NCBI GenBank assembly: GCA_913041535.1
Contig: CAJWJK010000001.1
Span: 124,001 to 188,000, forward strand
Reading direction: 5' to 3'
DNA length: 64,000 bases
From: an uncultured Alphaproteobacteria bacterium
Lineage (GTDB): Bacteria > Pseudomonadota > Alphaproteobacteria > VGEJ01
Part shown: positions 1 to 64,000 of the stretch, in pieces
Layout of the letters: every line of letters begins with the position of its first letter
Numbering within the stretch: the stretch's first letter is position 1
Made by a program: the position numbers and the translations under genes
The notes under the pieces: model-generated
The model's database searches: none
Told to the model about the DNA's origin: nothing
Seen by the model: the letters and a program-made list of their open reading frames with translations, nothing else

Positions 1-759
1 CGGCCCGGGTAGCACCAGCTTTGCACCGGATAAAGCTGCAGCGTAGGGTATCCCCCACGCATTTACGTGAAACATCGGTACAACTGGCATAATTGCGTCA
101 AGACAGGAAATTCCCATTACATCAGCCTGACATGCAGTCATGCTGTGCAACACCGTTGATCGGTGTGAGTACACAACTCCTTTTGGATTACCTGTAGTGC
201 CCGACGTATAACACATGCTAGAGGCTGCGTTCTCATCTATTGTAGGCCACGAGTAATCGGAAGATTCTTCTGAAATCAGGGCTTCGTACGACACAGTATT
301 TGGTAGGTTGTTGTCTGGCATTTCAGATTCGTCAGCCATGACAACAAACCCACGCACCGTCTCGAGATGTTGGGAGAGGCCTTCAGCAAGAGATACGAAA
401 GTGGTGTCCACAAACAGGTATTGATCTTCAGCGTGATTAATTATGTACGCTAACTGCTCCGGAAATAGTCGAGGGTTTAGGGTATGAAGCACTGCTCCCA
501 TTCCAGAAAGGGCATAGTAAAGCTCAAGATGCCGATAACCATTCCAGGCAAGTGTTCCGACTCGATCCCCCGACTTTATATCTATGCGCACAAGCGCGTT
601 TGCTAGCTGTTTAGCGCGCTTTTCAACTTCGGAATAGTTAGTGCGATGTATCTTTCCTTCAGTCGTTCTCGAGATGACTTCTCGCTCGCCGTGATTAAGT
701 GCCGCATGTTTAATGAGCGAAGAGACCAAAAGCGGCGTTTCCATCATAAGACCGTGCAT
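1..759 (-). CDS. Acyl-CoA synthetase / AMP-dependent ligase (partial, C-terminus beyond window start)
   Basis: Manual minus-strand translation from ATG at 757-759: [36 protein letters not shown]..., with the AMP-binding motif [22 protein letters not shown]. Open to the window edge, so absent from the ORF track. Confidence 0.9.
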
Positions 760-869
760 GTCTAGCCTCCGTCAATCCTTACTGGCCGATGCCTCATAAT
801 TCCCGTTCTTAAAATAGACTCGGCACTCAACCAAGCCTACACTTACGTTTTGTTTGCTTGGAGAGTCCA

Positions 870-2270
870 ATGAATTTTGCGCCAAACTCATCAGCAGCAC
901 GAGATATTGCTCATGTCATGCACTCTTATACTGATCAGGTCAAACATCGACGAAAAGGCCCATTTATCGTAACTGGTGGCAAGGGCATCTATATTTTTGA
1001 CGAGAATGGAAAGGCCTATATAGAGGGTTTATCGGGTCTGTGGTGTGCTTCGCTTGGTTATGGTGAAGAGGCGCTGATTGAAGCAGCAATAAAGCAAATG
1101 CGTGTGCTTCCGACTTATCATACTTTTGCGCATAAGTCGTCCAATCCATCGATTGATCTTGCCGAGAAAATTAAGGAAGTATTACCGGTTTCAATGTCAA
1201 AGGTATTTTTTGCTAATTCGGGGTCCGAAGCTAATGATACTTTGGTCAAACTGATTCGATTTTATAATAATGCACTAGGGCGGCCAAAGAAGAAAAAGGT
1301 AATCTCGCGGCTTCAGGGATATCATGGCGTGACAATGGTGGCAGCAAGTCTGACGGGGCTACCCGTGAATCATGAGAAGTTTGATTTACCTATGGATGGC
1401 ATTCTACATGCTTCCTGCCCACATTTTTACCATGATGGGAAAAAGGGGGAGTCTGAGGAAGAATATGCAAGCCGATTGGCAGCGGACCTTGACCATATGA
1501 TTGAGGAAGAGGGTCCTGAGACGGTAGCTGCGTTTATTGCCGAACCTGTAATGGGAGCGGGTGGTGCACTTACACCGCCGGCAACTTACTTCGAGAAAAT
1601 ACAAGCAGTGCTGAAAAAGCACGATGTATTGTTCTGTGTAGACGAGGTCATATGTGGCTTTGGCCGCACGGGAAACATGTTTGCTTGCGAAACTTATGGT
1701 CTTGAGCCAGACACCGTAACGATGGCAAAGGCTTTATCATCAGCATATATGCCAATATCGGCACTTGCTATTAATGATAAAATGTACGAGGTGATCGCCA
1801 AAGAAACTGGCAAGGTAGGTACCTTTGCGCACGGTTTTACGTACTCAGGCCATCCAGTTGCGGCAGCGGTAGCGTTACGTGCGATTGAACTATATGACGA
1901 ACGGGGGTTGCTAGAACACGTTCGTGCAATAGTTCCACGTTTCCAAAAGCAGCTCCATGCTTTCGCTGATCATCCAATGATCGGCACATCAAGCGGTGTT
2001 GGTTTGATGGGTGGGCTTGAGTACATAGCGGATAAAGATAAACGGACCCATTTTCGACCGGCGGGAAGAGTGTCAGTTAAGGTAGCTGAATTTGCAGAGC
2101 TTTATGGTCTAATAGCTCGGCCAATGTTTGAGAGGACGGTGTTTGCGCCGCCATTGATAATTACTCGTGATGAAATTGACTTAATGTTTAATCGTTACTC
2201 GCAGGCTCTGGATGATACCTGGGCTTGGGTACAATCTGGGGGGCTTGATGTTGAGGAGAATAACCCGTGA
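870..2270 (+). CDS. Class III (omega-amino acid) aminotransferase, PLP-dependent
   Basis: ORF 858-2270, likely ATG at 870. Contains NSGSEANDTLVKL, FCVDEVICGFGRTG and the MAKALSSAYMP lysine region. Confidence 0.9.
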   Translation: MNFAPNSSAARDIAHVMHSYTDQVKHRRKGPFIVTGGKGIYIFDENGKAYIEGLSGLWCASLGYGEEALIEAAIKQMRVLPTYHTFAHKSSNPSIDLAEKIKEVLPVSMSKVFFANSGSEANDTLVKLIRFYNNALGRPKKKKVISRLQGYHGVTMVAASLTGLPVNHEKFDLPMDGILHASCPHFYHDGKKGESEEEYASRLAADLDHMIEEEGPETVAAFIAEPVMGAGGALTPPATYFEKIQAVLKKHDVLFCVDEVICGFGRTGNMFACETYGLEPDTVTMAKALSSAYMPISALAINDKMYEVIAKETGKVGTFAHGFTYSGHPVAAAVALRAIELYDERGLLEHVRAIVPRFQKQLHAFADHPMIGTSSGVGLMGGLEYIADKDKRTHFRPAGRVSVKVAEFAELYGLIARPMFERTVFAPPLIITRDEIDLMFNRYSQALDDTWAWVQSGGLDVEENNP

Positions 2271-3142
2271 TAGACGTTAAGTGTGTACTCGATAGTGGTT
2301 GTGCTCTCGGTGAAGGGCCAGTTTGGGATGTGATGGAGCAGGCTCTATACTTTACCAACATACTTGGGAAGACGCTCAATCGATTTGATCCGCTTACTGG
2401 TGAGCATATCAGCTGGGCAATGCCCGAACACATTAGTTGTTTTGGCTTGCGGGCAAAGGGAGGAGCCATTGTAGCTCTTCGAACTGGGATTCATTTGTTT
2501 GACTTTGAAAGTGGCTCCCTAGAGGCTATAGCTGATCCCGAGGCTAACGATTCGCGAACTCGTTTTAGCGATGGCAAGGTTGATCGAAAAGGCCGTTTTT
2601 GGGCGGGAACTATGCCGTATGAGCAATTTGACCCAATTTGTAGTCTTTATCGTTTTGACGTTGACGGAACTTGGGAAAAGATTCAAGGTGAGTTAATCAT
2701 AGCGAATGGTATTGGTTGGAGTCCCGACAATCAGACCATGTACCACACAGATACTCTTGCTAGTAAGATTTTTTCGTACGATTTCGATATAGAGTCGGGT
2801 TCAGTCGCGAATCGTCGAGTACTAGTAGATGTGCCTGAATCAGACGGTTTTCCGGATGGTCTGACTGTTGATGCAGAAGGATTCATATGGAGCGCAAAGT
2901 TCAATGGTGGTCAGGTAATAAGGTATGATCCAGAGGGGGCTCGCGAACGTGTTTTACGAATGCCGGTGCAGCGCCCGACGAGCTGTGTGTTTGGAGGACC
3001 AAACTTAAACATCTTGTACGTCACAACTGGCGGATGGGAAGCGAGCCCTCAAGGGAAATTTTCTGCCAGTGCGACGGACGGTGGCGTCTTCGCTGCTGAG
3101 GTTGGTGTAAAGGGAATACCTGAACCTCGCTTCGCGGGATAA
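2267..3142 (+). CDS. SMP-30/gluconolactonase/LRE family protein
   Basis: LGEGPVWD, RFSDGKVDRKGRFWAGTM, SPDNQTMYHTDT, PDGLTVDAEG are SMP-30 family motifs. 4-bp overlap with the aminotransferase. Confidence 0.88.
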   Translation: MIDVKCVLDSGCALGEGPVWDVMEQALYFTNILGKTLNRFDPLTGEHISWAMPEHISCFGLRAKGGAIVALRTGIHLFDFESGSLEAIADPEANDSRTRFSDGKVDRKGRFWAGTMPYEQFDPICSLYRFDVDGTWEKIQGELIIANGIGWSPDNQTMYHTDTLASKIFSYDFDIESGSVANRRVLVDVPESDGFPDGLTVDAEGFIWSAKFNGGQVIRYDPEGARERVLRMPVQRPTSCVFGGPNLNILYVTTGGWEASPQGKFSASATDGGVFAAEVGVKGIPEPRFAG

Positions 3143-3177
3143 ATCATTTATTGGGTTCAACAACTTGGTAATAACCA

Positions 3178-3915
3178 TCACACGTGTTGTCCGCCATTAA
3201 CATGAATTTCAGCGCCGTTTACGTATGCCGATTCGTCGGTACAGAGGTAGTAAATCGTGCGTGCAACTTCCTCAGGCGTACCAAGACGGTTAAGAGGGAT
3301 TTGGTTAACCAGAGATTCATACTCAGGGCCAATCATTGAGGTGCGAATTTCGCCAGGTGCAATTGCGTTGACTCGGACGCCAAGGGGGCCAAAATCAGCA
3401 GCCATTTCTCGGGTAAGTGCTGCCAGTGCTGCTTTGGATGTTGCGTACGCAGTTCCAGCAAATGGATGAACGCGACCACCTGCAATTGAAGTAACGTTAA
3501 CGACGGAGCCAGAGCCCTGGGAAAGTTCGTTAATTAGACCTCTAGCTAACACAACTGGCGCATAAAAATTAACCCGAAATACGGATTCCCACGTTGTAAT
3601 GTCCGTTTCAAGGCTGCCAAGGCGTTGGCCGCTGCCACTCCTCGGAGAGATTGCGGCATTATTTACTAATGCATTAAGCGGTCCACCTGCCAATCGCTCA
3701 CGCAAAATTTCAATGCCCGTTCTTGTGCTATTTGAATCAGCAAGGTCAATAACAGCATGATCATCGGGGCCACCCTCCCAGGGGCAGTCCTCTGGGAAAG
3801 GCTGACGTGAACATGTAATCACGCGCCAACCGGCAGCGCTAAATCTTTTAACGGTGGCGTGGCCGATGCCGCGGCTAGCACCGGTGAGGATCAGTGTCTT
3901 TCGTTCTTCAGTCAT
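3178..3915 (-). CDS. SDR family NAD(P)-dependent oxidoreductase
   Basis: TGASRGIGHA, NNAA, YATSKAALAALTREMA, VNAIAPGEIRT. Confidence 0.9.
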   Translation of the reverse strand: MTEERKTLILTGASRGIGHATVKRFSAAGWRVITCSRQPFPEDCPWEGGPDDHAVIDLADSNSTRTGIEILRERLAGGPLNALVNNAAISPRSGSGQRLGSLETDITTWESVFRVNFYAPVVLARGLINELSQGSGSVVNVTSIAGGRVHPFAGTAYATSKAALAALTREMAADFGPLGVRVNAIAPGEIRTSMIGPEYESLVNQIPLNRLGTPEEVARTIYYLCTDESAYVNGAEIHVNGGQHV

Positions 3916-4059
3916 TATTTAATGCAGGGGCAATTTTGCACATTGTTCCAGAGTATAGAGTTGGTTTTTCTTGTAGCGCTGACACAAATTCAATATTTAT
4001 CTCCGGGAAATGGAAACCGAGCTTGGTGTGGATTATATCATCAAGTCTACGTCGAGCTC

Positions 4060-4974
4060 TCAATGACTTTCATTAAGGCCCGCCGGATCTTGATGAATTA
4101 TAACATCTGTTTCTGGATAATGCTTGATGATTTCTGCTTCAACTTCATCTGCAATTTGATGCGCACGAAATAGCGTATGGGTTCCATCCATTTCAAGGTG
4201 CAGTTGGACAAACGATAGTATCCCCGATGAACGGGTACGGAGTTCGTGGACGGCCACAACTTCCGGGTGTTTCATGGCTAAATTAATAATTGCCGTGCGA
4301 TCATGGGGGCGGAACTCATGGTCCATTAAAAGATCAAAACTACGTTTTAGTATCTTCCAACCCGTGTATATCACGTAAGCGGTAATGGCCAGAGCGATGA
4401 TTGGATCGAGGATGTGTACGTCCATCTGGGATGCTAGCAATAGAGTGGCAATAACGCCCAGGTTTACCATCAGGTCACTGGTGTAATGCATAGAATCAGC
4501 AGATATCGCTACGGATGAAGTGCGGCGAATAACGTATCGTTGAAAAATTACTAGTACCAATGTGAGGACCATTGAAATGATAATAACTATAATGCCGAAG
4601 TCAGCATTTACGATGGGTTGTGGGTTAAAAAGGCGTTTCGCTACTTCCACACATAGATATACGGCAGATCCTCCAACAAATATAGACTGCAACAAACCAG
4701 CCAAAGCTTCAGCTTTGCCATGACCAAACCGATGTTCATAATCGGCTGGCTTTAATGCATAGAATATGGCCCACATGTTGACTAGCGATGCCGCTACGTC
4801 AATAAACGAGTCTACCAGCGCACCTAGGATTGATACAGAACCAGTGTCAAACCAAGCAAAAGCTTTTATCAAGACTAAAATAGCTGAAATTATTACTGCT
4901 AGCGCAACGGCTAGACGTTTCAACCGTTTGTCTGCGTTTGGGTCGAGATCTTTTCTTTGGGCCATTTGAGTCAC
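4060..4974 (-). CDS. Cation diffusion facilitator family transporter
   Basis: DSFIDVAASLVNMWAI, HRFGHGKAEALAGL, DSMHYTSDLMVNLGV, C-terminal dimerisation domain; FieF-like. Confidence 0.9.
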   Translation of the reverse strand: MTQMAQRKDLDPNADKRLKRLAVALAVIISAILVLIKAFAWFDTGSVSILGALVDSFIDVAASLVNMWAIFYALKPADYEHRFGHGKAEALAGLLQSIFVGGSAVYLCVEVAKRLFNPQPIVNADFGIIVIIISMVLTLVLVIFQRYVIRRTSSVAISADSMHYTSDLMVNLGVIATLLLASQMDVHILDPIIALAITAYVIYTGWKILKRSFDLLMDHEFRPHDRTAIINLAMKHPEVVAVHELRTRSSGILSFVQLHLEMDGTHTLFRAHQIADEVEAEIIKHYPETDVIIHQDPAGLNESH

Positions 4975-5564
4975 TAGGGAAACAACCTTTTGGTTAGCCA
5001 GCCTGATGATGTCTGATAGTACACTGTCCGCTCGTGCAGCCGAAACGGACGATCTCTCCAGAATTCTATCTCTCGGGGGATTATTCGAAATCCGGACCAG
5101 AATGAGGGGCGTGGGACCCGACGTAACCCAAATTTTGCTACATACTTGGCAATTCGCTTTTCTAGTTCAAGGCGGCTAGCTAGTGGCTTTGATTGTTTAG
5201 ATGCCCATGCGCCGATCTGACTTTCCCGATCACGACTCGCAAAGTAGGCATCGGCCTCAGCATCCTTAATGACTTCTACAGTACCCACTATTCGTACCTG
5301 GCGTTGCAGAGATTTCCAATGGAAGCATAAAGCTGCCGTTGGATTCTCAGTCATTTCATTTGCCTTTTGACTTTCAAGGTTGGTATAGAATGTGAAGCCA
5401 GATTCGTCGAAGGCTTTTAGAAGCACCATGCGTACTGAAGGCACACCATTAGAGTCGGCCGTTGCTAGTGCAACACCTGTTGGGTCATTAGGCTCACTTT
5501 TTTCGGCATCAGAGAGCCATTGTGCAAAAAGGTTGATGGGATCGGGTTCTTTGCTCGAAGTCAT
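4974..5564 (-). CDS. pdxH: Pyridoxamine 5'-phosphate oxidase
   Basis: [51 protein letters not shown]...ASKQSKPL...[27 protein letters not shown]. Confidence 0.95.
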
Positions 5565-5739
5565 TTCAATACCTTCACGACTAGGACGCCAGTTATAGCA
5601 TACTACGAAATAATTTCTTCATTTAGCATAACGTGATAAATAGATCGTTCTCACGGCAAATAAGGTCTATCTATACGGTGCTAGACGTTATATTCTGGGC
5701 GAAATGCGTCACCTCTACTGGATGTAGGATAAAGTAAAA

Positions 5740-6207
5740 ATGAAGGTTAGCACGAAAGGCTTGGCTATTATTACGGTACTGTTGCTTACGGCGTGCACTG
5801 AGGCTGGTACTAAGCAAACATTGGGTACGCTGCTGGGTAGTGTTGGCGGCGCAATTGCCGGCTCACAATTTGGGTCAGGAAAAGGGCAACTTGCTGCTAC
5901 AGCAGCGGGTGCGTTGTTGGGAGCAATGGTTGGGGGTGAGATTGGCAAATCTCTAGACAATGCTGATCGCGTTGCAATGCAGCACGCAGAGGAGCAGGCA
6001 ACCCGCTCGCCGATCGGTGAAACAGTGCATTGGAGTAATCCTGATAGTGGCCATTCTGGTAGTGTTACAGCAACTCGTGAAGGACATCACAGTTCCACGG
6101 GAGAGTATTGCCGTGAATTCCAACAAACAATAACGGTCGGTGGCCAGACTGAGCAAGCTGTGGGGACAGCTTGTCAGAATCCGGATGGCACATGGCGCAT
6201 CATATGA
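5740..6207 (+). CDS. Glycine-zipper 2TM-domain surface antigen-like lipoprotein
   Basis: Signal peptide with TAC lipobox; TLGTLLGSVGGAIAGSQFGSGKGQLAATAAGALLGAMVGGEIGKSLD; C-terminal CREFQQTITVGG 17-kDa-antigen-like motif. Confidence 0.85.
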   Translation: MKVSTKGLAIITVLLLTACTEAGTKQTLGTLLGSVGGAIAGSQFGSGKGQLAATAAGALLGAMVGGEIGKSLDNADRVAMQHAEEQATRSPIGETVHWSNPDSGHSGSVTATREGHHSSTGEYCREFQQTITVGGQTEQAVGTACQNPDGTWRII

Positions 6208-6390
6208 ATTGGACGTGCACTGAGCGGCTACGTCATGTATTTTGGATGAACCTTTGGCCTGACTAGTTTTCAGGCTGCTATTCTGAGCTTAAAGAACCTA
6301 GTGCTTATGTGGATTCAAGGCAGTCCGGTGCTATCGCTTTAACAGTTTACTTTATTGATACAACTGAGATTCAGATGTAGATAGTCTGCT

Positions 6391-6918
6391 TCAAGAGCTT
6401 ATGAGCTTGTCGTTATGTTGCTGCCATGCTTCATCGAAAAGCACTACTGAAGCATCAATCTGTCTCTGAGGTATCGACCAGTATCTGGGTAACAGCTTTT
6501 TGCTGACATCTGGAGTTGCAATTTGAAATCCATGCTTTTGGTAGAAACTGATAGCCCATGTTGCCGAAACCCATGTGCCAACTAGCATGGGGGTACAGGT
6601 TGTGGATCGTAGCGCTGTAAGTATTGCTGTTCCCACACCGCGTCGTTGGTTGGTTGTATCGACATAGGCATGTCGTATGAGGGTAACATCTTCAATCGTT
6701 TGCAGACCCATGACCCCTAAAACGGTATTGTTAATTTCCATACAGGAAAATCTCACTCCATTATCAAATTCACTAAGGAGTTTTTCAATTGACATGTATG
6801 GGCTACGCCAACACTCGGCAGGAATTTTTCCCTGGTAAGCCATAGCAGCAATATTAATTATGGATTGTATTGAATCAGCGTCACTTTTGCTGCATTGGCG
6901 GATGACTGAAGTGCTCAT
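6391..6918 (-). CDS. GNAT family N-acetyltransferase
   Basis: GVMGLQTIEDVTLIRHAYVDTTNQRRGVGTAILTAL acetyl-CoA binding motif. Confidence 0.82.
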   Translation of the reverse strand: MSTSVIRQCSKSDADSIQSIINIAAMAYQGKIPAECWRSPYMSIEKLLSEFDNGVRFSCMEINNTVLGVMGLQTIEDVTLIRHAYVDTTNQRRGVGTAILTALRSTTCTPMLVGTWVSATWAISFYQKHGFQIATPDVSKKLLPRYWSIPQRQIDASVVLFDEAWQQHNDKLISS

Positions 6919-7502
6919 ACCTGACTATGCCTGAAGCATCCCACTAGGTGATCATTGACGATTCCGACTGCCTGCATAAAGGCATAACAGATTATGGGCC
7001 CGACGAAGCGGAAACCACGTTTCTTGAGGTCCCTACTCATTCGTTGAGAATCCTTGGTCTCGGTAGGAACAGAAATTTGCCTATCCCATTGATTTACAAT
7101 TGTTTTACCGTCAGTGAAATGCCATATGTATTGGTCAAAACTTCCAAATGAGTCACATAGTTTGAGAAAGGCTCTTGCATTTGCCGTTGCGGCTTCGATT
7201 TTTGCACGGTTTCGTATAATGCCAGTATTCCTCATGAGGAGCAGGTGTTTATCTTGACCGTAGCAAGCAATTTTCTCTGCATTGAAATTGTCAAAAGCGA
7301 GTCTAAAATTGGATCGTTTTTTAAGAATTGTAAGCCAGCTTAAGCCAGCCTGAAAACCATCCAATACGAGTGATTCAAAAAGATCATGATCATCATGAAT
7401 AGGAACGCCCCATTCAGTATCATGGTAAGTGATATAGATAGAACTCGAACTCATCCCTGGCCAATGGCAACGATTTACCTCTGTTGTCATAAATGCAACC
7501 AA
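6915..7502 (-). CDS. tag: DNA-3-methyladenine glycosylase I
   Basis: YHDTEWGVPIHDDHDLFESLVLDGFQAGLSWLTILKKR, RGFRFVGPIICYAFMQAVGIVNDHLVGCFRH. Confidence 0.95.
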   Translation of the reverse strand: MVAFMTTEVNRCHWPGMSSSSIYITYHDTEWGVPIHDDHDLFESLVLDGFQAGLSWLTILKKRSNFRLAFDNFNAEKIACYGQDKHLLLMRNTGIIRNRAKIEAATANARAFLKLCDSFGSFDQYIWHFTDGKTIVNQWDRQISVPTETKDSQRMSRDLKKRGFRFVGPIICYAFMQAVGIVNDHLVGCFRHSQV

Positions 7503-8413
7503 TTGGGGAGATCAACAGTCAGTTGAGCGTCCCCAGCGCGTAATCTGTCGTGCGACCTATTTTTATGAAGCTGATCTACTTGGAGGAGTGCCAGTGCACG
7601 GCTTTCTTTGCCAGAACAAAGGAGTCCTACTGAGTTATTAGAGTCATTCAAGATCTTTGTGCCTTGCGGTGGTAGAGGGCCCTCAATGACAACCGGCACA
7701 AGGCGCTTTCTAATTTTGGCACGATAGTGGGTACGAGCAGTTATCTCTTGCCCAATATAACAGCCCTTATCATAGTCAATTCCATGCAACTCGTGGAATC
7801 CGCATTCAAGAGGTAACGACTTCTCAATTAAAATATCTCGGCTACCGTCCGGCAAACCGTACGCGAGACGCCATCCGTCATAAGTTGATGGGCTTGTTTC
7901 ACTAAACCCTTTCGCCTCTAGTGCTTTTGATGGTAACACGTTTGGTAATACTGCACGGGCCCCCATTGTCGCAAGACGTGGGTCCACGTAGATCAGGCCC
8001 TTTCCAGAGCTTGTCCCGAATGATTTAGTGAAACCCTCCTGTGCCTTCAATGAAAGTCTTGTAAGCGCTCTTTCCCCGTAAAGAGCTGCAACAATGAAGT
8101 TGTTTGATATATCTTCAAAGTTTACCCTGGCTCGAAGGCGGTACTTTGTTAGACGTTGTAAAAGGTCTGGGAGGCGCTTAGCTTCGCAGTCCAGTAATAT
8201 GCCCTCCCCGTCAGGGTGATTCATAACAAAGAAATCGTGTAAGTACTTACCTTGTGGTGAAAGTAAAGCAGCGTAAATACTGCACTCATCTGAAAGGCGA
8301 TTCACATCGTTTGTGATAAGCCCCTGTAGAAGGGCGGGTCCATCTGTGCCATTAACCCACAACAGGCCCCTCATGGGTAAAATGCTATGGTATACATTAG
8401 TCATGCATATCAC
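7487..8413 (-). CDS. ygfZ: YgfZ/GcvT-family folate-binding Fe-S assembly protein
   Basis: LLQGLITNDVNRL, CSIYAALLSPQGKYLHDFFV, KGCYIGQEITARTHYR (YgfZ signature). Confidence 0.92.
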   Translation of the reverse strand: MICMTNVYHSILPMRGLLWVNGTDGPALLQGLITNDVNRLSDECSIYAALLSPQGKYLHDFFVMNHPDGEGILLDCEAKRLPDLLQRLTKYRLRARVNFEDISNNFIVAALYGERALTRLSLKAQEGFTKSFGTSSGKGLIYVDPRLATMGARAVLPNVLPSKALEAKGFSETSPSTYDGWRLAYGLPDGSRDILIEKSLPLECGFHELHGIDYDKGCYIGQEITARTHYRAKIRKRLVPVVIEGPLPPQGTKILNDSNNSVGLLCSGKESRALALLQVDQLHKNRSHDRLRAGDAQLTVDLPNWLHL

Positions 8414-8520
8414 TTAATCTGCGAGATCTATCATGGCAAGATATTAATCGAATTTTCGTAGTAGCTATTTTGACATGCCATGCCAGTAATTGACGGGTAA
8501 TTTTCTGGGTTGCGAAGGTC

Positions 8521-9474
8521 ATGAAGGTTCTTTTTATAGGGTCCAACCGTATCGGCGATGCCGTTTTATCAACCGGTCTTGTAGACTATCTTGGCCGCAA
8601 CAACCCTAGTGCTCGCATCACTATTGTTTGCGGTCCGGATGCTGTAAATATATTTGAGGCGGCCCCTCAAGTTGAGCGTATTATCCCCATGGCCAAGCTG
8701 CGTTGGTCTGCGCATTGGTTAGGATTATGGATAGAGACAGTTGGCCATTTCTGGGATTTAGTAGTTGATCTTCGTGCATCTGCTCTAGGGTGGTGTGTGC
8801 CGACGAGGGCAAGGAGGATCATGAGTGTATCGGCAGAACCAGTGCATCGTCTTGTTAGCCTGGCGAAAGTTCTACAGTTGGATCAGCCTCTACCTCCCTG
8901 TGTCTGGACTACAACACGTCATCATGAGGTAGCAAATAATCTTATAGCTGAAGGTGGTCCTGTGTTAGCGATTGGGCCCACAGCTAATTGGGTTGGCAAG
9001 CAATGGCGACCAGAGCGCTTTGCGGAACTGATTGGTCAGCTGACATCACCGAAAGGAATATTGCCGGCTGCCAGGGTTGCTGTATTTGGGGCGGCGGATG
9101 AACGTAAATTTTCAGCAATAACTATTGATAGTATTCCAGCATCACGTCGCATCGACTTGGTCGGTCGGGTAGATCTTTTGACCGCTGCTTCGTGCATAGA
9201 ACGCTGTAGCTTATACATAGGCAATGATTCTGGCCTGATGCATCTCGCTGCCGCAACTGGCACACCAACGCTTGGTTTGTTTGGACCCAGTCGTGAATGC
9301 CATTATGCCCCATGGGGAGAGAAAACAGCTTTCGTCCGTACCGCGCTACGCTATGAGGAGTTAGTTGACGTGCCTGGCTATGACCATCGACGGCAAGAAA
9401 CTCTTATGGATAGTCTAACTGTTGAAAGTGTTGAAGAGGCAGCTATAGCTTTATGGAGGCGGATAGAATTGTGA
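8521..9474 (+). CDS. Glycosyltransferase family 9 (LPS heptosyltransferase-like)
   Basis: SNRIGDAVLSTGLVDYL, GPTANWVGKQWRPERFAEL, LYIGNDSGLMHLAAATGTPTLGLFGPS. Confidence 0.9.
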   Translation: MKVLFIGSNRIGDAVLSTGLVDYLGRNNPSARITIVCGPDAVNIFEAAPQVERIIPMAKLRWSAHWLGLWIETVGHFWDLVVDLRASALGWCVPTRARRIMSVSAEPVHRLVSLAKVLQLDQPLPPCVWTTTRHHEVANNLIAEGGPVLAIGPTANWVGKQWRPERFAELIGQLTSPKGILPAARVAVFGAADERKFSAITIDSIPASRRIDLVGRVDLLTAASCIERCSLYIGNDSGLMHLAAATGTPTLGLFGPSRECHYAPWGEKTAFVRTALRYEELVDVPGYDHRRQETLMDSLTVESVEEAAIALWRRIEL

Positions 9475-10226
9475 GTAGTGTTAGCTTGTCAGCGTTGGTG
9501 GTTGCTCGTGACGAGGCTAGTCAGCTTGCTGATTGTCTTTCGTGTTTAACTTTTGCAGATGAGATTGTAGTTATTTTAGATCGTTGTACTGATGATTCAG
9601 CAGAAATATCGAGGCGCTTTGCCGCAAAAATTGTGGAAGGTGAGTGGCCGATTGAGGGAGATCGTCGCAACATAGGCATTAAATCCTGTATGGGAGACTG
9701 GATTATAGAGGTTGATGCAGACGAACGTGTTAACGAAAAGCTAGGTGAAGAGATTCGTAACACCATTTCATCGGCCCAACCTGGGTATTTTTTGGTCCCT
9801 TTTAACAATCATATAGGAGGCCGTCTGATACGGTACGGTTGGGGTGCATCTTGGGGTGTTAATTCAGCCCCCCGATTGTTCAGCAGGGGAGCTAAATCAT
9901 GGGGGTCGCAAAGAATTCATCCCGGCTTGCAATTGTTGGGTATGCCACGAAGACTTGTAACTCCTATAGAGCACCATGTTGATCGTGACATATCTAGTAT
10001 GATACTGCGTCTTGACCGCTATTCGAGTGAGCGGGCGCGAGATCTTCGTGATAGCGGAGACTTTGGCTCTTTAGCCGGAAGCTTGCGGCGATTCGTTTGG
10101 CGGTTTTTTAAGTGCTATGTGCGACGCAAAGGCTATCGAGAGGGCAAGTGGGGATTTTTAATCGCGTTAATGGCAGGTTTATATCCTCTGTTATCATATT
10201 TAAAGGCACGTTTAGAGGTTAAGTAG
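9453..10226 (+). CDS. Glycosyltransferase family 2 (WaaE/KdtX-like)
   Basis: LSALVVARDEASQLADCLSCLTFADEIVVILDRCTDDSAEI, DWIIEVDADERV; overlaps the upstream GT9. Confidence 0.88.
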   Translation: MEADRIVSSVSLSALVVARDEASQLADCLSCLTFADEIVVILDRCTDDSAEISRRFAAKIVEGEWPIEGDRRNIGIKSCMGDWIIEVDADERVNEKLGEEIRNTISSAQPGYFLVPFNNHIGGRLIRYGWGASWGVNSAPRLFSRGAKSWGSQRIHPGLQLLGMPRRLVTPIEHHVDRDISSMILRLDRYSSERARDLRDSGDFGSLAGSLRRFVWRFFKCYVRRKGYREGKWGFLIALMAGLYPLLSYLKARLEVK

Positions 10227-11246
10227 GTGCGAGTGCTCCAAGCAATGGCAGGGCGCAAAGAAGGTGGAGCAGAGCGGTTCTTTGCTCGCCTTGTGATCGC
10301 GTTGGACAATGCAGGAATAAAACAACACGTACTAATTAGAAATAGTGCAGCCTGTGCAGGTTGGTTAAGGCAAGGGGGAATGAGTGCCGTGGAGCTACCT
10401 TTTGGCGGTCGCCTGGACCTGTTGACTGCCAGGCGGTTTCGTAAAGAAATTGAACAATTCAAGCCTCAAGTAGTGTTGACATGGATGAATAAGGCTACTC
10501 GGTTTTGCCCTAAGCCGAACGGATTCATTCACGTAGGGAGGTTGGGTGGTTATTATAATCTAAAATACTATCGGTCGTGTCACCACCTTGTTGCTAACAC
10601 CTCAGACATTGTGGATTATGTGAATAAGATGGGTTGGAAGAAGTCAATTCACTACCTTCCAAATTTCGCGCACGCGATACCTGCTAAGCCGGCGAGTCGT
10701 CGCGCTCTGGATACGCCTGAGCATGCTCCGTTAGTATTGTCTCTTGGAAGGTTACATCATAACAAGGGTTTTGACGTGTTGCTTCGGGCTATGATGCATG
10801 TACCGGAGGCTTACCTATGGATTGCTGGCACCGGACCACTTGAGAATGAGTTGTTCCATAGCGTTAATGAATTAGGCTTGGTTGGTCGGGTGCGATTCTT
10901 GGGTTGGCGTGACGATGTGGCTGCATTGCATGCAGCTGCAGACGTTTATGTCTGCCCCTCTCGGCACGAGCCACTCGGGAATGTAATTATTGAGGCTTGG
11001 GCTCAGGGTAAGCCTGTAGTATCAGCTGCTTCTAAAGGACCAGCTGAACTAATTACGAATGAGGAAAGTGGATTGTTAGTACAGGTAGACGATGTTATTG
11101 GACTTTCAGATGCAATCCGCCGTGTCTTCACCGATAAAACACTGGCCGATCGCCTTGCAACTGGTGGTTTTAGGGCATATGAGAATGAGTTTACTGAATC
11201 GATCGTCGTCGGTCGATATATCTCCTTTCTCAAGAAACTCGCGTGA
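10227..11246 (+). CDS. Glycosyltransferase family 4
   Basis: LVLSLGRLHHNKGFDVLLRAM, ADVYVCPSRHEPLGNVIIEAWAQGKPVVSA; GTG start abuts upstream stop. Confidence 0.88.
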   Translation: MRVLQAMAGRKEGGAERFFARLVIALDNAGIKQHVLIRNSAACAGWLRQGGMSAVELPFGGRLDLLTARRFRKEIEQFKPQVVLTWMNKATRFCPKPNGFIHVGRLGGYYNLKYYRSCHHLVANTSDIVDYVNKMGWKKSIHYLPNFAHAIPAKPASRRALDTPEHAPLVLSLGRLHHNKGFDVLLRAMMHVPEAYLWIAGTGPLENELFHSVNELGLVGRVRFLGWRDDVAALHAAADVYVCPSRHEPLGNVIIEAWAQGKPVVSAASKGPAELITNEESGLLVQVDDVIGLSDAIRRVFTDKTLADRLATGGFRAYENEFTESIVVGRYISFLKKLA

Positions 11247-12604
11247 ATAGAAAAATGGACAATAATTACGACCTCATACTTCATGGAGGAAACTGCGTAA
11301 GCCACGATGGTATAAGTCGCAGCGATATTGCGTTGAGGGACGGGCGAATCGTCGGCATTGGGGATTATGCGAGGGCCAAGGCGGCAAATTTTATGAACGT
11401 GCGGGGGTTGCACGTTCTGCCGGGTATAATCGATAGCCAAGTGCATTTTCGAGAGCCTGGAGCCGAACACAATGAAGACTTGGAGAGTGGTAGTCGAGCG
11501 GCGGTGCTAGGAGGAGTGACATCTGTCTTTGAAATGCCCAATACCCGTCCGACGACGACCAGCACTCAGGCCCTTGATGACAAGCTTGACCGCGCATCTA
11601 ATCGTATGTGGTGTGACCATGCATTCTTTGTTGGTGCGGATAAGGAGAACATCGATAGTCTGTCCACACTTGAGAGACATTTTGGTTGCTGCGGTATTAA
11701 GCTCTTTATGGGTTCATCAACCGGCGATCTACTGGTAGATGATGATGAAGATATTTTTCGTGTATTGAAAAACGGTCAGCGGCGAATTGCAGTTCATAGT
11801 GAGGACGAAAACCGACTGCGCGAAAGAAGATCTATTGCTATGGAGACAGGAGATGTTCATGCGCATGCTCAATGGCGAGATGTGGAGACTGCTGTTAGCT
11901 CTACGCGGCGTTTGCTGCGTGCAGCAAGGGCTACGGGACGTAGAGTTCATGTGCTTCACGTTACTACGGCGGAGGAGATGCGACTGCTGGCAGATGAAAA
12001 AACTTTGGCTACGGTAGAGGTGACACCACAGCACCTAACTTTGGCTTCTCCAAGTTGCTACGATATGCTTGGGACGCTAGCACAAATGAATCCTCCTATA
12101 CGCGATAAAGCTCATCAAGAGGCGCTCTGGCAAGGTGTTCGTGAAGGCATAGTTGATGTGCTCGGCTCGGATCACGCCCCTCATTCTCGGAAGGATAAGG
12201 ACAAAGATTACCCAAGCTCACCCTCCGGAATGCCAGGAGTTCAGACGTTATTGCCCTTAATGCTTGAGCATGTTGCGGCAGGGAAACTGACCATTATGCG
12301 TTTAGTCGATCTATTGTGTACTGGACCAGCGAGAGTATTTGGAATTGCGTCTAAGGGCCGTATAGCAGTTGGATACGATGGCGATGTCACAATTGTCGAC
12401 CTTAATTCCAAACGGCGAATAGAGGAAAGCTGGCTTGCTAGCAAGTGTGGCTGGAGTCCGTTTTCTGGTTTTGAAGTTCGTGGCTGGCCAGTAGCGACGA
12501 TTGTTCGTGGGCGCGTCTGTATGCGGGAGGGAGAGCTATTGGGCAATCCATCTGGTGAGCCAGTGCGGTTTCAGGAATCTTTAACACCATTATCTGTACG
12601 CTAA
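11243..12604 (+). CDS. pyrC: Dihydroorotase / dihydroorotase-like cyclic amidohydrolase
   Basis: DSQVHFREPGAEHNEDLESGSRAAVLGGVTSVFEMPNT, HVLHVTTAEEM, VEVTPQHL, VLGSDHAPHSR. GTG start overlaps the GT4 TGA (GTGA). Confidence 0.85.
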   Translation: MNRKMDNNYDLILHGGNCVSHDGISRSDIALRDGRIVGIGDYARAKAANFMNVRGLHVLPGIIDSQVHFREPGAEHNEDLESGSRAAVLGGVTSVFEMPNTRPTTTSTQALDDKLDRASNRMWCDHAFFVGADKENIDSLSTLERHFGCCGIKLFMGSSTGDLLVDDDEDIFRVLKNGQRRIAVHSEDENRLRERRSIAMETGDVHAHAQWRDVETAVSSTRRLLRAARATGRRVHVLHVTTAEEMRLLADEKTLATVEVTPQHLTLASPSCYDMLGTLAQMNPPIRDKAHQEALWQGVREGIVDVLGSDHAPHSRKDKDKDYPSSPSGMPGVQTLLPLMLEHVAAGKLTIMRLVDLLCTGPARVFGIASKGRIAVGYDGDVTIVDLNSKRRIEESWLASKCGWSPFSGFEVRGWPVATIVRGRVCMREGELLGNPSGEPVRFQESLTPLSVR

Positions 12605-12622
12605 GGATTTTCGCCATCGCGT

Positions 12623-12656
12623 GTTAGCCGCTCTATCATCCGAAGGAGCGGCTAAC
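12623..12656. terminator. 11-bp perfect stem-loop between convergent genes (candidate bidirectional terminator)
   Basis: GTTAGCCGCTC-TATCATCCGAAG-GAGCGGCTAAC between the pyrC-like (+) and hsp20 (-) stops. No strong U-tract. Confidence 0.55.
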
Positions 12657-12745
12657 TATGATAGATATTTGAATATTCTGTTGCGCACGGAAAGGAAAGA
12701 GATCCCTTCTCCCCATTAATTGACGGCGTGCTGTGTTGTTTTCGC

Positions 12746-13207
12746 TTAGGCCGCCTTATCTCTTTCAACCAAGCGTGAGTCACGACTTCTAATTTCTATT
12801 GTGTGTGGTTTCATGGCTTCGGGAAGCTTGCGCAGCAGTTCAATTTGGAGAAGCCCATTTGCTAGTTCTGCGCTAATAGCTTCCACATGTTCTTCAAGCT
12901 GAAACCTCCGCTGAAATGCGCGTTCAGCTATACCTCGATGGAGATAGGTTGTTTCGGTGTTACTATCAGAGCTCTTGCCGGTAACCGTGAGTTCGCCCTC
13001 TTGAAGTTTAATATCAAGGTCTTGCTCACAGAATCCTGCAACTGCCAGGGTAATTCGGTATGTATCCTCTCCGGTTTTTTCAATGTTGTATGGGGGATAG
13101 TTTGCACTGTTTTTTTCATTCCAACTGGCTGCGGAATCCAACATTCGGGTCATTTGATCAAAGCCCACTGTGGAGCGAAAAAGGGGCGAAAAATCAATAC
13201 GTGTCAT
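12746..13207 (-). CDS. Hsp20/alpha-crystallin small heat-shock protein (IbpA-like)
   Basis: STVGFDQMTRMLD, YPPYNIEKTGEDTYRITLAVAGFCEQDLDIKLQEGELTVTGKS, YLHRGIAERAFQRRFQLEEHV, GLLQIEL. Confidence 0.93.
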   Translation of the reverse strand: MTRIDFSPLFRSTVGFDQMTRMLDSAASWNEKNSANYPPYNIEKTGEDTYRITLAVAGFCEQDLDIKLQEGELTVTGKSSDSNTETTYLHRGIAERAFQRRFQLEEHVEAISAELANGLLQIELLRKLPEAMKPHTIEIRSRDSRLVERDKAA

Positions 13208-13289
13208 AAATACATCCTCCTATAGAAGCAATGTTCTGTTATGGCCAGACGTTTGCGTTGACCTGTCGGGTCCACAACGGCACCCTTAG
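13208..13289 (-). promoter_or_regulatory. ROSE-like RNA thermometer in hsp20 5'UTR
   Basis: Minus-strand UTR ends ...GTCTGGCCATAACAGAACATTGCTTCTATAGGAGGATGTATTTATG. A UUGCU box pairs imperfectly (with G.G and U.U) with the AGGAGGAU Shine-Dalgarno. Upstream stem GACC-CGACA-GGTC. Confidence 0.6.
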
Positions 13290-13295
13290 TAGCTG

Positions 13296-13323
13296 ATATA
13301 GGGATCAGTTTGGTGATTGCAAG
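13296..13323 (-). promoter_or_regulatory. RpoH (sigma-32)-type promoter, alphaproteobacterial form
   Basis: Minus strand CTTG-N17-CCTATAT (CTTGCAATCACCAAACTGATCCCTATAT), about 85 nt upstream of the hsp20 start. Confidence 0.6.
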
Positions 13324-13504
13324 GGTTACATGGGTCGTCAAATAGTTCCTGGCAACAATATGCTAATGCTATCCGACGTCTTTACATCATTTAGGGATAC
13401 TGGTTTTGGGGCAAGACTGAGAATAACCATAAGCGTAAATACTCAATTGGTAAGGCAATCTTGGACTAGTTTTGGAGCTGGTTTCTATTAGCTCTTAATC
13501 ACTG

Positions 13505-14026
13505 TCAATCGAGTGTTTCCGACTCCCAATAAGGGCGCTTGTCTCGTTTGTAAGTGACGTGAAAGCGGCCACGCTCTGGTTCAGGCATGGCACTTATTTT
13601 TTCACTGTCTGGATACTCACAGACCTCTGGAAAAACTAACGTACTGAAAACTAAGTATCTCAGCTCAGAGTCTGAGGTGTTTCGAATTTGATGTGCTGAC
13701 CCTATGGGAAAAAGGATGATGTCACCCTCATTAATTGCGAATTCTTCATCTTCGTAGCGGACAGTCCCTTTCCCCGAGACGACGTGAACCATCTCTTCAT
13801 TGGCGTGATGAATATGATAGGGAAACATAACCTTACCTGGTGGCACCACTGTCAGCGAGCAACCCAGCTTACGTGACCCGAGAGATTGACCAATCTTTCC
13901 CCACCGACCGCCTCGGGCTTTATCCGGCGTAGGGCCTGAAAATTCGTTGTGGCCGGGAAAATGATCGATGAGATCGATATCTTTAATATTTATCATCGGT
14001 AGTTCAGACATGGTCGTGCCTTTCAC
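13505..14026 (-). CDS. Cupin domain-containing protein
   Basis: VVPPGKVMFPYHIHHANEEMVHVVSGKGTVRYEDEEFAINEGDIILFPIGSAHQIRNTSDSELRYLVFS. Confidence 0.88.
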   Translation of the reverse strand: MKGTTMSELPMINIKDIDLIDHFPGHNEFSGPTPDKARGGRWGKIGQSLGSRKLGCSLTVVPPGKVMFPYHIHHANEEMVHVVSGKGTVRYEDEEFAINEGDIILFPIGSAHQIRNTSDSELRYLVFSTLVFPEVCEYPDSEKISAMPEPERGRFHVTYKRDKRPYWESETLD

Positions 14027-14192
14027 AACAACGCGTCTAGTTGAAAATCATACAAAAACTGTCACGTGAAAAGATAAGCAGTTCCTAAAATAGGGGATAG
14101 TAGCGGGAAAATATATAAGCCTTTAACAGCGTAAACTGCAGCTTGACAAGAACTTAGATTGTCCAGGAGTTAACTGAGGTTTTCTTAAAGTT

Positions 14193-14279
14193 TGGTGCCC
14201 GCCCCGGGATTCGAACCCGGACCTGCCTACGCAGAGCGGATTTTAAGTCCGATATGTCTACCAATTCCATCAGGCGGGC
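14193..14279 (-). tRNA. tRNA-Leu(UAA), CCA encoded
   Basis: Reverse complement GCCCGCCTGATGGAATTGGTAGACATATCGGACTTAAAATCCGCTCTGCGTAGGCAGGTCCGGGTTCGAATCCCGGGGCGGGCACCA. 7-bp acceptor stem, anticodon loop CTTAAAA, class II variable arm. Confidence 0.95.
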
Positions 14280-14350
14280 AACTTAATCTAAAAACAATAT
14301 AAACTATGGTCTTATTTAGTTTCTACTATGGTTATGTGCTAGCTTTTTCC

Positions 14351-14908
14351 TCATTTGTTCGCCAAGTGAGTTCGAATGTCGGTCCAGCGATAGCATTGTT
14401 CAACCATTTTTGTTCCTCCGATGCTGGTGATACGTTGTTCAGCAGGTGTGCCGCCTAGCGCTGCATAGAAGTCTCGGGCTGGGTTGTCGATTAGAGTCCA
14501 TATCGCTAGAGCGGTGAAACCTTCTTTTGCGAGCTGTTGCGCACATTTTTGCACTAATCGTCGACCAATACCCAGATTGCGCCAGCGAGGAAGCAAATAT
14601 AATGCCATTACCTCACCAAAACGCGGCGGTCCTGCTCTTTCAGGTCCGCTATCAGCGAATCCTATGATTTTGCCCCGTATGTTCTGTGCTACATAGACTC
14701 CAATGCCTCTATCGACATCACTAAGAATACTTTCCCAGTAAGCGGCTAGTGTCGTTTCAGACATCGAGTCTAGGTAGTCATCCGTTAAGATACCACGATA
14801 AGTCGCACGCCATGCCGCGACATGAACCGATCCAAGTTCTGCCGAGTCGGATCGAGTAGCAGCGCGGATAGAGGTGTGTGTTTCAACTTTATGTAGTGCT
14901 GTCATCAA
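14351..14908 (-). CDS. GNAT family N-acetyltransferase
   Basis: SVHVAAWRATYRGILTDDYLDSM, GEVMALYLLPRWRNLGIGRRLVQ, DFYAALGG. Confidence 0.88.
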   Translation of the reverse strand: MMTALHKVETHTSIRAATRSDSAELGSVHVAAWRATYRGILTDDYLDSMSETTLAAYWESILSDVDRGIGVYVAQNIRGKIIGFADSGPERAGPPRFGEVMALYLLPRWRNLGIGRRLVQKCAQQLAKEGFTALAIWTLIDNPARDFYAALGGTPAEQRITSIGGTKMVEQCYRWTDIRTHLANK

Positions 14909-14924
14909 TACCAGCGGATATGGC

Positions 14925-15686
14925 CTAGAAACGATCTTCTTCGAATGGTTCGTGCCCTAAGTCCCTTACCAGACGTTTTAAGGATTCTAATACAGATAGT
15001 AGGCGGTCTACATCGGTGCATCGAAGTACAAACGTTGCACCAGACTCACCGTCACGGAAAAAGGGATAGCTGCCAATTTCAACGTCTCGGTTGCGATTTT
15101 GAAGGTTGGCAAGAGGTGTTGCGATTAATCCTTCAGGAATATTTGCTGTAATGCTTCGGGACACCGTGACTGGGCCACTTCGGAGATGGTTGCGAATGCC
15201 ATTAAACATAGCCTGCAATATGCTAGGCACTCCTGCCATTACATATACGTTTTCAACGCGAAATCCTGGTGCGGCGCTAATTGGATTATCGATAAGGGTT
15301 GCTCCTTCAGGAACATGTGCCATCTTTAGTCGAGCTTCATTCATTTCTTCATTTGTGTAGTTAGAAGTTAAGCGGCGTTTCGCTTCAGCATTAAGTACTA
15401 GCGGTTTATTAAATGCTTTTGCAACGCATGACGTGGTGACATCGTCGTGCGTCGGTCCTATCCCACCAGATGTAAAAACATACTCATAGTTTGCACGATA
15501 TTCGTTAATGGTGTTGATGATGCTCTGTTCGTCATCAGCAATAGTTCGAGCCTCCTGCAATGTTATTCCAATCTCGCATAAAGCTTTCGCGAGAAAGGGA
15601 AGATTTTGGTCAACTGTTCTGCCGGAGAGTATCTCGTTTCCGATAATTATGATGGCGGCATTGGGATTATTAGTGTGATCAATCAT
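14925..15686 (-). CDS. CinA-family molybdopterin-binding protein (MoaB/CinA N-domain)
   Basis: AAIIIIGNEILSGRTVDQNLPFLAKALCEIGI, YVFTSGGIGPTHDDVTTSCVAKAF. Confidence 0.88.
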   Translation of the reverse strand: MIDHTNNPNAAIIIIGNEILSGRTVDQNLPFLAKALCEIGITLQEARTIADDEQSIINTINEYRANYEYVFTSGGIGPTHDDVTTSCVAKAFNKPLVLNAEAKRRLTSNYTNEEMNEARLKMAHVPEGATLIDNPISAAPGFRVENVYVMAGVPSILQAMFNGIRNHLRSGPVTVSRSITANIPEGLIATPLANLQNRNRDVEIGSYPFFRDGESGATFVLRCTDVDRLLSVLESLKRLVRDLGHEPFEEDRF

Positions 15687-15789
15687 TTATTTTCCTAGGA
15701 TAAGGTTTATCTCTATAGCATCGGCTTATGGCATAGGGCTAGGAAAGATCCTCCGTAAGGGACATAAATCGGAATTGGAGTGACATGCT

Positions 15790-16491
15790 ATGAAATTCTC
15801 GGAATCACTTGTATCTGGTCGATTGGTTCGTCGCTATAAACGATTTCTTTGCGACGTCCAATTAGATACTGGGGAATTGACAACAGCTCATTGTCCTAAT
15901 CCTGGCTCAATGCTAGGGCTTAAGGAACCTGGTTCTCAAGTATGGCTAATGCCGGTCAAGGATAAGAATCGAAAACTGCCGTACAGCTGGGAGCTAATCC
16001 ATGTAAATGAAGTTCTTGTGGGCATTAATGCTGGGCGGGCTAATCGGATAGTTGAAGAAGCGCTACTAACAGGCGCTATTAATGAGCTGGTGGGGTACGG
16101 TTCGATTCGTCGAGAGGTGGCATATGGCACCAGATCACGAATTGATTTTTTACTTGAATCGGGGTGCGATGCTAAATGCTTTGTTGAGGTTAAGAATGTT
16201 CATCTTAGCAGAGTGACAGGGCTTGCAGAATTTCCAGATTCAGTTACTGCGCGTGGCCTTAAACATCTTGAAGAGTTATCAAAGATCGTCTCAGAGGGTG
16301 GCCGTGGGGTAATGCTATATCTAGTTCAGAGAGGTGATTGCAATGGTTTCTCAGTTGCTGCTGATATAGATTCTGCTTATGCGGATGCCTTTCGTCGGGC
16401 AAGGGATTCCGGTGTTCAAATGCTTTGCTATCGGTGCGACGTTAACACTGAATCTGTTGTGCTCAACGAGCGTATAGAATTGGTATGTTAA
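15790..16491 (+). CDS. sfsA: DNA/RNA nuclease SfsA
   Basis: LVRRYKRFLCDVQLDTGELTTAHCPNPGSMLGL, RSRIDFLLE, FVEVKNVHL, FPDSVTARGLKHLEEL. Confidence 0.94.
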   Translation: MKFSESLVSGRLVRRYKRFLCDVQLDTGELTTAHCPNPGSMLGLKEPGSQVWLMPVKDKNRKLPYSWELIHVNEVLVGINAGRANRIVEEALLTGAINELVGYGSIRREVAYGTRSRIDFLLESGCDAKCFVEVKNVHLSRVTGLAEFPDSVTARGLKHLEELSKIVSEGGRGVMLYLVQRGDCNGFSVAADIDSAYADAFRRARDSGVQMLCYRCDVNTESVVLNERIELVC

Positions 16492-16518
16492 CATCTCGGT
16501 AAATTATATGGGTAAGAG

Positions 16519-17346
16519 ATGACATTTAAGGACATTCAGAAGCAAGACAAACCGCTTCGTAATACAGGACAGATTAGAATACATGATAAATCGGGGTTTC
16601 AAGGAATGTCGAAGGCAGGACGTTTAGCGGCTGAGACCCTTGATTACATAGAGCCATATGTTAAGCCCGGTGTTACCACCGCATATCTCGATAGATTATG
16701 CCATCAGTTTATACTTGACCGTGATGGAATCCCAGCGCCGCTGAATTATCGGGGTTTTCCGGGGTCTACTTGCACGTCAGTTAACCACGTTGTTTGCCAC
16801 GGCATACCGAGCGGCAAGGTGTTGAAAAATGGAGACATTTTGAATATTGATGTGACAACCATTGTTGAGGGATGGCACGGTGATACCAACCGCATGTTCT
16901 TCGTCGGGGACGTAAGTGTAAAAGCCCGCCGTTTAGTTCGAGTTACATTTGAAGCAATGATGAAGGGCGTTGAAGTGGTACGTCCAGGAATCACGCTCGG
17001 TGATCTAGGCAATGCGATACAATCTCATGCGGAGAAGAACCGCTATTCGGTGGTACGGGATTTCTGTGGGCATGGGGTGGGAAAACTATTCCACGATGCT
17101 CCAAACGTTCTACACTACGGAAGACCTGGTAGTGGCACCAAATTGTGTGAAGGGATGTTTTTTACGATTGAACCAATGATTAATTTAGGTGGTTGGGAGG
17201 TTAAGTTGCTTAAGGATGGCTGGACCGCCGTGACAAAGGATCGTTCATTGTCAGCGCAATTTGAGCATTCGATCGGTGTCACCTCGACGGGTTACGAGAT
17301 ATTCACACGTTCGCCAGCAGGGAGGGATCATCCGTCTTTTGATTGA
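16519..17346 (+). CDS. map: Type I methionyl aminopeptidase
   Basis: NHVVCHGIPSGKVLKNGDILNIDVTTIVEGWHGDTNRMF, FCGHGVGKLFHDAPNVLHYG, MFFTIEPMINLGG. Confidence 0.95.
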   Translation: MTFKDIQKQDKPLRNTGQIRIHDKSGFQGMSKAGRLAAETLDYIEPYVKPGVTTAYLDRLCHQFILDRDGIPAPLNYRGFPGSTCTSVNHVVCHGIPSGKVLKNGDILNIDVTTIVEGWHGDTNRMFFVGDVSVKARRLVRVTFEAMMKGVEVVRPGITLGDLGNAIQSHAEKNRYSVVRDFCGHGVGKLFHDAPNVLHYGRPGSGTKLCEGMFFTIEPMINLGGWEVKLLKDGWTAVTKDRSLSAQFEHSIGVTSTGYEIFTRSPAGRDHPSFD

Positions 17347-17430
17347 GGTCGCTAAAGTTAAAGAATCCACACGGGCAGCTGGCTAAGAAAATGCTGAGAT
17401 TTACGTACTGTAAAATTGGATGTATCAACA

Positions 17431-17637
17431 TTATTCGAGGTCTATATCGCCTGTAACCCGAATACTGAGATTAATTCTTGGAGAAGTTACGTGCGCGGTT
17501 ACACTTATGGGTGTATTAGCACCCAACATTCCACTTTCCAGAGCATCTCGGACTGCCTGTTCTATTTCTCTCTGGGCAGTCACCCCCAGTCGCTTTAGAA
17601 ATTTCCGCACTTCCATATTGAAGATATCTTCATTCAT
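17431..17637 (-). CDS. Small DUF6494-like protein
   Basis: MNEDIFNMEVRKFLKRLGVTAQREIEQAVRDALESGMLGANTPISVTAHVTSPRINLSIRVTGDIDLE; resembles the small DUF6494 family from memory. Confidence 0.65.
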   Translation of the reverse strand: MNEDIFNMEVRKFLKRLGVTAQREIEQAVRDALESGMLGANTPISVTAHVTSPRINLSIRVTGDIDLE

Positions 17638-17893
17638 ATTTGTTCTCCATAACTGTACTTATTTCCGAAAAACCCAATGTTGACGATTATGATTCCAGTG
17701 AAGGCGCTAGATATTTAGCATTTTTCTTCCGATAACTAGAGAAGTGAGAGGCATCATTATGACACAATCCTGTCAAATCCCGTGAGTTGTTGCCTCGGTG
17801 CATGCAAATGGCTCGTGAAAAGTGTGCGGTACTAGTGAGGGCATGTGCATCCATAGTTGTGCAAAGTCGTGATTTCTTAGCCGTGCTGAATAC

Positions 17894-18694
17894 TTACGCT
17901 GAGCGAGCCGTGAAGCCTCCATCGACGAGAAGTTCCACTCCATTTATGTAAGCCGCGTCATCTGATGCAAGAAAAAGGGAAGCGTGTGCAACGTCCCACG
18001 CTGTACCCATCTTCCCGGTGGGACTTTGACCATCTCGAATCCGCATCATCTCATCTACATCTCCGTCAGCATAAGCCGATGTAAGAGAGTTACGCACAAG
18101 TGGGGTATTAATCAGTCCGGGCAACACAGAATTACAGCGAATACCTTTATCAGCGTACTGTAAGGCGACAGTACGAGTAATTCCACCAACAGCGGCTTTG
18201 CTTGCAGAGTATGCAATGTATGAGACTCCGTACCAACGTACCGCTGCGGTGGAAGAAATATTGATAATTGAACCCCTGCCTTGCGATTCCATAACAGGAA
18301 GTACGTATTTGCATGACAAAAACATACTCTTAATATTTACCGAAAATTCATGATCCCAAGCTTCTTCGGTGAGTTCGACAGCACCCCCAACGGACAGTAT
18401 GCCTACATTATTGTGGAGGATGTCGATACAACCAAAATGTTCCTGAGTTCTCTTGATAATGGATTCAACATCCTCTGCTCTTGATACATCGGCTTGCCCC
18501 ACTATGCACTCTCCGCCTTCAGAGTCGATTATTGCCTTTGTCTCCTCTGCAGCAGATATGTTTACATCAACGGCCATGACTTTGGCTCCTTCTCGGGCAT
18601 ATAGAACTGCCGCTGCCTTCCCATTACCCCAGCCGGGGCCGACTGAGCCCGCACCTATAACAATTGCTACCTTATCCTTTACTCGTTCTCCCAC
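17894..18694 (-). CDS. SDR family oxidoreductase
   Basis: VIGAGSVGPGWGNGKAAAVLYAREGA, NNVG, ISSTAAVRWYGVSYIAYSASKAAVGGITR. Confidence 0.9.
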   Translation of the reverse strand: MGERVKDKVAIVIGAGSVGPGWGNGKAAAVLYAREGAKVMAVDVNISAAEETKAIIDSEGGECIVGQADVSRAEDVESIIKRTQEHFGCIDILHNNVGILSVGGAVELTEEAWDHEFSVNIKSMFLSCKYVLPVMESQGRGSIINISSTAAVRWYGVSYIAYSASKAAVGGITRTVALQYADKGIRCNSVLPGLINTPLVRNSLTSAYADGDVDEMMRIRDGQSPTGKMGTAWDVAHASLFLASDDAAYINGVELLVDGGFTARSA

Positions 18695-18734
18695 TTTGGG
18701 ATCCTTTCCTTCAGACTGAAACAGTTTAGACTGC

Positions 18735-20276
18735 TTAATTTAGCTGATCACGCAGGGCAGTCTTGAGAATCTTACCGTAATTGCTCTTTGGCAAACGGTC
18801 TATAAAGAAGTAGGCGCGAGGTCTTTTAAAGCGCGCTACATTATCTAGGCATAACTGGTCAAGTTCAGATTCAACAACATCAATGCCGGGGCGTAATACG
18901 ACGAAAGCAACCACTTCTTCTCCCCATTCTGAATGCGGGCGACCGATTATCGAACACTCAAGAACTCCATGGTGGCGCATAAGCACCTCCTCAATTTCTC
19001 GGGGATAAACGTTGCTGCCTCCACTAATAATCAGATCTTTCGATCTATCGCTAATAGTGAGAAACCCATCTTCATCCAGCGATCCCAAATCGCCAGTATA
19101 AAGCCAGCCTTTACGAAGGGAATTATTAGTTGCGTCTGGGTTGTTCCAATAGCCCTTCATAACCACATCACCCCTAACAGTGATTTCGCCAACTTTGCCA
19201 AGCGGCTGGACATCACCATTTTCATCAACAATTTGCACCTCGGTGTCGGTTCGGCATATTCCGGCTGATCTCAAGCGATCAAGGTAACGAGGGTGTTTGT
19301 CATCAGCATGATGTAGTTTCGATAAGAAAGTTGCAGTCATTGGGGTTTCTCCTTGTCCATAAATTTGGACAAACTTAGGGCCAAAAACTGACAATGCTTT
19401 CTGTAGATCAGAAACATACATTGGTGCTCCGCCGTACACGATGGTACTGAGGTTGCTAGTATCCCAACTATCGGCTTTTGTGCAATTAGTGAGGCGTGTG
19501 ATCATCGTTGGAACAGCAAAAAAGCTAGCCCGTGGCCAAGCCGCAATGAGTTCATACATTTCGTCGGGGTCAAACTTTCGACTTTCAGGGAAGACGCTAA
19601 CACCCGCTTTACCAACAAAGGGTAGTCCGTACAGTCCTGATCCGTGTGAAAGAGGTGCGGCATGGATAACTGCTGCGCCTGGTTCTAAGTGCTCTATATC
19701 CGCATAGTAGCTGAGAGTCATGGTGAGAAGACCGCGGTGAGTCAGGGTAGCTCCTTTTGGTCGTCCAGTGGTGCCGCTTGTATAGAAGAGCCACGCGGCA
19801 TCATCGTGAGCCACCTCAGTAACCTTTTGATATTGGCCTTCTGTGAGGTCAGAATATTCCTTTGTCTCTGTACAGATTACAGCATTCAAAGTGTCTGTAT
19901 CGCTTACGAGTGACGTGACCGTTGGTGAGTGTTCAGAATCGGCAATGCAAAGACGCGCGCCTGAATGTGATAGTATGTACTGAAATTCCCGCGCATGAAG
20001 TCCGGCATTGATGGGGACTGCGACCAACCCCGCGTGCCAGATAGCATATTTTATTTCAAGATACTCAGACCTATTAGCCATGACTACAGCAACCCTATCA
20101 CCTGTCACGAGGTCGTATCTCTCGCGTAAATTTCTGGCGATTGTTCCTACTCGGCGCTCGAGTTCCGAGTAGTTACACGATGCAGTGGTTCCAGTGGCCA
20201 AGGCAGTCAGTCTGCCATGGCTAACAGCTGCTTTTGTTAAAAGTGTGCTGATATTCATTTCGATTCTACCTAACAA
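18735..20276 (-). CDS. Acyl-CoA synthetase / AMP-dependent ligase
   Basis: LFYTSGTTGRPKGATLTHRG, YGQGETPM, GWLYTGDLGSLDEDGFLTISDRSKDLIISGGSNVYPREIE; C-terminal K motif NYGKILKTALR. Confidence 0.93.
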   Translation of the reverse strand: MLGRIEMNISTLLTKAAVSHGRLTALATGTTASCNYSELERRVGTIARNLRERYDLVTGDRVAVVMANRSEYLEIKYAIWHAGLVAVPINAGLHAREFQYILSHSGARLCIADSEHSPTVTSLVSDTDTLNAVICTETKEYSDLTEGQYQKVTEVAHDDAAWLFYTSGTTGRPKGATLTHRGLLTMTLSYYADIEHLEPGAAVIHAAPLSHGSGLYGLPFVGKAGVSVFPESRKFDPDEMYELIAAWPRASFFAVPTMITRLTNCTKADSWDTSNLSTIVYGGAPMYVSDLQKALSVFGPKFVQIYGQGETPMTATFLSKLHHADDKHPRYLDRLRSAGICRTDTEVQIVDENGDVQPLGKVGEITVRGDVVMKGYWNNPDATNNSLRKGWLYTGDLGSLDEDGFLTISDRSKDLIISGGSNVYPREIEEVLMRHHGVLECSIIGRPHSEWGEEVVAFVVLRPGIDVVESELDQLCLDNVARFKRPRAYFFIDRLPKSNYGKILKTALRDQLN

Positions 20277-20345
20277 GATTTAGAGTTGGATGTGGATCAT
20301 GTTAATCTTTGATGCCTTTGTATACCTATCTATAAAAAAATGCTC

Positions 20346-21086
20346 TCAGCCGATGGATGCAAGGATAGGAAAGGCATTGAGAAGGTAAAAGCTCAAATCC
20401 GCCAGACGGTTTGTAAAGATTAGTACACCCGTTATCGTTAGCAGGATTCCGGCGCCAATCTCGACTTTGTGCAGGTGTCGTTGGAAACGCTTTAGGAACG
20501 CAAAGAATGGCTTTATGGCAATAGCTGCAAGAATAAAGGGTATTCCTAGCCCTAAAGCATAGCCGGCAAGAAGCAGCACTCCAAAGGCAGCCGATCCTTC
20601 GCCCGCTGCTATGGTAAGGATGGTGGCTAGAATTGGCCCAATACAGGGTGTCCAGCCGAATGCAAATGCGATACCAACGAGAAATGCACCAAAAAATCCT
20701 CCAGGTAATCTTTGAATATGGAAGCGAGCTTCTCTATCAAGAATAGCTATACGAAATAGGCCCATGTAATGAAGCCCTAGCACTACAATGATGAGTCCAG
20801 CGATTTGACTTATACTGGTAAGGTGCACCGATAGATTTGAGTTTATAACAGATGCTCCTGCGCCGAGAGTGACAAAGACCAATGAAAAACCAAGAACAAA
20901 TGTTGCTGTAAGTGCTACAACTTTTGGGGTTCGATGCTCTGGGGTCTCGTTGTGGACGAGCTCGTCGAGACTGACACCCGCAAGGAAACAGAGAAATCCT
21001 GGCACTAATGGCAATACACAAGGTGATAGGAAACTGATAGCTCCGGCTGCTACGGCAGCAGGAAGACTTATTTCAACGATGTCCAT
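20346..21086 (-). CDS. ccdA: Cytochrome c biogenesis protein CcdA-like (DsbD transmembrane family)
   Basis: AAVAAGAISFLSPCVLPLVPGFLCFLAGVSL, GIAFAFGWTPCIGPILATILTIA. Confidence 0.92.
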   Translation of the reverse strand: MDIVEISLPAAVAAGAISFLSPCVLPLVPGFLCFLAGVSLDELVHNETPEHRTPKVVALTATFVLGFSLVFVTLGAGASVINSNLSVHLTSISQIAGLIIVVLGLHYMGLFRIAILDREARFHIQRLPGGFFGAFLVGIAFAFGWTPCIGPILATILTIAAGEGSAAFGVLLLAGYALGLGIPFILAAIAIKPFFAFLKRFQRHLHKVEIGAGILLTITGVLIFTNRLADLSFYLLNAFPILASIG

Positions 21087-21183
21087 CTGTGCGCAAAAGC
21101 CCTTTGCCTGAGTAATTGTAGAGTTGAACTGATATGGGTGGCGTATTATACCGTATGCCTTGTCCTAAACCCACAAAGTTGGT

Positions 21184-21432
21184 TTGGGAAATTGTAGAGG
21201 GTTTTTTGTGACTAGTAGTCTAGATGCTTCCGGTTTGAAGTGCCCCTTGCCTGTGCTGAAGGCTCGGAAAAAACTAAAGACTCTGGCTGTTAATTCCACA
21301 CTTGAGGTAATTGCCACGGATCCTGGAGCGGTAGAGGATTTTATGGCTTATTGCAAAAGTAGCGGACATACTCTCGTAAAGTGGCATGTAAATTCAGGGA
21401 TATATAAATTTCTTCTTCGCAAGGAGGCGTAG
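21184..21432 (+). CDS. TusA-family sulfurtransferase
   Basis: LDASGLKCPLPVLKARKKLKTLAVNSTLEVIATDPGAVEDFMAYCKSSGH. Confidence 0.93.
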   Translation: MGNCRGFFVTSSLDASGLKCPLPVLKARKKLKTLAVNSTLEVIATDPGAVEDFMAYCKSSGHTLVKWHVNSGIYKFLLRKEA

Positions 21433-21562
21433 AAGAATGGGACAAAGTGATTCGTTAAGGTCCCACAAGCCGCTAGTTGGTCTTGTGTATTGATAAAATT
21501 CGTGTTTTTTCGTGACTACCTTGCTGCGGGCGGCAATCAGTAGGTTGAGGGAGTTAAACGTT

Positions 21563-22699
21563 ATGAAGAACATTGTTATAGCAGGATATGCGCGTTCGCC
21601 TTTCGATTTCGCGCGTAAGGGTTTGTTAGCTAAAGTGCGCCCCGATGATATGGCGGCGCAAGTTATTGATGTGCTGATCGGGAGAAGCAATATAAATCCG
21701 GATGACATTGAAGATGTGATCGTGGGGTGCGCGTTCCCGGAGGGAGAGCAGGGTTTTAATGTTGCCCGCATTATTGAGTTTATTGCAGGAATACCGATAA
21801 GTGCTGGTGCAACCACCGTTAATCGTTTTTGCGGCTCTTCCATGCAAGCTATTCATATGGCGGCAGGTAGCATTTCATTGGGTGCGGGAGAACTGTTTGT
21901 GTGTGCTGGCGTGGAGTCAATGTCGAGGGTGCCGATGGGTGGATACAATCCAGCACCCAACCCACAACTTCATGCTCGTTTCCCAGAGGTTTACATTGAC
22001 ATGGGGACCACTGCTGAGAATTTAGCCTCCGAGTATGGTATTTCACGTAGCGAACAGCAGGATTTAGCTATAGAAAGCCATGCTAAGGCCGATGCTGCGC
22101 GCGACGAAGGAAAGCTGCAAGACGAGTTGGTTCCTATCATTCAAGAAGACGAAACATTTACGTGTGATGGGTGTATCAGGCCTGATACCAGTAAAGAGGC
22201 GCTTGATAACCTCATGCCAGCATTTGACGCCGCAGGCACGGTGACAGCTGGCACCTCATCTCCACTTACTGACGGGGCCGCTGCGGTTCTCGTGTGCAGT
22301 GAGAGCTACGCAGATGATCATGGTGTGGAAAAACTTGCGCGTGTCAAAAGTACGGCCATTGCTGGGTGCCGTCCTGAAGTAATGGGAATTGGACCAGTAG
22401 ATGCGAGTCAAAAAGCTTTGCAACGGGCTGGTCTGGAAATGGATGATATTGATGTCATCGAGCTAAATGAGGCATTTGCCGCACAAGCGCTGGCAGTCGC
22501 CAGACAATCAGGTATGAAGCAGAAGAAAATCAACCTCGATGGTGGTGCGATTGCTCTGGGGCATCCACTTGGTGCTACTGGTGCTCGTATTACCGGAAAG
22601 GCGGCATCTTTACTTAGACGTGAAAGCAAACAATATGCTTTGGCGACACAGTGTATTGGTGGTGGCCAGGGTATAGCCACGGTTCTTGAGGCCATATGA
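21563..22699 (+). CDS. Acetyl-CoA C-acyltransferase (thiolase)
   Basis: ORF from 21512; ATG at 21563 (MKNIVIAGYARSPFDFA). VNRFCGSSMQAIHMAAGSI, IELNEAFAAQALAV, GGAIALGHPLGATGAR, ATQCIGGGQG. Confidence 0.94.
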   Translation: MKNIVIAGYARSPFDFARKGLLAKVRPDDMAAQVIDVLIGRSNINPDDIEDVIVGCAFPEGEQGFNVARIIEFIAGIPISAGATTVNRFCGSSMQAIHMAAGSISLGAGELFVCAGVESMSRVPMGGYNPAPNPQLHARFPEVYIDMGTTAENLASEYGISRSEQQDLAIESHAKADAARDEGKLQDELVPIIQEDETFTCDGCIRPDTSKEALDNLMPAFDAAGTVTAGTSSPLTDGAAAVLVCSESYADDHGVEKLARVKSTAIAGCRPEVMGIGPVDASQKALQRAGLEMDDIDVIELNEAFAAQALAVARQSGMKQKKINLDGGAIALGHPLGATGARITGKAASLLRRESKQYALATQCIGGGQGIATVLEAI

Positions 22700-25039
22700 A
22701 TGGGTGAGATTCGTAATATTGGGGTTTTAGGTTCAGGGGTCATGGGTAGCGGTATAGCTGCTCATATTGCTAATGCTGGTATACCAGTGGTTTTGTTAGA
22801 TATTGCAGCGGAGGGGCCTTCTGAACGGTCTTCGCTGGCTTCGGGTGCCATTGCTCGAATGCTTAATTCTAAACCTGCACCTTTAATGGCTGAGAAAAAC
22901 GCGAAATTGATTACCCCTGGTAACATTGAGGACGATATCAAATTATTAGCGGAGTGTGATTGGATTTGTGAGGCAGTCACCGAGAATGTGGATATTAAGA
23001 GAAATCTTTATGCCAGAGTTGATGGGGTTCGTCAGAAAGGGTCCATTGTAACTTCAAATACGTCTACTATTCCTCTTAGCTCTTTATTAGATGGAATGCC
23101 GGATTCATTGAAGCCTGATTTCGCAATTACACATTTCTTTAATCCTACCAGATATATGCGATTGCTAGAAGTTGTATTGGGCCCTGACACCCACAAGCGC
23201 GTCGCCGATACGCTGTTCAGTTTTGCCGATTATCGTCTTGGAAAGGACGTGGTCCTATGCAAGGACACCCCCGCATTTATTGCTAATCGTATTGGAATAT
23301 ACTGGAGTGTGGTGGCCATTACTGAAGCTATGGAAATGGGCCTTAGTGTTGAGGAGGCCGATGCAATCGTGGGACGGCCCATGGGTATACCCAAAACTGG
23401 CATATTCGGGTTAATGGATCTCACCGGTATAGATCTGGCTCCACACATAAACGAGTTAATGACTGCATTGCTGCCAGAAACCGACCCATTCAGGCAGGCC
23501 TACAAAGCCGATGGGGAATTTGCAACATTAATCACTCAAATGATTGGCTCTGGTTATACAGGACGTAAGGGCAAGGGAGGGTTTTATCGTTTAATTTCAC
23601 GAGATGGGGAGCGCATTAAAGAGGCTCGGAACCTCAAGACGGGTGAGTACCACCAAGCTGTAAAACCAAGATTCGATAGCATAAATGAAGCTCGAAAGAA
23701 TGGACTGCGTGCTCTGGTAGAACACTCGGATAAAGGTGGTCGGTACGCTTGGCGCGTATTGAGCCGCGTCTTAAGTTATGCAGCTACACTAGTACCCGAA
23801 GTTTCTAACGATATACTGAGCATCGATCGTGCTATGCGTTCTGGTTATGCTTGGAAACGAGGACCATTTGAATTAATTGATGAGCTTGGGTCAGACTGGT
23901 TTTCCTCCCGTCTCCACTCTGACGGCTTGCCTGTTCCAGATATTTTGGGCATAGCAAATGGACGCACATTTTACCGAGAGAGAAAGAGAGCTCTTCAGTA
24001 TTTGTCGCTGGGAGGCGACTATAACGATATTACACCTCGAGCAGGGTCTTGGAGGCTCGTAGATTTTAAGCGCGGTTCAGAGCGCATAGTAGGTAACCGT
24101 GCAGCAAGCATATGGGATTTGGGTGATGGAGTGGCATGCCTAGAACTGCATAGCAAACTAAATTCAATTAATGCAGAAACAATATCAATGATCCGTGAGG
24201 CATCAAAAATTGATAAAAGAGGTTTCAGAGCCCTGGTGATCGGAAATGATTCTGAGAATTTCTCAGTTGGAGCCAATATTGGGCTCGCACTTTTCGCGGC
24301 CAATACTGCAATGTGGCCGGTTATTGAGCAAAGTATAAGAGGTGGTCAGGAAGCTCTTTTGGCACTTAAGTATTCGTCTTTTCCTGTAGTGGGAGCGGCT
24401 TCAGGTATGGCATTGGGGGGTGGATGCGAGTTGCTTATGCATTGTGATGCCATACAAGCACATAGTGAATCCTATATTGGTTTAGTTGAATTTGGTGTTG
24501 GTTTAATTCCAGGATGGGGGGGGACCAAGGAGCTTCTGTTACGGAATCTAGAAAAACTGCCTCAACAGTCGGGCCCGATGCCGCCAGTCGCGGCAACGTT
24601 TGAGACAATAAGTTTAGCGAGAGTATCGACCTCGGCGGCGGAGGCGAAGGGGCTGTTATTTCTGCGTTCAAGTGACGGGATTACAATGAATCGTGACCGA
24701 GTATTATCAGATGCCAAGCAACGTGCGCTCGATCTATTTACAGATTACACGCCACCTGAGCCAAGGGGGGTTGCTCTTCCCGGCGCGACCGGGTGTCTTG
24801 CGCTTCGACTCGTGGTGGATGGGTTTGTGCGATCTGGCAAGGCTACGGCTTATGATGGCGTTATCGCTGGCGCTCTTGCCAAAGTTGTAACTGGGGGCGA
24901 AACCGATGTGACATTGATAGCCAAAGAGAAAGATCTCCTTGATCTTGAAACTGAAGCTTTTCTCCATCTTGTTCGAAAACCTGAAACTCTTGACAGGATG
25001 GAACATATGCTTGAGACAGGTAAACCACTGCGCAATTAA
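22700..25039 (+). CDS. 3-hydroxyacyl-CoA dehydrogenase / enoyl-CoA hydratase (FadN-type, HAD N-terminal, ECH C-terminal)
   Basis: N-terminal Rossmann IGVLGSGVMGSGIAAHIANAG, THFFNPTRYMRLLEVV. C-terminal crotonase region VGAASGMALGGGCELLMHCDAIQAHSESYIGLVEFGVGLIPGWGGTKELLLR. Confidence 0.93.
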   Translation: MGEIRNIGVLGSGVMGSGIAAHIANAGIPVVLLDIAAEGPSERSSLASGAIARMLNSKPAPLMAEKNAKLITPGNIEDDIKLLAECDWICEAVTENVDIKRNLYARVDGVRQKGSIVTSNTSTIPLSSLLDGMPDSLKPDFAITHFFNPTRYMRLLEVVLGPDTHKRVADTLFSFADYRLGKDVVLCKDTPAFIANRIGIYWSVVAITEAMEMGLSVEEADAIVGRPMGIPKTGIFGLMDLTGIDLAPHINELMTALLPETDPFRQAYKADGEFATLITQMIGSGYTGRKGKGGFYRLISRDGERIKEARNLKTGEYHQAVKPRFDSINEARKNGLRALVEHSDKGGRYAWRVLSRVLSYAATLVPEVSNDILSIDRAMRSGYAWKRGPFELIDELGSDWFSSRLHSDGLPVPDILGIANGRTFYRERKRALQYLSLGGDYNDITPRAGSWRLVDFKRGSERIVGNRAASIWDLGDGVACLELHSKLNSINAETISMIREASKIDKRGFRALVIGNDSENFSVGANIGLALFAANTAMWPVIEQSIRGGQEALLALKYSSFPVVGAASGMALGGGCELLMHCDAIQAHSESYIGLVEFGVGLIPGWGGTKELLLRNLEKLPQQSGPMPPVAATFETISLARVSTSAAEAKGLLFLRSSDGITMNRDRVLSDAKQRALDLFTDYTPPEPRGVALPGATGCLALRLVVDGFVRSGKATAYDGVIAGALAKVVTGGETDVTLIAKEKDLLDLETEAFLHLVRKPETLDRMEHMLETGKPLRN

Positions 25040-25061
25040 GCTATATCGGTAGACTTATATT

Positions 25062-26861
25062 ATGTCTCATTACCAAGCACCTGTTCGTGACTTTCTGTTT
25101 GTCCTAGATGAAGTTCTAGGTGTGTCAGCTTACGGTAATGTTGAGGGCTTCGGGGACGTGGGTACTGATTTAGCGACGACAATTATTGGTGAAGCCGCAA
25201 AGCTGGCTGAGGATGTCATCGCGCCAATAAATCAAATGGGAGATCAGCAGGGTTGTCACTTTGAAAACGGAGTCGTGACCACCCCCAGCGGCTATAGGGA
25301 GGCGTTTAGAGCTTATGCCGAGGGAGGGTGGATTGGTGTATCGGCCGACCCGGATCACGGAGGGCAAGGGCTACCGCATGTTTATGCGTCCGTGATCGGC
25401 GAGATGATGGCGAGTGCGAGCTTAGCATTCGAGACGTATCCTGGCCTAATCTCGGGTGCAATAGAAGCAATCGAGAGACATGGGACTCCAGAGCAAAAAG
25501 AGACTTATCTGCCTCAGCTTATTGCTGGTAAGTGGGGAGGAACGATGAATCTCACTGAACCTCATTGTGGTACTGATCTTGGTCTTATCAAGACTCGTGC
25601 AGAAGTAAAGGATGACGGTTCCTATTCACTGACGGGCACTAAGATATTCATCACTGCTGGCGAACATGATCTGACCGAAAACATTATTCACCTAGTATTA
25701 GCTAGAATACCTGGCAGCCCAGAAGGAGTTAGAGGTATTAGCTTATTCATTGTGCCAAAATTCCTGGCATCTGGAGACTCTGAAGGTTCAATGGAGGTAA
25801 CGCGAAACAACGTCGTATGTAGTTCGGTCGAAAGGAAGATGGGATTAAAAGCATCATCCACCTGCGTTATGAGTTTTGATTCCGCAACGGGTTACCTCCT
25901 CGGTGAATCAAACAAGGGTATGCGGGCAATGTTTACAATGATGAATGCAGCCAGACTAGGAGTTGCCATTCAGGGTATAGGTGTATCTGAATCTGCATAC
26001 CAGATGGCTTCCACTTATGCCCGCGAGCGATGTCAAGGGAGAGCACTAAATGGCCCAGCCAAGCCTAATCAGGTGGCTGACCCCATCATAGTACACCCGG
26101 ATGTCCGTCGAATGCTTCTTACCATGCGCGCATACAATGAGGGAGCTAGAGCTCTTGCTCTCTGGACTGGGTTGCAAATTGATCTGTCACGCAAGCATCC
26201 GGACCAGGGGACTCGTCGAAACGCCTCTGATTTTGTTGCTCTTATGACACCAGTAATAAAGGCATGCTTTACAGATATGGGTTTTGAGTCTGCTAACCTG
26301 GGACTCCAATGCTTTGGTGGTCATGGCTATGTTTCAGATACTGGAATTGAACAGTTAGTTCGCGATGCTAGAATTACACAGATATATGAAGGTACTAGCG
26401 GCATCCAAGCTCTGGACCTAGTTGGTCGGAAGCTGCCAGCACATGCAGGACGCTATCTTCGAAGCTTGTTTCATCCAATCGACAGTTTTATTCAGGAAAA
26501 TGGTGAGGATCCTGAACTTAAGGACTTCGTGTTGCCATTGGCTAAGAGTTTTGCTCGAGTCCAGCAGGCGACATCATGGATTGTGGAACATGGTATGCAA
26601 AACCCAGAGCACGGCGCCGCAGGGGCTTCTGATTATTTGCGCATGTTGGGTTTGGTGGCGCTTGCTTACATGTGGGCACGGATGGCAAAGATTTCCCTTT
26701 CTCAGATTCAAAAAGGGTCTGAGGACCGTCAGTTTTACGAAGGTAAGCTTGATGTTGGCCGCTTCTTTATGGCCCGAATTCTCCCCGATACGTCATCGTT
26801 GCTCTCTAAGATATCTTCTGGTGCGGATCCTGTTATGCGAATGCCATCGGAAGCCTTCTAA
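25062..26861 (+). CDS. Acyl-CoA dehydrogenase (long DmdC-like form)
   Basis: WGGTMNLTEPHCGTDLGLIKTRAE, YSLTGTKIFITAGEHD, CFGGHGYVSDTGIEQLVRDARITQIYEGTSGIQALDLVGRK. Confidence 0.93.
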   Translation: MSHYQAPVRDFLFVLDEVLGVSAYGNVEGFGDVGTDLATTIIGEAAKLAEDVIAPINQMGDQQGCHFENGVVTTPSGYREAFRAYAEGGWIGVSADPDHGGQGLPHVYASVIGEMMASASLAFETYPGLISGAIEAIERHGTPEQKETYLPQLIAGKWGGTMNLTEPHCGTDLGLIKTRAEVKDDGSYSLTGTKIFITAGEHDLTENIIHLVLARIPGSPEGVRGISLFIVPKFLASGDSEGSMEVTRNNVVCSSVERKMGLKASSTCVMSFDSATGYLLGESNKGMRAMFTMMNAARLGVAIQGIGVSESAYQMASTYARERCQGRALNGPAKPNQVADPIIVHPDVRRMLLTMRAYNEGARALALWTGLQIDLSRKHPDQGTRRNASDFVALMTPVIKACFTDMGFESANLGLQCFGGHGYVSDTGIEQLVRDARITQIYEGTSGIQALDLVGRKLPAHAGRYLRSLFHPIDSFIQENGEDPELKDFVLPLAKSFARVQQATSWIVEHGMQNPEHGAAGASDYLRMLGLVALAYMWARMAKISLSQIQKGSEDRQFYEGKLDVGRFFMARILPDTSSLLSKISSGADPVMRMPSEAF

Positions 26862-26896
26862 GTTATGTAGTTGCAGGTATGATGGTGCCATAATTT

Positions 26897-27235
26897 TTGG
26901 TACAGTCCTGTGTTGAATTGGATAAGGATTACGTAGAAATGGACCTTGACTCGTTAACTGCTAGTTTTCGTGAGCGGCTAGGTGATAACTCTGGAATAGA
27001 TGCAACTATTAAGTTTGATCTGGGTGCCGATGGAGTAATTTTTGTTGATGGTGTTTCAGTTCCTAACACAGTAACTAACACAGATTCTGAGGCCCAATGT
27101 ACGGTCCAACTCACTCTTGAAGATTTTCAAAGTATCGCGAAGGGAGACCTGGATGCCATGACAGCTTTCATGATGGGTAAATTGAAAATTTCTGGGGATA
27201 TGGGTATTGCCATGAAGTTGAGAGAGATACTTTAG
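26897..27235 (+). CDS. SCP2 sterol-binding domain protein
   Basis: IKFDLGADGVIFVDGVSVPNTVTNTDSEAQCTVQLTLEDFQSIAKGDLDAMTAFMMGKLKISGDMGIAMKL. Confidence 0.88.
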   Translation: MVQSCVELDKDYVEMDLDSLTASFRERLGDNSGIDATIKFDLGADGVIFVDGVSVPNTVTNTDSEAQCTVQLTLEDFQSIAKGDLDAMTAFMMGKLKISGDMGIAMKLREIL

Positions 27236-27339
27236 TTAAGTTTCATATTTAAATGATTGATCGCAAGCTGGTATGTAATTCGCATAACTTGGCTCATTTA
27301 TTGCTATCGGCGAAAGCTTGGATGCGTGCTTTTGTGGTT

Positions 27340-29550
27340 TTATAGAAAACTGTAGGGATCAACATCAACACGGACTTTTACAGTGCTCGGTACCCTGACG
27401 TTTTCTAACCATAGACGCAGTATTGCTTGGATGTTGACGTCTCTTGGCGTCTTTATTAGTAATCGGTGTCGATGTTTACCGCGTAGTAGAGCGAGCGGTG
27501 CGGGTGCTGGCCCAAAGATCTTGATATTTTTTTCTCTTGGTGCATTGGTGGCAAATCGTTGAGCTGTTTCCGTTACCCGAACTTCGCTTGACCCCGAGAC
27601 GATTAATGCAGCTAATCGGCCAAATGGAGGCATGTTCTGTACTCGACGAGATTCGGTTTCACGTTGCATGAAGTTGTCTCGGTCGCCGGAGGCAAGTGCC
27701 TTCATGATTGGGTGTTCCGGCATATAAGTCTGCATTACTACGTGACCGGGTTTTTCAGCTCGTCCTGCACGCCCAGCTACTTGGTGCAAAAGTTGATACG
27801 TTCTCTCTGCAGCGCGAAGGTCACCACCAGATAATCCCAGATCTGCGTCTATAACTCCTATCGTGGTTAAGTAAGGAAAATGGTGACCTTTAGCTACGAT
27901 CTGAGTGCCAATCAGTAGGTCTATTTTTCGTTCTGTCATTCTCTCAACCAGTTTATGTGCAGCTTGGGGGCTATTCATTGTGTCGCTGGCCATTATGTCG
28001 ATCTTTGCCCCACCAAATAGTTTTGTTGCTTCTTCGGCCAGTCGTTCAACACCCGGCCCACAAGCTGCAAAACTGTCCTCGGCACAACACGATGAGCAAT
28101 TAGTAGGTAGATCTGAGCTATAACCACAATAATGGCAACGTAGTTGCGATTCCAACCGATGTTCGACAAGCCAAGTGGAACAGTTAGGACATTCAAGGCG
28201 ATGTCCGCACGCTCGACAGAGAGTGAGTGGAGCATAGCCTCGTCGATTAAGGAATAACAGTCCCTGTTCGGATGCCTCAAAGGTTTTGACAAGGCGATTA
28301 ACCAAATCATCGCTAATCCATTGTCCACGTTTCAGAGGGGTGGTACGCATATCTATTGCTTCAATTACTGGTAGTACTGCAGAACCATGTCTGGCAGGGA
28401 GTCGTGCGAGCCCATATCTATGTCGTTCCACATTGACTGTTGTCTCTAAAGACGGCGTTGCTGAAGATAGCACTATGGGGATATTTGCAATTGACGCGCG
28501 TACAACAGCGGTATCGCGCGCATTATATATTACGCCGTCGGTTTGTTTGAAAGAGCTGTCATGCTCTTCGTCGACGACGATGAGGCCTAGTTTGGAAAAA
28601 GGTAGAAACAGCGCTGAGCGGGCGCCAACAACAATACTAGTGCGGCCATCGATGACGTTTCGCCAAGCACGTTGTTTTATTCTCTTGCTAACCCCTGAGT
28701 GCCATTCAATGGGCCGAAAACTAAAACGGCGTTCGAAACGTTCTAACCACTGTGCGGTGAGGGCGATCTCCGGCACTAGAACCAGGACTTGCAATTTTGA
28801 CGCCAGAGTTTGTGCAATAGCTTCAAAATAAACTTCTGTTTTACCAGAGCCGGTTACTCCATCAAGTAATGTAGCGCTAAACCCTTGACCCAACGTAGCT
28901 TTAATCTGTTCCGCGGCTACGGTTTGCTGGTCTGAAAGGAAAATTTGAGAGCTTTCCTGGATGGCTGATGTGCCATCCGGTCCCTCGGGAATCTTTTGGG
29001 TTAAAATCGCACCTGCAGCAACAAGCCTCTTTATTACGGCTGTGCTTGTCTCGGCCCTCCGTGATAGTTCGGCCAGTTCAAGAAGGGGTGTCTCCCTCAG
29101 TACTTTAAGAACGCGTTGGCGGGCTGGCGTTAATGGATTCGGAAGGACGTTAGATACTTGATACCCAGTCTTTAATGGGAGTGGATTAAGTGAGATAGGA
29201 CCTCGCATGATCATTTGAAGAACGGAGCCTAAACTCGATAGAGTGTAGTCAGAAACCCATCTAACCAATTGGCGTAGTTCATTGCTGAGGGGAGGGCATT
29301 CGTACTTCTCTATAATGAATTTTAAGCTTTTCTTAGGTAAGGGTTTCGAAGACGGCGCCCAAACGACGCCATTCACGGTTCGATTGCCTAAGGGAACACG
29401 CACAATGCTCCCATATAGTATTTGGAGTCCGGGGGGGACCCCATAATCATACGTGCTGCTAATTGGTAGAGGTATTAGCACTTTAACTTGAGTAGTAAGT
29501 GCTTTCATGTTTAGTTCGAGCGCACTGGCGCTAGCACCAAAATCAGCCAT
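27340..29550 (-). CDS. priA: Primosomal protein N' (PriA helicase)
   Basis: LLDGVTGSGKTEVYFEAIA, VDEEHDSSFKQ, CRACGHRLECPNCSTWLVEHR zinc-binding cysteines, IGTQIVAKGHHFPYLTTIGVIDADLGLSGGDLRAAERTYQLLHQVAGRAGR. Confidence 0.96.
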   Translation of the reverse strand: MADFGASASALELNMKALTTQVKVLIPLPISSTYDYGVPPGLQILYGSIVRVPLGNRTVNGVVWAPSSKPLPKKSLKFIIEKYECPPLSNELRQLVRWVSDYTLSSLGSVLQMIMRGPISLNPLPLKTGYQVSNVLPNPLTPARQRVLKVLRETPLLELAELSRRAETSTAVIKRLVAAGAILTQKIPEGPDGTSAIQESSQIFLSDQQTVAAEQIKATLGQGFSATLLDGVTGSGKTEVYFEAIAQTLASKLQVLVLVPEIALTAQWLERFERRFSFRPIEWHSGVSKRIKQRAWRNVIDGRTSIVVGARSALFLPFSKLGLIVVDEEHDSSFKQTDGVIYNARDTAVVRASIANIPIVLSSATPSLETTVNVERHRYGLARLPARHGSAVLPVIEAIDMRTTPLKRGQWISDDLVNRLVKTFEASEQGLLFLNRRGYAPLTLCRACGHRLECPNCSTWLVEHRLESQLRCHYCGYSSDLPTNCSSCCAEDSFAACGPGVERLAEEATKLFGGAKIDIMASDTMNSPQAAHKLVERMTERKIDLLIGTQIVAKGHHFPYLTTIGVIDADLGLSGGDLRAAERTYQLLHQVAGRAGRAEKPGHVVMQTYMPEHPIMKALASGDRDNFMQRETESRRVQNMPPFGRLAALIVSGSSEVRVTETAQRFATNAPREKNIKIFGPAPAPLALLRGKHRHRLLIKTPRDVNIQAILRLWLENVRVPSTVKVRVDVDPYSFL

Positions 29551-29684
29551 CCATTACACTGTGGCTTGCTGTGAGACTTGTGACAAGGCAACTCATGTGT
29601 CGTTTTATGCTAGCGCATGTTATGTACTAGTATATCAAGTTAAGTCGAGAGTCATTCAACGACTTTTTAGGGATTCAAATCGTC

Positions 29685-30350
29685 ATGAAGTTCTATGTTG
29701 ATACAGCTGACGTCGAAGAGATTCGTGAGCTTTCTGAAACGGGCCTATTGGATGGGGTTACAACCAACCCTTCTCTCATTGCAAAGTCTAACCGCAATGT
29801 CTTCGAGGTTTTGGCTGAGATCTGCGATCTGGTTGACGGTCCCGTTAGCGGAGAGGTGACAGCAACTGATCGCGACGGGATGGTAACCGAGGGTCGTCGA
29901 CTCCATGAAGTTTCTGAAAATGTGATGGTAAAAGTTCCACTCACTTGGGAGGGACTCAAAGCATGTCGAATTCTTAACCAGGCGGGAATTCAGGTAAACG
30001 TAACATTATGTTTTTCGGCTAACCAAGCAGTACTTGCTGCAAAAGCTGGTGCAACCGTTGTGTCACCATTTGTTGGCCGTCTTGATGATATTGGGCAGGA
30101 CGGTATGGCATTGATTCATGATATTCGGTTAGTGTTTGATAACTACCAGGAACTATCTACTGAGATTTTAGTAGCTTCGATCCGTCACCCGATGCACGTA
30201 TTGGAGGCTGCCAAAATCGGTGCTGATATCTGTACTGTACCGCCACAGGTGTTGAGGGCACTTGCGACTCATCCGCTTACGGACACTGGCCTAGAGGCAT
30301 TTCTTGAAGATTGGAAGAAGACTGGGCAGAATATTTTAGGCGAGACTTAG
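29685..30350 (+). CDS. Transaldolase / fructose-6-phosphate aldolase family (TalC/MipB)
   Basis: [82 protein letters not shown]. Confidence 0.93.
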
Positions 30351-30446
30351 GCCAGGTCGGTTATCACGCATGATTAGCTATTTTGGTCGTTACTGGGCGA
30401 GAAATTTGTTCAAATCCTAACGATGGTATGAGGAGTGCTAAGGTAA

Positions 30447-31187
30447 GTGGGCAAGGCAGGCCGTGGTGTGAAAGCTAAGGATAATCGGGTTGCAAAGGTT
30501 ACGGCGTCTGATGTGGTTTCATATTTACGGGCGCATCCGAAATTTTTAGACGATCATCCTGAATTATTTTCTGATTTGACGCCTCCTTTGTATCGCAAGG
30601 GACACAAAGTTGTCGATATGCAACATTTTATGATTAAACGATTGCAGCACCAAATCGACGACGCATGTGATCGTGAACAAGCATTAATTTCATCCTGTCG
30701 TGCTAACTTGTCGAGCCAAGGTAGGGTGCATGCTGCTACATTTGCAGTTATTCAGTCTCGGAGCTGGAGCGAGTTGGTAGAAACTGTGACGACCGACTTC
30801 ACTAATCTTCTAGGCATGGATGTAAGTGCGATCTGTATTGAAGCACATGGAACAATGTCAATCAGTGATGGGAGGGCGTATCTCGGAGATACTGAGTATT
30901 TAGGAGCAACTGCGGTATCGCCAGGGTTTGTAGATTCGTTATTAGGTTCAGATCGAGATAGCTTGCTTCGGGAGAATGTTGTGGCTGACGAACGTATTTT
31001 CGGTGATGCTTCCAGTCTTGTTCATTCTGAGGCGTTGCTTCGGTTATGCATTGGTGATAATCGACCAGCTGGGCTTTTAGCTCTCGGTTCGAGTGACGCG
31101 GGCTATTTTCATTCAGGTCAAGGAACCGAGCTGTTATCATTTCTCTCGTCTGTTCTAGCTACATGTATTCAAGCACATCTAGCTTAG
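30447..31187 (+). CDS. DUF484 family protein
   Basis: VVSYLRAHPKFLDDHPELFSDLTPP...DMQHFMIKRLQHQIDD; overlaps start of xerC-like gene, the typical DUF484-xerC arrangement. Confidence 0.88.
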   Translation: MGKAGRGVKAKDNRVAKVTASDVVSYLRAHPKFLDDHPELFSDLTPPLYRKGHKVVDMQHFMIKRLQHQIDDACDREQALISSCRANLSSQGRVHAATFAVIQSRSWSELVETVTTDFTNLLGMDVSAICIEAHGTMSISDGRAYLGDTEYLGATAVSPGFVDSLLGSDRDSLLRENVVADERIFGDASSLVHSEALLRLCIGDNRPAGLLALGSSDAGYFHSGQGTELLSFLSSVLATCIQAHLA

Positions 31188-32161
31188 GGAATCAGTCTCG
31201 AGGACCTGTGTCAAAAACGGATACTTGGATGGATCAAAGTGTCGTAGGGGCACTTAATAGTTGGGAAGCGTGGCTCTCTTTTGAGCGCCGAGCATCCGAT
31301 AAAACCTGCGTGGCTTATGTGAGGGACTTGCGCACGTTTTTTCAATTTCTTTCAAGCCATTTAGGTAAGAGTGTCAGTATAGATGATCTCTCTAACCTAG
31401 CTAGCTCAGATTTCCGTGCATACATGGCGTATCGGAGGTCGGGCGGTTTATCTAATGCTTCCCGCGCGCGCGCGCTTTCTGCCATTCGAGGATTTTTTTC
31501 GTATCTGAGCCGTACAGGTGTTATGGCCAACCAGGCAATATCAAATGTGCGTTCGCCGAAGTTGGGGCACGGCGTACCTAAGCCCTTATCGGAGGCTGCC
31601 GTGATTGAACTGCTGTCGGCGGCTAATACAAAGGGGCCAGCGCCGTGGGTCGCAACACGTGATCTTGCAGTGTTCGTGATTCTATACGGGTGCGGTTTGA
31701 GGATCTCGGAGGCTTTAAGTTTAAACTGTGCAGATATTCCTGTGCCGGGCCATGAGTTGCTGCGGGTCATTGGCAAGGGAGGGAAGCATCGTATTGTTCC
31801 TGTGCTCCCTATCGTCATGGTGGCGATCAATGAGTACCAATCTATTTGCCCATTTTCTAGACTTCCTAATGATCCATTATTCGTTGGGGTTCGGGGTCGG
31901 CGCTTAAATGCAAGTGTCGTTCAGGCGACGCTGCGTCGAATCAGAGTTCAATTGGATCTTCCGAATAGTGCCACACCGCATGCGCTTCGTCATAGCTTTG
32001 CCACTCACCTTTTAGGTCATGGTGGTGATCTGCGCACGATACAGGAGCTTCTGGGTCACCAATCGCTTTCGACGACTCAACGGTATACTGAAGTAGATAC
32101 CAGGCAGTTGCTGTCTGTCTATGAATTATCACATCCCCGCGCAAAACGTTGTTCAGAATAA
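31163..32161 (+). CDS. xerC: Tyrosine recombinase XerC
   Basis: YGCGLRISEALSLNCADIP, VIGKGGKHRIVPVLP, TPHALRHSFATHLLGHGGDLRTIQELLGHQSLSTTQRYTEVDTRQLL. Confidence 0.94.
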   Translation: MYSSTSSLGNQSRGPVSKTDTWMDQSVVGALNSWEAWLSFERRASDKTCVAYVRDLRTFFQFLSSHLGKSVSIDDLSNLASSDFRAYMAYRRSGGLSNASRARALSAIRGFFSYLSRTGVMANQAISNVRSPKLGHGVPKPLSEAAVIELLSAANTKGPAPWVATRDLAVFVILYGCGLRISEALSLNCADIPVPGHELLRVIGKGGKHRIVPVLPIVMVAINEYQSICPFSRLPNDPLFVGVRGRRLNASVVQATLRRIRVQLDLPNSATPHALRHSFATHLLGHGGDLRTIQELLGHQSLSTTQRYTEVDTRQLLSVYELSHPRAKRCSE

Positions 32162-32222
32162 TGCATGTTAGTTTTTGAGAATATGACTGAGAAAAATATG
32201 CTGAACGTGTGTTAAGGCGCAA

Positions 32223-33014
32223 TTATTTATTTTGTAGAGTAAAACGCAACACTGCATCAGCAACTTCACGGGGTTGGTCGAGTTCAGCAAGATGTCGTGC
32301 CCCAGATATTACCGATCGAGATACAGTTCCTGTTATGCTCTCTTCAAATTTTCTAGCATAGTTTAGTGGCAAGACTGGGTCGTCTTCCCCCCAAATAAGA
32401 AGCGTCTTATTTTGGATCCGATGTAGGCGCTTAAGCAATCCGGTATTGCTGAGAGGCCACAGAATTCGGGCAGCCGCTTCATGTGCTCTTTGCTGGATGA
32501 CTTCGTTTTCCAGAGCGTCCTCCTCATCTACGCCGGAAGTTGCTATGTCGTATTTGTCGGGGCTGTTACACATTAAGTTGCGAATCTGTCCTGGCTTCTG
32601 TGCATAAATATCAGTAACAGGCTCGTTTTCATCAAAGAGACCAAGTGGAGCGATCAATGATAAAGTTTTGGCTAACTCTGGCCAAAGAGCTACAGCATCT
32701 GCAGCCAAAGATCCGCCGACGGATGCTCCAATCAAGTGACAGCCTTTAAGGCCAGACTTAGTTAGCAAGTCATGGGTTGCGATAAGCCAATCAAGGTGGT
32801 TGTCAAGGTCAGTATGCAAATTGCTTCCACCTGGAAATCCAGGAAGAGATGGCACAATAACTTGAGTCTCCTCCGCTAAGTGATCAAGAAATGGGGTCCA
32901 CGATGTGAGGCCGCCTATTCCGGCAAGAAATCCTATTTTCTCACCAGTTCCTTTCTCCCAGATGCGGCATTGATGACCATTAATCTGGACGTGCCGCGTA
33001 ATAGGATTACTCAC
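32223..33014 (-). CDS. Alpha/beta fold hydrolase
   Basis: FLAGIGGLTSWTPFLDHLAEETQVIVPSLPGFPGGS, HLIGASVGGSLAADAV nucleophile elbow, LLIWGEDDPVLPL, GARHLAELDQPREVADAVL. Confidence 0.88.
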   Translation of the reverse strand: MSNPITRHVQINGHQCRIWEKGTGEKIGFLAGIGGLTSWTPFLDHLAEETQVIVPSLPGFPGGSNLHTDLDNHLDWLIATHDLLTKSGLKGCHLIGASVGGSLAADAVALWPELAKTLSLIAPLGLFDENEPVTDIYAQKPGQIRNLMCNSPDKYDIATSGVDEEDALENEVIQQRAHEAAARILWPLSNTGLLKRLHRIQNKTLLIWGEDDPVLPLNYARKFEESITGTVSRSVISGARHLAELDQPREVADAVLRFTLQNK

Positions 33015-34246
33015 TGTGCTGCCTGTATAGCGGGTTGTTGGTTAACAGAGTTAGTTGAGGGCCACCAGTGATTTTCCCATTCGTCGTCGAATAGGTCTTT
33101 GAGTTGAGGCATAACAGCATCAGCAAATAGTCGCGTATTATATGTAGTTAACTCTCGGCTCATATTTCCAAAGTGTAGAAGCAACATTAAATTTCCGACG
33201 TTTAGATTAATCGCAACTTCACGCAAGCGTTCAGCAACTTCATCGGGCGTTCCCGCAATTACGTACCCAGCGTCGAGAATGCTGTCAAAATCTCTTGCAG
33301 TACCCTGTGCAGCAGTTGGGCCGCTTTGTATCTGAGAACGGACTCGCGCCCGAATGGTTGCTTCGGTTTTGTAGCCTGGAGCGTTAGCAAACCTTGGGTC
33401 GAAGTGCAGACAACGGTCATAGAAGTACTCCGCCGGCTCTCGATATAGATCCATTGCTTCCTTATGAGTCTCTGCAACACCGACAAATTGAAGAAACCCT
33501 GCTCTATACGGATTTCTATCCTTTCCAAGCTCATCCATATGGCTCCAAAATCCTTTCATGGTTGCTTCGCCAGCTTTGTACCCATAGTAAGAAAGGTAAG
33601 CATAAAGGTAGTCCAATTCGGCACACCATTGCCATGTTTCGACGGAGCCTCCACCGGGAACCCAGACGGGAGGATGCGGTTGTTGCACGGGACGCGGCCA
33701 AATATTCACATACCTAAGTTGGTTAAATCTTCCATCAAATGAAAATGTATCGGGTTCTTTCCACGCCCGCATTATCAAATCATGCGCCTCTAAGTAGCGA
33801 GCTCGTAGCATACTGGGGTTTTGTCCGTAGGCGTAGCATGTATCCATTGGTGTGCCCACGGGAAATCCAGCAATTACTCTACCGCCCGACATACAATCAA
33901 TCATTGCCATTTCTTCCGCTACACGTACTGGTGGGTTATATAGGGCCAAAGAATTCCCCATGATACAGATGGCACTTTTGTCAGTTTGACGAGCCAGTGT
34001 GCTAGCAATCAGGTTGGGAGATGGCATGAGCCCGTAGCCGTTAGAGTGATGTTCGTTTACACAGACTCCGTCAAAGCCAACTTCTGCAGCGTATTCAAGT
34101 TCATCAATAAATTCATTGTACATTAGGTGCGCACGGTCAGCCGAAAAGTAGCGAGAGTGAATGTCCACCCAAATAGACGGATTCCTCTCACGGAAATCCT
34201 CAGGTAGCTCTTTGTATGGCATTAGGTGAAAGAAGAGCATTTTCAC
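33011..34246 (-). CDS. LLM-class flavin-dependent oxidoreductase (luciferase-like)
   Basis: AAEVGFDGVCVNEHHSNGYGLMPSPNLIASTLARQT, GGRVIAGFPVGTP, VIAGTPDEVAERLRE. Confidence 0.9.
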   Translation of the reverse strand: MKMLFFHLMPYKELPEDFRERNPSIWVDIHSRYFSADRAHLMYNEFIDELEYAAEVGFDGVCVNEHHSNGYGLMPSPNLIASTLARQTDKSAICIMGNSLALYNPPVRVAEEMAMIDCMSGGRVIAGFPVGTPMDTCYAYGQNPSMLRARYLEAHDLIMRAWKEPDTFSFDGRFNQLRYVNIWPRPVQQPHPPVWVPGGGSVETWQWCAELDYLYAYLSYYGYKAGEATMKGFWSHMDELGKDRNPYRAGFLQFVGVAETHKEAMDLYREPAEYFYDRCLHFDPRFANAPGYKTEATIRARVRSQIQSGPTAAQGTARDFDSILDAGYVIAGTPDEVAERLREVAINLNVGNLMLLLHFGNMSRELTTYNTRLFADAVMPQLKDLFDDEWENHWWPSTNSVNQQPAIQAAQ

Positions 34247-34430
34247 GGCACTATCTCCACTGCAAAATAAGTCAAGTTCTACGGACCATATGACCTGGAA
34301 GCATGCAAAAATACTTCTAAGGACTAGTACTCTGTATTAAAATGTCAAGCGCATACGCTGACCGATATCACTGTAAAGTGCAACCCACAATCCGTGGAGG
34401 TTGGGGTCGGAATCATTTTATTAATACGGC

Positions 34431-35639
34431 TTAGTTAGAGGTGATTCCGCGCGTATCATTAGGCCAAACCTTATTGATGATATCGAGGGCGCGGTCAATA
34501 TCCGACATGCTGTGAGCGCTCGAAACCTGAATGCGGAGTCTTGCTGTGCCTTCTGGCACAACAGGAAAGCCAAACCCAACTACATAAAGGCCTTCATCTA
34601 GCAGGCGTTGTGCGAGCGAAATTGCTGTGCTGGTTTCACCTACTACCACTGGAATTATGCCAGAGTTACCTTCTATTGGAGTTATTCCCATTTCCACTAA
34701 ACGTCGTCGGAAATACTCCACTTTGCCCCGCAAATCGCTAACGATTCCAGGGTTGTCATCAAGCACTTTTAGAGCCATCGCTGCGGCGCGGCACGATGAA
34801 GCAGGAATTGCGTTAGAGAATATGTGTGGGCGTGAGAACTGTATAAGCGTATCTATAACCGTAGCTGAGCCGGCAACAAACCCACCAGATATTCCGCTTA
34901 AAGTTTTTCCAAGAGTTCCAGTATAGATATCGATCTCATTCATGATTCCGTAGTGTTCGCCAATACCTCGCCCTGTTTCTCCAAGCACCCCCAGGCCATG
35001 TGCATCGTCGATAACAAGTGTCGCATCATACTTCTTGGCTAGACTGCATAATTCATCCAATTTTGCGAGGTCTCCTTCCATTGAAAATACACCATCACTT
35101 ATAATGAACCGACACTGGGCATCTGGATGGCGTGACAGCTTCTCTTCGAGGTCCGCCATGTTACTGTGTTTATATATTTCGCGAGTTACTTCACGATGAC
35201 ACAATCGAACGCCGTCGATGATGCTTGCATGGTTTAATTCATCAGAGAATATAGCGTCTCCAGGCTGGGTGAGTGCTGGGAAAACACCGTTGTTTGTGGC
35301 AAAAGCTGATGAGTAGCAGACGGCGGATTCCACCTTAAGGAAGGCAGCTAAACTAGTTTCAAGGTCATGGTGGGCTGTTGTGGTTCCACAAATAAAACGC
35401 GCGGAGGCTGTGCCCGCTCCAAATTCCTCTATACCAGCGTGTGCTGCTTTTACAACTTCCGGATGGTTGGCAAGCCCGAGATAGTCGTTTGCACAGAAAA
35501 TCAATGTGTCGCCAAGCCCTTCGATTGGTGTTTCGGCTCCGGCTGCACCGCTGAGTAGTTTTAGCGTCTTGTAGCGACCTTCTGCCTTTAGGGTGTCTAT
35601 TGCCTTTATGCAACGATCGTTGAACTTAGTGCTGCTCAT
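34431..35639 (-). CDS. kbl: Glycine C-acetyltransferase (2-amino-3-ketobutyrate CoA ligase)
   Basis: FCANDYLGLANHPEVV, GAGTASARFICGTTTAHHDLETSLAAFL, VIDDAHGLGVLGETGRGIGEHYG, TLGKTLSGISGGFVAG. Confidence 0.95.
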   Translation of the reverse strand: MSSTKFNDRCIKAIDTLKAEGRYKTLKLLSGAAGAETPIEGLGDTLIFCANDYLGLANHPEVVKAAHAGIEEFGAGTASARFICGTTTAHHDLETSLAAFLKVESAVCYSSAFATNNGVFPALTQPGDAIFSDELNHASIIDGVRLCHREVTREIYKHSNMADLEEKLSRHPDAQCRFIISDGVFSMEGDLAKLDELCSLAKKYDATLVIDDAHGLGVLGETGRGIGEHYGIMNEIDIYTGTLGKTLSGISGGFVAGSATVIDTLIQFSRPHIFSNAIPASSCRAAAMALKVLDDNPGIVSDLRGKVEYFRRRLVEMGITPIEGNSGIIPVVVGETSTAISLAQRLLDEGLYVVGFGFPVVPEGTARLRIQVSSAHSMSDIDRALDIINKVWPNDTRGITSN

Positions 35640-35650
35640 TTGTCTTTCCT

Positions 35651-36691
35651 TTATAGATCCGAAAAATCAAGGACAACTTTACCGCAGGCGCCTTGATCCA
35701 TCAGTTGAAAACCCCGCGAGTAGCCCTTCGCTGGCATTACGTGAGTTACCACCTTATCCATCAGCTCGGGTGATCTCATCATGAACGATTCAACTTCATA
35801 CCATGTGTCAAACATACGTCGGCCGGTTATGCCATAAAGCGTAAGGCCACGCATAATAACATCGTTACTAAGGTCCATTTCAACAGTACTTGGAGAAATG
35901 CCTAATAGTGCAACATCGGCTCCATTGCTGGCATCCTTAAGTGCTTGGCGCAATGCTGGTGGGTGACCACTCATCTCCAAGATTGCATCTGGCTTTCTCT
36001 GTGATAACTGCTTTCGCCATTCGGCCATTGTGCCAAAGTCGGTCGGATCTAGAACAAGATCTGCTCCCAGCTGATTAGCGAGCTCAGCCCTAAAGTTGTT
36101 AGGTTCTTGGACGGTAATAGATCGAGCGCCGTGGCAGCGTGCAATAGCAACGGCAAATAAACCAATCGCTCCAGCACCTACAATAAGAACATCGCGTCCG
36201 GTCACACCAATTGCTGAAACGGTATGCATGGCATTCCCAACCGGGTCAAATACTGCCGCGTGCTCATCAGGTATGCTATCATTAACCTTCCAAATGTTGG
36301 ATGCTGGAACATTAATTGATTCAGCAAAGCACCCAGCTTTATCAACGCCAATAATTTCCGTATTAGCACAGATGTGAGCTCTTCCTGTCCGGCACTGGTG
36401 GCAATGGCCGCATGTGATATGGCTCTCACAGGAAACGCGGTCACCCACGGATATATGACGGACGTCATTTCCGAGTTCAGTAACGTGGCCAACAAACTCA
36501 TGGCCTATGGTGATAGGTGGGCGGACCCTTCCCGCTGACCACGCATCCCACATATAGATGTGGTGATCGGTGCCACATATTCCGGCTTTGGTCACTGAAA
36601 CCTGCACCTCGCCATAGCCGGGTGGTGCCGGTTTTTCAATTTCCTTATCCCAAACACCGTGTTTGGGTTGTTCTTTAGTTATTGCAAACAT
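35651..36691 (-). CDS. tdh: L-threonine 3-dehydrogenase
   Basis: GICGTDHHIYMWDAWSAGRVRPPITIGHEFVGHVTELG, SCESHITCGHCHQCRTGRAHICANTEIIGVDKAGCFAES, YGITGRRMFDTWY. Confidence 0.96.
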   Translation of the reverse strand: MFAITKEQPKHGVWDKEIEKPAPPGYGEVQVSVTKAGICGTDHHIYMWDAWSAGRVRPPITIGHEFVGHVTELGNDVRHISVGDRVSCESHITCGHCHQCRTGRAHICANTEIIGVDKAGCFAESINVPASNIWKVNDSIPDEHAAVFDPVGNAMHTVSAIGVTGRDVLIVGAGAIGLFAVAIARCHGARSITVQEPNNFRAELANQLGADLVLDPTDFGTMAEWRKQLSQRKPDAILEMSGHPPALRQALKDASNGADVALLGISPSTVEMDLSNDVIMRGLTLYGITGRRMFDTWYEVESFMMRSPELMDKVVTHVMPAKGYSRGFQLMDQGACGKVVLDFSDL

Positions 36692-37067
36692 CTTATAAGC
36701 CGTCCTTACGTAGGAATGATAAACAGGCTACGCCATCCGTCAAATTTTGATCGGCTAGCTAACGTTAGAAACACCCATTCAGTCAAATGTACGGCTAGCA
36801 AGTTAAATTCTTCAAGACTGATTCATCTAGAAATTTCAGTATTTCGTTTGTTAAACGTTCTTTTTTGGTGGTGCTGTACAGCGAAATATTTAAACTTTGG
36901 CTTTATAGTATTCGTAACTGGTGGTTAATTGGTGATTTCATTAAGGAACGTTTCTTGGCCGATGCGGTGAAAAACTCTTGAAGCAGGGGTAGGTTTCAGC
37001 AACTCTCGCAAGCACAAGCGATTTTGCGGTAGATTTGGGATTAAGCGACAGCTTTGGATAGGAAGTT

Positions 37068-38327
37068 ATGGCGACACCAACAAAATATTCGATCTGGAGT
37101 CTACTTAGGAACGCAGGTTCCTATCATCAGAATTGGCAAAGGGTATGGCGCCAGCCTACGCCCAAAGATGAATACGAGGTAATTGTAATCGGAGGTGGGG
37201 GGCACGGTCTTGCTACTGCTTATTATTTGGCAACAGTGCACGGTATAACAAATGTGGCCGTTTTGGAGAAGGGGTGGCTTGGTGGCGGAAATACTGGACG
37301 TAACACCACGGTCGTACGCTCTAATTATCTATATGACGAAAGTTCTGGTATTTATGAACTGTCAATGAAGTTATGGGAGGGGCTTTCTCAAGAACTAAAC
37401 TATAACGTGATGTTCAGCCAAAGAGGTGTAATCGGCTTGTCGCATGATCGACATGGGAATGATGAACAGAGCCGGCGTGGTGGTGCGATTCATTTGAATG
37501 GAATTGACTCTGAGATTCTTAATGTTGCTCAGGTAAGAGCTTTAGTGCCCATAATAAATACCTCTCCTAATATCCGCTATCCATTGTTTGGTGGTATGCT
37601 GCAGCGCCGCGGTGGCAATGCACGTCACGATGCAGTTGCGTGGGGATATGCGCGTGGTGCAGATGCGCGTGGTGTTGATATTTTGCAGGAAACAGAAGTC
37701 ATCGGCTTAATGCGTGAGGGGTCGAGAGTTGTTGGAGTGGAAACTAGCCGTGGTGCGATTCGTGCAAAACGGGTTGGTATTGTAGTTGCTGGTCATTCTG
37801 GCGTTCTAGCAAATATGGCCGGTTTTCGGCTACCACTAGAAAGTTATCCGCTGCAGGCGCTAGTTTCAGAGCCGATCAAGCCGGTATTGCATACCGTCAT
37901 AATGTCAGGAAAGGTTCACGTATATTTGAGTCAATCTGATAAGGGAGAGCTGGTTATTGGTGCCAGTCGCGATGCTCACAATTCATACTCCCAGCGTGGA
38001 AGTTTTCACCTGATTGAGGAACAACTTGCTGCATTAATTGAATTGTTTCCAATTTTTGGCCGTCTACGGATGATGCGACAATGGGGCGGAATAGTTGATG
38101 TTTGTCCTGACGCAAGTCCTATTATTGGGAAGACTCCCATAGAGGGCCTTTTTATTAACTGTGGATGGGGTACGGGTGGATTCAAAGCGACGCCGGGGTC
38201 GGGGTGGGTGTTTGCTCACACTTTGGCGACGGGTGAGCCTCACTCCATTAATGCTCCATTTTCTTTGAAGCGGTTCTCTTCTGGTTACTTGATTGACGAA
38301 CATGGCGCTGCGGGCGTTGCTCACTAA
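37068..38327 (+). CDS. soxB: Sarcosine oxidase subunit beta
   Basis: [93 protein letters not shown]. Confidence 0.96.
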
Positions 38328-38338
38328 CGAGGTTCATA

Positions 38339-38620
38339 ATGTTTCAAATCGACTGTCCATTCTGTGGTCCACGTTGGCAGGTTGAGTTTGTTTGCGGCGG
38401 GGAGGCACATATTGAACGTCCAATTAACCCCGATATGCTCTCTGATGATGAGTGGGCTGACTATGTTTTTATGCGAACAAACTCTAAAGGAATGCATTAC
38501 GAACGTTGGTGCCATATCCATGGTTGCCGTCAGTGGTTTAATGCTGCCCGTGACACCGTAAGCGATAAAATTCACGCAACGTATCGGATGGGTGAGAAAC
38601 CGCCCGAACTTTCAAGTTGA
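38339..38620 (+). CDS. soxD: Sarcosine oxidase subunit delta
   Basis: IDCPFCGPRWQVEFVCGGEAHIERP, WADYVFMRTNSKGMHYERWCHIHGCRQWFNAARDTVSDKI. Confidence 0.95.
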   Translation: MFQIDCPFCGPRWQVEFVCGGEAHIERPINPDMLSDDEWADYVFMRTNSKGMHYERWCHIHGCRQWFNAARDTVSDKIHATYRMGEKPPELSS

Positions 38621-38633
38621 AACGGCTCCTCTT

Positions 38634-41600
38634 ATGAAGCAACAGCCTTATCGTTTACCGACTGGTGGTCGAATTGAGCGAAATCGACCCATAAGCTTTG
38701 TCTACGATGGCCGTCCTTACGATGGCTTTATCGGAGACACATTAGCTTCTGCACTGTTAGCAAATGGCGTTCGGCTTGTCGGCCGCAGTTTCAAATACCA
38801 TCGTCCCCGGGGTGTTATGACGGCAGGCTCGAATGAGCCAAATGCGATTGTTCAGTTGGAAACCGGCGCCTACGCAGAGCCAAATACACGTGCTACACAG
38901 GTAGAGTTGTACGATGGTTTAACAGCTGCTTCTCAGAACTGCTGGCCTAGTGTTGGTTTTGATTTTGGAGCATGGACCAGCCATTTTTCTGATCTTTTTC
39001 CTGCTGGTTTTTATTATAAAACTTTTATGTGGCCTCGGTCGGCGTGGATGCGTTATGAGTATTTTATCCGACGGATGGCGGGCCTTGGATCCTCTCCAAG
39101 GGTTCCTGATCCTGATCGTTATGAGAAAATGCACACGCATTGTGATGTCTTGGTCGTGGGAAGCGGTCCTGCTGGACTTTCTGCCGCACTGGCCGCGGGG
39201 CGCGCGGGAGCTCGGGTGATACTTGTTGACGAACAGAATGAGGTAGGGGGGAGTCTTCTGGAAGAGACAATTGCGATTGGTAATGATCCTGCAATGAGCT
39301 GGGCTAACAAGGTCCGTGAAGAACTTATTGCATTGCCTGAGACACGTGTTCTTCTGCGCTCTACTGCATATGGTTACTACGATCATAATCTTGTTATGAT
39401 TTCCCAGCGAGTGAGTGACCACTTAGGCTTGAGCGAAAGGTCGACTGATATTCCTCGTCAAATCCTATGGAAGGTTCGGGCAAAAGAGGTAGTGCTTGCG
39501 ACAGGTGCTCATGAAAGGCCGTTGATCTTTCCCGATAATGATCGTCCGGGCGTTATGCTTGCGTCGGCTGCGCGGTCTTATGTTAATCGGTATGCTGTAA
39601 AACCCGGCAGTTCGGCAATTTTCTTTACAAACAATGACAGTGCATACAAAGCAGCATTGGATATGCATGCTGCTGGAATGAGGGTCTCTGGCATCATAGA
39701 TGTGCGATCTGATATTTCAGGTTCTTGGGCGCAATCGGTGCGCGATGCAGGAATTCCAATCTTCGAAAATCAGGTAGTTGTTGCGACTCATGGAAAGAGT
39801 GGTTTGAAGGGAGTCTCTGTTATGAAATTGAACCCGTCGGGTGATGGGGTTGATGGCGTTACCCAACGAGTTCATGGTGATGTTTTATGTATGTCGGGTG
39901 GTTGGAGCCCAGTAGTTCATTTGTTTTCGCAGTCACGAGGAAAACTTAACTTTGACGTCGCCAAGAATTGTTTTGTTCCTGGCACACCGGTACAGGCATC
40001 GATAACGGTTGGCGCGTGTAACGGATCATTTCTTCTCTCTGACTGCCTGCGCGAGGGATTCTTGGCTGGTACAGAGGCCGCGAAAAACGCAGGTTTTGAG
40101 GCGATTGTGCCTGATCTCCCAGATGTCCAGGAGCCGGAACTTACGGAAGAGCGGGCTGTTTGGGAGACTCCCAATCGGTTGCCGTCGGGGAGAGGCGGAA
40201 AACGCTTTATTGATTTCCAAAACGACGTGACTTCGAGAGATGTGGAGCTTGCAGCGCGAGAGGGTTATCTCTCTGTGGAACATCTAAAGCGATACACCAC
40301 ACTCGGCATGGGGACGGATCAAGGCAAGCTTTCTAACGTGAATGGGCTTGCCGTATTTTCTCGTTGCACGGGTCACGATATTCCTGCTCTTGGTGTCACG
40401 ACTTTTAGACCTCCTTATACACCAGTAACTTTTGGTGTAATCGGCGGGCGCGATGTAGATCACCTTTTTGATCCTGTCCGCAAGACTCCCATGCACGAAT
40501 GGCATGTTTCATCTGGTGCCTTATTCGAGGATGTGGGGCAGTGGAAGCGTCCACATTACTATCCGCAAGATGGTGAAGATATGGCGGCCGCTGTTAAGCG
40601 CGAGTGTGAGGCAGTGGGTAGTACCGTTGGTATTGCTGATGCTTCTACGCTTGGAAAGCTTGATCTTAGGGGTCCTGACGTTAAGAAACTGCTGAATTGG
40701 GTTTATACAAATGCTTGGAACAAGCTTGAGACAGACCGATGTCGGTATGGACTAATGCTCGGCGAGAACGGAATGGTTTTTGATGATGGTGTGACCACCA
40801 AACTTAGCGATGAACATTACCTAATGAGCACAACTTCGGGCGGTGCTGGACACGTCCACCAATGGCTGGAGGAATGGTTGCAATGTGAATGGTTGGACAT
40901 GAAAGTTTGGGTAACCAATATTACAACTCAGTATGCAGTTGCACAGATCTCTGGTCCTCGTGCTAGGGATTTGTTAGCTGAATTGACATCTGACATCGAT
41001 GTTTCGCCTCAAGCGTTTCCATTCATGTCGATGCGTTGCGGAACGGTGGCTGGCATTAGTGCTCGTGTGTTTCGTATTAGCTTCAGCGGCGAATTATCAT
41101 ATGAGATTAATGTCCCTGCGAATAAGGGTATGGCTTTATGGCGTGCTCTCATGAGCTGTGGTCAAAAATATAATATTACACCTTATGGTACTGAATCTAT
41201 GCACGTACTTCGGGCCGAGAAGGGGTTTATCATCGTTGGTGAGGAAACAGATGGCACAGTTACACCAATGGATCTTGGTATGGATTGGATAGTGAGTAAG
41301 GCTAAGAAAAATTTTCTTGGAAAGCGATCACTCTCACGTTCAGACATAATCAAGAGCGATCGGAAACAACTTGTTGGTTTGCTGACGGATAACCCAGATT
41401 ATGTCTTGGGTGTTGGCGCTCAAATTGTTTCACAGATTAACGAATCACCGCCCATGCCGATGGAAGGTCATGTTACATCATCATATTATGGGCCCCGTGT
41501 CGGGCGATCGATAGCAATGGCGTTATTATCAGGTGGTCTAAAGAGACAGGGAGAAACGGTAACAGTCTGGGATCGGGGCAATATTGTCCGTGCTAAGGTA

Positions 41601-41648
41601 AGTTCGCCCGTATTCTATGATCGGGATGGAGATCGGATGAATGCCTAA
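38634..41648 (+). CDS. soxA: Sarcosine oxidase subunit alpha
   Basis: ORF 38592-41648, likely ATG at 38634. N-terminal ferredoxin-like region ([40 protein letters not shown]), FAD-binding domain, C-terminal GcvT-like domain. Confidence 0.95.
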   Translation: [1004 protein letters not shown]

Positions 41649-42255
41649 TAAATCTGTGGGCGAGTCGAAAAAACAGGGAGCGCTTGATCATTGTGAGCAT
41701 ACGGGTCGGCCGGCGTATATTGAAGTCGGCGTTACGCTGACGCAAATGCGTCCAACGGGTCTCGTCAACGTGCGTGTAAGGCCAGATAACCTAGCGGTTG
41801 AATCCATTCGGAATAAACTTGGCTGTGATTTACCAACGGTACCGGGCACTGTGGAGAGTTCTAGTGATTGTCACATATTGTGGATAGGCCCAACGGAATG
41901 GCTTGTCACCATGTCATCCTGTGAGGGGTCTGTAGCTTCGGAGGTGCTTTCAGCGGCGTTAGCCGAGTTTCACGCGGCCGTTAATGACGTTAGTGACAGT
42001 CTTCACATTATTCGAGTTAGTGGTGAAGATGCTCGTTTGGTTCTTGAAAAAGGATGCTCACTAGACCTACATCAAAGGGAATTCAGGCCCGGACGTTGTG
42101 CTCGATCCGTTATTGCAAAGGCAACTGTTCTTCTCCACCAAACTGATGATGCTCCCAGCTTTGAACTCTATGTCGATCGATCTTATGCTGAGTATCTGTG
42201 GCGTTGGCTTGAGGATGCCGCATCTACTCTCGTGGGGGTCAAGCGCCAGGAATAG
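41641..42255 (+). CDS. soxG: Sarcosine oxidase subunit gamma
   Basis: Position after soxBDA; LWIGPTEWLVTM, VNDVSDSLHIIRVSGEDARLVLEKGCSLDLH. Confidence 0.88.
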   Translation: MPNKSVGESKKQGALDHCEHTGRPAYIEVGVTLTQMRPTGLVNVRVRPDNLAVESIRNKLGCDLPTVPGTVESSSDCHILWIGPTEWLVTMSSCEGSVASEVLSAALAEFHAAVNDVSDSLHIIRVSGEDARLVLEKGCSLDLHQREFRPGRCARSVIAKATVLLHQTDDAPSFELYVDRSYAEYLWRWLEDAASTLVGVKRQE

Positions 42256-42551
42256 CCCGTTTTCCAGTGGTGTTTTGGCGACTAATCGATATTTTGATTG
42301 GTATTCAGCCGCTGTGCGAATACTTCAGAAAAATTAACTCGATGCAACATCGGTCTGGCTAATTGTGAGAGTAGTCATAAGACCATATCTAAAAGAAGCC
42401 ATAACACCCGTCGCTATATCTCTGAGTTATTTCAAGCACAGAAACAAATCCAGCCTTGTTGATTAATAAACTTTCGAGTTATTTCGACTAGTAGCCGATA
42501 ATAATCTAGGGTGTTGTGCTTATTGTGAGTTGGCATCTATAGTTGGGCGTT

Positions 42552-42640
42552 ACACTCGGGGGAGCCAAGTCGGCTGAGAGGTTCCGTTATAGGACGACCC
42601 CTCGAACCTGATCCGGATGGAACCGGCGGAGGGAGAGTGC
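42552..42640 (+). promoter_or_regulatory. TPP riboswitch (THI element)
   Basis: ACACTCGGGGGAGCC...CGGCTGAGAG...GACCCCTCGAACCTGATCCGGATGGAACCGGCGGAGGGAGAGTG. Conserved CUGAGA and ACCUGAUC...GGAUnnnACCGGCGnAGGGA. P1 CACTC (42553-42557) pairs with GAGTG (42635-42639). Confidence 0.96.
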
Positions 42641-43431
42641 TTTTGCAGAGCACCACTAAAGTCAGTGAGAGCGTAGAGAGCTCAGAGAGCTTAACGGGTC
42701 GTCATGCAATCGTGCTAAAAAATCTTGGTTTCCGACGTAATGGATTGCTTCTCTTTGATGGCCTCAGTGAACAATTTTCGGCTGGTGAAACGACATGCAT
42801 TTTAGGTGTTAGTGGTGTTGGGAAGTCCTCTTTATTGAGAGTAATTGCGGGACTGCTGCCTGATCCAGAATTTGGGTCGGCGTGCGATGAAGACGGGAGG
42901 TCACTTCGTGGTCGGATTGCATACATGGCTCAGGACGACCTTCTTCTACCATGGGCTAATGTTTTTCGAAACGTGACTTTGGGCTGTCGTCTCCGTGGTG
43001 ACGATATTGATGATGATAACGCGCGTGAGCTAATTCAGTTGGTTGGGCTAGCCGAACATGTAGAGGCACTTCCTCACACATTATCGGGTGGGATGCGGCA
43101 ACGTGTTGCTTTGGCGAGAACTCTCATGGAGAAGCGCCCCATCGCTCTGCTGGACGAGCCGTTTTCCGCCTTAGACGCCCTAACACGTTATCAGCTTCAA
43201 AGCCTTGTCGCTGAACTATTTCGGGGTAGAACGGTGGTCATAGTCACTCATGATCCGGTGGAAGCACTGCGGTTAGGGCATTCAATAAGGGTCATGTATG
43301 GTCGACCCGCCCTGTTGAGCGAACCAATGCGGTTAGGCGGCCAGCCTCCCCGCGACCCTACTGCACCCAAGGTGGCTAGTTTACAGCGGGAATTACTGAA
43401 TCGGCTTGGAATCTCTCCGGCAGAGGTGTGA
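42637..43431 (+). CDS. ABC transporter ATP-binding protein, thiamine/HMP-precursor uptake (ThiZ-like)
   Basis: Walker A LGVSGVGKSS, HTLSGGMRQRVALARTLMEKRPIALLDEPFSALDALTR; downstream of TPP riboswitch. Start GTG 42637 or TTG 42643. Confidence 0.92.
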   Translation: MLLQSTTKVSESVESSESLTGRHAIVLKNLGFRRNGLLLFDGLSEQFSAGETTCILGVSGVGKSSLLRVIAGLLPDPEFGSACDEDGRSLRGRIAYMAQDDLLLPWANVFRNVTLGCRLRGDDIDDDNARELIQLVGLAEHVEALPHTLSGGMRQRVALARTLMEKRPIALLDEPFSALDALTRYQLQSLVAELFRGRTVVIVTHDPVEALRLGHSIRVMYGRPALLSEPMRLGGQPPRDPTAPKVASLQRELLNRLGISPAEV

Positions 43432-43435
43432 TTAC

Positions 43436-44227
43436 GTGCAACCTTTTCGTTTGCGAAAGATAACCATAAAAACAATTGCTCGTGGTTTAGTAACGATTAC
43501 AGTTTTCATTGTACTCTGGGAACTTATTATCTGGGGCACGTCCATTCCTCATTATTTGCTTCCAGGTCCCATGGAAGTACTTAGGGCATGGGGAAAGTGG
43601 TCAGAAGTCATCCTGCAGCACGCATCTGTAACGTTGTTAGAAATTGTTCTTGGTCTCATCATCGGAACGATGGTGGGCATCGTTAGCGCAACCATCATAG
43701 CTCAAGTGCGTGCTGCCCGACGTTGGCTGCTCCCTGTGTTGGTTGTCTCACAGGCGATACCGGTATTTGCTATAGCCCCCCTCTTAGTTATGTGGCTTGG
43801 TTATGGCATTGCATCCAAAATTGCGATGGCTGCTCTGATTATATACTTTCCAGTTACTGCTAGTTTTCTTGATGGATTGCGGCGTACAGATCCAGGTTGG
43901 CTGGATTTGGTGCAAATAATGACCTCTAAAACTTCCGGCAACAGCTGGGCCGCATTGCGCTTGGTGCGTGTGCCAGCAGCAATGCCGTCCTTAGCATCCG
44001 GTATTCGAGTTGCTGCGGCAGTAGCCCCCATTGGTGCAGTCGTTGGGGAATGGGTGGGGTCCGGTGCAGGTCTGGGATATCTAATGCTGCATTCAAATGC
44101 GCGAACACAGATTGATGTAATGTTTGCGGCACTTGTTACGCTAGCCGTTATTGCTGTAGCCCTATATTTTACAGTCGATTGGCTAATGCGCCACCTTGTC
44201 GCTTGGCAATCAGATACATTTTCGTAA
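43436..44227 (+). CDS. ABC transporter permease (ThiX-like)
   Basis: FIVLWELIIWGTSIPHYLLPGPMEVLRAW, binding-protein-dependent permease fold, GAVVGEWVGSGAGLGYLMLHSNA; likely GTG start at 43436. Confidence 0.9.
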   Translation: MQPFRLRKITIKTIARGLVTITVFIVLWELIIWGTSIPHYLLPGPMEVLRAWGKWSEVILQHASVTLLEIVLGLIIGTMVGIVSATIIAQVRAARRWLLPVLVVSQAIPVFAIAPLLVMWLGYGIASKIAMAALIIYFPVTASFLDGLRRTDPGWLDLVQIMTSKTSGNSWAALRLVRVPAAMPSLASGIRVAAAVAPIGAVVGEWVGSGAGLGYLMLHSNARTQIDVMFAALVTLAVIAVALYFTVDWLMRHLVAWQSDTFS

Positions 44228-44268
44228 AAGGTGGATTTGGAACAAATGCAAAGTTTGGAAGTGAGAGT

Positions 44269-45255
44269 ATGAAGGTGAAATGCAGTAAACTGGTTGTAGC
44301 AATTGTATGCATTCAACTGCTGATATGGCCTGTTACCAGTAAATGTTGGGCCAAGGATAATTTAACGTTGTTGCTTGATTGGTTTGTAAACCCTGACCAT
44401 GCTCCAATTATCATCGCCCTCGAGAAAGGCTACTTCTCGGATTCCAGCCTTGATGTAGAAATCATAGCTCCTGCTGATCCCAACGATCCACCAAAGTTGG
44501 TTGCTGCTGGTCAAGCTGACCTTGCCGTATCCTACCAACCACAACTTCACTTGCAAGTGGAACAAGGTTTGCCCTTGCGGCGTATTGCAACACTTGTAGC
44601 GACACCACTGAATAGTCTGGTAGTCCTTGAGGATGGTCCAGTAAAGTCAATTGCGGACTTAAAAGGTCGGAAAATAGGATTTTCGGTTGGAGGCTTTGAG
44701 GATGCGCTGCTGAATTCTGTGCTAGTGCAACACGGGTTGAGTATAAAGGATGTTACTCTCATAAACGTGAACTTTGCTCTTTCACCCGCGCTTTTGAGTG
44801 GTCAGGTTGACGCTGTGATAGGTGCGTATAGAAACTTTGAGCTTAACCAGCTCGATCTTTTAGGTAGGCCCGGAAAAGCATTTTATCTTGAGGAAGAGGG
44901 AGTGCCAGCTTACGACGAACTAATCATTGTTGCTCGCGCAACGGATTTGGAAGATTCCCGATATCCGCGTTTTATTGATGCGCTAGAGCGTGGAGTGCAG
45001 TTTCTCATCAATCATCCTGAAGAGAGTTGGCAGCTTTTCGTGACCAAATACCCGGAGCTAGACGATCAGTTGAATTTACGTGCTTGGTACGACACGATTC
45101 CTCGTTTTGCGTTGCGACCGGGTGCCCTAGATATCCGTCGTTACCATCGTTTTGCAGCATTTCTTGAAAGTCAGGCATTGATTCCAAGAGTTCGTCCAGT
45201 CGATCATTATGCTGTGCAACTGCAAGAGACAAGCCACGAGGTTGTCGAGTATTGA
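44269..45255 (+). CDS. ABC transporter substrate-binding protein (NMT1/THI5-like, ThiY-like)
   Basis: LTLLLDWFVNPDHAPIIIALEKGYFSDSSLDVEIIAPADPNDPPKLVAAGQADLAVSYQPQLHLQV; ATG at 44269. Confidence 0.93.
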   Translation: MKVKCSKLVVAIVCIQLLIWPVTSKCWAKDNLTLLLDWFVNPDHAPIIIALEKGYFSDSSLDVEIIAPADPNDPPKLVAAGQADLAVSYQPQLHLQVEQGLPLRRIATLVATPLNSLVVLEDGPVKSIADLKGRKIGFSVGGFEDALLNSVLVQHGLSIKDVTLINVNFALSPALLSGQVDAVIGAYRNFELNQLDLLGRPGKAFYLEEEGVPAYDELIIVARATDLEDSRYPRFIDALERGVQFLINHPEESWQLFVTKYPELDDQLNLRAWYDTIPRFALRPGALDIRRYHRFAAFLESQALIPRVRPVDHYAVQLQETSHEVVEY

Positions 45256-45342
45256 ATAGAGAAGTTTATTTGACAAAAATTGACGTTACCATTTGGTGCC
45301 AATACTTTCCCTTTTGGTCTCAACGAGAGGGAGCTGGTTTTC

Positions 45343-46344
45343 ATGACTTTAAATAATTGTATACCCCTCTCTGTTTTAGATCTTTCGCCTATAAATGAGG
45401 AAGGGAACGCGTCGGTTGCACTCGGCAATACCTTGGATCTCGCACAGCATGCCGAGAAGTGGGGGTTTAATCGTTATTGGCTTGCTGAGCACCATAACAT
45501 GACTGGCATTGCTAGCGCCGCGACGGCTGTAGTAATAGCCCATGTTGCGGGTGGAACTTCGACGATTCGTGTAGGTGCGGGCGGTGTAATGCTTCCCAAT
45601 CATGCACCTCTGGTGATTGCGGAGCAGTTTGGAACCCTAGAGGCACTATACCCTGGGCGCATTGACCTCGGATTAGGTAGGGCGCCCGGTACTGATCCTA
45701 TAACGTCGCAGGCGCTAAGGCGGACACTTCAAACTGATCCTAACGATTTTCCACGCGATGTTGTTGAATTACAAAGATATTTCCGTCCTTCAGAACCTAA
45801 GCAAAAAGTTCAAGCGGTGCCTGGCGCTGGGTATAAGGTACCACTGTGGCTACTGGGATCGAGCCTTTTTGGCGCTCGGCTTGCGGCTATCCTTGGTTTG
45901 CCATACGCCTTTGCTTCTCATTTTGCACCCGATGCACTCATGCAAGCTATGGAGCTTTACCGCTCAGAATTTGAGCCCTCAGAGCAGTTGTTAGAGCCAT
46001 ACGTGATGGTGGGGCTTAACGTTTTTGCTGCTGACGAGACTGAAGAAGCAATATTCTTACGTAGCTCCTCACAGCAGAGCTTTCTAAATTTGCGGCAAGG
46101 AAATCCTGGCCCTCTTCCTCGGCCAGTTCAACAATACGAAGCGATGTTGGCGCCAGCCCATAAACAGCTACTTGACAGCAGTTTATCGTGTTCTGTCGTA
46201 GGATCACCAAAAATAGTAAGAGATGGCATGAAAGAATTCCTGTCATTAACGAAAGCGGATGAGCTTCTTATTAACTCAAATATTTATGACCATGACGCGC
46301 GCTTGCGTTCATTTGAAATTGTTGCTGACGTTGCTATTAGCTAA
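45343..46344 (+). CDS. LLM-class flavin-dependent oxidoreductase (luciferase-like)
   Basis: [113 protein letters not shown]; likely ATG at 45343. Confidence 0.94.
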
Positions 46345-46381
46345 TCATATCGTGAGCCTAATAAAGCGAGGCTTACTGAGG

Positions 46382-46456
46382 TGGTGGGCCGAGCTGGGTT
46401 TGAACCAGCGACCTCCCGCATGTGAAACGGGCGCTCTACCGCTGAGCTACCGGCCC
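46382..46456 (-). tRNA. tRNA-Val(CAC), CCA encoded
   Basis: Reverse complement GGGCCGGTAGCTCAGCGGTAGAGCGCCCGTTTCACATGCGGGAGGTCGCTGGTTCAAACCCAGCTCGGCCCACCA; anticodon loop TTCACAT. Confidence 0.94.
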
Positions 46457-46699
46457 ATTAGCCGTTTTATTCATTTAGAGGTGGGTTACCATCGGTGTCA
46501 AGAAAGTAGGACAACTCATTAAACATTGTGAGGCGGGTTTTTTAAATTATTTTCCGTGGTGGTAATCCTTTTCCCATAAAGGAGCAATTAGGAGGGCCAG
46601 AATCTTAGGAATAGGGCGAACCGACCGAGTGGTCACCACCAAACATGGGTGTAGGACGTAATTGATCTGCCGAATTTAGAGTTTGAGTAACGAACTATA

Positions 46700-47362
46700 T
46701 TAGTGGCTAAGTATGTTGAGCGCATTGGGTAATTCAGAAAATGAGTCAATCACTATGTCTGCGTCAAGCATTTCGGCGGGGCGATCTCTATAACCATAAC
46801 TCACTGCAACTATCGGTACTCCAGCATCTCGTGCAGTTTCAACATCGTTTGTGCTGTCTCCAATCATCACTGTTTCTGCAGGTGTGGCATTAATCGCTTC
46901 TATCGTCGCCCAAAGATGGTGAGGGTCTGGTTTTCGCACTGATAGACTATCGCCGCCCACTATAGCGCTAAAGAACTTGGAGAGATTAAGGGCATTGAGT
47001 AACTCGATGCTCAATTTCTCGGGCTTGTTCGTACAGACACCAAGGGTGTTTACTGTTGCCAGTGTTTCTAAGGTTTCTGGGACCCCTGGAAATGGTTTGC
47101 TGTTAGCAGCAATGTTTGTGCCGTAGTGGTCTAGGAACATAGAGCGAGCGAGTTCGAGCTTTGTTTCATCAAGGGGGGCTCCAGTAATTTTAAAGCCCTC
47201 CCTGATAAGAGCTACCGCCCCTTGTGTCATCAGTGGCCTTACGTCACTGATTTCGAGTGTTTTCCGTTCCGCTGCAGCTAATACTGCGTTTAGTGCTCCA
47301 GCGAGGTCAGGCGCAGTATCGACAAGAGTTCCGTCGAGGTCAAAAACTAGAGCATTTGGCAT
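46700..47362 (-). CDS. gph: HAD-family phosphoglycolate phosphatase
   Basis: LVFDLDGTLVDTAPDLAGALNAVL, GVCTNKPEKL, KPDPHHLWATIEAINATPAETVMIGDSTNDVETARDAGVP. Confidence 0.93.
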   Translation of the reverse strand: MPNALVFDLDGTLVDTAPDLAGALNAVLAAAERKTLEISDVRPLMTQGAVALIREGFKITGAPLDETKLELARSMFLDHYGTNIAANSKPFPGVPETLETLATVNTLGVCTNKPEKLSIELLNALNLSKFFSAIVGGDSLSVRKPDPHHLWATIEAINATPAETVMIGDSTNDVETARDAGVPIVAVSYGYRDRPAEMLDADIVIDSFSELPNALNILSH

Positions 47363-47512
47363 GATATATGATAACCCTACCGATTTTTAGTTTCTTTGTT
47401 TAAGTGTGTTTGCGATACAAAGTTTACAGCAGATACTTGGCGGCTCCGAGTCCATGTGGCAAGTTGGGGTGAAGAATTCTTGAAAGTTCTTTACGCTTCA
47501 TAACAGCAAGCT

Positions 47513-48862
47513 ATGGAAACCTCTAAACTTTCTGTCCTGATTCTAGCTGCCGGTGTCGGTGCCCGGATGAATTCCCGGCGCCCTAAAGTAATGCACGAGT
47601 TAGCTGGACTACCGATGATTCGCTATGTCCTTGATACGGCAGAGAAACTATCGCCAGAACAGATAGTTGTAGTCATTGGCCCAGATATGCCGGAAGTAGC
47701 TTCTGTGGTAGCACCTCACATGACGGTCATTCAAGAAGAACGCCTTGGTACCGGCCATGCTGTTATGGCTGCGTGCAACGACATATCTGGCGCAGAAGGG
47801 GATGTAATTATTCTTTTTGGCGATACCCCTCGAATTCAGCTGAATACTTTGCAGACAATGCTGATGAAAAGAAGAAACGGTTCGACACCCGCGGTGGTGG
47901 TTCTAGGTATGAATCCAGACGATCCAGGTCAGTACGGTCGGCTGATTACCGATCACGGAGGTGGCTTGCGAGCAATCATTGAATATCAAGATGCTGATCC
48001 CGATGAGAGAGAAATCGGCCTTGTGAATTCAGGGGTGATTGCCGTAGATAGGCTTTTGTTGAAAGAATTTCTTTCCGATCTTACCAACGAAAATAGCAAA
48101 GGAGAGTACTATTTAACGGGAATTATTGCTGCCGCAAGGGCGAGGGGCCATGGTGCTAGTTACGTGGAAGGGTCACCAGATGAACTCGTTGGGGTTAATT
48201 CACGATCTGAGCTTGCAAGAGTGGAAAACCAAGTTCAGATGGAGCTACGAGAGCGCTCAATGGCCAATGGAGTAACTTTGACAGTTCCAGAGACCGTACA
48301 TTTCTCAGCAGACACTATTCTTGGAAGTGATGTCATTATTGAGCCATATGTAGTATTCGGACCAGGTGTAAGGGTTGAGAATAATGTTACAATTCGGTCT
48401 TTTTCGCATTTGGAAGGGTCGCATATTCTAGATGGCGCAATTGTGGGCCCGTTTGCACGCCTGCGGGCTGGGAGCAATATTGGCGAAGGTGCACGGATAG
48501 GAAATTTTGTTGAAATAAAGAACGCGACTCTTGGAGAAGGAGTCAAGGCCAATCACCTTACATACCTCGGAGATGCTCATGTCGGGGCTCATTCAAACAT
48601 TGGTGCGGGAACAATTACGTGCAACTATGACGGGTTTGAAAAATGGCCTACGGAGGTAGGAGCGGGCGCGTTTATTGGCTCAAACACGTCACTAGTAGCG
48701 CCAGTTAAGATAGGAAAAGATGCTGTAACTGGTGCAGGTAGTGTAATTTCATCGGATGTACCAGAGGATGCGCTTGGGGTGACACGGTCAGAGCAGAAGA
48801 CCATTCATCACTGGGCCGCCCGAAAACGAAACCGAAAGAGTAACTCTGATCTAAAGGAATAG
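47513..48862 (+). CDS. glmU: Bifunctional UDP-GlcNAc pyrophosphorylase / GlcN-1-P N-acetyltransferase
   Basis: LILAAGVGARMNSRRPKVMHELAGLPMI, LGTGHAVMAA, hexapeptide repeats, NIGAGTITCNYDGFEKWPTEVGAGAFIGSNTSLVAPV. Confidence 0.97.
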   Translation: METSKLSVLILAAGVGARMNSRRPKVMHELAGLPMIRYVLDTAEKLSPEQIVVVIGPDMPEVASVVAPHMTVIQEERLGTGHAVMAACNDISGAEGDVIILFGDTPRIQLNTLQTMLMKRRNGSTPAVVVLGMNPDDPGQYGRLITDHGGGLRAIIEYQDADPDEREIGLVNSGVIAVDRLLLKEFLSDLTNENSKGEYYLTGIIAAARARGHGASYVEGSPDELVGVNSRSELARVENQVQMELRERSMANGVTLTVPETVHFSADTILGSDVIIEPYVVFGPGVRVENNVTIRSFSHLEGSHILDGAIVGPFARLRAGSNIGEGARIGNFVEIKNATLGEGVKANHLTYLGDAHVGAHSNIGAGTITCNYDGFEKWPTEVGAGAFIGSNTSLVAPVKIGKDAVTGAGSVISSDVPEDALGVTRSEQKTIHHWAARKRNRKSNSDLKE

Positions 48863-48880
48863 TGGGGCGGAGGTTTAACC

Positions 48881-50704
48881 ATGTGCGGTATCATCGGCAC
48901 GCTTGGGCATGCAGATGTTGCTCAGGACTTACTTGAAGGACTGAAGCGCCTAGAATATCGCGGGTATGATTCGGCGGGTATCGCGACGCTCTACAATGGC
49001 TCTATAGAACGTAGGCGTGCTGAAGGTAAACTAATCAACCTTGGTAAGGTGATTGAAAAGGAACCTCTTCAGGGTGATATAGGTATCGGGCACACTCGGT
49101 GGGCGACCCATGGTGTGCCCAGTGAGCGTAATGCGCATCCCCATGCCACTGATCGCGTTGCCGTGGTGCACAATGGCATAATCGAAAATTTTCGCGAACT
49201 GCGACGGGAGCTTGAAAGTTCTGGCCGCATTTTCGGGACCGATACCGATACTGAGGTTATTGTGCAACTTATTCACCATAACCTCAGCCAGGGTCTTAAA
49301 CCGGTAGATGCTACTAGTGCTGCACTTGAAAGACTTGAAGGTGCGTTTGCACTTGCGATTCTTTTTGCCGAAGAACAGGAATTAATGATAGGAGCCCGCC
49401 GCGGCAGTCCGCTCTGCATCGGTTGGGGTCAGAAGGAGATGAGCCTTGGTTCTGATGCGCTTGCGCTCGCTGGTTTAAGCAATCGTATTTCGTATCTTGA
49501 AGATGGTGATTGGGCAGTTATCACGCGTGACGGTGCAACGGTAAGAAATACACATGGCGAATTGGTTGAGCGCGCAATACGTACTACCGCATTGTCAGAA
49601 AAGCAGATGAGTAAGGGTAATTATCCCCATTTCATGGCAAAAGAGATTCATGAGCAGCCCACTGTTATTGGCCAAACTTTAAACACGTTTTTTAATCCTC
49701 TAGACCGGTCAATTAGTTTACCCGAACTGCCTTTCAACCTGTTAGAAATTGAGCGCATCACCCTGATTGCCTGTGGCACGTCATTCTATGCGGCTATGAT
49801 TGCCAAATATTGGTTTGAGCAAATTGCTAGAATATCGGTGGACATCGATATTGCATCAGAATTTCGGTATCGCGGAACGCCGATGGCCAAAGGAGGGTTA
49901 GCCTTATTTATATCTCAGTCTGGTGAAACTGCGGACACCCTTGCGGCACTGCGTTTCTGTCGAAAGCAAGGACAGCATATAGCAGGCATAGTTAATGTGT
50001 CCGAGAGCACCATTGATAGAGAGGCGGATATTGTATTTAACACACATGCCGGACCTGAGATCGGTGTTGCGTCGACTAAGGCCTTCACGTGTCAGTTGGT
50101 AACACTGGCTTGTATTGTAATTGCTACTGCACGTGTACGGGGTGCAATTTCAAGAGAGCAAGAACAAGAGCTTTCATCCGCGATAACAGAGGTTCCCGCA
50201 CGAGCGGCAGAGATCTTGAATCACGACGATTCTTTGAGGCAGCTCTCAAACGTACTGGCTGGGGCCCGCGATGTTCTATTCATTGGGCGCGGAGCTAGTT
50301 ATCCTATTGCCCTTGAGGGCGCTCTAAAGTTAAAGGAAATTTCGTACATTCATGCGGAGGGTTTCGCCGCAGGTGAGCTTAAACACGGACCCATAGCATT
50401 GATCGACCAATCAGTGCCGGTCATTGTTATTGCTCCGTCTGATGCCCTTTTTGAAAAAACTGCATCTAATGTGTCCGAGGTGGTGGCGCGTGGTGCTCAA
50501 GTAATTTTTCTATCAGACTCGAAGGGAATAGCTGCGCTAGGCGATCAGGCAAAAGAATCGATAGAACTTCCCACAGTGCACTCCTTTGTTGCCCCAATAC
50601 TTTATGCTTTGCCAGTACAGATTCTGGCTTACCACACCGCCGTATTGAAGGGTACGGACATAGATCAGCCGCGCAACCTAGCTAAATCCGTGACCGTGGA
50701 GTAG
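48881..50704 (+). CDS. glmS: Glutamine--fructose-6-phosphate aminotransferase (isomerizing)
   Basis: MCGIIGTLGHADVAQDLLEGLKRLEYRGYDSAGIA ... DQPRNLAKSVTVE at C-terminus. Confidence 0.97.
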   Translation: MCGIIGTLGHADVAQDLLEGLKRLEYRGYDSAGIATLYNGSIERRRAEGKLINLGKVIEKEPLQGDIGIGHTRWATHGVPSERNAHPHATDRVAVVHNGIIENFRELRRELESSGRIFGTDTDTEVIVQLIHHNLSQGLKPVDATSAALERLEGAFALAILFAEEQELMIGARRGSPLCIGWGQKEMSLGSDALALAGLSNRISYLEDGDWAVITRDGATVRNTHGELVERAIRTTALSEKQMSKGNYPHFMAKEIHEQPTVIGQTLNTFFNPLDRSISLPELPFNLLEIERITLIACGTSFYAAMIAKYWFEQIARISVDIDIASEFRYRGTPMAKGGLALFISQSGETADTLAALRFCRKQGQHIAGIVNVSESTIDREADIVFNTHAGPEIGVASTKAFTCQLVTLACIVIATARVRGAISREQEQELSSAITEVPARAAEILNHDDSLRQLSNVLAGARDVLFIGRGASYPIALEGALKLKEISYIHAEGFAAGELKHGPIALIDQSVPVIVIAPSDALFEKTASNVSEVVARGAQVIFLSDSKGIAALGDQAKESIELPTVHSFVAPILYALPVQILAYHTAVLKGTDIDQPRNLAKSVTVE

Positions 50705-50705
50705 T
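50690..50705 (+). repeat. Direct repeat copy 1 (glmS 3' terminus, candidate attL)
   Basis: GTGACCGTGGAGTAGT; matches 51990-52005 GTGACCGTGGAATAGT with one mismatch. Confidence 0.75.
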
Positions 50706-50707
50706 TC

Positions 50708-50721
50708 TGTAAGGGGGTACT
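50708..50721 (+). repeat. Terminal inverted repeat, left
   Basis: TGTAAGGGGGTACT; exact reverse complement at 51966-51979. Confidence 0.75.
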
Positions 50722-50725
50722 TGAA

Positions 50726-51643
50726 ATGGTTGAAACTAAATTCTTAGATGATTTCATCCTTCAGTCCTCCACTGGGAACCTAAAAACAAAACACCTTTAT
50801 CCCCAAGAAGTACAAGATTTACAGATAAAAGTATCTTTCGGTATGGGCACCCCTACCCATGTTCCTTGGATCTCCTTTTTGGGTCCTGGAATGTCTACAA
50901 GTAATGGTTACTACCCCGTTTATCTATTTTATAAAAAAGAAAATATTCTCGTTCTTGCGTATGGGATAAGTGAAACATTTATTCCAGAAGATACATGGAC
51001 ATATGAAATTCATAATTCATCCCAAAAGATTTCGGATTTTATAGATAACCCTTTTAGGTATGGAGACTCGTATGTTTATAAATATTACGTGCCAAAGATT
51101 GAAAATGACTCGGTACGTTATTTTGTTGATGAACAGGAAGTCGATGCAAAAATAATCTCCAATGATTTAGAATCTCTATTAAACAATTATAAGACTTTCT
51201 TGGATATCGCTGTAAAGGATGAGAGTTCCGACCTGAGCAAAGGTCTTTTTTATATGGAGCAGCAACTCGAAGATTTTATAATTGAAAATTGGGATAACAC
51301 GGAGTTTGGAAAAAAATATGACCTTATCTTCGAAGATGGTGAACTCAAAAGTCAACAGTACAGAACCAGTATAGGAAATATAGATATCCTGGCAGTAGAT
51401 AAGGTCTCAAAAGATTACGCAGTGATTGAGTTAAAAAGGAACCAGACCAGTGACGATACAATAGGTCAGGTTACCAGATACATGGGATGGGTCTTAGAAC
51501 ATCTTCAGAACGAAAATGTAAGGGGCGTAATTGTTGCTGGAAAGTTTGATAACAAATTATTTTACGCACAAAAAGTGATCAAAAACGTAGAAGTTTTCCT
51601 TTACGAAGTGGGTTTTCGACTTAACGAATATAAAAAGAACTAG
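50726..51643 (+). CDS. Predicted modification-dependent restriction nuclease: McrB-like N-terminal (DUF3578-type) domain fused to NucS/DUF91-like PD-(D/E)XK domain
   Basis: N-terminal region FGMGTPTHVPWISFLGPGMSTSNGYYPVYLFYKKENILVLAYGISET. C-terminal SIGNIDILAVD...YAVIELKRNQTSDDTIGQVTRYMGWV (GxxD, ExK, downstream Q) as in NucS. Shine-Dalgarno AAGGGGG inside the left inverted repeat. Confidence 0.7.
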   Translation: MVETKFLDDFILQSSTGNLKTKHLYPQEVQDLQIKVSFGMGTPTHVPWISFLGPGMSTSNGYYPVYLFYKKENILVLAYGISETFIPEDTWTYEIHNSSQKISDFIDNPFRYGDSYVYKYYVPKIENDSVRYFVDEQEVDAKIISNDLESLLNNYKTFLDIAVKDESSDLSKGLFYMEQQLEDFIIENWDNTEFGKKYDLIFEDGELKSQQYRTSIGNIDILAVDKVSKDYAVIELKRNQTSDDTIGQVTRYMGWVLEHLQNENVRGVIVAGKFDNKLFYAQKVIKNVEVFLYEVGFRLNEYKKN

Positions 51644-51940
51644 ACCTGATTAATGAGAGTCATATCCAAAAACCAGAGATCAAAATTAGATATCGTCATT
51701 TGACACCCTTTGGATATCCGTTGGTCACGAAGACGTCTCTTTTTGATAATTGAGTGTATATGGGAAGAACCAAATGTCTTCCCTCTCGCTGACTTGTATC
51801 CATTATCGTTCAACCATCTTGCGATCTTTTCTAACGTCCAACCTTTGTCTCTAAGGTCTGAGACCGTATCGTAAAGAAATTGTTGATGATTGGAGTAGGG
51901 TGCAACCCACAGATTTGAGGTGCGCAGATCTACGTCGAAG
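51640..51940 (-). CDS. Small protein with helix-turn-helix/recombinase-like motif (ORF 51640-52041; true N-terminus uncertain)
   Basis: LRDKGWTLEKIARWLNDNGYKSARGKTFGSSHIHSIIKKRRLRDQRISK resembles low-complexity 'RGKxF' recombinase-associated motifs. The N-terminal extension reads across the repeats. Confidence 0.5.
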
Positions 51941-51949
51941 GTAAAATAG

Positions 51950-52303
51950 GTGATGATGTCGCTTGAGTACCCCCTTACACCGGTATTCTGTGACCGTGGA
52001 ATAGTGGGGTTCGGTGGTAAGTCATCCACGGAATCCAACACAGAAGTTTACCTAACATTCCATTTGAAAATCCGTGCCTCACATCTGAATGCTCAGACTT
52101 ACTCTCAATATCAGCAATTTCTATACCAAGAGATCACCGATTTTAGAAAGATGGGTTGGACGTTCACAATAATTTCAGAACGACTCAAAAGTGAAAATAT
52201 AGAACGAATTGGTATACCCGAAGACATAAGAATTAATGTTACTAAGGGAATGATAAAGTATCTTGAGAGGCATAGAAGGTCTCTAGAGAAATTGACCAAC
52301 TAG
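51950..52303 (+). CDS. Small hypothetical protein, divergent paralogue of the 51640 minus-strand ORF (start uncertain)
   Basis: EVYLTFHLKIRASHLNAQTYSQYQQFLYQEITDFRKMGWTFTIISERL aligns without gaps to YFTFDVDLRTSNLWVAPYSNHQQFLYDTVSDLRDKGWTLEKIARWL. Confidence 0.5.
   Translation: MMMSLEYPLTPVFCDRGIVGFGGKSSTESNTEVYLTFHLKIRASHLNAQTYSQYQQFLYQEITDFRKMGWTFTIISERLKSENIERIGIPEDIRINVTKGMIKYLERHRRSLEKLTN
51966..51979 (-). repeat. Terminal inverted repeat, right
   Basis: AGTACCCCCTTACA, exact reverse complement of 50708-50721. Confidence 0.75.
51990..52005 (+). repeat. Direct repeat copy 2 of glmS 3' end (candidate attR)
   Basis: GTGACCGTGGAATAGT. Confidence 0.75.
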
Positions 52304-52383
52304 CCAAGTTTATGGAAGATGCTAGATAACAGGTTAAAGAAAACATACCGAGAGTGAACTCGACTTTAAATAGGGAGAAACCG

Positions 52384-52830
52384 ATGGCGCACACAGGTTC
52401 ATGTCACTGCAAGAAAGTTAAATTTGAAAGCAATTTGGCACCAATGTTGGTGTTTCAGTGTAATTGTAGTAGTTGTCGACGATTTACAGGCTCAATAGGA
52501 GTTCGGGCCATGTATGCTTCAGATGAAGTCGAGTGGACAGGCGAGGTCAGTGAGTATGCGTACCAGGGTGGAAGCGGGGGGAATATTTACACCCAGAATT
52601 GTCCTAACTGTCATACCTGTACGTACGCTACATTGGACCTTATGGATGGTATTACAATTATTCCTATTGGAATGTTTGATGAATCACACACACTGATTCC
52701 TAAATTGGAAATATGGACCAGTGCGAAACTCGGTTGGCTGAAAGACGACGGTTGTATTGAAAATCGCGTACCGGATATGGGAGTCCAAGAACGTCTTCTG
52801 CAACTTCTAGAGGCCCTAGAAAATAGATAG
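52384..52830 (+). CDS. GFA family protein (Mss4-fold zinc protein)
   Basis: GSCHCKKVKFESNLAPMLVFQCNCSSCRRFTGSIGVRAMYAS...NCPNCHT cysteine pattern; likely ATG at 52384. Confidence 0.88.
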   Translation: MAHTGSCHCKKVKFESNLAPMLVFQCNCSSCRRFTGSIGVRAMYASDEVEWTGEVSEYAYQGGSGGNIYTQNCPNCHTCTYATLDLMDGITIIPIGMFDESHTLIPKLEIWTSAKLGWLKDDGCIENRVPDMGVQERLLQLLEALENR

Positions 52831-53412
52831 GAACTAGTTAAAAAAACCTTGAAGGCTACAGGCCGCCATCGGGGATCTCGATCAGCCTATGCCAATGGGG
52901 GGACATGCAAGCGACGTCAGAACCGACTGGTAGTGGCAAGGCTTATTAAAACAACACTAGCGGTATTGGGGTAGGCGGTATTCAGATCCATTCGTTGGAG
53001 TTTAATCGGTCATGGATAAGTAAATACAATGAAATTTATGTTAGTAGTTGTCATTACGATGGGCGGTCCAGTAATCGGAAAAGATGAGTTGACTCTTGAA
53101 TTGAGGATTCCCCAGGCAAGCGAAGTGGAATGTTTAAAAAGCGCAGATACCTTCAAGTTCGCTTTACCAGTGATTTCTATGGATACGAGATGCGAACCTA
53201 GAAAGGTAGGCGAGGAACCATCAATTGAAACTGTATAACGAAGAGGCCTGCATGCGATTTAGGTTGGTGGTTTTATTCTGGTACAACTTACCAGATATCT
53301 TGGAAAGCAAGGTGTTGGGAAGGCTTTCCATGAGAAACAAGCCCCTCATGGTTGAGTAGGACAGTAACATACAAATTGCATCTCTCATGTTGGAGGGTGA
53401 TACAGGAGGTCA

Positions 53413-54258
53413 ATGGCGTTAAATATGGAATATGTAAGTGCAGAAATAGCATTTATCGCTGAGAATGGTGACTCGGCGGCTTCTTATATCTATCCTAAGT
53501 CCAGTGGCAGGGAGATCAAGCGGCCTATTAATGAAAAAAAGGTTGTTCGGGTTCATGACACGCGCCGATTAGAAGTACCGTCAACCCTGGAAGTCAATGG
53601 GTTTCAACTTCTTAATTTTCCAACACGGATAACTGATTTTTACGACGAAAGGGATATTGCAGAGAATTACTATAAGGAAGCAATTGATCTTCTTAAAGAG
53701 GTTACAGGAGCTGCTGAGGTATTTGTTTTTGATCATACTTATCGCAGTGAAGTGCGGGCTAATGCGGGTCAGCCGGGTGTTCGGTTGCCTGCCGAATTTG
53801 CACATGTGGATTATACGCCGAGCTCAGGCCCGCGCCGTTCCCTAGAGATTTTGCGCGAGATGAATCAACGCGAATATATACAGCATCGGATGGCTCTAGT
53901 TAATGTTTGGCGTCCCATAATTGGTCCCGTGTATGATTGTCCGCTTGCCATATGTGATCCAAGAACATCTTCGGAAGAGGATTTTGTTCAAACAGACATT
54001 TATCATTTCAATGAAGATGATCTGGAAACACCGGCGATTAGCGGACAGATATATTCGTTACGACACAATGCCTCTCAACGCTGGTATTACTGTTCTGAAA
54101 TGAGAACCGAGGAAGTGTTTTTGCTCCGAAACTGGGACTCGGGTGTATCTGATCATAGCTGTTATGCTGCACATACAAGCTTTAAAAATCCGATAGTCCC
54201 GCCCCAAAGCAAGCCCAGAGAGAGCATCGAATTGCGCACTCTCCTCATTTTTCCATAG
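53413..54258 (+). CDS. CmcJ/NvfI-family oxygenase-like protein
   Basis: VRVHDTRRL, GFQLLNFPTRITDFYDERDIAENYYKEAIDLLKEVTGAAEVFVFDHTYRS, AEFAHVDYTPSSGPRR, MALVNVWRPIIGPVYDCPLAICDPRT. Confidence 0.85.
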   Translation: MALNMEYVSAEIAFIAENGDSAASYIYPKSSGREIKRPINEKKVVRVHDTRRLEVPSTLEVNGFQLLNFPTRITDFYDERDIAENYYKEAIDLLKEVTGAAEVFVFDHTYRSEVRANAGQPGVRLPAEFAHVDYTPSSGPRRSLEILREMNQREYIQHRMALVNVWRPIIGPVYDCPLAICDPRTSSEEDFVQTDIYHFNEDDLETPAISGQIYSLRHNASQRWYYCSEMRTEEVFLLRNWDSGVSDHSCYAAHTSFKNPIVPPQSKPRESIELRTLLIFP

Positions 54259-54317
54259 AAGATCATCTTGTTTTTGGATCAGTTCCCAATAGGGATGAGC
54301 CAGATAATCATTCTCAT

Positions 54318-54689
54318 TCAATCTCCATGAGCTGCTGCCAATTTCTGGGAGTCGTCAAAAACAATGAATTCTTTCTGCAGTCCATCTTCCACGAGAAACA
54401 TATGGACACCATGGGCATTTAAATTATCGGCCGTGTAATGTACATAAACGTGTACACGGCTTTCCTCCGCAACGACATGTAAGACTTCTAGTTTAAAGTT
54501 TGGAAAATCACTTTCTAAATGCGCTAGAAAGTGATCTCTAAACTCGTCAAATCCTTTGTACTCACCTGACCGTTTGTGGTTTCCGTTAACCTTAAACAAT
54601 GCGTTTTTGTGGTTTATCTCTTTTAGACCGACTAAATTCCCTTCAGCAAACATCCGATATCCACTTAGAACAATTTCTTTTGGGGTCAT
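54318..54689 (-). CDS. SnoaL-like / nuclear transport factor 2 family protein
   Basis: SGYRMFAEGNLVGLKEINHKNALFKVNGNHKRSGEYKGFDEFRDHFLAHLESDFPNFKLEVLHVVAEESRVHVYVHYTA. Confidence 0.8.
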   Translation of the reverse strand: MTPKEIVLSGYRMFAEGNLVGLKEINHKNALFKVNGNHKRSGEYKGFDEFRDHFLAHLESDFPNFKLEVLHVVAEESRVHVYVHYTADNLNAHGVHMFLVEDGLQKEFIVFDDSQKLAAAHGD

Positions 54690-54838
54690 GGCTGGGTTCT
54701 TCCCTTTTCTGAGGTCATGGTTGGAACTCCACGGGTGTTCTTTTAACCAATCTGGTAACCATTTGTGTGCGAGAGATGGAAGTTATATAGCGAGTCAAAT
54801 GAATGGTGAGTCTTTTTCTGTCAAAATTTAGTTATCTT

Positions 54839-55159
54839 CTATGCGTTTACCCAATCCCTTATGTCCCATGGCTCATAAAGTGTCCATATATAATCAGTGG
54901 TCGAATTTTCCCTTAATGAGTGAATATCTTGGCGCTCAGCTTCCTCTATGAAGGATTGAAATACGGTTTCGCTGGGAAATTCAACTACAATCATATAGTC
55001 ACGCATTACTTCCCCATGTAAATTGCGAACGGGGTTCCATCCGGAGGATACGACCCTTCCTCCCAAGCCATATATGATCTTTCCCGCTTTTATAGAATAT
55101 TGCCGATAATTCGCCTCCTTGCCTTCAATGATATTAAAAACGTTTAGAGCATAAATCAC
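54839..55159 (-). CDS. DUF1330-like small dimeric alpha-beta barrel protein
   Basis: ALNVFNIIEGKEANYRQYSIKAGKIIYGLGGRVVSSGWNPVRNLHGEVMRDYMIVVEFPSETVFQSFIEEAERQ. Confidence 0.75.
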   Translation of the reverse strand: MIYALNVFNIIEGKEANYRQYSIKAGKIIYGLGGRVVSSGWNPVRNLHGEVMRDYMIVVEFPSETVFQSFIEEAERQDIHSLRENSTTDYIWTLYEPWDIRDWVNA

Positions 55160-55284
55160 GTGACATCTCCATTTCTAGCGTTGTGATCCCTAAACTCGAA
55201 AAAACGAGCGGAGAGCTAATTTAGCATGTGAAATGATACTATGGAGCTGAAAATGCGAATGCATCCTAGCAGGTAAGGCGAATG

Positions 55285-56394
55285 TCAATCCCTGCTGTGG
55301 GAGGAGCCTAAAAAACTACTATTATTTGAGATAGCTCCATCGTCACGCCGAAGGCGTGAACTCTTATGGCGGCCGGATGATAGATCTTCTGCGGTCCAGC
55401 CGAGTTTACCATGATACCCGATACCATAACGAACGATAGCCTCATCGGAAAAGGTACGAAATTCTGGCACATTAAGCCAAACTCGTATAAGAAGTCGTTT
55501 ATGTTTTTCTACTGTTTCTGGGTTGTGTGCGTCACGTCCATGCAAAACTGTGTAGTTATTGCAGAATTGTATATCCCCTTTAACATAAGAAAGTGACAGG
55601 CGAATCCTTTCGGCAATCGTGTCTATTAGCTGGAAAGCTTCTTCATCTCCCGCCGAGAGAGGAGCTTTTTTTGCTACATTGGGTGCGGACATCCATACGC
55701 GATTATAGCGGCACGACAAATTACCGTTGGCGAGGCTGAAAACCGGTACCCGATAACCAGATGTCGCTGTTTCCCCCGCTTTATGTTCGTCCATACGATC
55801 CCATTCATATCCTTTAAACAGCCGGGGCAATAAATCGGGACGGCATTTTAATATCTCGTTGTAGATGGATGCAGAGCTGGCGAGATAACTTCGTGGTTTG
55901 TCAGAGGCCTGTCGAACACAAAGAAGAGTTACAATATCCATCAAATCCACGTGCAGGTGTGACGTGCGGGGCAACCCCACCCCGCGGTTACCCTGATTGG
56001 GTTTAAGAGCTCCGTCAGTAACATAGTGAATCAGTCCACCATCACTATTTTGGGTTATTCCCATGCCGATATGGCAGCACAGCCCGTAATACATTATTGC
56101 GAGTTCTTTAATATCGTGGCTTTCTACGGGGAAACCCCGAAGCAAAGAAAACCCTCGCCCATTTCGCAAATCATCCCCAATCGATTTCAAGGTTGCCGTC
56201 AATGTGGGCAAAGGGAAAGTGTCTGGTCGTAACTCTGTTATATCCAGACCGGTTCGTTTTACTCCGTATAACGCCTGTGTCAAATTCGCGATTTGGTTTG
56301 GTTCCAGTTGATATTCCCAAGATCTATCGGTGTCAAAGTCTGTACCGTACCAGCTACTAGGATCGTCAATAGGTTCAAATATATGTTGGATCAC
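55285..56394 (-). CDS. TauD/TfdA-family Fe(II)/2OG dioxygenase
   Basis: GRGFSLLRGFPVESHDIKELAIMYYGLCCHIG, HLHVDLMDIVTLLCVRQA (HxD), QFCNNYTVLHGRDAH distal His, RLLIRVWLN. Confidence 0.87.
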   Translation of the reverse strand: MIQHIFEPIDDPSSWYGTDFDTDRSWEYQLEPNQIANLTQALYGVKRTGLDITELRPDTFPLPTLTATLKSIGDDLRNGRGFSLLRGFPVESHDIKELAIMYYGLCCHIGMGITQNSDGGLIHYVTDGALKPNQGNRGVGLPRTSHLHVDLMDIVTLLCVRQASDKPRSYLASSASIYNEILKCRPDLLPRLFKGYEWDRMDEHKAGETATSGYRVPVFSLANGNLSCRYNRVWMSAPNVAKKAPLSAGDEEAFQLIDTIAERIRLSLSYVKGDIQFCNNYTVLHGRDAHNPETVEKHKRLLIRVWLNVPEFRTFSDEAIVRYGIGYHGKLGWTAEDLSSGRHKSSRLRRDDGAISNNSSFLGSSHSRD

Positions 56395-56590
56395 AGCTTT
56401 GCCTAAAATATCCGTGCACGATTCAACAGAATTCGTTGGGAAATGCGCCTTAGCACAATGGAAGTAGCAGCTTGTACCAAGTTACAAACTTGGGGGGGGT
56501 GTTAGATAAACCAGATTTAGAATCCTATTTATTTATGTGATTACGTTTTAACACACACTAATACGTTTTTGAATGTGCGTCGAAACAGCG

Positions 56591-57496
56591 TTAACTGGCG
56601 TTCTCCTCGATTGATTCAACGAAACCTTCAATTAGCCCATCTGGTGCGGTGACAACATGCTCCGGACCAGGAAATTTCCCCTGTACAACATCATCAATAA
56701 AGGCACGAAATCCACCAATTCTTTGCACCTGCATTTCCTCTTTCATCTTGTACAGAGAACAGTACTGTTTGGAGTGTCGTGGATAGGGCGGTGGATTGTT
56801 GCCCAGAATATCTTCAGCAAAAAGGAACTGTATGTCTCCTCCACTACCAGCACCTATTGATGAGGTTAATAGGGTGGTCCGCTTACTGATTACAGCAAGA
56901 AGTTCCTCAGGAATGACTTCCACTTCAACAGCGTAGGCACCTGCGTTTTCAATGGCTTTAATTTCTCTATAAATCCATTTTGCCTCATCAAGAGTTTTGC
57001 CGACGGCGCGCAAGCCACCGGTCCAAGTGCTCTTTCTTGGAACTAAACCTGCATGGCCCTGCACCGGCACACCGGCTTCGGTCGCCGCATGGATGAAGCG
57101 CGGACTCCATTGACACATAATAGCGTCAGCGCCAATAGCCATTGCTTTATATGCTATACGGATAGCTTCTGTTTCACTTGCAGCAGCTACAAGGGGAACC
57201 GAAAACGCCATGAAAGTTTTGGGTGCAGCACCTCTGATTGCAACCGCTGGTTCCGGGTGTTCGGGATCAAAACGCACTTTCATTGTATCTATTCCAGCCT
57301 CTTCGGCCGCTGCAGCTTCTTCTGGGGAAAAAGGTACAGTCTCCGTGAGGACTCTAATACCTTTGTTGTCACGGAGGTCCTTCACCGTGAAATTTCGTGT
57401 ACCGTACGAACCCCCAAGGGTCATAATTCTTTTGAGTCCTGAATTTACTGCGTTTCTCGGTGGAATTGATCCATCGCCCGTCGCATGGCTTGCCAT
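56591..57496 (-). CDS. PanB-like (ketopantoate hydroxymethyltransferase superfamily) protein, divergent
   Basis: GADAIMCQWSP, VPVQGHAGLVPR, AVEVEVIPEELLAVISKRTTLLTSSIGAGSGGDIQFLFAEDILG resemble PanB motifs. Confidence 0.75.
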   Translation of the reverse strand: MASHATGDGSIPPRNAVNSGLKRIMTLGGSYGTRNFTVKDLRDNKGIRVLTETVPFSPEEAAAAEEAGIDTMKVRFDPEHPEPAVAIRGAAPKTFMAFSVPLVAAASETEAIRIAYKAMAIGADAIMCQWSPRFIHAATEAGVPVQGHAGLVPRKSTWTGGLRAVGKTLDEAKWIYREIKAIENAGAYAVEVEVIPEELLAVISKRTTLLTSSIGAGSGGDIQFLFAEDILGNNPPPYPRHSKQYCSLYKMKEEMQVQRIGGFRAFIDDVVQGKFPGPEHVVTAPDGLIEGFVESIEENAS

Positions 57497-57601
57497 AAAA
57501 CCCCCATTCTTCCTATTTTAATTTCTAATGAAACTGATCAGCTATCCCAAGTGTTATGCACAGAAGGATTTAATGGTTCACTGAAAATAATCTACCGTAA
57601 T

Positions 57602-58360
57602 TCAACTACGAATTATGAAATCATTTGTGCCGGACTCATCAACGCCACTCATCAGGAACAATGTACGGTCCTCATGGTCGAGCTTAAATTTCTTTTTCTG
57701 TCTAGCTGCAAGTTTGCGGTCAAATGTTGAAGAAGTTGGCATAAATCTCATGGTCATACCCCGTCTGGGATGCGGAGAGGTGTTAGGTTCAGAGCCATGA
57801 ATTATGTATACATCATGCAAGGCCATTTCTCCTGCTTTAAGACAAAGGGAGAATGCTTTTGTCTCATCAAACTCGGACGAAGATAACTCCTGATTCAAAG
57901 TATAGTGTTTGGTATTATTAGTATAGTGACTTTTGGTGCGCCTACTTTTATGTGAACCAGGGATATACTTTAGACATCCATTTTCTTCATTTGTGTCATC
58001 AATAGCTATCCACGCTGTACATGTAGCTAGAGGTCTTATCGGCCAGTATTGACCATCCTGATGCCATGGTGTGGCTTTGCCGTTTATCTCTGGTTTTGCA
58101 AAAAAACTTTGATTCCATATTGCCACGTTGGGCCCAATTAATTGCTTTACACAACCTAATATATCGGGGTTTTTGGCGTACTTTAAAAAATTTAATTCGT
58201 ATTTTAAAAGAGTAGGACAGTAGTCTCGGAACTCTGGGTGAGACAGTAATAGGGCATTGTAATAATGCTTGATTTCATTGAGGGTTTTTTCTGGTAATTT
58301 ATAGTCAATAACTACAAACCCATTTTCATAATAATCATTAACCTGGGACGTTGAAAGCAT
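57602..58360 (-). CDS. Phytanoyl-CoA dioxygenase (PhyH) family protein
   Basis: NGFVVIDYKL, TPWHQDGQYWPIRPLATCTAWIAIDDTNEENGCLKYIPGSHK, DVYIIHGSEPNTSPHPRRGMTMRFMPTS. Confidence 0.92.
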   Translation of the reverse strand: MLSTSQVNDYYENGFVVIDYKLPEKTLNEIKHYYNALLLSHPEFRDYCPTLLKYELNFLKYAKNPDILGCVKQLIGPNVAIWNQSFFAKPEINGKATPWHQDGQYWPIRPLATCTAWIAIDDTNEENGCLKYIPGSHKSRRTKSHYTNNTKHYTLNQELSSSEFDETKAFSLCLKAGEMALHDVYIIHGSEPNTSPHPRRGMTMRFMPTSSTFDRKLAARQKKKFKLDHEDRTLFLMSGVDESGTNDFIIRS

Positions 58361-58857
58361 GACTCTCGTCCAAATTAGTAGTTGTCAGTGTGCAATAATA
58401 ATTTTAGGAACTAACGTGTAATTTATCGATGATGAACCTGCCAACGGGTTGTATTTACAGAATCACTAAATAAAAAATACCAAGAAATAGTGTGGAAGAT
58501 ATATAGAATCTATCTGTATCAGTAGGGGTTACGGAACTATTATACCCCAATCACGACGATACATTAGCAGTATATCCTAAACGGATATAAACGTTAACTG
58601 TGTTTACCATGCAAATGGTAGACTGCATAAATATGGAGGATTTCGGGGTGCTGTATTAGTAGAGGTTGATTCGAAATTTAATTCTATCGTTAAACGTTCA
58701 GCGCAATATTGTAAACAGATAAAGACTATTGTTGTTTCTCACTGGCGTATTTCGGACAAGCCCTAAGCCCATAGATGGTGCTAGTTGATTGTGTGCATGA
58801 TAATACATTACGATTATAAGCTGGGATGCGTGAATAGTGGTATTTTGGGAGGGTTAA

Positions 58858-59049
58858 ATGGCAACATACGAGTGTTCTGAGTGTGGTATGGGTGTAAATG
58901 CTACGTGTGCCAAGTGTGATGCGCCCTTATTGGACGATATTCTGAAACTTGGTGATGGATCAGAGGTGAAAATTTCTAGGTGCCCCAACGATCACGGTAA
59001 GATCAAGTCACCAATGTGTTGCGGATCCGATATGACGTGCTCGGTGTGA
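58858..59049 (+). CDS. Small zinc-ribbon protein
   Basis: MATYECSECGMGVNATCAKCDAPLLDDILKLGDGSEVKISRCPNDHGKIKSPMCCGSDMTCSV; multiple Cys/His pairs. Confidence 0.75.
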   Translation: MATYECSECGMGVNATCAKCDAPLLDDILKLGDGSEVKISRCPNDHGKIKSPMCCGSDMTCSV

Positions 59050-59071
59050 GCGCGGTAAACATGGTGATGGG

Positions 59072-59506
59072 ATGAGGACTTTTATTCCTCCAGCGATTGA
59101 CTGGGTTCGTGCGCAAGTAGAGCTTTACGAAAGCAGTGGAGGGTTACAGGGTGTTACCCTTAAAGATACTGGATTGCCGTGTATCATTGTCACTCATGTA
59201 GGAAATAAAACGGACGCAATCCGGAAGATTCCGGTGATGAGGGTCAAAGTAGACAGTGGCTACGTTTTGGTTGGCTCTTATGGGGGCAGGCCCCGCAACC
59301 CTGTATGGGTATATAACCTGAGGGCTAACTCGGAGGTGGAGATTCGCGATAGGGAAGACGTGAGTAAGATGCGTGTGCGTGAAGTGGTGGAAGACCCAGA
59401 GCGAGAGATTTTGTGGTTGGAGGCTGTTAAGGCATATCCTCCTTACCAGGAGTATCAGAATAAAACAGACCGAAAAATTCCGGTTTTTATTGCGGAGCCT
59501 TGTTAA
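59072..59506 (+). CDS. DDN/nitroreductase-family deazaflavin (F420)-type oxidoreductase
   Basis: GLPCIIVTHVGNKTDAIRKIPVMRVKVDSGYVLVGSYGGRPRNPVWVYNLRANSEVEIRD is the split-barrel DDN pattern. Confidence 0.87.
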   Translation: MRTFIPPAIDWVRAQVELYESSGGLQGVTLKDTGLPCIIVTHVGNKTDAIRKIPVMRVKVDSGYVLVGSYGGRPRNPVWVYNLRANSEVEIRDREDVSKMRVREVVEDPEREILWLEAVKAYPPYQEYQNKTDRKIPVFIAEPC

Positions 59507-59627
59507 CGCTGTTACCTAAATTAAACATTGGGTCATTAGGCAAGTTTAGAGACTACAGCTGTTGCTGGGGATTTCCAAAGCACCTTGCAACTGAGTGGCA
59601 TGAGATCAGATGGTGAATACGTGGCAG

Positions 59628-60464
59628 TCAGTCTTCGGACGGCACTTCGCCTTGGCACATTAGTCTATGCAATATGCGTGTTTGTGCTTCATGGTCGGCG
59701 ACCGCCGCGTGCAAAGAACATCTGTTGTCCCACATCAACAAGTCGCCCGGAGACCAGCGGTGACGATACATGGTATGTAGCTTTTGGGAATGTTCATATA
59801 AAAAGCTAATTAATGCATTTCCCTCTTCCCTGCTCATTCCCGACGCTTCTACGCAGCGCATGGGCATTGTAATGTACAGTGATTTTCGGCGAGTTACGGG
59901 GTTAGTCCGTACGGCAGGGTGCCAAACAGGATCTGGGACTTCTTCTGGTCGGTCAATGCCATAAACAACGTGCTTAAACTTCAGGCCTTTAAGCCAGCCT
60001 TTCATGACATCTGATAGGCTTTCATACGCAAGATACTGATTTAGAAAGACAGTATCGCCGCCATGTTTTGGGACCTTTGCTGCGTTAAGCGATGAATATG
60101 AGGGTGGCTTGGCGACAAAACACGTATCCGTATGAAATGGACCAGATAAAATCTCTCCACGACCACCTCGCTTTTTTGCTAATTGAATTTCGGGCCATTC
60201 CGGGTGGCAATCAAATCCCGGAGTGGTCATAAGAGGTCCAAAACGTTTGAAAAATGCGATGTGCTCCTCTGGCTTTAAGTGTTGATTGGGTAAAACAGCA
60301 ACACAGAATTCTGAAACCAGCTTACCGACGATTTTAATGTGCTTCTCTGTCATATCACAGATTGGAATACCTGTTATCGATACCCCGGTACGTCCAGTCA
60401 TGATCTCAACGTGCAATTGCAAACGCTTGGCCGACTCAATTAGAGGATTATCCATAATGATCAT
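59628..60464 (-). CDS. TauD/TfdA-family Fe(II)/2OG dioxygenase (taurine dioxygenase-like)
   Basis: FFKRFGPLM, GPFHTDTCFVAKPPSYSSLNAAKVPKHGGDTVFLNQYLAYESLSD, RHRWSPGDLLMWDNRCSLHAAV. Confidence 0.92.
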   Translation of the reverse strand: MIIMDNPLIESAKRLQLHVEIMTGRTGVSITGIPICDMTEKHIKIVGKLVSEFCVAVLPNQHLKPEEHIAFFKRFGPLMTTPGFDCHPEWPEIQLAKKRGGRGEILSGPFHTDTCFVAKPPSYSSLNAAKVPKHGGDTVFLNQYLAYESLSDVMKGWLKGLKFKHVVYGIDRPEEVPDPVWHPAVRTNPVTRRKSLYITMPMRCVEASGMSREEGNALISFLYEHSQKLHTMYRHRWSPGDLLMWDNRCSLHAAVADHEAQTRILHRLMCQGEVPSED

Positions 60465-60508
60465 CCATGGAGTGATGTCGCAGCAGTATTTGCACCTGAA
60501 TCATTAGC

Positions 60509-61885
60509 TCAATCAGAACACTTTTTGCGCATTGTAACAAATTCTTCTGCTGCTGTTGGATGAATGCCGATTGTGGCGTCAAATTCAGCTTTTGTTGCAC
60601 CCATTTTCACAGCGATTGCGATTCCCTGGATTATCTCTGCCGCATCGGCCCCAGCCATATGCACACCAACGACACGCTGACTCTGGCGGGCAACTACTAT
60701 TTTCATCATAGTTTTTTCGTCACGGCCAGTCATGGTGTGTTTCAGTGGGCGAAATGTGGATAGATAAACGTCAATATTGCCAAACTCTTTCCTCGCCCAA
60801 TCCTCGGTCATTCCAACGCTTCCAACGGTCGGGTCCGAAAATACTGCTGAAGCAACATTTATGTGATCCATTCGGCGCGGACAGTTTCCATAGGTTGTTT
60901 CGGCAAAACATAAACCTTCGTTTAGAGCTACTGGGGTCAGGTTAATGCGATCGGTCACGTCACCAACAGCATAAACACTTTGGACAGAACTGCGGGACCA
61001 CTCATCTACAATGACCGCTCCTCTGTCATTTAGGTGAATTCCGGCTAGTTCAAGACCAAGATTAGCTGTGTTAGGTTTGCGCCCCGTAGCATACAACACG
61101 ACGTCAGTAGTTATAGTATTATCGTTAGTGAGTGCGACGTTTAGGTGGTCGTTACTATTTTGTATCTTGGACACCTCGCAGTTCAGGCGGATTTCAACAC
61201 CTTTCTTTATCATCTCCTGGTAGACAAATTTCTGGATATCTTTATCGAATCCTCGCAGTATCATTGACCCACGGTAGAGCTGCACCACGTTGGCTCCTAA
61301 TCCATTAAAAATACTAGCAAATTCGCAAGCAATATACCCGCCACCAACGATCACTATCTGTTTAGGAAGAGAGCGTAAATGGAAAACTTCGTTAGAAGTA
61401 ACCGCATTTTCGATACCTGGGATCTTTGGAAGGCTTGGCACACCACCAGTAGCAATGAGGATGTTCTGCGTGCGCACCTGCGTACCGTCATTCATCTGCA
61501 CTGTATGTGCGTCTCGGATGGAACCATGGGATGAAAATAGATCTACACCGGCATCATGCAGTAAACCGATATAGAGTTGGTTGAGGCGGTCAATTTCTTT
61601 GTCTCGGTTGGAGATTAAAGTGCTCCAATCGAACGTAACCGATTCAACGTTCCATCCATAGGCGGATGCATTCTCAAACTCATCTTTGAAATGTGCACCG
61701 TAGACCATCAATTTCTTAGGTATGCAGCCGCGAATAACACAGGTGCCACCGACTCTGCTCTCTTCGCATATGCCAACTTTAGCGCCATGGGATGCAGCTA
61801 CTCTACTTGCACGGACCCCGCCTGATCCGGCGCCGAGAACAAAGAGGTCATAATCATAAGCGCTCATAATTAGGCCCTTACTCAA
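60509..61885 (-). CDS. gor: Glutathione-disulfide reductase
   Basis: DLFVLGAGSGGVRASRVAASHGAKVGICEESRVGGTCVIRGCIPKKLMVYGA redox disulfide; IHPTAAEEFVTM C-terminus. Confidence 0.94.
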   Translation of the reverse strand: MSKGLIMSAYDYDLFVLGAGSGGVRASRVAASHGAKVGICEESRVGGTCVIRGCIPKKLMVYGAHFKDEFENASAYGWNVESVTFDWSTLISNRDKEIDRLNQLYIGLLHDAGVDLFSSHGSIRDAHTVQMNDGTQVRTQNILIATGGVPSLPKIPGIENAVTSNEVFHLRSLPKQIVIVGGGYIACEFASIFNGLGANVVQLYRGSMILRGFDKDIQKFVYQEMIKKGVEIRLNCEVSKIQNSNDHLNVALTNDNTITTDVVLYATGRKPNTANLGLELAGIHLNDRGAVIVDEWSRSSVQSVYAVGDVTDRINLTPVALNEGLCFAETTYGNCPRRMDHINVASAVFSDPTVGSVGMTEDWARKEFGNIDVYLSTFRPLKHTMTGRDEKTMMKIVVARQSQRVVGVHMAGADAAEIIQGIAIAVKMGATKAEFDATIGIHPTAAEEFVTMRKKCSD

Positions 61886-61933
61886 TTAAACATGTTGGTT
61901 AGAATTCAAATAGCATGGAGTAGTTATGTTAAC

Positions 61934-63157
61934 TTAAGCAGTTTTACTACTCCTTTCCGTTAGTGGGCGCTGGATTGCACGCTCGTTAATTGGCCAGTGT
62001 AGCAGTGCTGCCGTGATTCCAAGCATAATGGCAATCCACCAAGCCATATCGTATGTTCCTGTAGTGTCGTAGAGATAACCGCCTAACCAAACGCCTGTAA
62101 ACGATCCTAGCTGGTGGCTTAGGAATACGATGCCAAAAAGTATGCCCAAGTGGCGCATTCCAAATATTTGAGCAACTAAACCACTTGTTAGAGGCACTGT
62201 TCCTAACCATAGAATACCCATCACTGAAGCAAAAACCAAAGCGGAAGTAGTGCTAAGCGGCACAATCAAAAATACCGCAATTACGATTGCCCTCGCCAGA
62301 TAGATAAGGGCAAGCGTATTCTTCTTGCTGTATCGGCCACCGAGGTACCCACACAACAAGGATCCAATCACATTAAATAAACCAACTAGTGATAAAGCCC
62401 AAGCTCCAATGGAGGAATCGATGCCTGCGTCAACAAGAAATGCTGGGAGGTGGGCGCCGATAAACATTACTTGAAAGCCACATACATAAAAGCCAATAGT
62501 TAGGTAACGATAGCCTGAATGTTGAATGGCTTCGCGAAGCGCGTGACGGATATCAAGGTTTTCGAGTTGCGGATTTACTGTCTGTTTCTGATGGTTAGAA
62601 AGAGCAGCAGCCAGTGGCATCATCAGTAAAGAACAGGCACCAAGTATCAGAAGAGCTACGGACCATCCATATGTCTCAAAGAACAGTTGACCCGTCGGTA
62701 CCATTGCAAATTGGCCCAACGAACCAAGTGCTGTCGTGACACCAAAGGCTAGGCTTCGATGTTTCGATTGAACCAACTTTCCAACGGCTGCCAATACCAC
62801 TGTAAAGCTTGTTGCTGACAAGCCAATGCCAACGAGAAAACCTGCTCCAATGTGCATCTGTAAGGAGCTTGAACTCTCTGCCATCAAATACACGCCAAGT
62901 GCGTATATCAGGCTTCCGATTATAACAACGCGTGTCGAGCCATAACGGTCAGCAAAGGCTCCGGCGATGGGTTGGCAAAGACCCCACATGAGGTTTTGTA
63001 AAGCAAGCGCAAAGGCAAATACTTCTCGGCCCCATTCCAGTTCGAGGGAGATAGGTTGCAGAAATATCCCAAATGTTTGCCGAATTCCGACAGATAGCCA
63101 GGCTATAAGGCCAGCGCAAATTACGGCTATGAGGATTCGAGAAGAGGATGACACCAA
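61934..63157 (-). CDS. MFS transporter
   Basis: 12-TM-like hydrophobic profile; WGLCQPIAGAFADRYGSTRVVIIGSLIYALG. Confidence 0.88.
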   Translation of the reverse strand: MVSSSSRILIAVICAGLIAWLSVGIRQTFGIFLQPISLELEWGREVFAFALALQNLMWGLCQPIAGAFADRYGSTRVVIIGSLIYALGVYLMAESSSSLQMHIGAGFLVGIGLSATSFTVVLAAVGKLVQSKHRSLAFGVTTALGSLGQFAMVPTGQLFFETYGWSVALLILGACSLLMMPLAAALSNHQKQTVNPQLENLDIRHALREAIQHSGYRYLTIGFYVCGFQVMFIGAHLPAFLVDAGIDSSIGAWALSLVGLFNVIGSLLCGYLGGRYSKKNTLALIYLARAIVIAVFLIVPLSTTSALVFASVMGILWLGTVPLTSGLVAQIFGMRHLGILFGIVFLSHQLGSFTGVWLGGYLYDTTGTYDMAWWIAIMLGITAALLHWPINERAIQRPLTERSSKTA

Positions 63158-63281
63158 CTTACTCCAAAACGATATAATTCTGTCGAGAAATTCTGTTCAA
63201 CATTGACTGCCACCACAGAGCCGTCAAGTCACCATGCTTCTTTATTGGAGCCTTCACCCAGAGTCGTGTCATACTACGGTT

Positions 63282-64000
63282 ATGTCAACTGTCAACCCAG
63301 AGTCGGTCAAAGTAGATCCGCATCAGCGGCTCTTTTTGGTTGATGGATCTGGCTATATTTTTCGGGCCTACCATGCATTGCCACCGCTGACCCGCACAGA
63401 TGGAGCACCAATTGGCGCGGTTCTAGGTTTTTGCAATATGCTTAGTAGGCTTCTAGACGATATTGAGTCGTCGGGAACAGGCAACCATGTTGCCGTAATT
63501 TTTGATAAAGGGCATCGGACATTTCGAAACGATATTTACAGTGAGTACAAGGCGAACCGAGAAGCTCCCCCCGAGGATTTAGTTCCTCAATTCTCTTTTA
63601 TTCGTGATGCTACCAGAGCCTTTAGCGTAGCCTGTATTGAGCAGGAAGGGTTTGAGGCTGATGATATAATTGCCACTTATGCCCGCGTCGCGAGCTCAAA
63701 GGGGTATGAGGTTATCATTGTTTCGTCGGACAAAGACCTAATGCAACTTGTCCGAGATGGCGTCAGCATGTTCGATCCTATCAAGTCAGTAACGATTGGG
63801 ACTGAAGAGGTTCGGGCACGCTTTGGTGTTGGTCCCGAGCGTGTGGTTGATGTGCAGGCACTGGCTGGCGATTCCACGGACAATGTTCCTGGTATTCGTG
63901 GAATTGGCGTTAAAACAGCGGCTGCCCTAATCAACGAATATGGAGACTTGGACACGCTTTTGGATCGTGCAGAGGAGATTAAACAACCTAAGCGTAGACA
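63282..64000 (+). CDS. polA: DNA polymerase I (N-terminal 5'-3' exonuclease domain, truncated by window end)
   Basis: Manual translation MSTVNPESVKVDPHQRLFLVDGSGYIFRAYHALPPLTRTDGAPIGAVLGFCNML...VAVIFDKGHRTFRNDIYSEYKANREAPPEDLVPQF...DDIIATYAR...SSDKDLMQLV. Confidence 0.96.
   Translation, partial: MSTVNPESVKVDPHQRLFLVDGSGYIFRAYHALPPLTRTDGAPIGAVLGFCNMLSRLLDDIESSGTGNHVAVIFDKGHRTFRNDIYSEYKANREAPPEDLVPQFSFIRDATRAFSVACIEQEGFEADDIIATYARVASSKGYEVIIVSSDKDLMQLVRDGVSMFDPIKSVTIGTEEVRARFGVGPERVVDVQALAGDSTDNVPGIRGIGVKTAAALINEYGDLDTLLDRAEEIKQPKRR

What the first reader, a model, noticed from the sequence alone, without database searches (positions are those of the whole stretch)
50726..51643. Candidate single-protein modification-dependent restriction enzyme: McrB-like N-domain fused to NucS-like nuclease
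The N-terminal half (FGMGTPTHVPWISFLGPGMSTSNGYYPVYLFYKKENILVLAYGISET) resembles DUF3578/McrB N-terminal modified-base-binding domains. The C-terminal half (GNIDIL...YAVIELKR...IGQVTRYMGWV) carries the PD-(D/E)XK D-ExK-Q arrangement of NucS/DUF91. No GTPase or helicase is present in the ORF, so recognition and cleavage may be in one 305-aa polypeptide. It sits directly behind glmS with its Shine-Dalgarno inside the cassette inverted repeat.
Basis: partly seen in the sequence, partly recalled or inferred. Interest (0 to 1): 0.72.

Follow-up and report, generated by a model that had tools for sequence, protein, structure and literature searches.

The report
One-piece methyl-DNA cutter in mobile cassette
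A single 305-residue protein joins the modified-cytosine reader of the E. coli enzyme McrB to a NucS-type DNA-cutting domain, and it is carried by a tiny mobile element lodged at the end of glmS; relatives ride similar tiny islands in ocean bacteria, which suggests a portable one-gene defence against phages with modified DNA.

Summary
Residues 6-123 match EcoKMcrB-N (phmmer 5e-20) and the AlphaFold model (pLDDT 84.6) matches solved McrB-N/DNA structures (TM 0.75-0.81). Residues 198-276 are NucS_C, with D220/E235/K237 aligned to the NucS active site. No GTPase, helicase or methyltransferase lies beside it. Best reading: a one-chain, NTP-independent, modified-cytosine-dependent (type IV-like) endonuclease. 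The fold is shown; the activity is inferred.

(1) Relatives (56-66% identical) occur in SAR11 and marine Chloroflexi; in SAR11 most sit in integrase-less 1-2 kb islands flanked by tRNA/tmRNA repeats, where the same nuclease half also carries other N-domains. (2) Here the gene is cargo of a 1.28-kb element with a duplicated glmS 3' end (17/19) and 14-bp inverted repeats. It also carries a tiny recombinase-domain protein whose four relatives in 188 genomes all lie directly behind glmS; one (G911) repeats the same end geometry with other candidate defence cargo.

A new variant of a known kind (reader-nuclease fusion), on a possibly undescribed glmS-targeted mini-element.

The parts
50726..51643 (+). 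Fused gene: ADAM/MrcB_N (McrB-N-like) reader, residues ~6-158; disordered linker ~161-174; NucS-type PD-(D/E)XK nuclease, residues ~176-300
50714..50718 (+). GGGGG Shine-Dalgarno-like run, inside the left inverted-repeat arm
   Evidence: sequence
50687..50705 (+). 3' end of glmS, left copy of the att-like direct repeat
50708..50721 (+). Left inverted-repeat arm TGTAAGGGGGTACT, 3 nt behind the glmS stop codon
51966..51979 (-). Right inverted-repeat arm, exact complement of the left arm
51987..52005 (+). Copy of the glmS 3' end (17/19), right att-like repeat, 7 nt behind the right arm
51640..51966 (-). rec1: small recombinase DNA-binding-domain protein (PF07508 segment) at the right end of the element; no ordinary start codon inside the element (the listed ORF runs to 52041)
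51950..52303 (+). rec2: diverged homologue of rec1, starting behind the duplicated glmS tail; probably an older occupant of the site
48881..50704 (+). glmS, host gene whose 3' end is the insertion site and probable source of read-through transcription

Best explanation
The gene encodes a self-contained modification-dependent (type IV-like) endonuclease. The N-domain binds DNA, flips a base and accepts modified cytosine (5mC, 5hmC or 4mC) in a McrB-N-type pocket. A flexible linker tethers a NucS-type PD-(D/E)XK domain that cuts nearby without GTP hydrolysis or translocation, probably as a dimer or on two bound sites. It would guard against phage or plasmid DNA with modified cytosine. The gene is cargo of a ~1.28-kb mobile element at the 3' end of glmS, bounded by a duplicated glmS tail and inverted repeats and also carrying a tiny recombinase-domain protein; the nuclease is probably expressed by read-through from glmS, with a Shine-Dalgarno supplied by the repeat. 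Shown: the two domain families and folds, conserved active-site and pocket residues, no GTPase or methyltransferase beside it, duplicated glmS tail, inverted repeats, recurrence of rec genes at glmS, mini-island setting of relatives. Inferred: modified-base specificity, cleavage, defence role, read-through expression, mobility.
For: Both domains above Pfam cut-offs. EcoKMcrB-N by phmmer 5e-20 and by family profile about 7e-24. Foldseek to McrB-N/DNA structures, TM 0.75-0.81, and to NucS/EndoMS from a model of pLDDT 84.6. D220/E235/K237/Q248 and W48/Y63/L67 invariant in eight full-length relatives; D, E, K aligned to NucS D160, E174, K176. C-half in the candidate defence family PDC-S02, 3.5e-44. 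No methyltransferase among the element's ORFs or seen among the ORFs listed for the relatives' islands, as expected of a modification-dependent enzyme. Eight SAR11 loci carry the gene or a same-nuclease relative between tRNA/tmRNA direct repeats. glmS-tail duplication and inverted repeats here and the same geometry in G911. rec at glmS in all five genomes that have it. Protein groups with marine Chloroflexi proteins, support 1.0.
Against: No activity data. The residue that fills the flipped-base gap in McrB (Y41) is M40 here and Q in most SAR11 members; Y41Q weakens binding in McrB (PMC3874153). The gene is rare and one SAR11 copy is frame-disrupted (L014). No independent promoter was demonstrated. 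The element's movement has not been seen, and no empty site from a sister strain was available.
Confidence: 0.7

Rival explanations
1. The reader keeps the McrB-N fold but reads something else: another modified base, a hypermodified base or an unmodified sequence. It is then a modification-dependent or sequence-specific nuclease of different specificity.
For: Y41 position changed to M/Q, and the flanking T42 position varies. The solved L68F/L68Y and Y41F McrB-N mutants (titles) show that single pocket changes in this fold have been worth testing for altered recognition. Other N-domains replace ADAM on the same nuclease.
Against: W48, Y63 and L67 are kept in all eight members. With no methyltransferase beside it, a nuclease for an unmodified sequence would attack its own host.
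Confidence: 0.2
2. It is a nicking or repair enzyme, or a nuclease that senses DNA structure (mismatch, as NucS/EndoMS), rather than a restriction enzyme.
For: The nuclease domain belongs to the NucS_C family.
Against: The NucS N-domain is replaced by ADAM; the NucS equivalog score is far below cut-off (47.4 against 216). Sporadic occurrence on mobile islands with swapped N-domains fits defence, not housekeeping repair.
Confidence: 0.07
3. The glmS setting is a decayed remnant, e.g. of a Tn7-like or large serine recombinase element: the rec ORFs are leftover fragments and the cassette is no longer, or never was, a mobile unit of its own.
For: rec1 matches only an internal segment of a serine integrase (phrog_95, positions 272-313 of 651) and lacks an ordinary start codon inside the element. 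Element ends read TGT...ACA as in Tn7-like elements (from memory) and the site is glmS.
Against: No transposase or Tns genes in the element and no 5-bp target duplication (AGTTC against CCGGT); Tn7 does not copy the glmS end (general knowledge). rec homologues of about 66-108 aa recur 24-41 nt behind glmS in four other families, which random fragments would not. G911 repeats the end spacing exactly.
Confidence: 0.3

Closest known systems
McrBC of E. coli K-12, McrB N-domain (ADAM/DUF3578)
   Same: Same reader fold and pocket residues W49/Y64/L68.
   Different: No GTPase domain and no McrC; the nuclease is in the same chain and of NucS type; Y41 replaced by M.
NucS/EndoMS mismatch endonuclease
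   Same: C-terminal PD-(D/E)XK domain, active-site D/E/K aligned.
   Different: NucS N-domain replaced by ADAM; not within the NucS equivalog.
Single-chain reader-nuclease type IV enzymes (MspJI and AspBHI SRA-type, winged-helix fusions, PMC11037411)
   Same: Reader plus nuclease in one chain, NTP-free by domain content, no methyltransferase partner.
   Different: ADAM reader with a NucS-type nuclease; I found no published example of this pair in the open-access papers searched.
ADAM-HNH and ADAM-NOV_C proteins (L043, L044 found here)
   Same: ADAM reader fused to a nuclease-type domain without a GTPase.
   Different: Different catalytic domain; low identity.
PDC-S02 candidate defence family (PADLOC)
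   Same: C-half matches at 3.5e-44; the SAR11 island protein L031 is a full-length member.
   Different: N-half is ADAM instead of the PDC-S02 N-domain.
Additive flexible islands / tRNA-repeat gene cassettes of streamlined marine bacteria (PMC7771536, PMC10872708)
   Same: Small cassettes flanked by a repeat of the target gene's end, no integrase; the SAR11 relatives fit well.
   Different: In the window the target is glmS rather than a tRNA, with inverted repeats and a rec gene.
Tn7 and Tn7-like transposons
   Same: Site behind glmS; inverted repeats at the ends.
   Different: No Tns proteins, no 5-bp duplication; the glmS tail is duplicated instead.

Membership tests
ADAM / MrcB_N (PF12102) reader | Profile match above the curated cut-off and McrB-N fold | tested here: met
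   35.1 bits against 25; Foldseek TM 0.75-0.81
ADAM / MrcB_N (PF12102) reader | Pocket residues W49, Y64, L68 | tested here: met
   W48, Y63, L67 invariant
ADAM / MrcB_N (PF12102) reader | Gap-filling residue Y41 (described as non-conserved) | tested here: not met
   M40; Q in most SAR11 members (PMC3874153)
ADAM / MrcB_N (PF12102) reader | Binding of modified cytosine by base flipping | not testable with these tools
   needs biochemistry
   no AAA domain; McrB equivalog 75.4 bits against 637; no McrC among neighbouring ORFs
NucS/EndoMS | NucS_C nuclease domain with catalytic D, E, K | tested here: met
   41.4 bits against 24; alignment to 2vld
NucS/EndoMS | Whole-protein NucS family including its N-domain | tested here: not met
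   equivalog 47.4 bits against 216; N-half is ADAM
Type IV modification-dependent restriction enzyme | Modified-base reader plus nuclease, no cognate methyltransferase beside it | tested here: met
Type IV modification-dependent restriction enzyme | Cleavage dependent on modified DNA | not testable with these tools
   needs biochemistry
PDC-S02 | Full-length profile match | tested here: not met
   positions 152-306 of 308 only
Integrative island with att repeats | Direct repeat of the target gene's 3' end at both boundaries | tested here: met
   17/19 copy of the glmS tail, 0 of 60 shuffles; exact tRNA/tmRNA repeats in eight SAR11 loci
Integrative island with att repeats | Integrase or recombinase with a catalytic domain inside | tested here: not met
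   only a PF07508 segment in rec1
Integrative island with att repeats | Excision or circular form, empty site | not tested
   no sister strain held: only one genome in the genus
Tn7-like transposon | Tns proteins and 5-bp target duplication | tested here: not met
   none in the element; flanks AGTTC and CCGGT differ

The most novel reading that the evidence does not exclude
The nuclease is cargo of an undescribed family of minimal mobile elements that target the 3' end of glmS. Each is bounded by a glmS-tail repeat plus inverted repeats at fixed spacing (3 nt behind the stop codon on the left, 7 nt before the tail copy on the right) and carries a ~70-110-aa recombinase DNA-binding protein without a catalytic domain. 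The interior can flip between the inverted repeats (rec is next to glmS in G911, the nuclease is next to glmS here), so that glmS read-through would switch between the element's own gene and a defence gene.
Probability: 0.3. Interest if true: 0.78.

Novelty: new variant of a known kind. Interest (0 to 1): 0.62.

Why it matters
If active, it is a minimal form of McrB-type recognition: modified-cytosine reading and cutting in one 305-aa chain without GTP, a possible tool for mapping modified cytosine and a test of how ADAM, DUF3427 and other N-domains are shuffled onto one nuclease. It also suggests how genome-streamlined ocean bacteria may carry anti-phage defence: single genes on 1-2 kb islands, shared between phyla (Pseudomonadota and Chloroflexi) and switched on by read-through from a host gene. 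The recurrent rec protein at glmS makes a possible new kind of site-specific mini-element directly testable.

Tried and rejected
Inverted repeat as a repeated cassette family in the genome: rejected, the third exact copy is inside an ORF. Phage records: no relative. Plasmids: no record covers 80% of the protein; the listed matches lie in the nuclease half or extend only partly into the rest. The viral-contig scan did not complete, so viral relatives remain untested. A first AlphaFold model from 8 sequences was weak (pLDDT 68.8); a 24-row alignment gave 84.6. A Tn7-type 5-bp duplication was looked for and not found. glmS-tail copies were not found behind the rec genes of G893, G842 and G927; the G893 and G927 contigs end near the site. 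The glmS-linked DUF3427-NucS gene in G1159 has no rec gene and no tail copy. The nearest family member's genome (G001) has a different gene order behind glmS, so it gave no empty site. A literature search for a described ADAM-NucS fusion found none, but only open-access papers are held.

Full report
Observation. The ORF at 50726-51643 is intact, 305 aa, with an ATG start 21 nt behind the glmS stop codon. Pfam finds MrcB_N (residues 26-83, 35.1 bits, cut-off 25) and NucS_C (198-276, 41.4 bits, cut-off 24). NCBIfam gives the McrB and NucS equivalogs partial matches far below their cut-offs. The 14-bp inverted repeat around the gene is exact (50708-50721 / 51966-51979) and its left arm holds the Shine-Dalgarno-like GGGGG.

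Reader domain. phmmer against PDB sequences gives EcoKMcrB-N at 5e-20 over residues 6-123; a family profile extends the match to residue 158 at 7e-24. AlphaFold on a 24-row alignment gives pLDDT 84.6 with two domains and a disordered linker at 161-174. Foldseek returns 20 McrB-N/DNA chains at E 5e-11 to 7e-10, TM to target 0.75-0.81. EcoKMcrB W49, Y64, L68 correspond to W48, Y63, L67 and are invariant in eight full-length members; Y41 corresponds to M40 (Q in four of the five SAR11 members compared). In McrB, Y64 and L68 contact the methyl group, while the residue that fills the gap left by the flipped base, Y41, is described as non-conserved, and Y41A/Q weaken binding (PMC3874153). The pocket is thus kept and the gap-filling residue is changed: modified-cytosine reading is likely, and sequence context may differ.

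Nuclease domain. The C-half aligns with P. abyssi NucS so that D220, E235 and K237 fall on D160, E174 and K176, with Q248 also invariant; Foldseek agrees (2vld, 5gke). PADLOC puts the C-half in the candidate defence family PDC-S02 at 3.5e-44, but only over positions 152-306 of 308. In SAR11 and SAR202-order genomes the same nuclease half is joined to other N-domains: the PDC-S02 N-domain (L031, full-length match 9.9e-136), a DUF3427-like domain (L032, L033, L034, L061; some of these scores are slightly below the curated cut-off), and others without a Pfam hit (L055, L056, L058). Conversely ADAM is joined to what reads as a McrB-type NTPase (L041, L042, from the ORF sequence), to HNH (L043), to NOV_C (L044) and to Sel1 repeats plus AlbA_2 (L054).

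Setting of the relatives. The search for related loci found seven loci at 59-66% identity: one Chloroflexi MAG and six Pelagibacteraceae genomes. In these SAR11 loci and those, the gene lies between direct repeats of a tRNA or tmRNA 3' part: L009 48 bp, L010 49, L012 53, L013 26, L014 45, L030 20, L031 54, L032 25; islands of 1083 to 1911 bp, with no integrase recognised by eye among their ORFs. No complete tmRNA was found next to the L030 copies, although the repeat core is the tmRNA one. The L031 island holds a single gene whose start lies 5 nt behind the repeat. L033 and L034 have no such repeat spanning the gene; L008 and L011 end too soon downstream to tell. The gene is rare: 2 of 397 genomes of the SAR11 family have the ADAM form, plus 4 with other N-domains; 1 of 399 Pseudomonadota genomes, the window's own; 2 of 197 in the order of the Chloroflexi MAG, which I call the SAR202 order (an inference). 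A tree places the window protein with the two Chloroflexi proteins (support 1.0), apart from SAR11, so transfer between phyla is likely. tRNA-repeat cassettes as such are known as additive flexible islands in streamlined marine bacteria (PMC7771536, PMC10872708).

The element in the window. The last 19 nt of glmS (50687-50705) recur at 51987-52005 (17/19; best of 60 shuffles 14/19). Between the copies lie the inverted repeats, the nuclease gene and, on the minus strand, a small protein (rec1) with the PF07508 segment of large serine recombinases but no catalytic domain. A diverged homologue (rec2, 33-40% identical) lies just behind the second glmS tail. A search of 188 related genomes found four more rec proteins, in four families, and all four lie directly behind glmS, at about 24-41 nt. 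rec2 has a similar spacing from the duplicated tail. One of these genomes (G911, L071) repeats the end geometry: glmS stop codon, 3 nt, 15-bp repeat; 5 kb on, the inverted copy, exactly 7 nt, then a glmS-tail copy (15/19, 0 of 60 shuffles); the window also has 3 nt and 7 nt. The G911 arms are themselves partly palindromic, so there the inverted reading is less certain. The G911 element carries a GIY-YIG protein and a PDC-S11 candidate defence protein with a sub-threshold NucS_C match. The other three rec loci showed no second tail copy, so the element claim rests on two examples plus the rec-glmS association.

Orientation. In G911 rec is next to glmS; in the window rec1 is at the far end and reversed. 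If the segment between the window's repeats were turned round, rec1 would sit about 31 nt behind glmS, within the range of the other genomes (my count). I infer, without proof, that the segment inverted after insertion, which put the nuclease behind glmS. Integration in the opposite orientation is less consistent with the tail repeats being in direct orientation. The cassette has 37.2% GC, lower than all 628 sampled stretches of its size in the window.

Mechanism. Shown: folds, residues, absence of GTPase and methyltransferase, tail duplication, inverted repeats, recurrence at glmS. Unknown: cut distance, oligomeric state, and how the element moves.

Limits. 

Noticed in passing
window 51640-52303; L071, L072, L073, L074: Tiny PF07508-segment proteins: all six copies in five genomes lie directly behind glmS or a copy of its 3' end. 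A candidate family of glmS-targeted elements.
   Followed up: partly
L075 (G1159:C15), offset 7643-8608: A DUF3427-like/NucS nuclease lies directly behind glmS in a genome of the Chloroflexi MAG's order, with no rec gene or tail copy: an independent occurrence of this nuclease at the same site.
   Followed up: partly
L071 4778-9800: Defence-like cargo behind glmS in G911: GIY-YIG protein, PDC-S11 candidate defence protein (427 bits), DUF6946 protein, between tail repeats 5 kb apart.
   Followed up: partly
L062/L031 (G635:C10): A 1083-bp island with a single gene between two exact 54-bp copies of a tRNA-Leu end; the gene starts 5 nt behind the repeat, so it is probably transcribed with the tRNA.
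   Followed up: partly
L009 5897 and 7542; L010 5896 and 7500: A second direct repeat of ~30 nt about 60 nt inside each tRNA repeat of the SAR11 islands, possibly arm-type recombinase binding sites.
   Followed up: no
L009, L014, L030, L032, L074: Short signal-peptide-like proteins starting MKKLLGIVVLGLL or MKKLLLILICLF recur as companion cargo in these mini-islands.
   Followed up: no
L054 (P0002, 572 aa): Sel1 repeats + ADAM reader + Schlafen AlbA_2 domain in one protein of the SAR202-like order: another unusual ADAM fusion.
   Followed up: no
L043 1132-2061; L044 1369-2460: Single-chain ADAM-HNH (309 aa) and ADAM-NOV_C (363 aa) proteins in Pseudomonadota, further candidates for GTP-free ADAM enzymes.
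   Followed up: no
window 42548-42651: TPP riboswitch just upstream of an ABC-transporter / NMT1-like gene set; ordinary.
   Followed up: no
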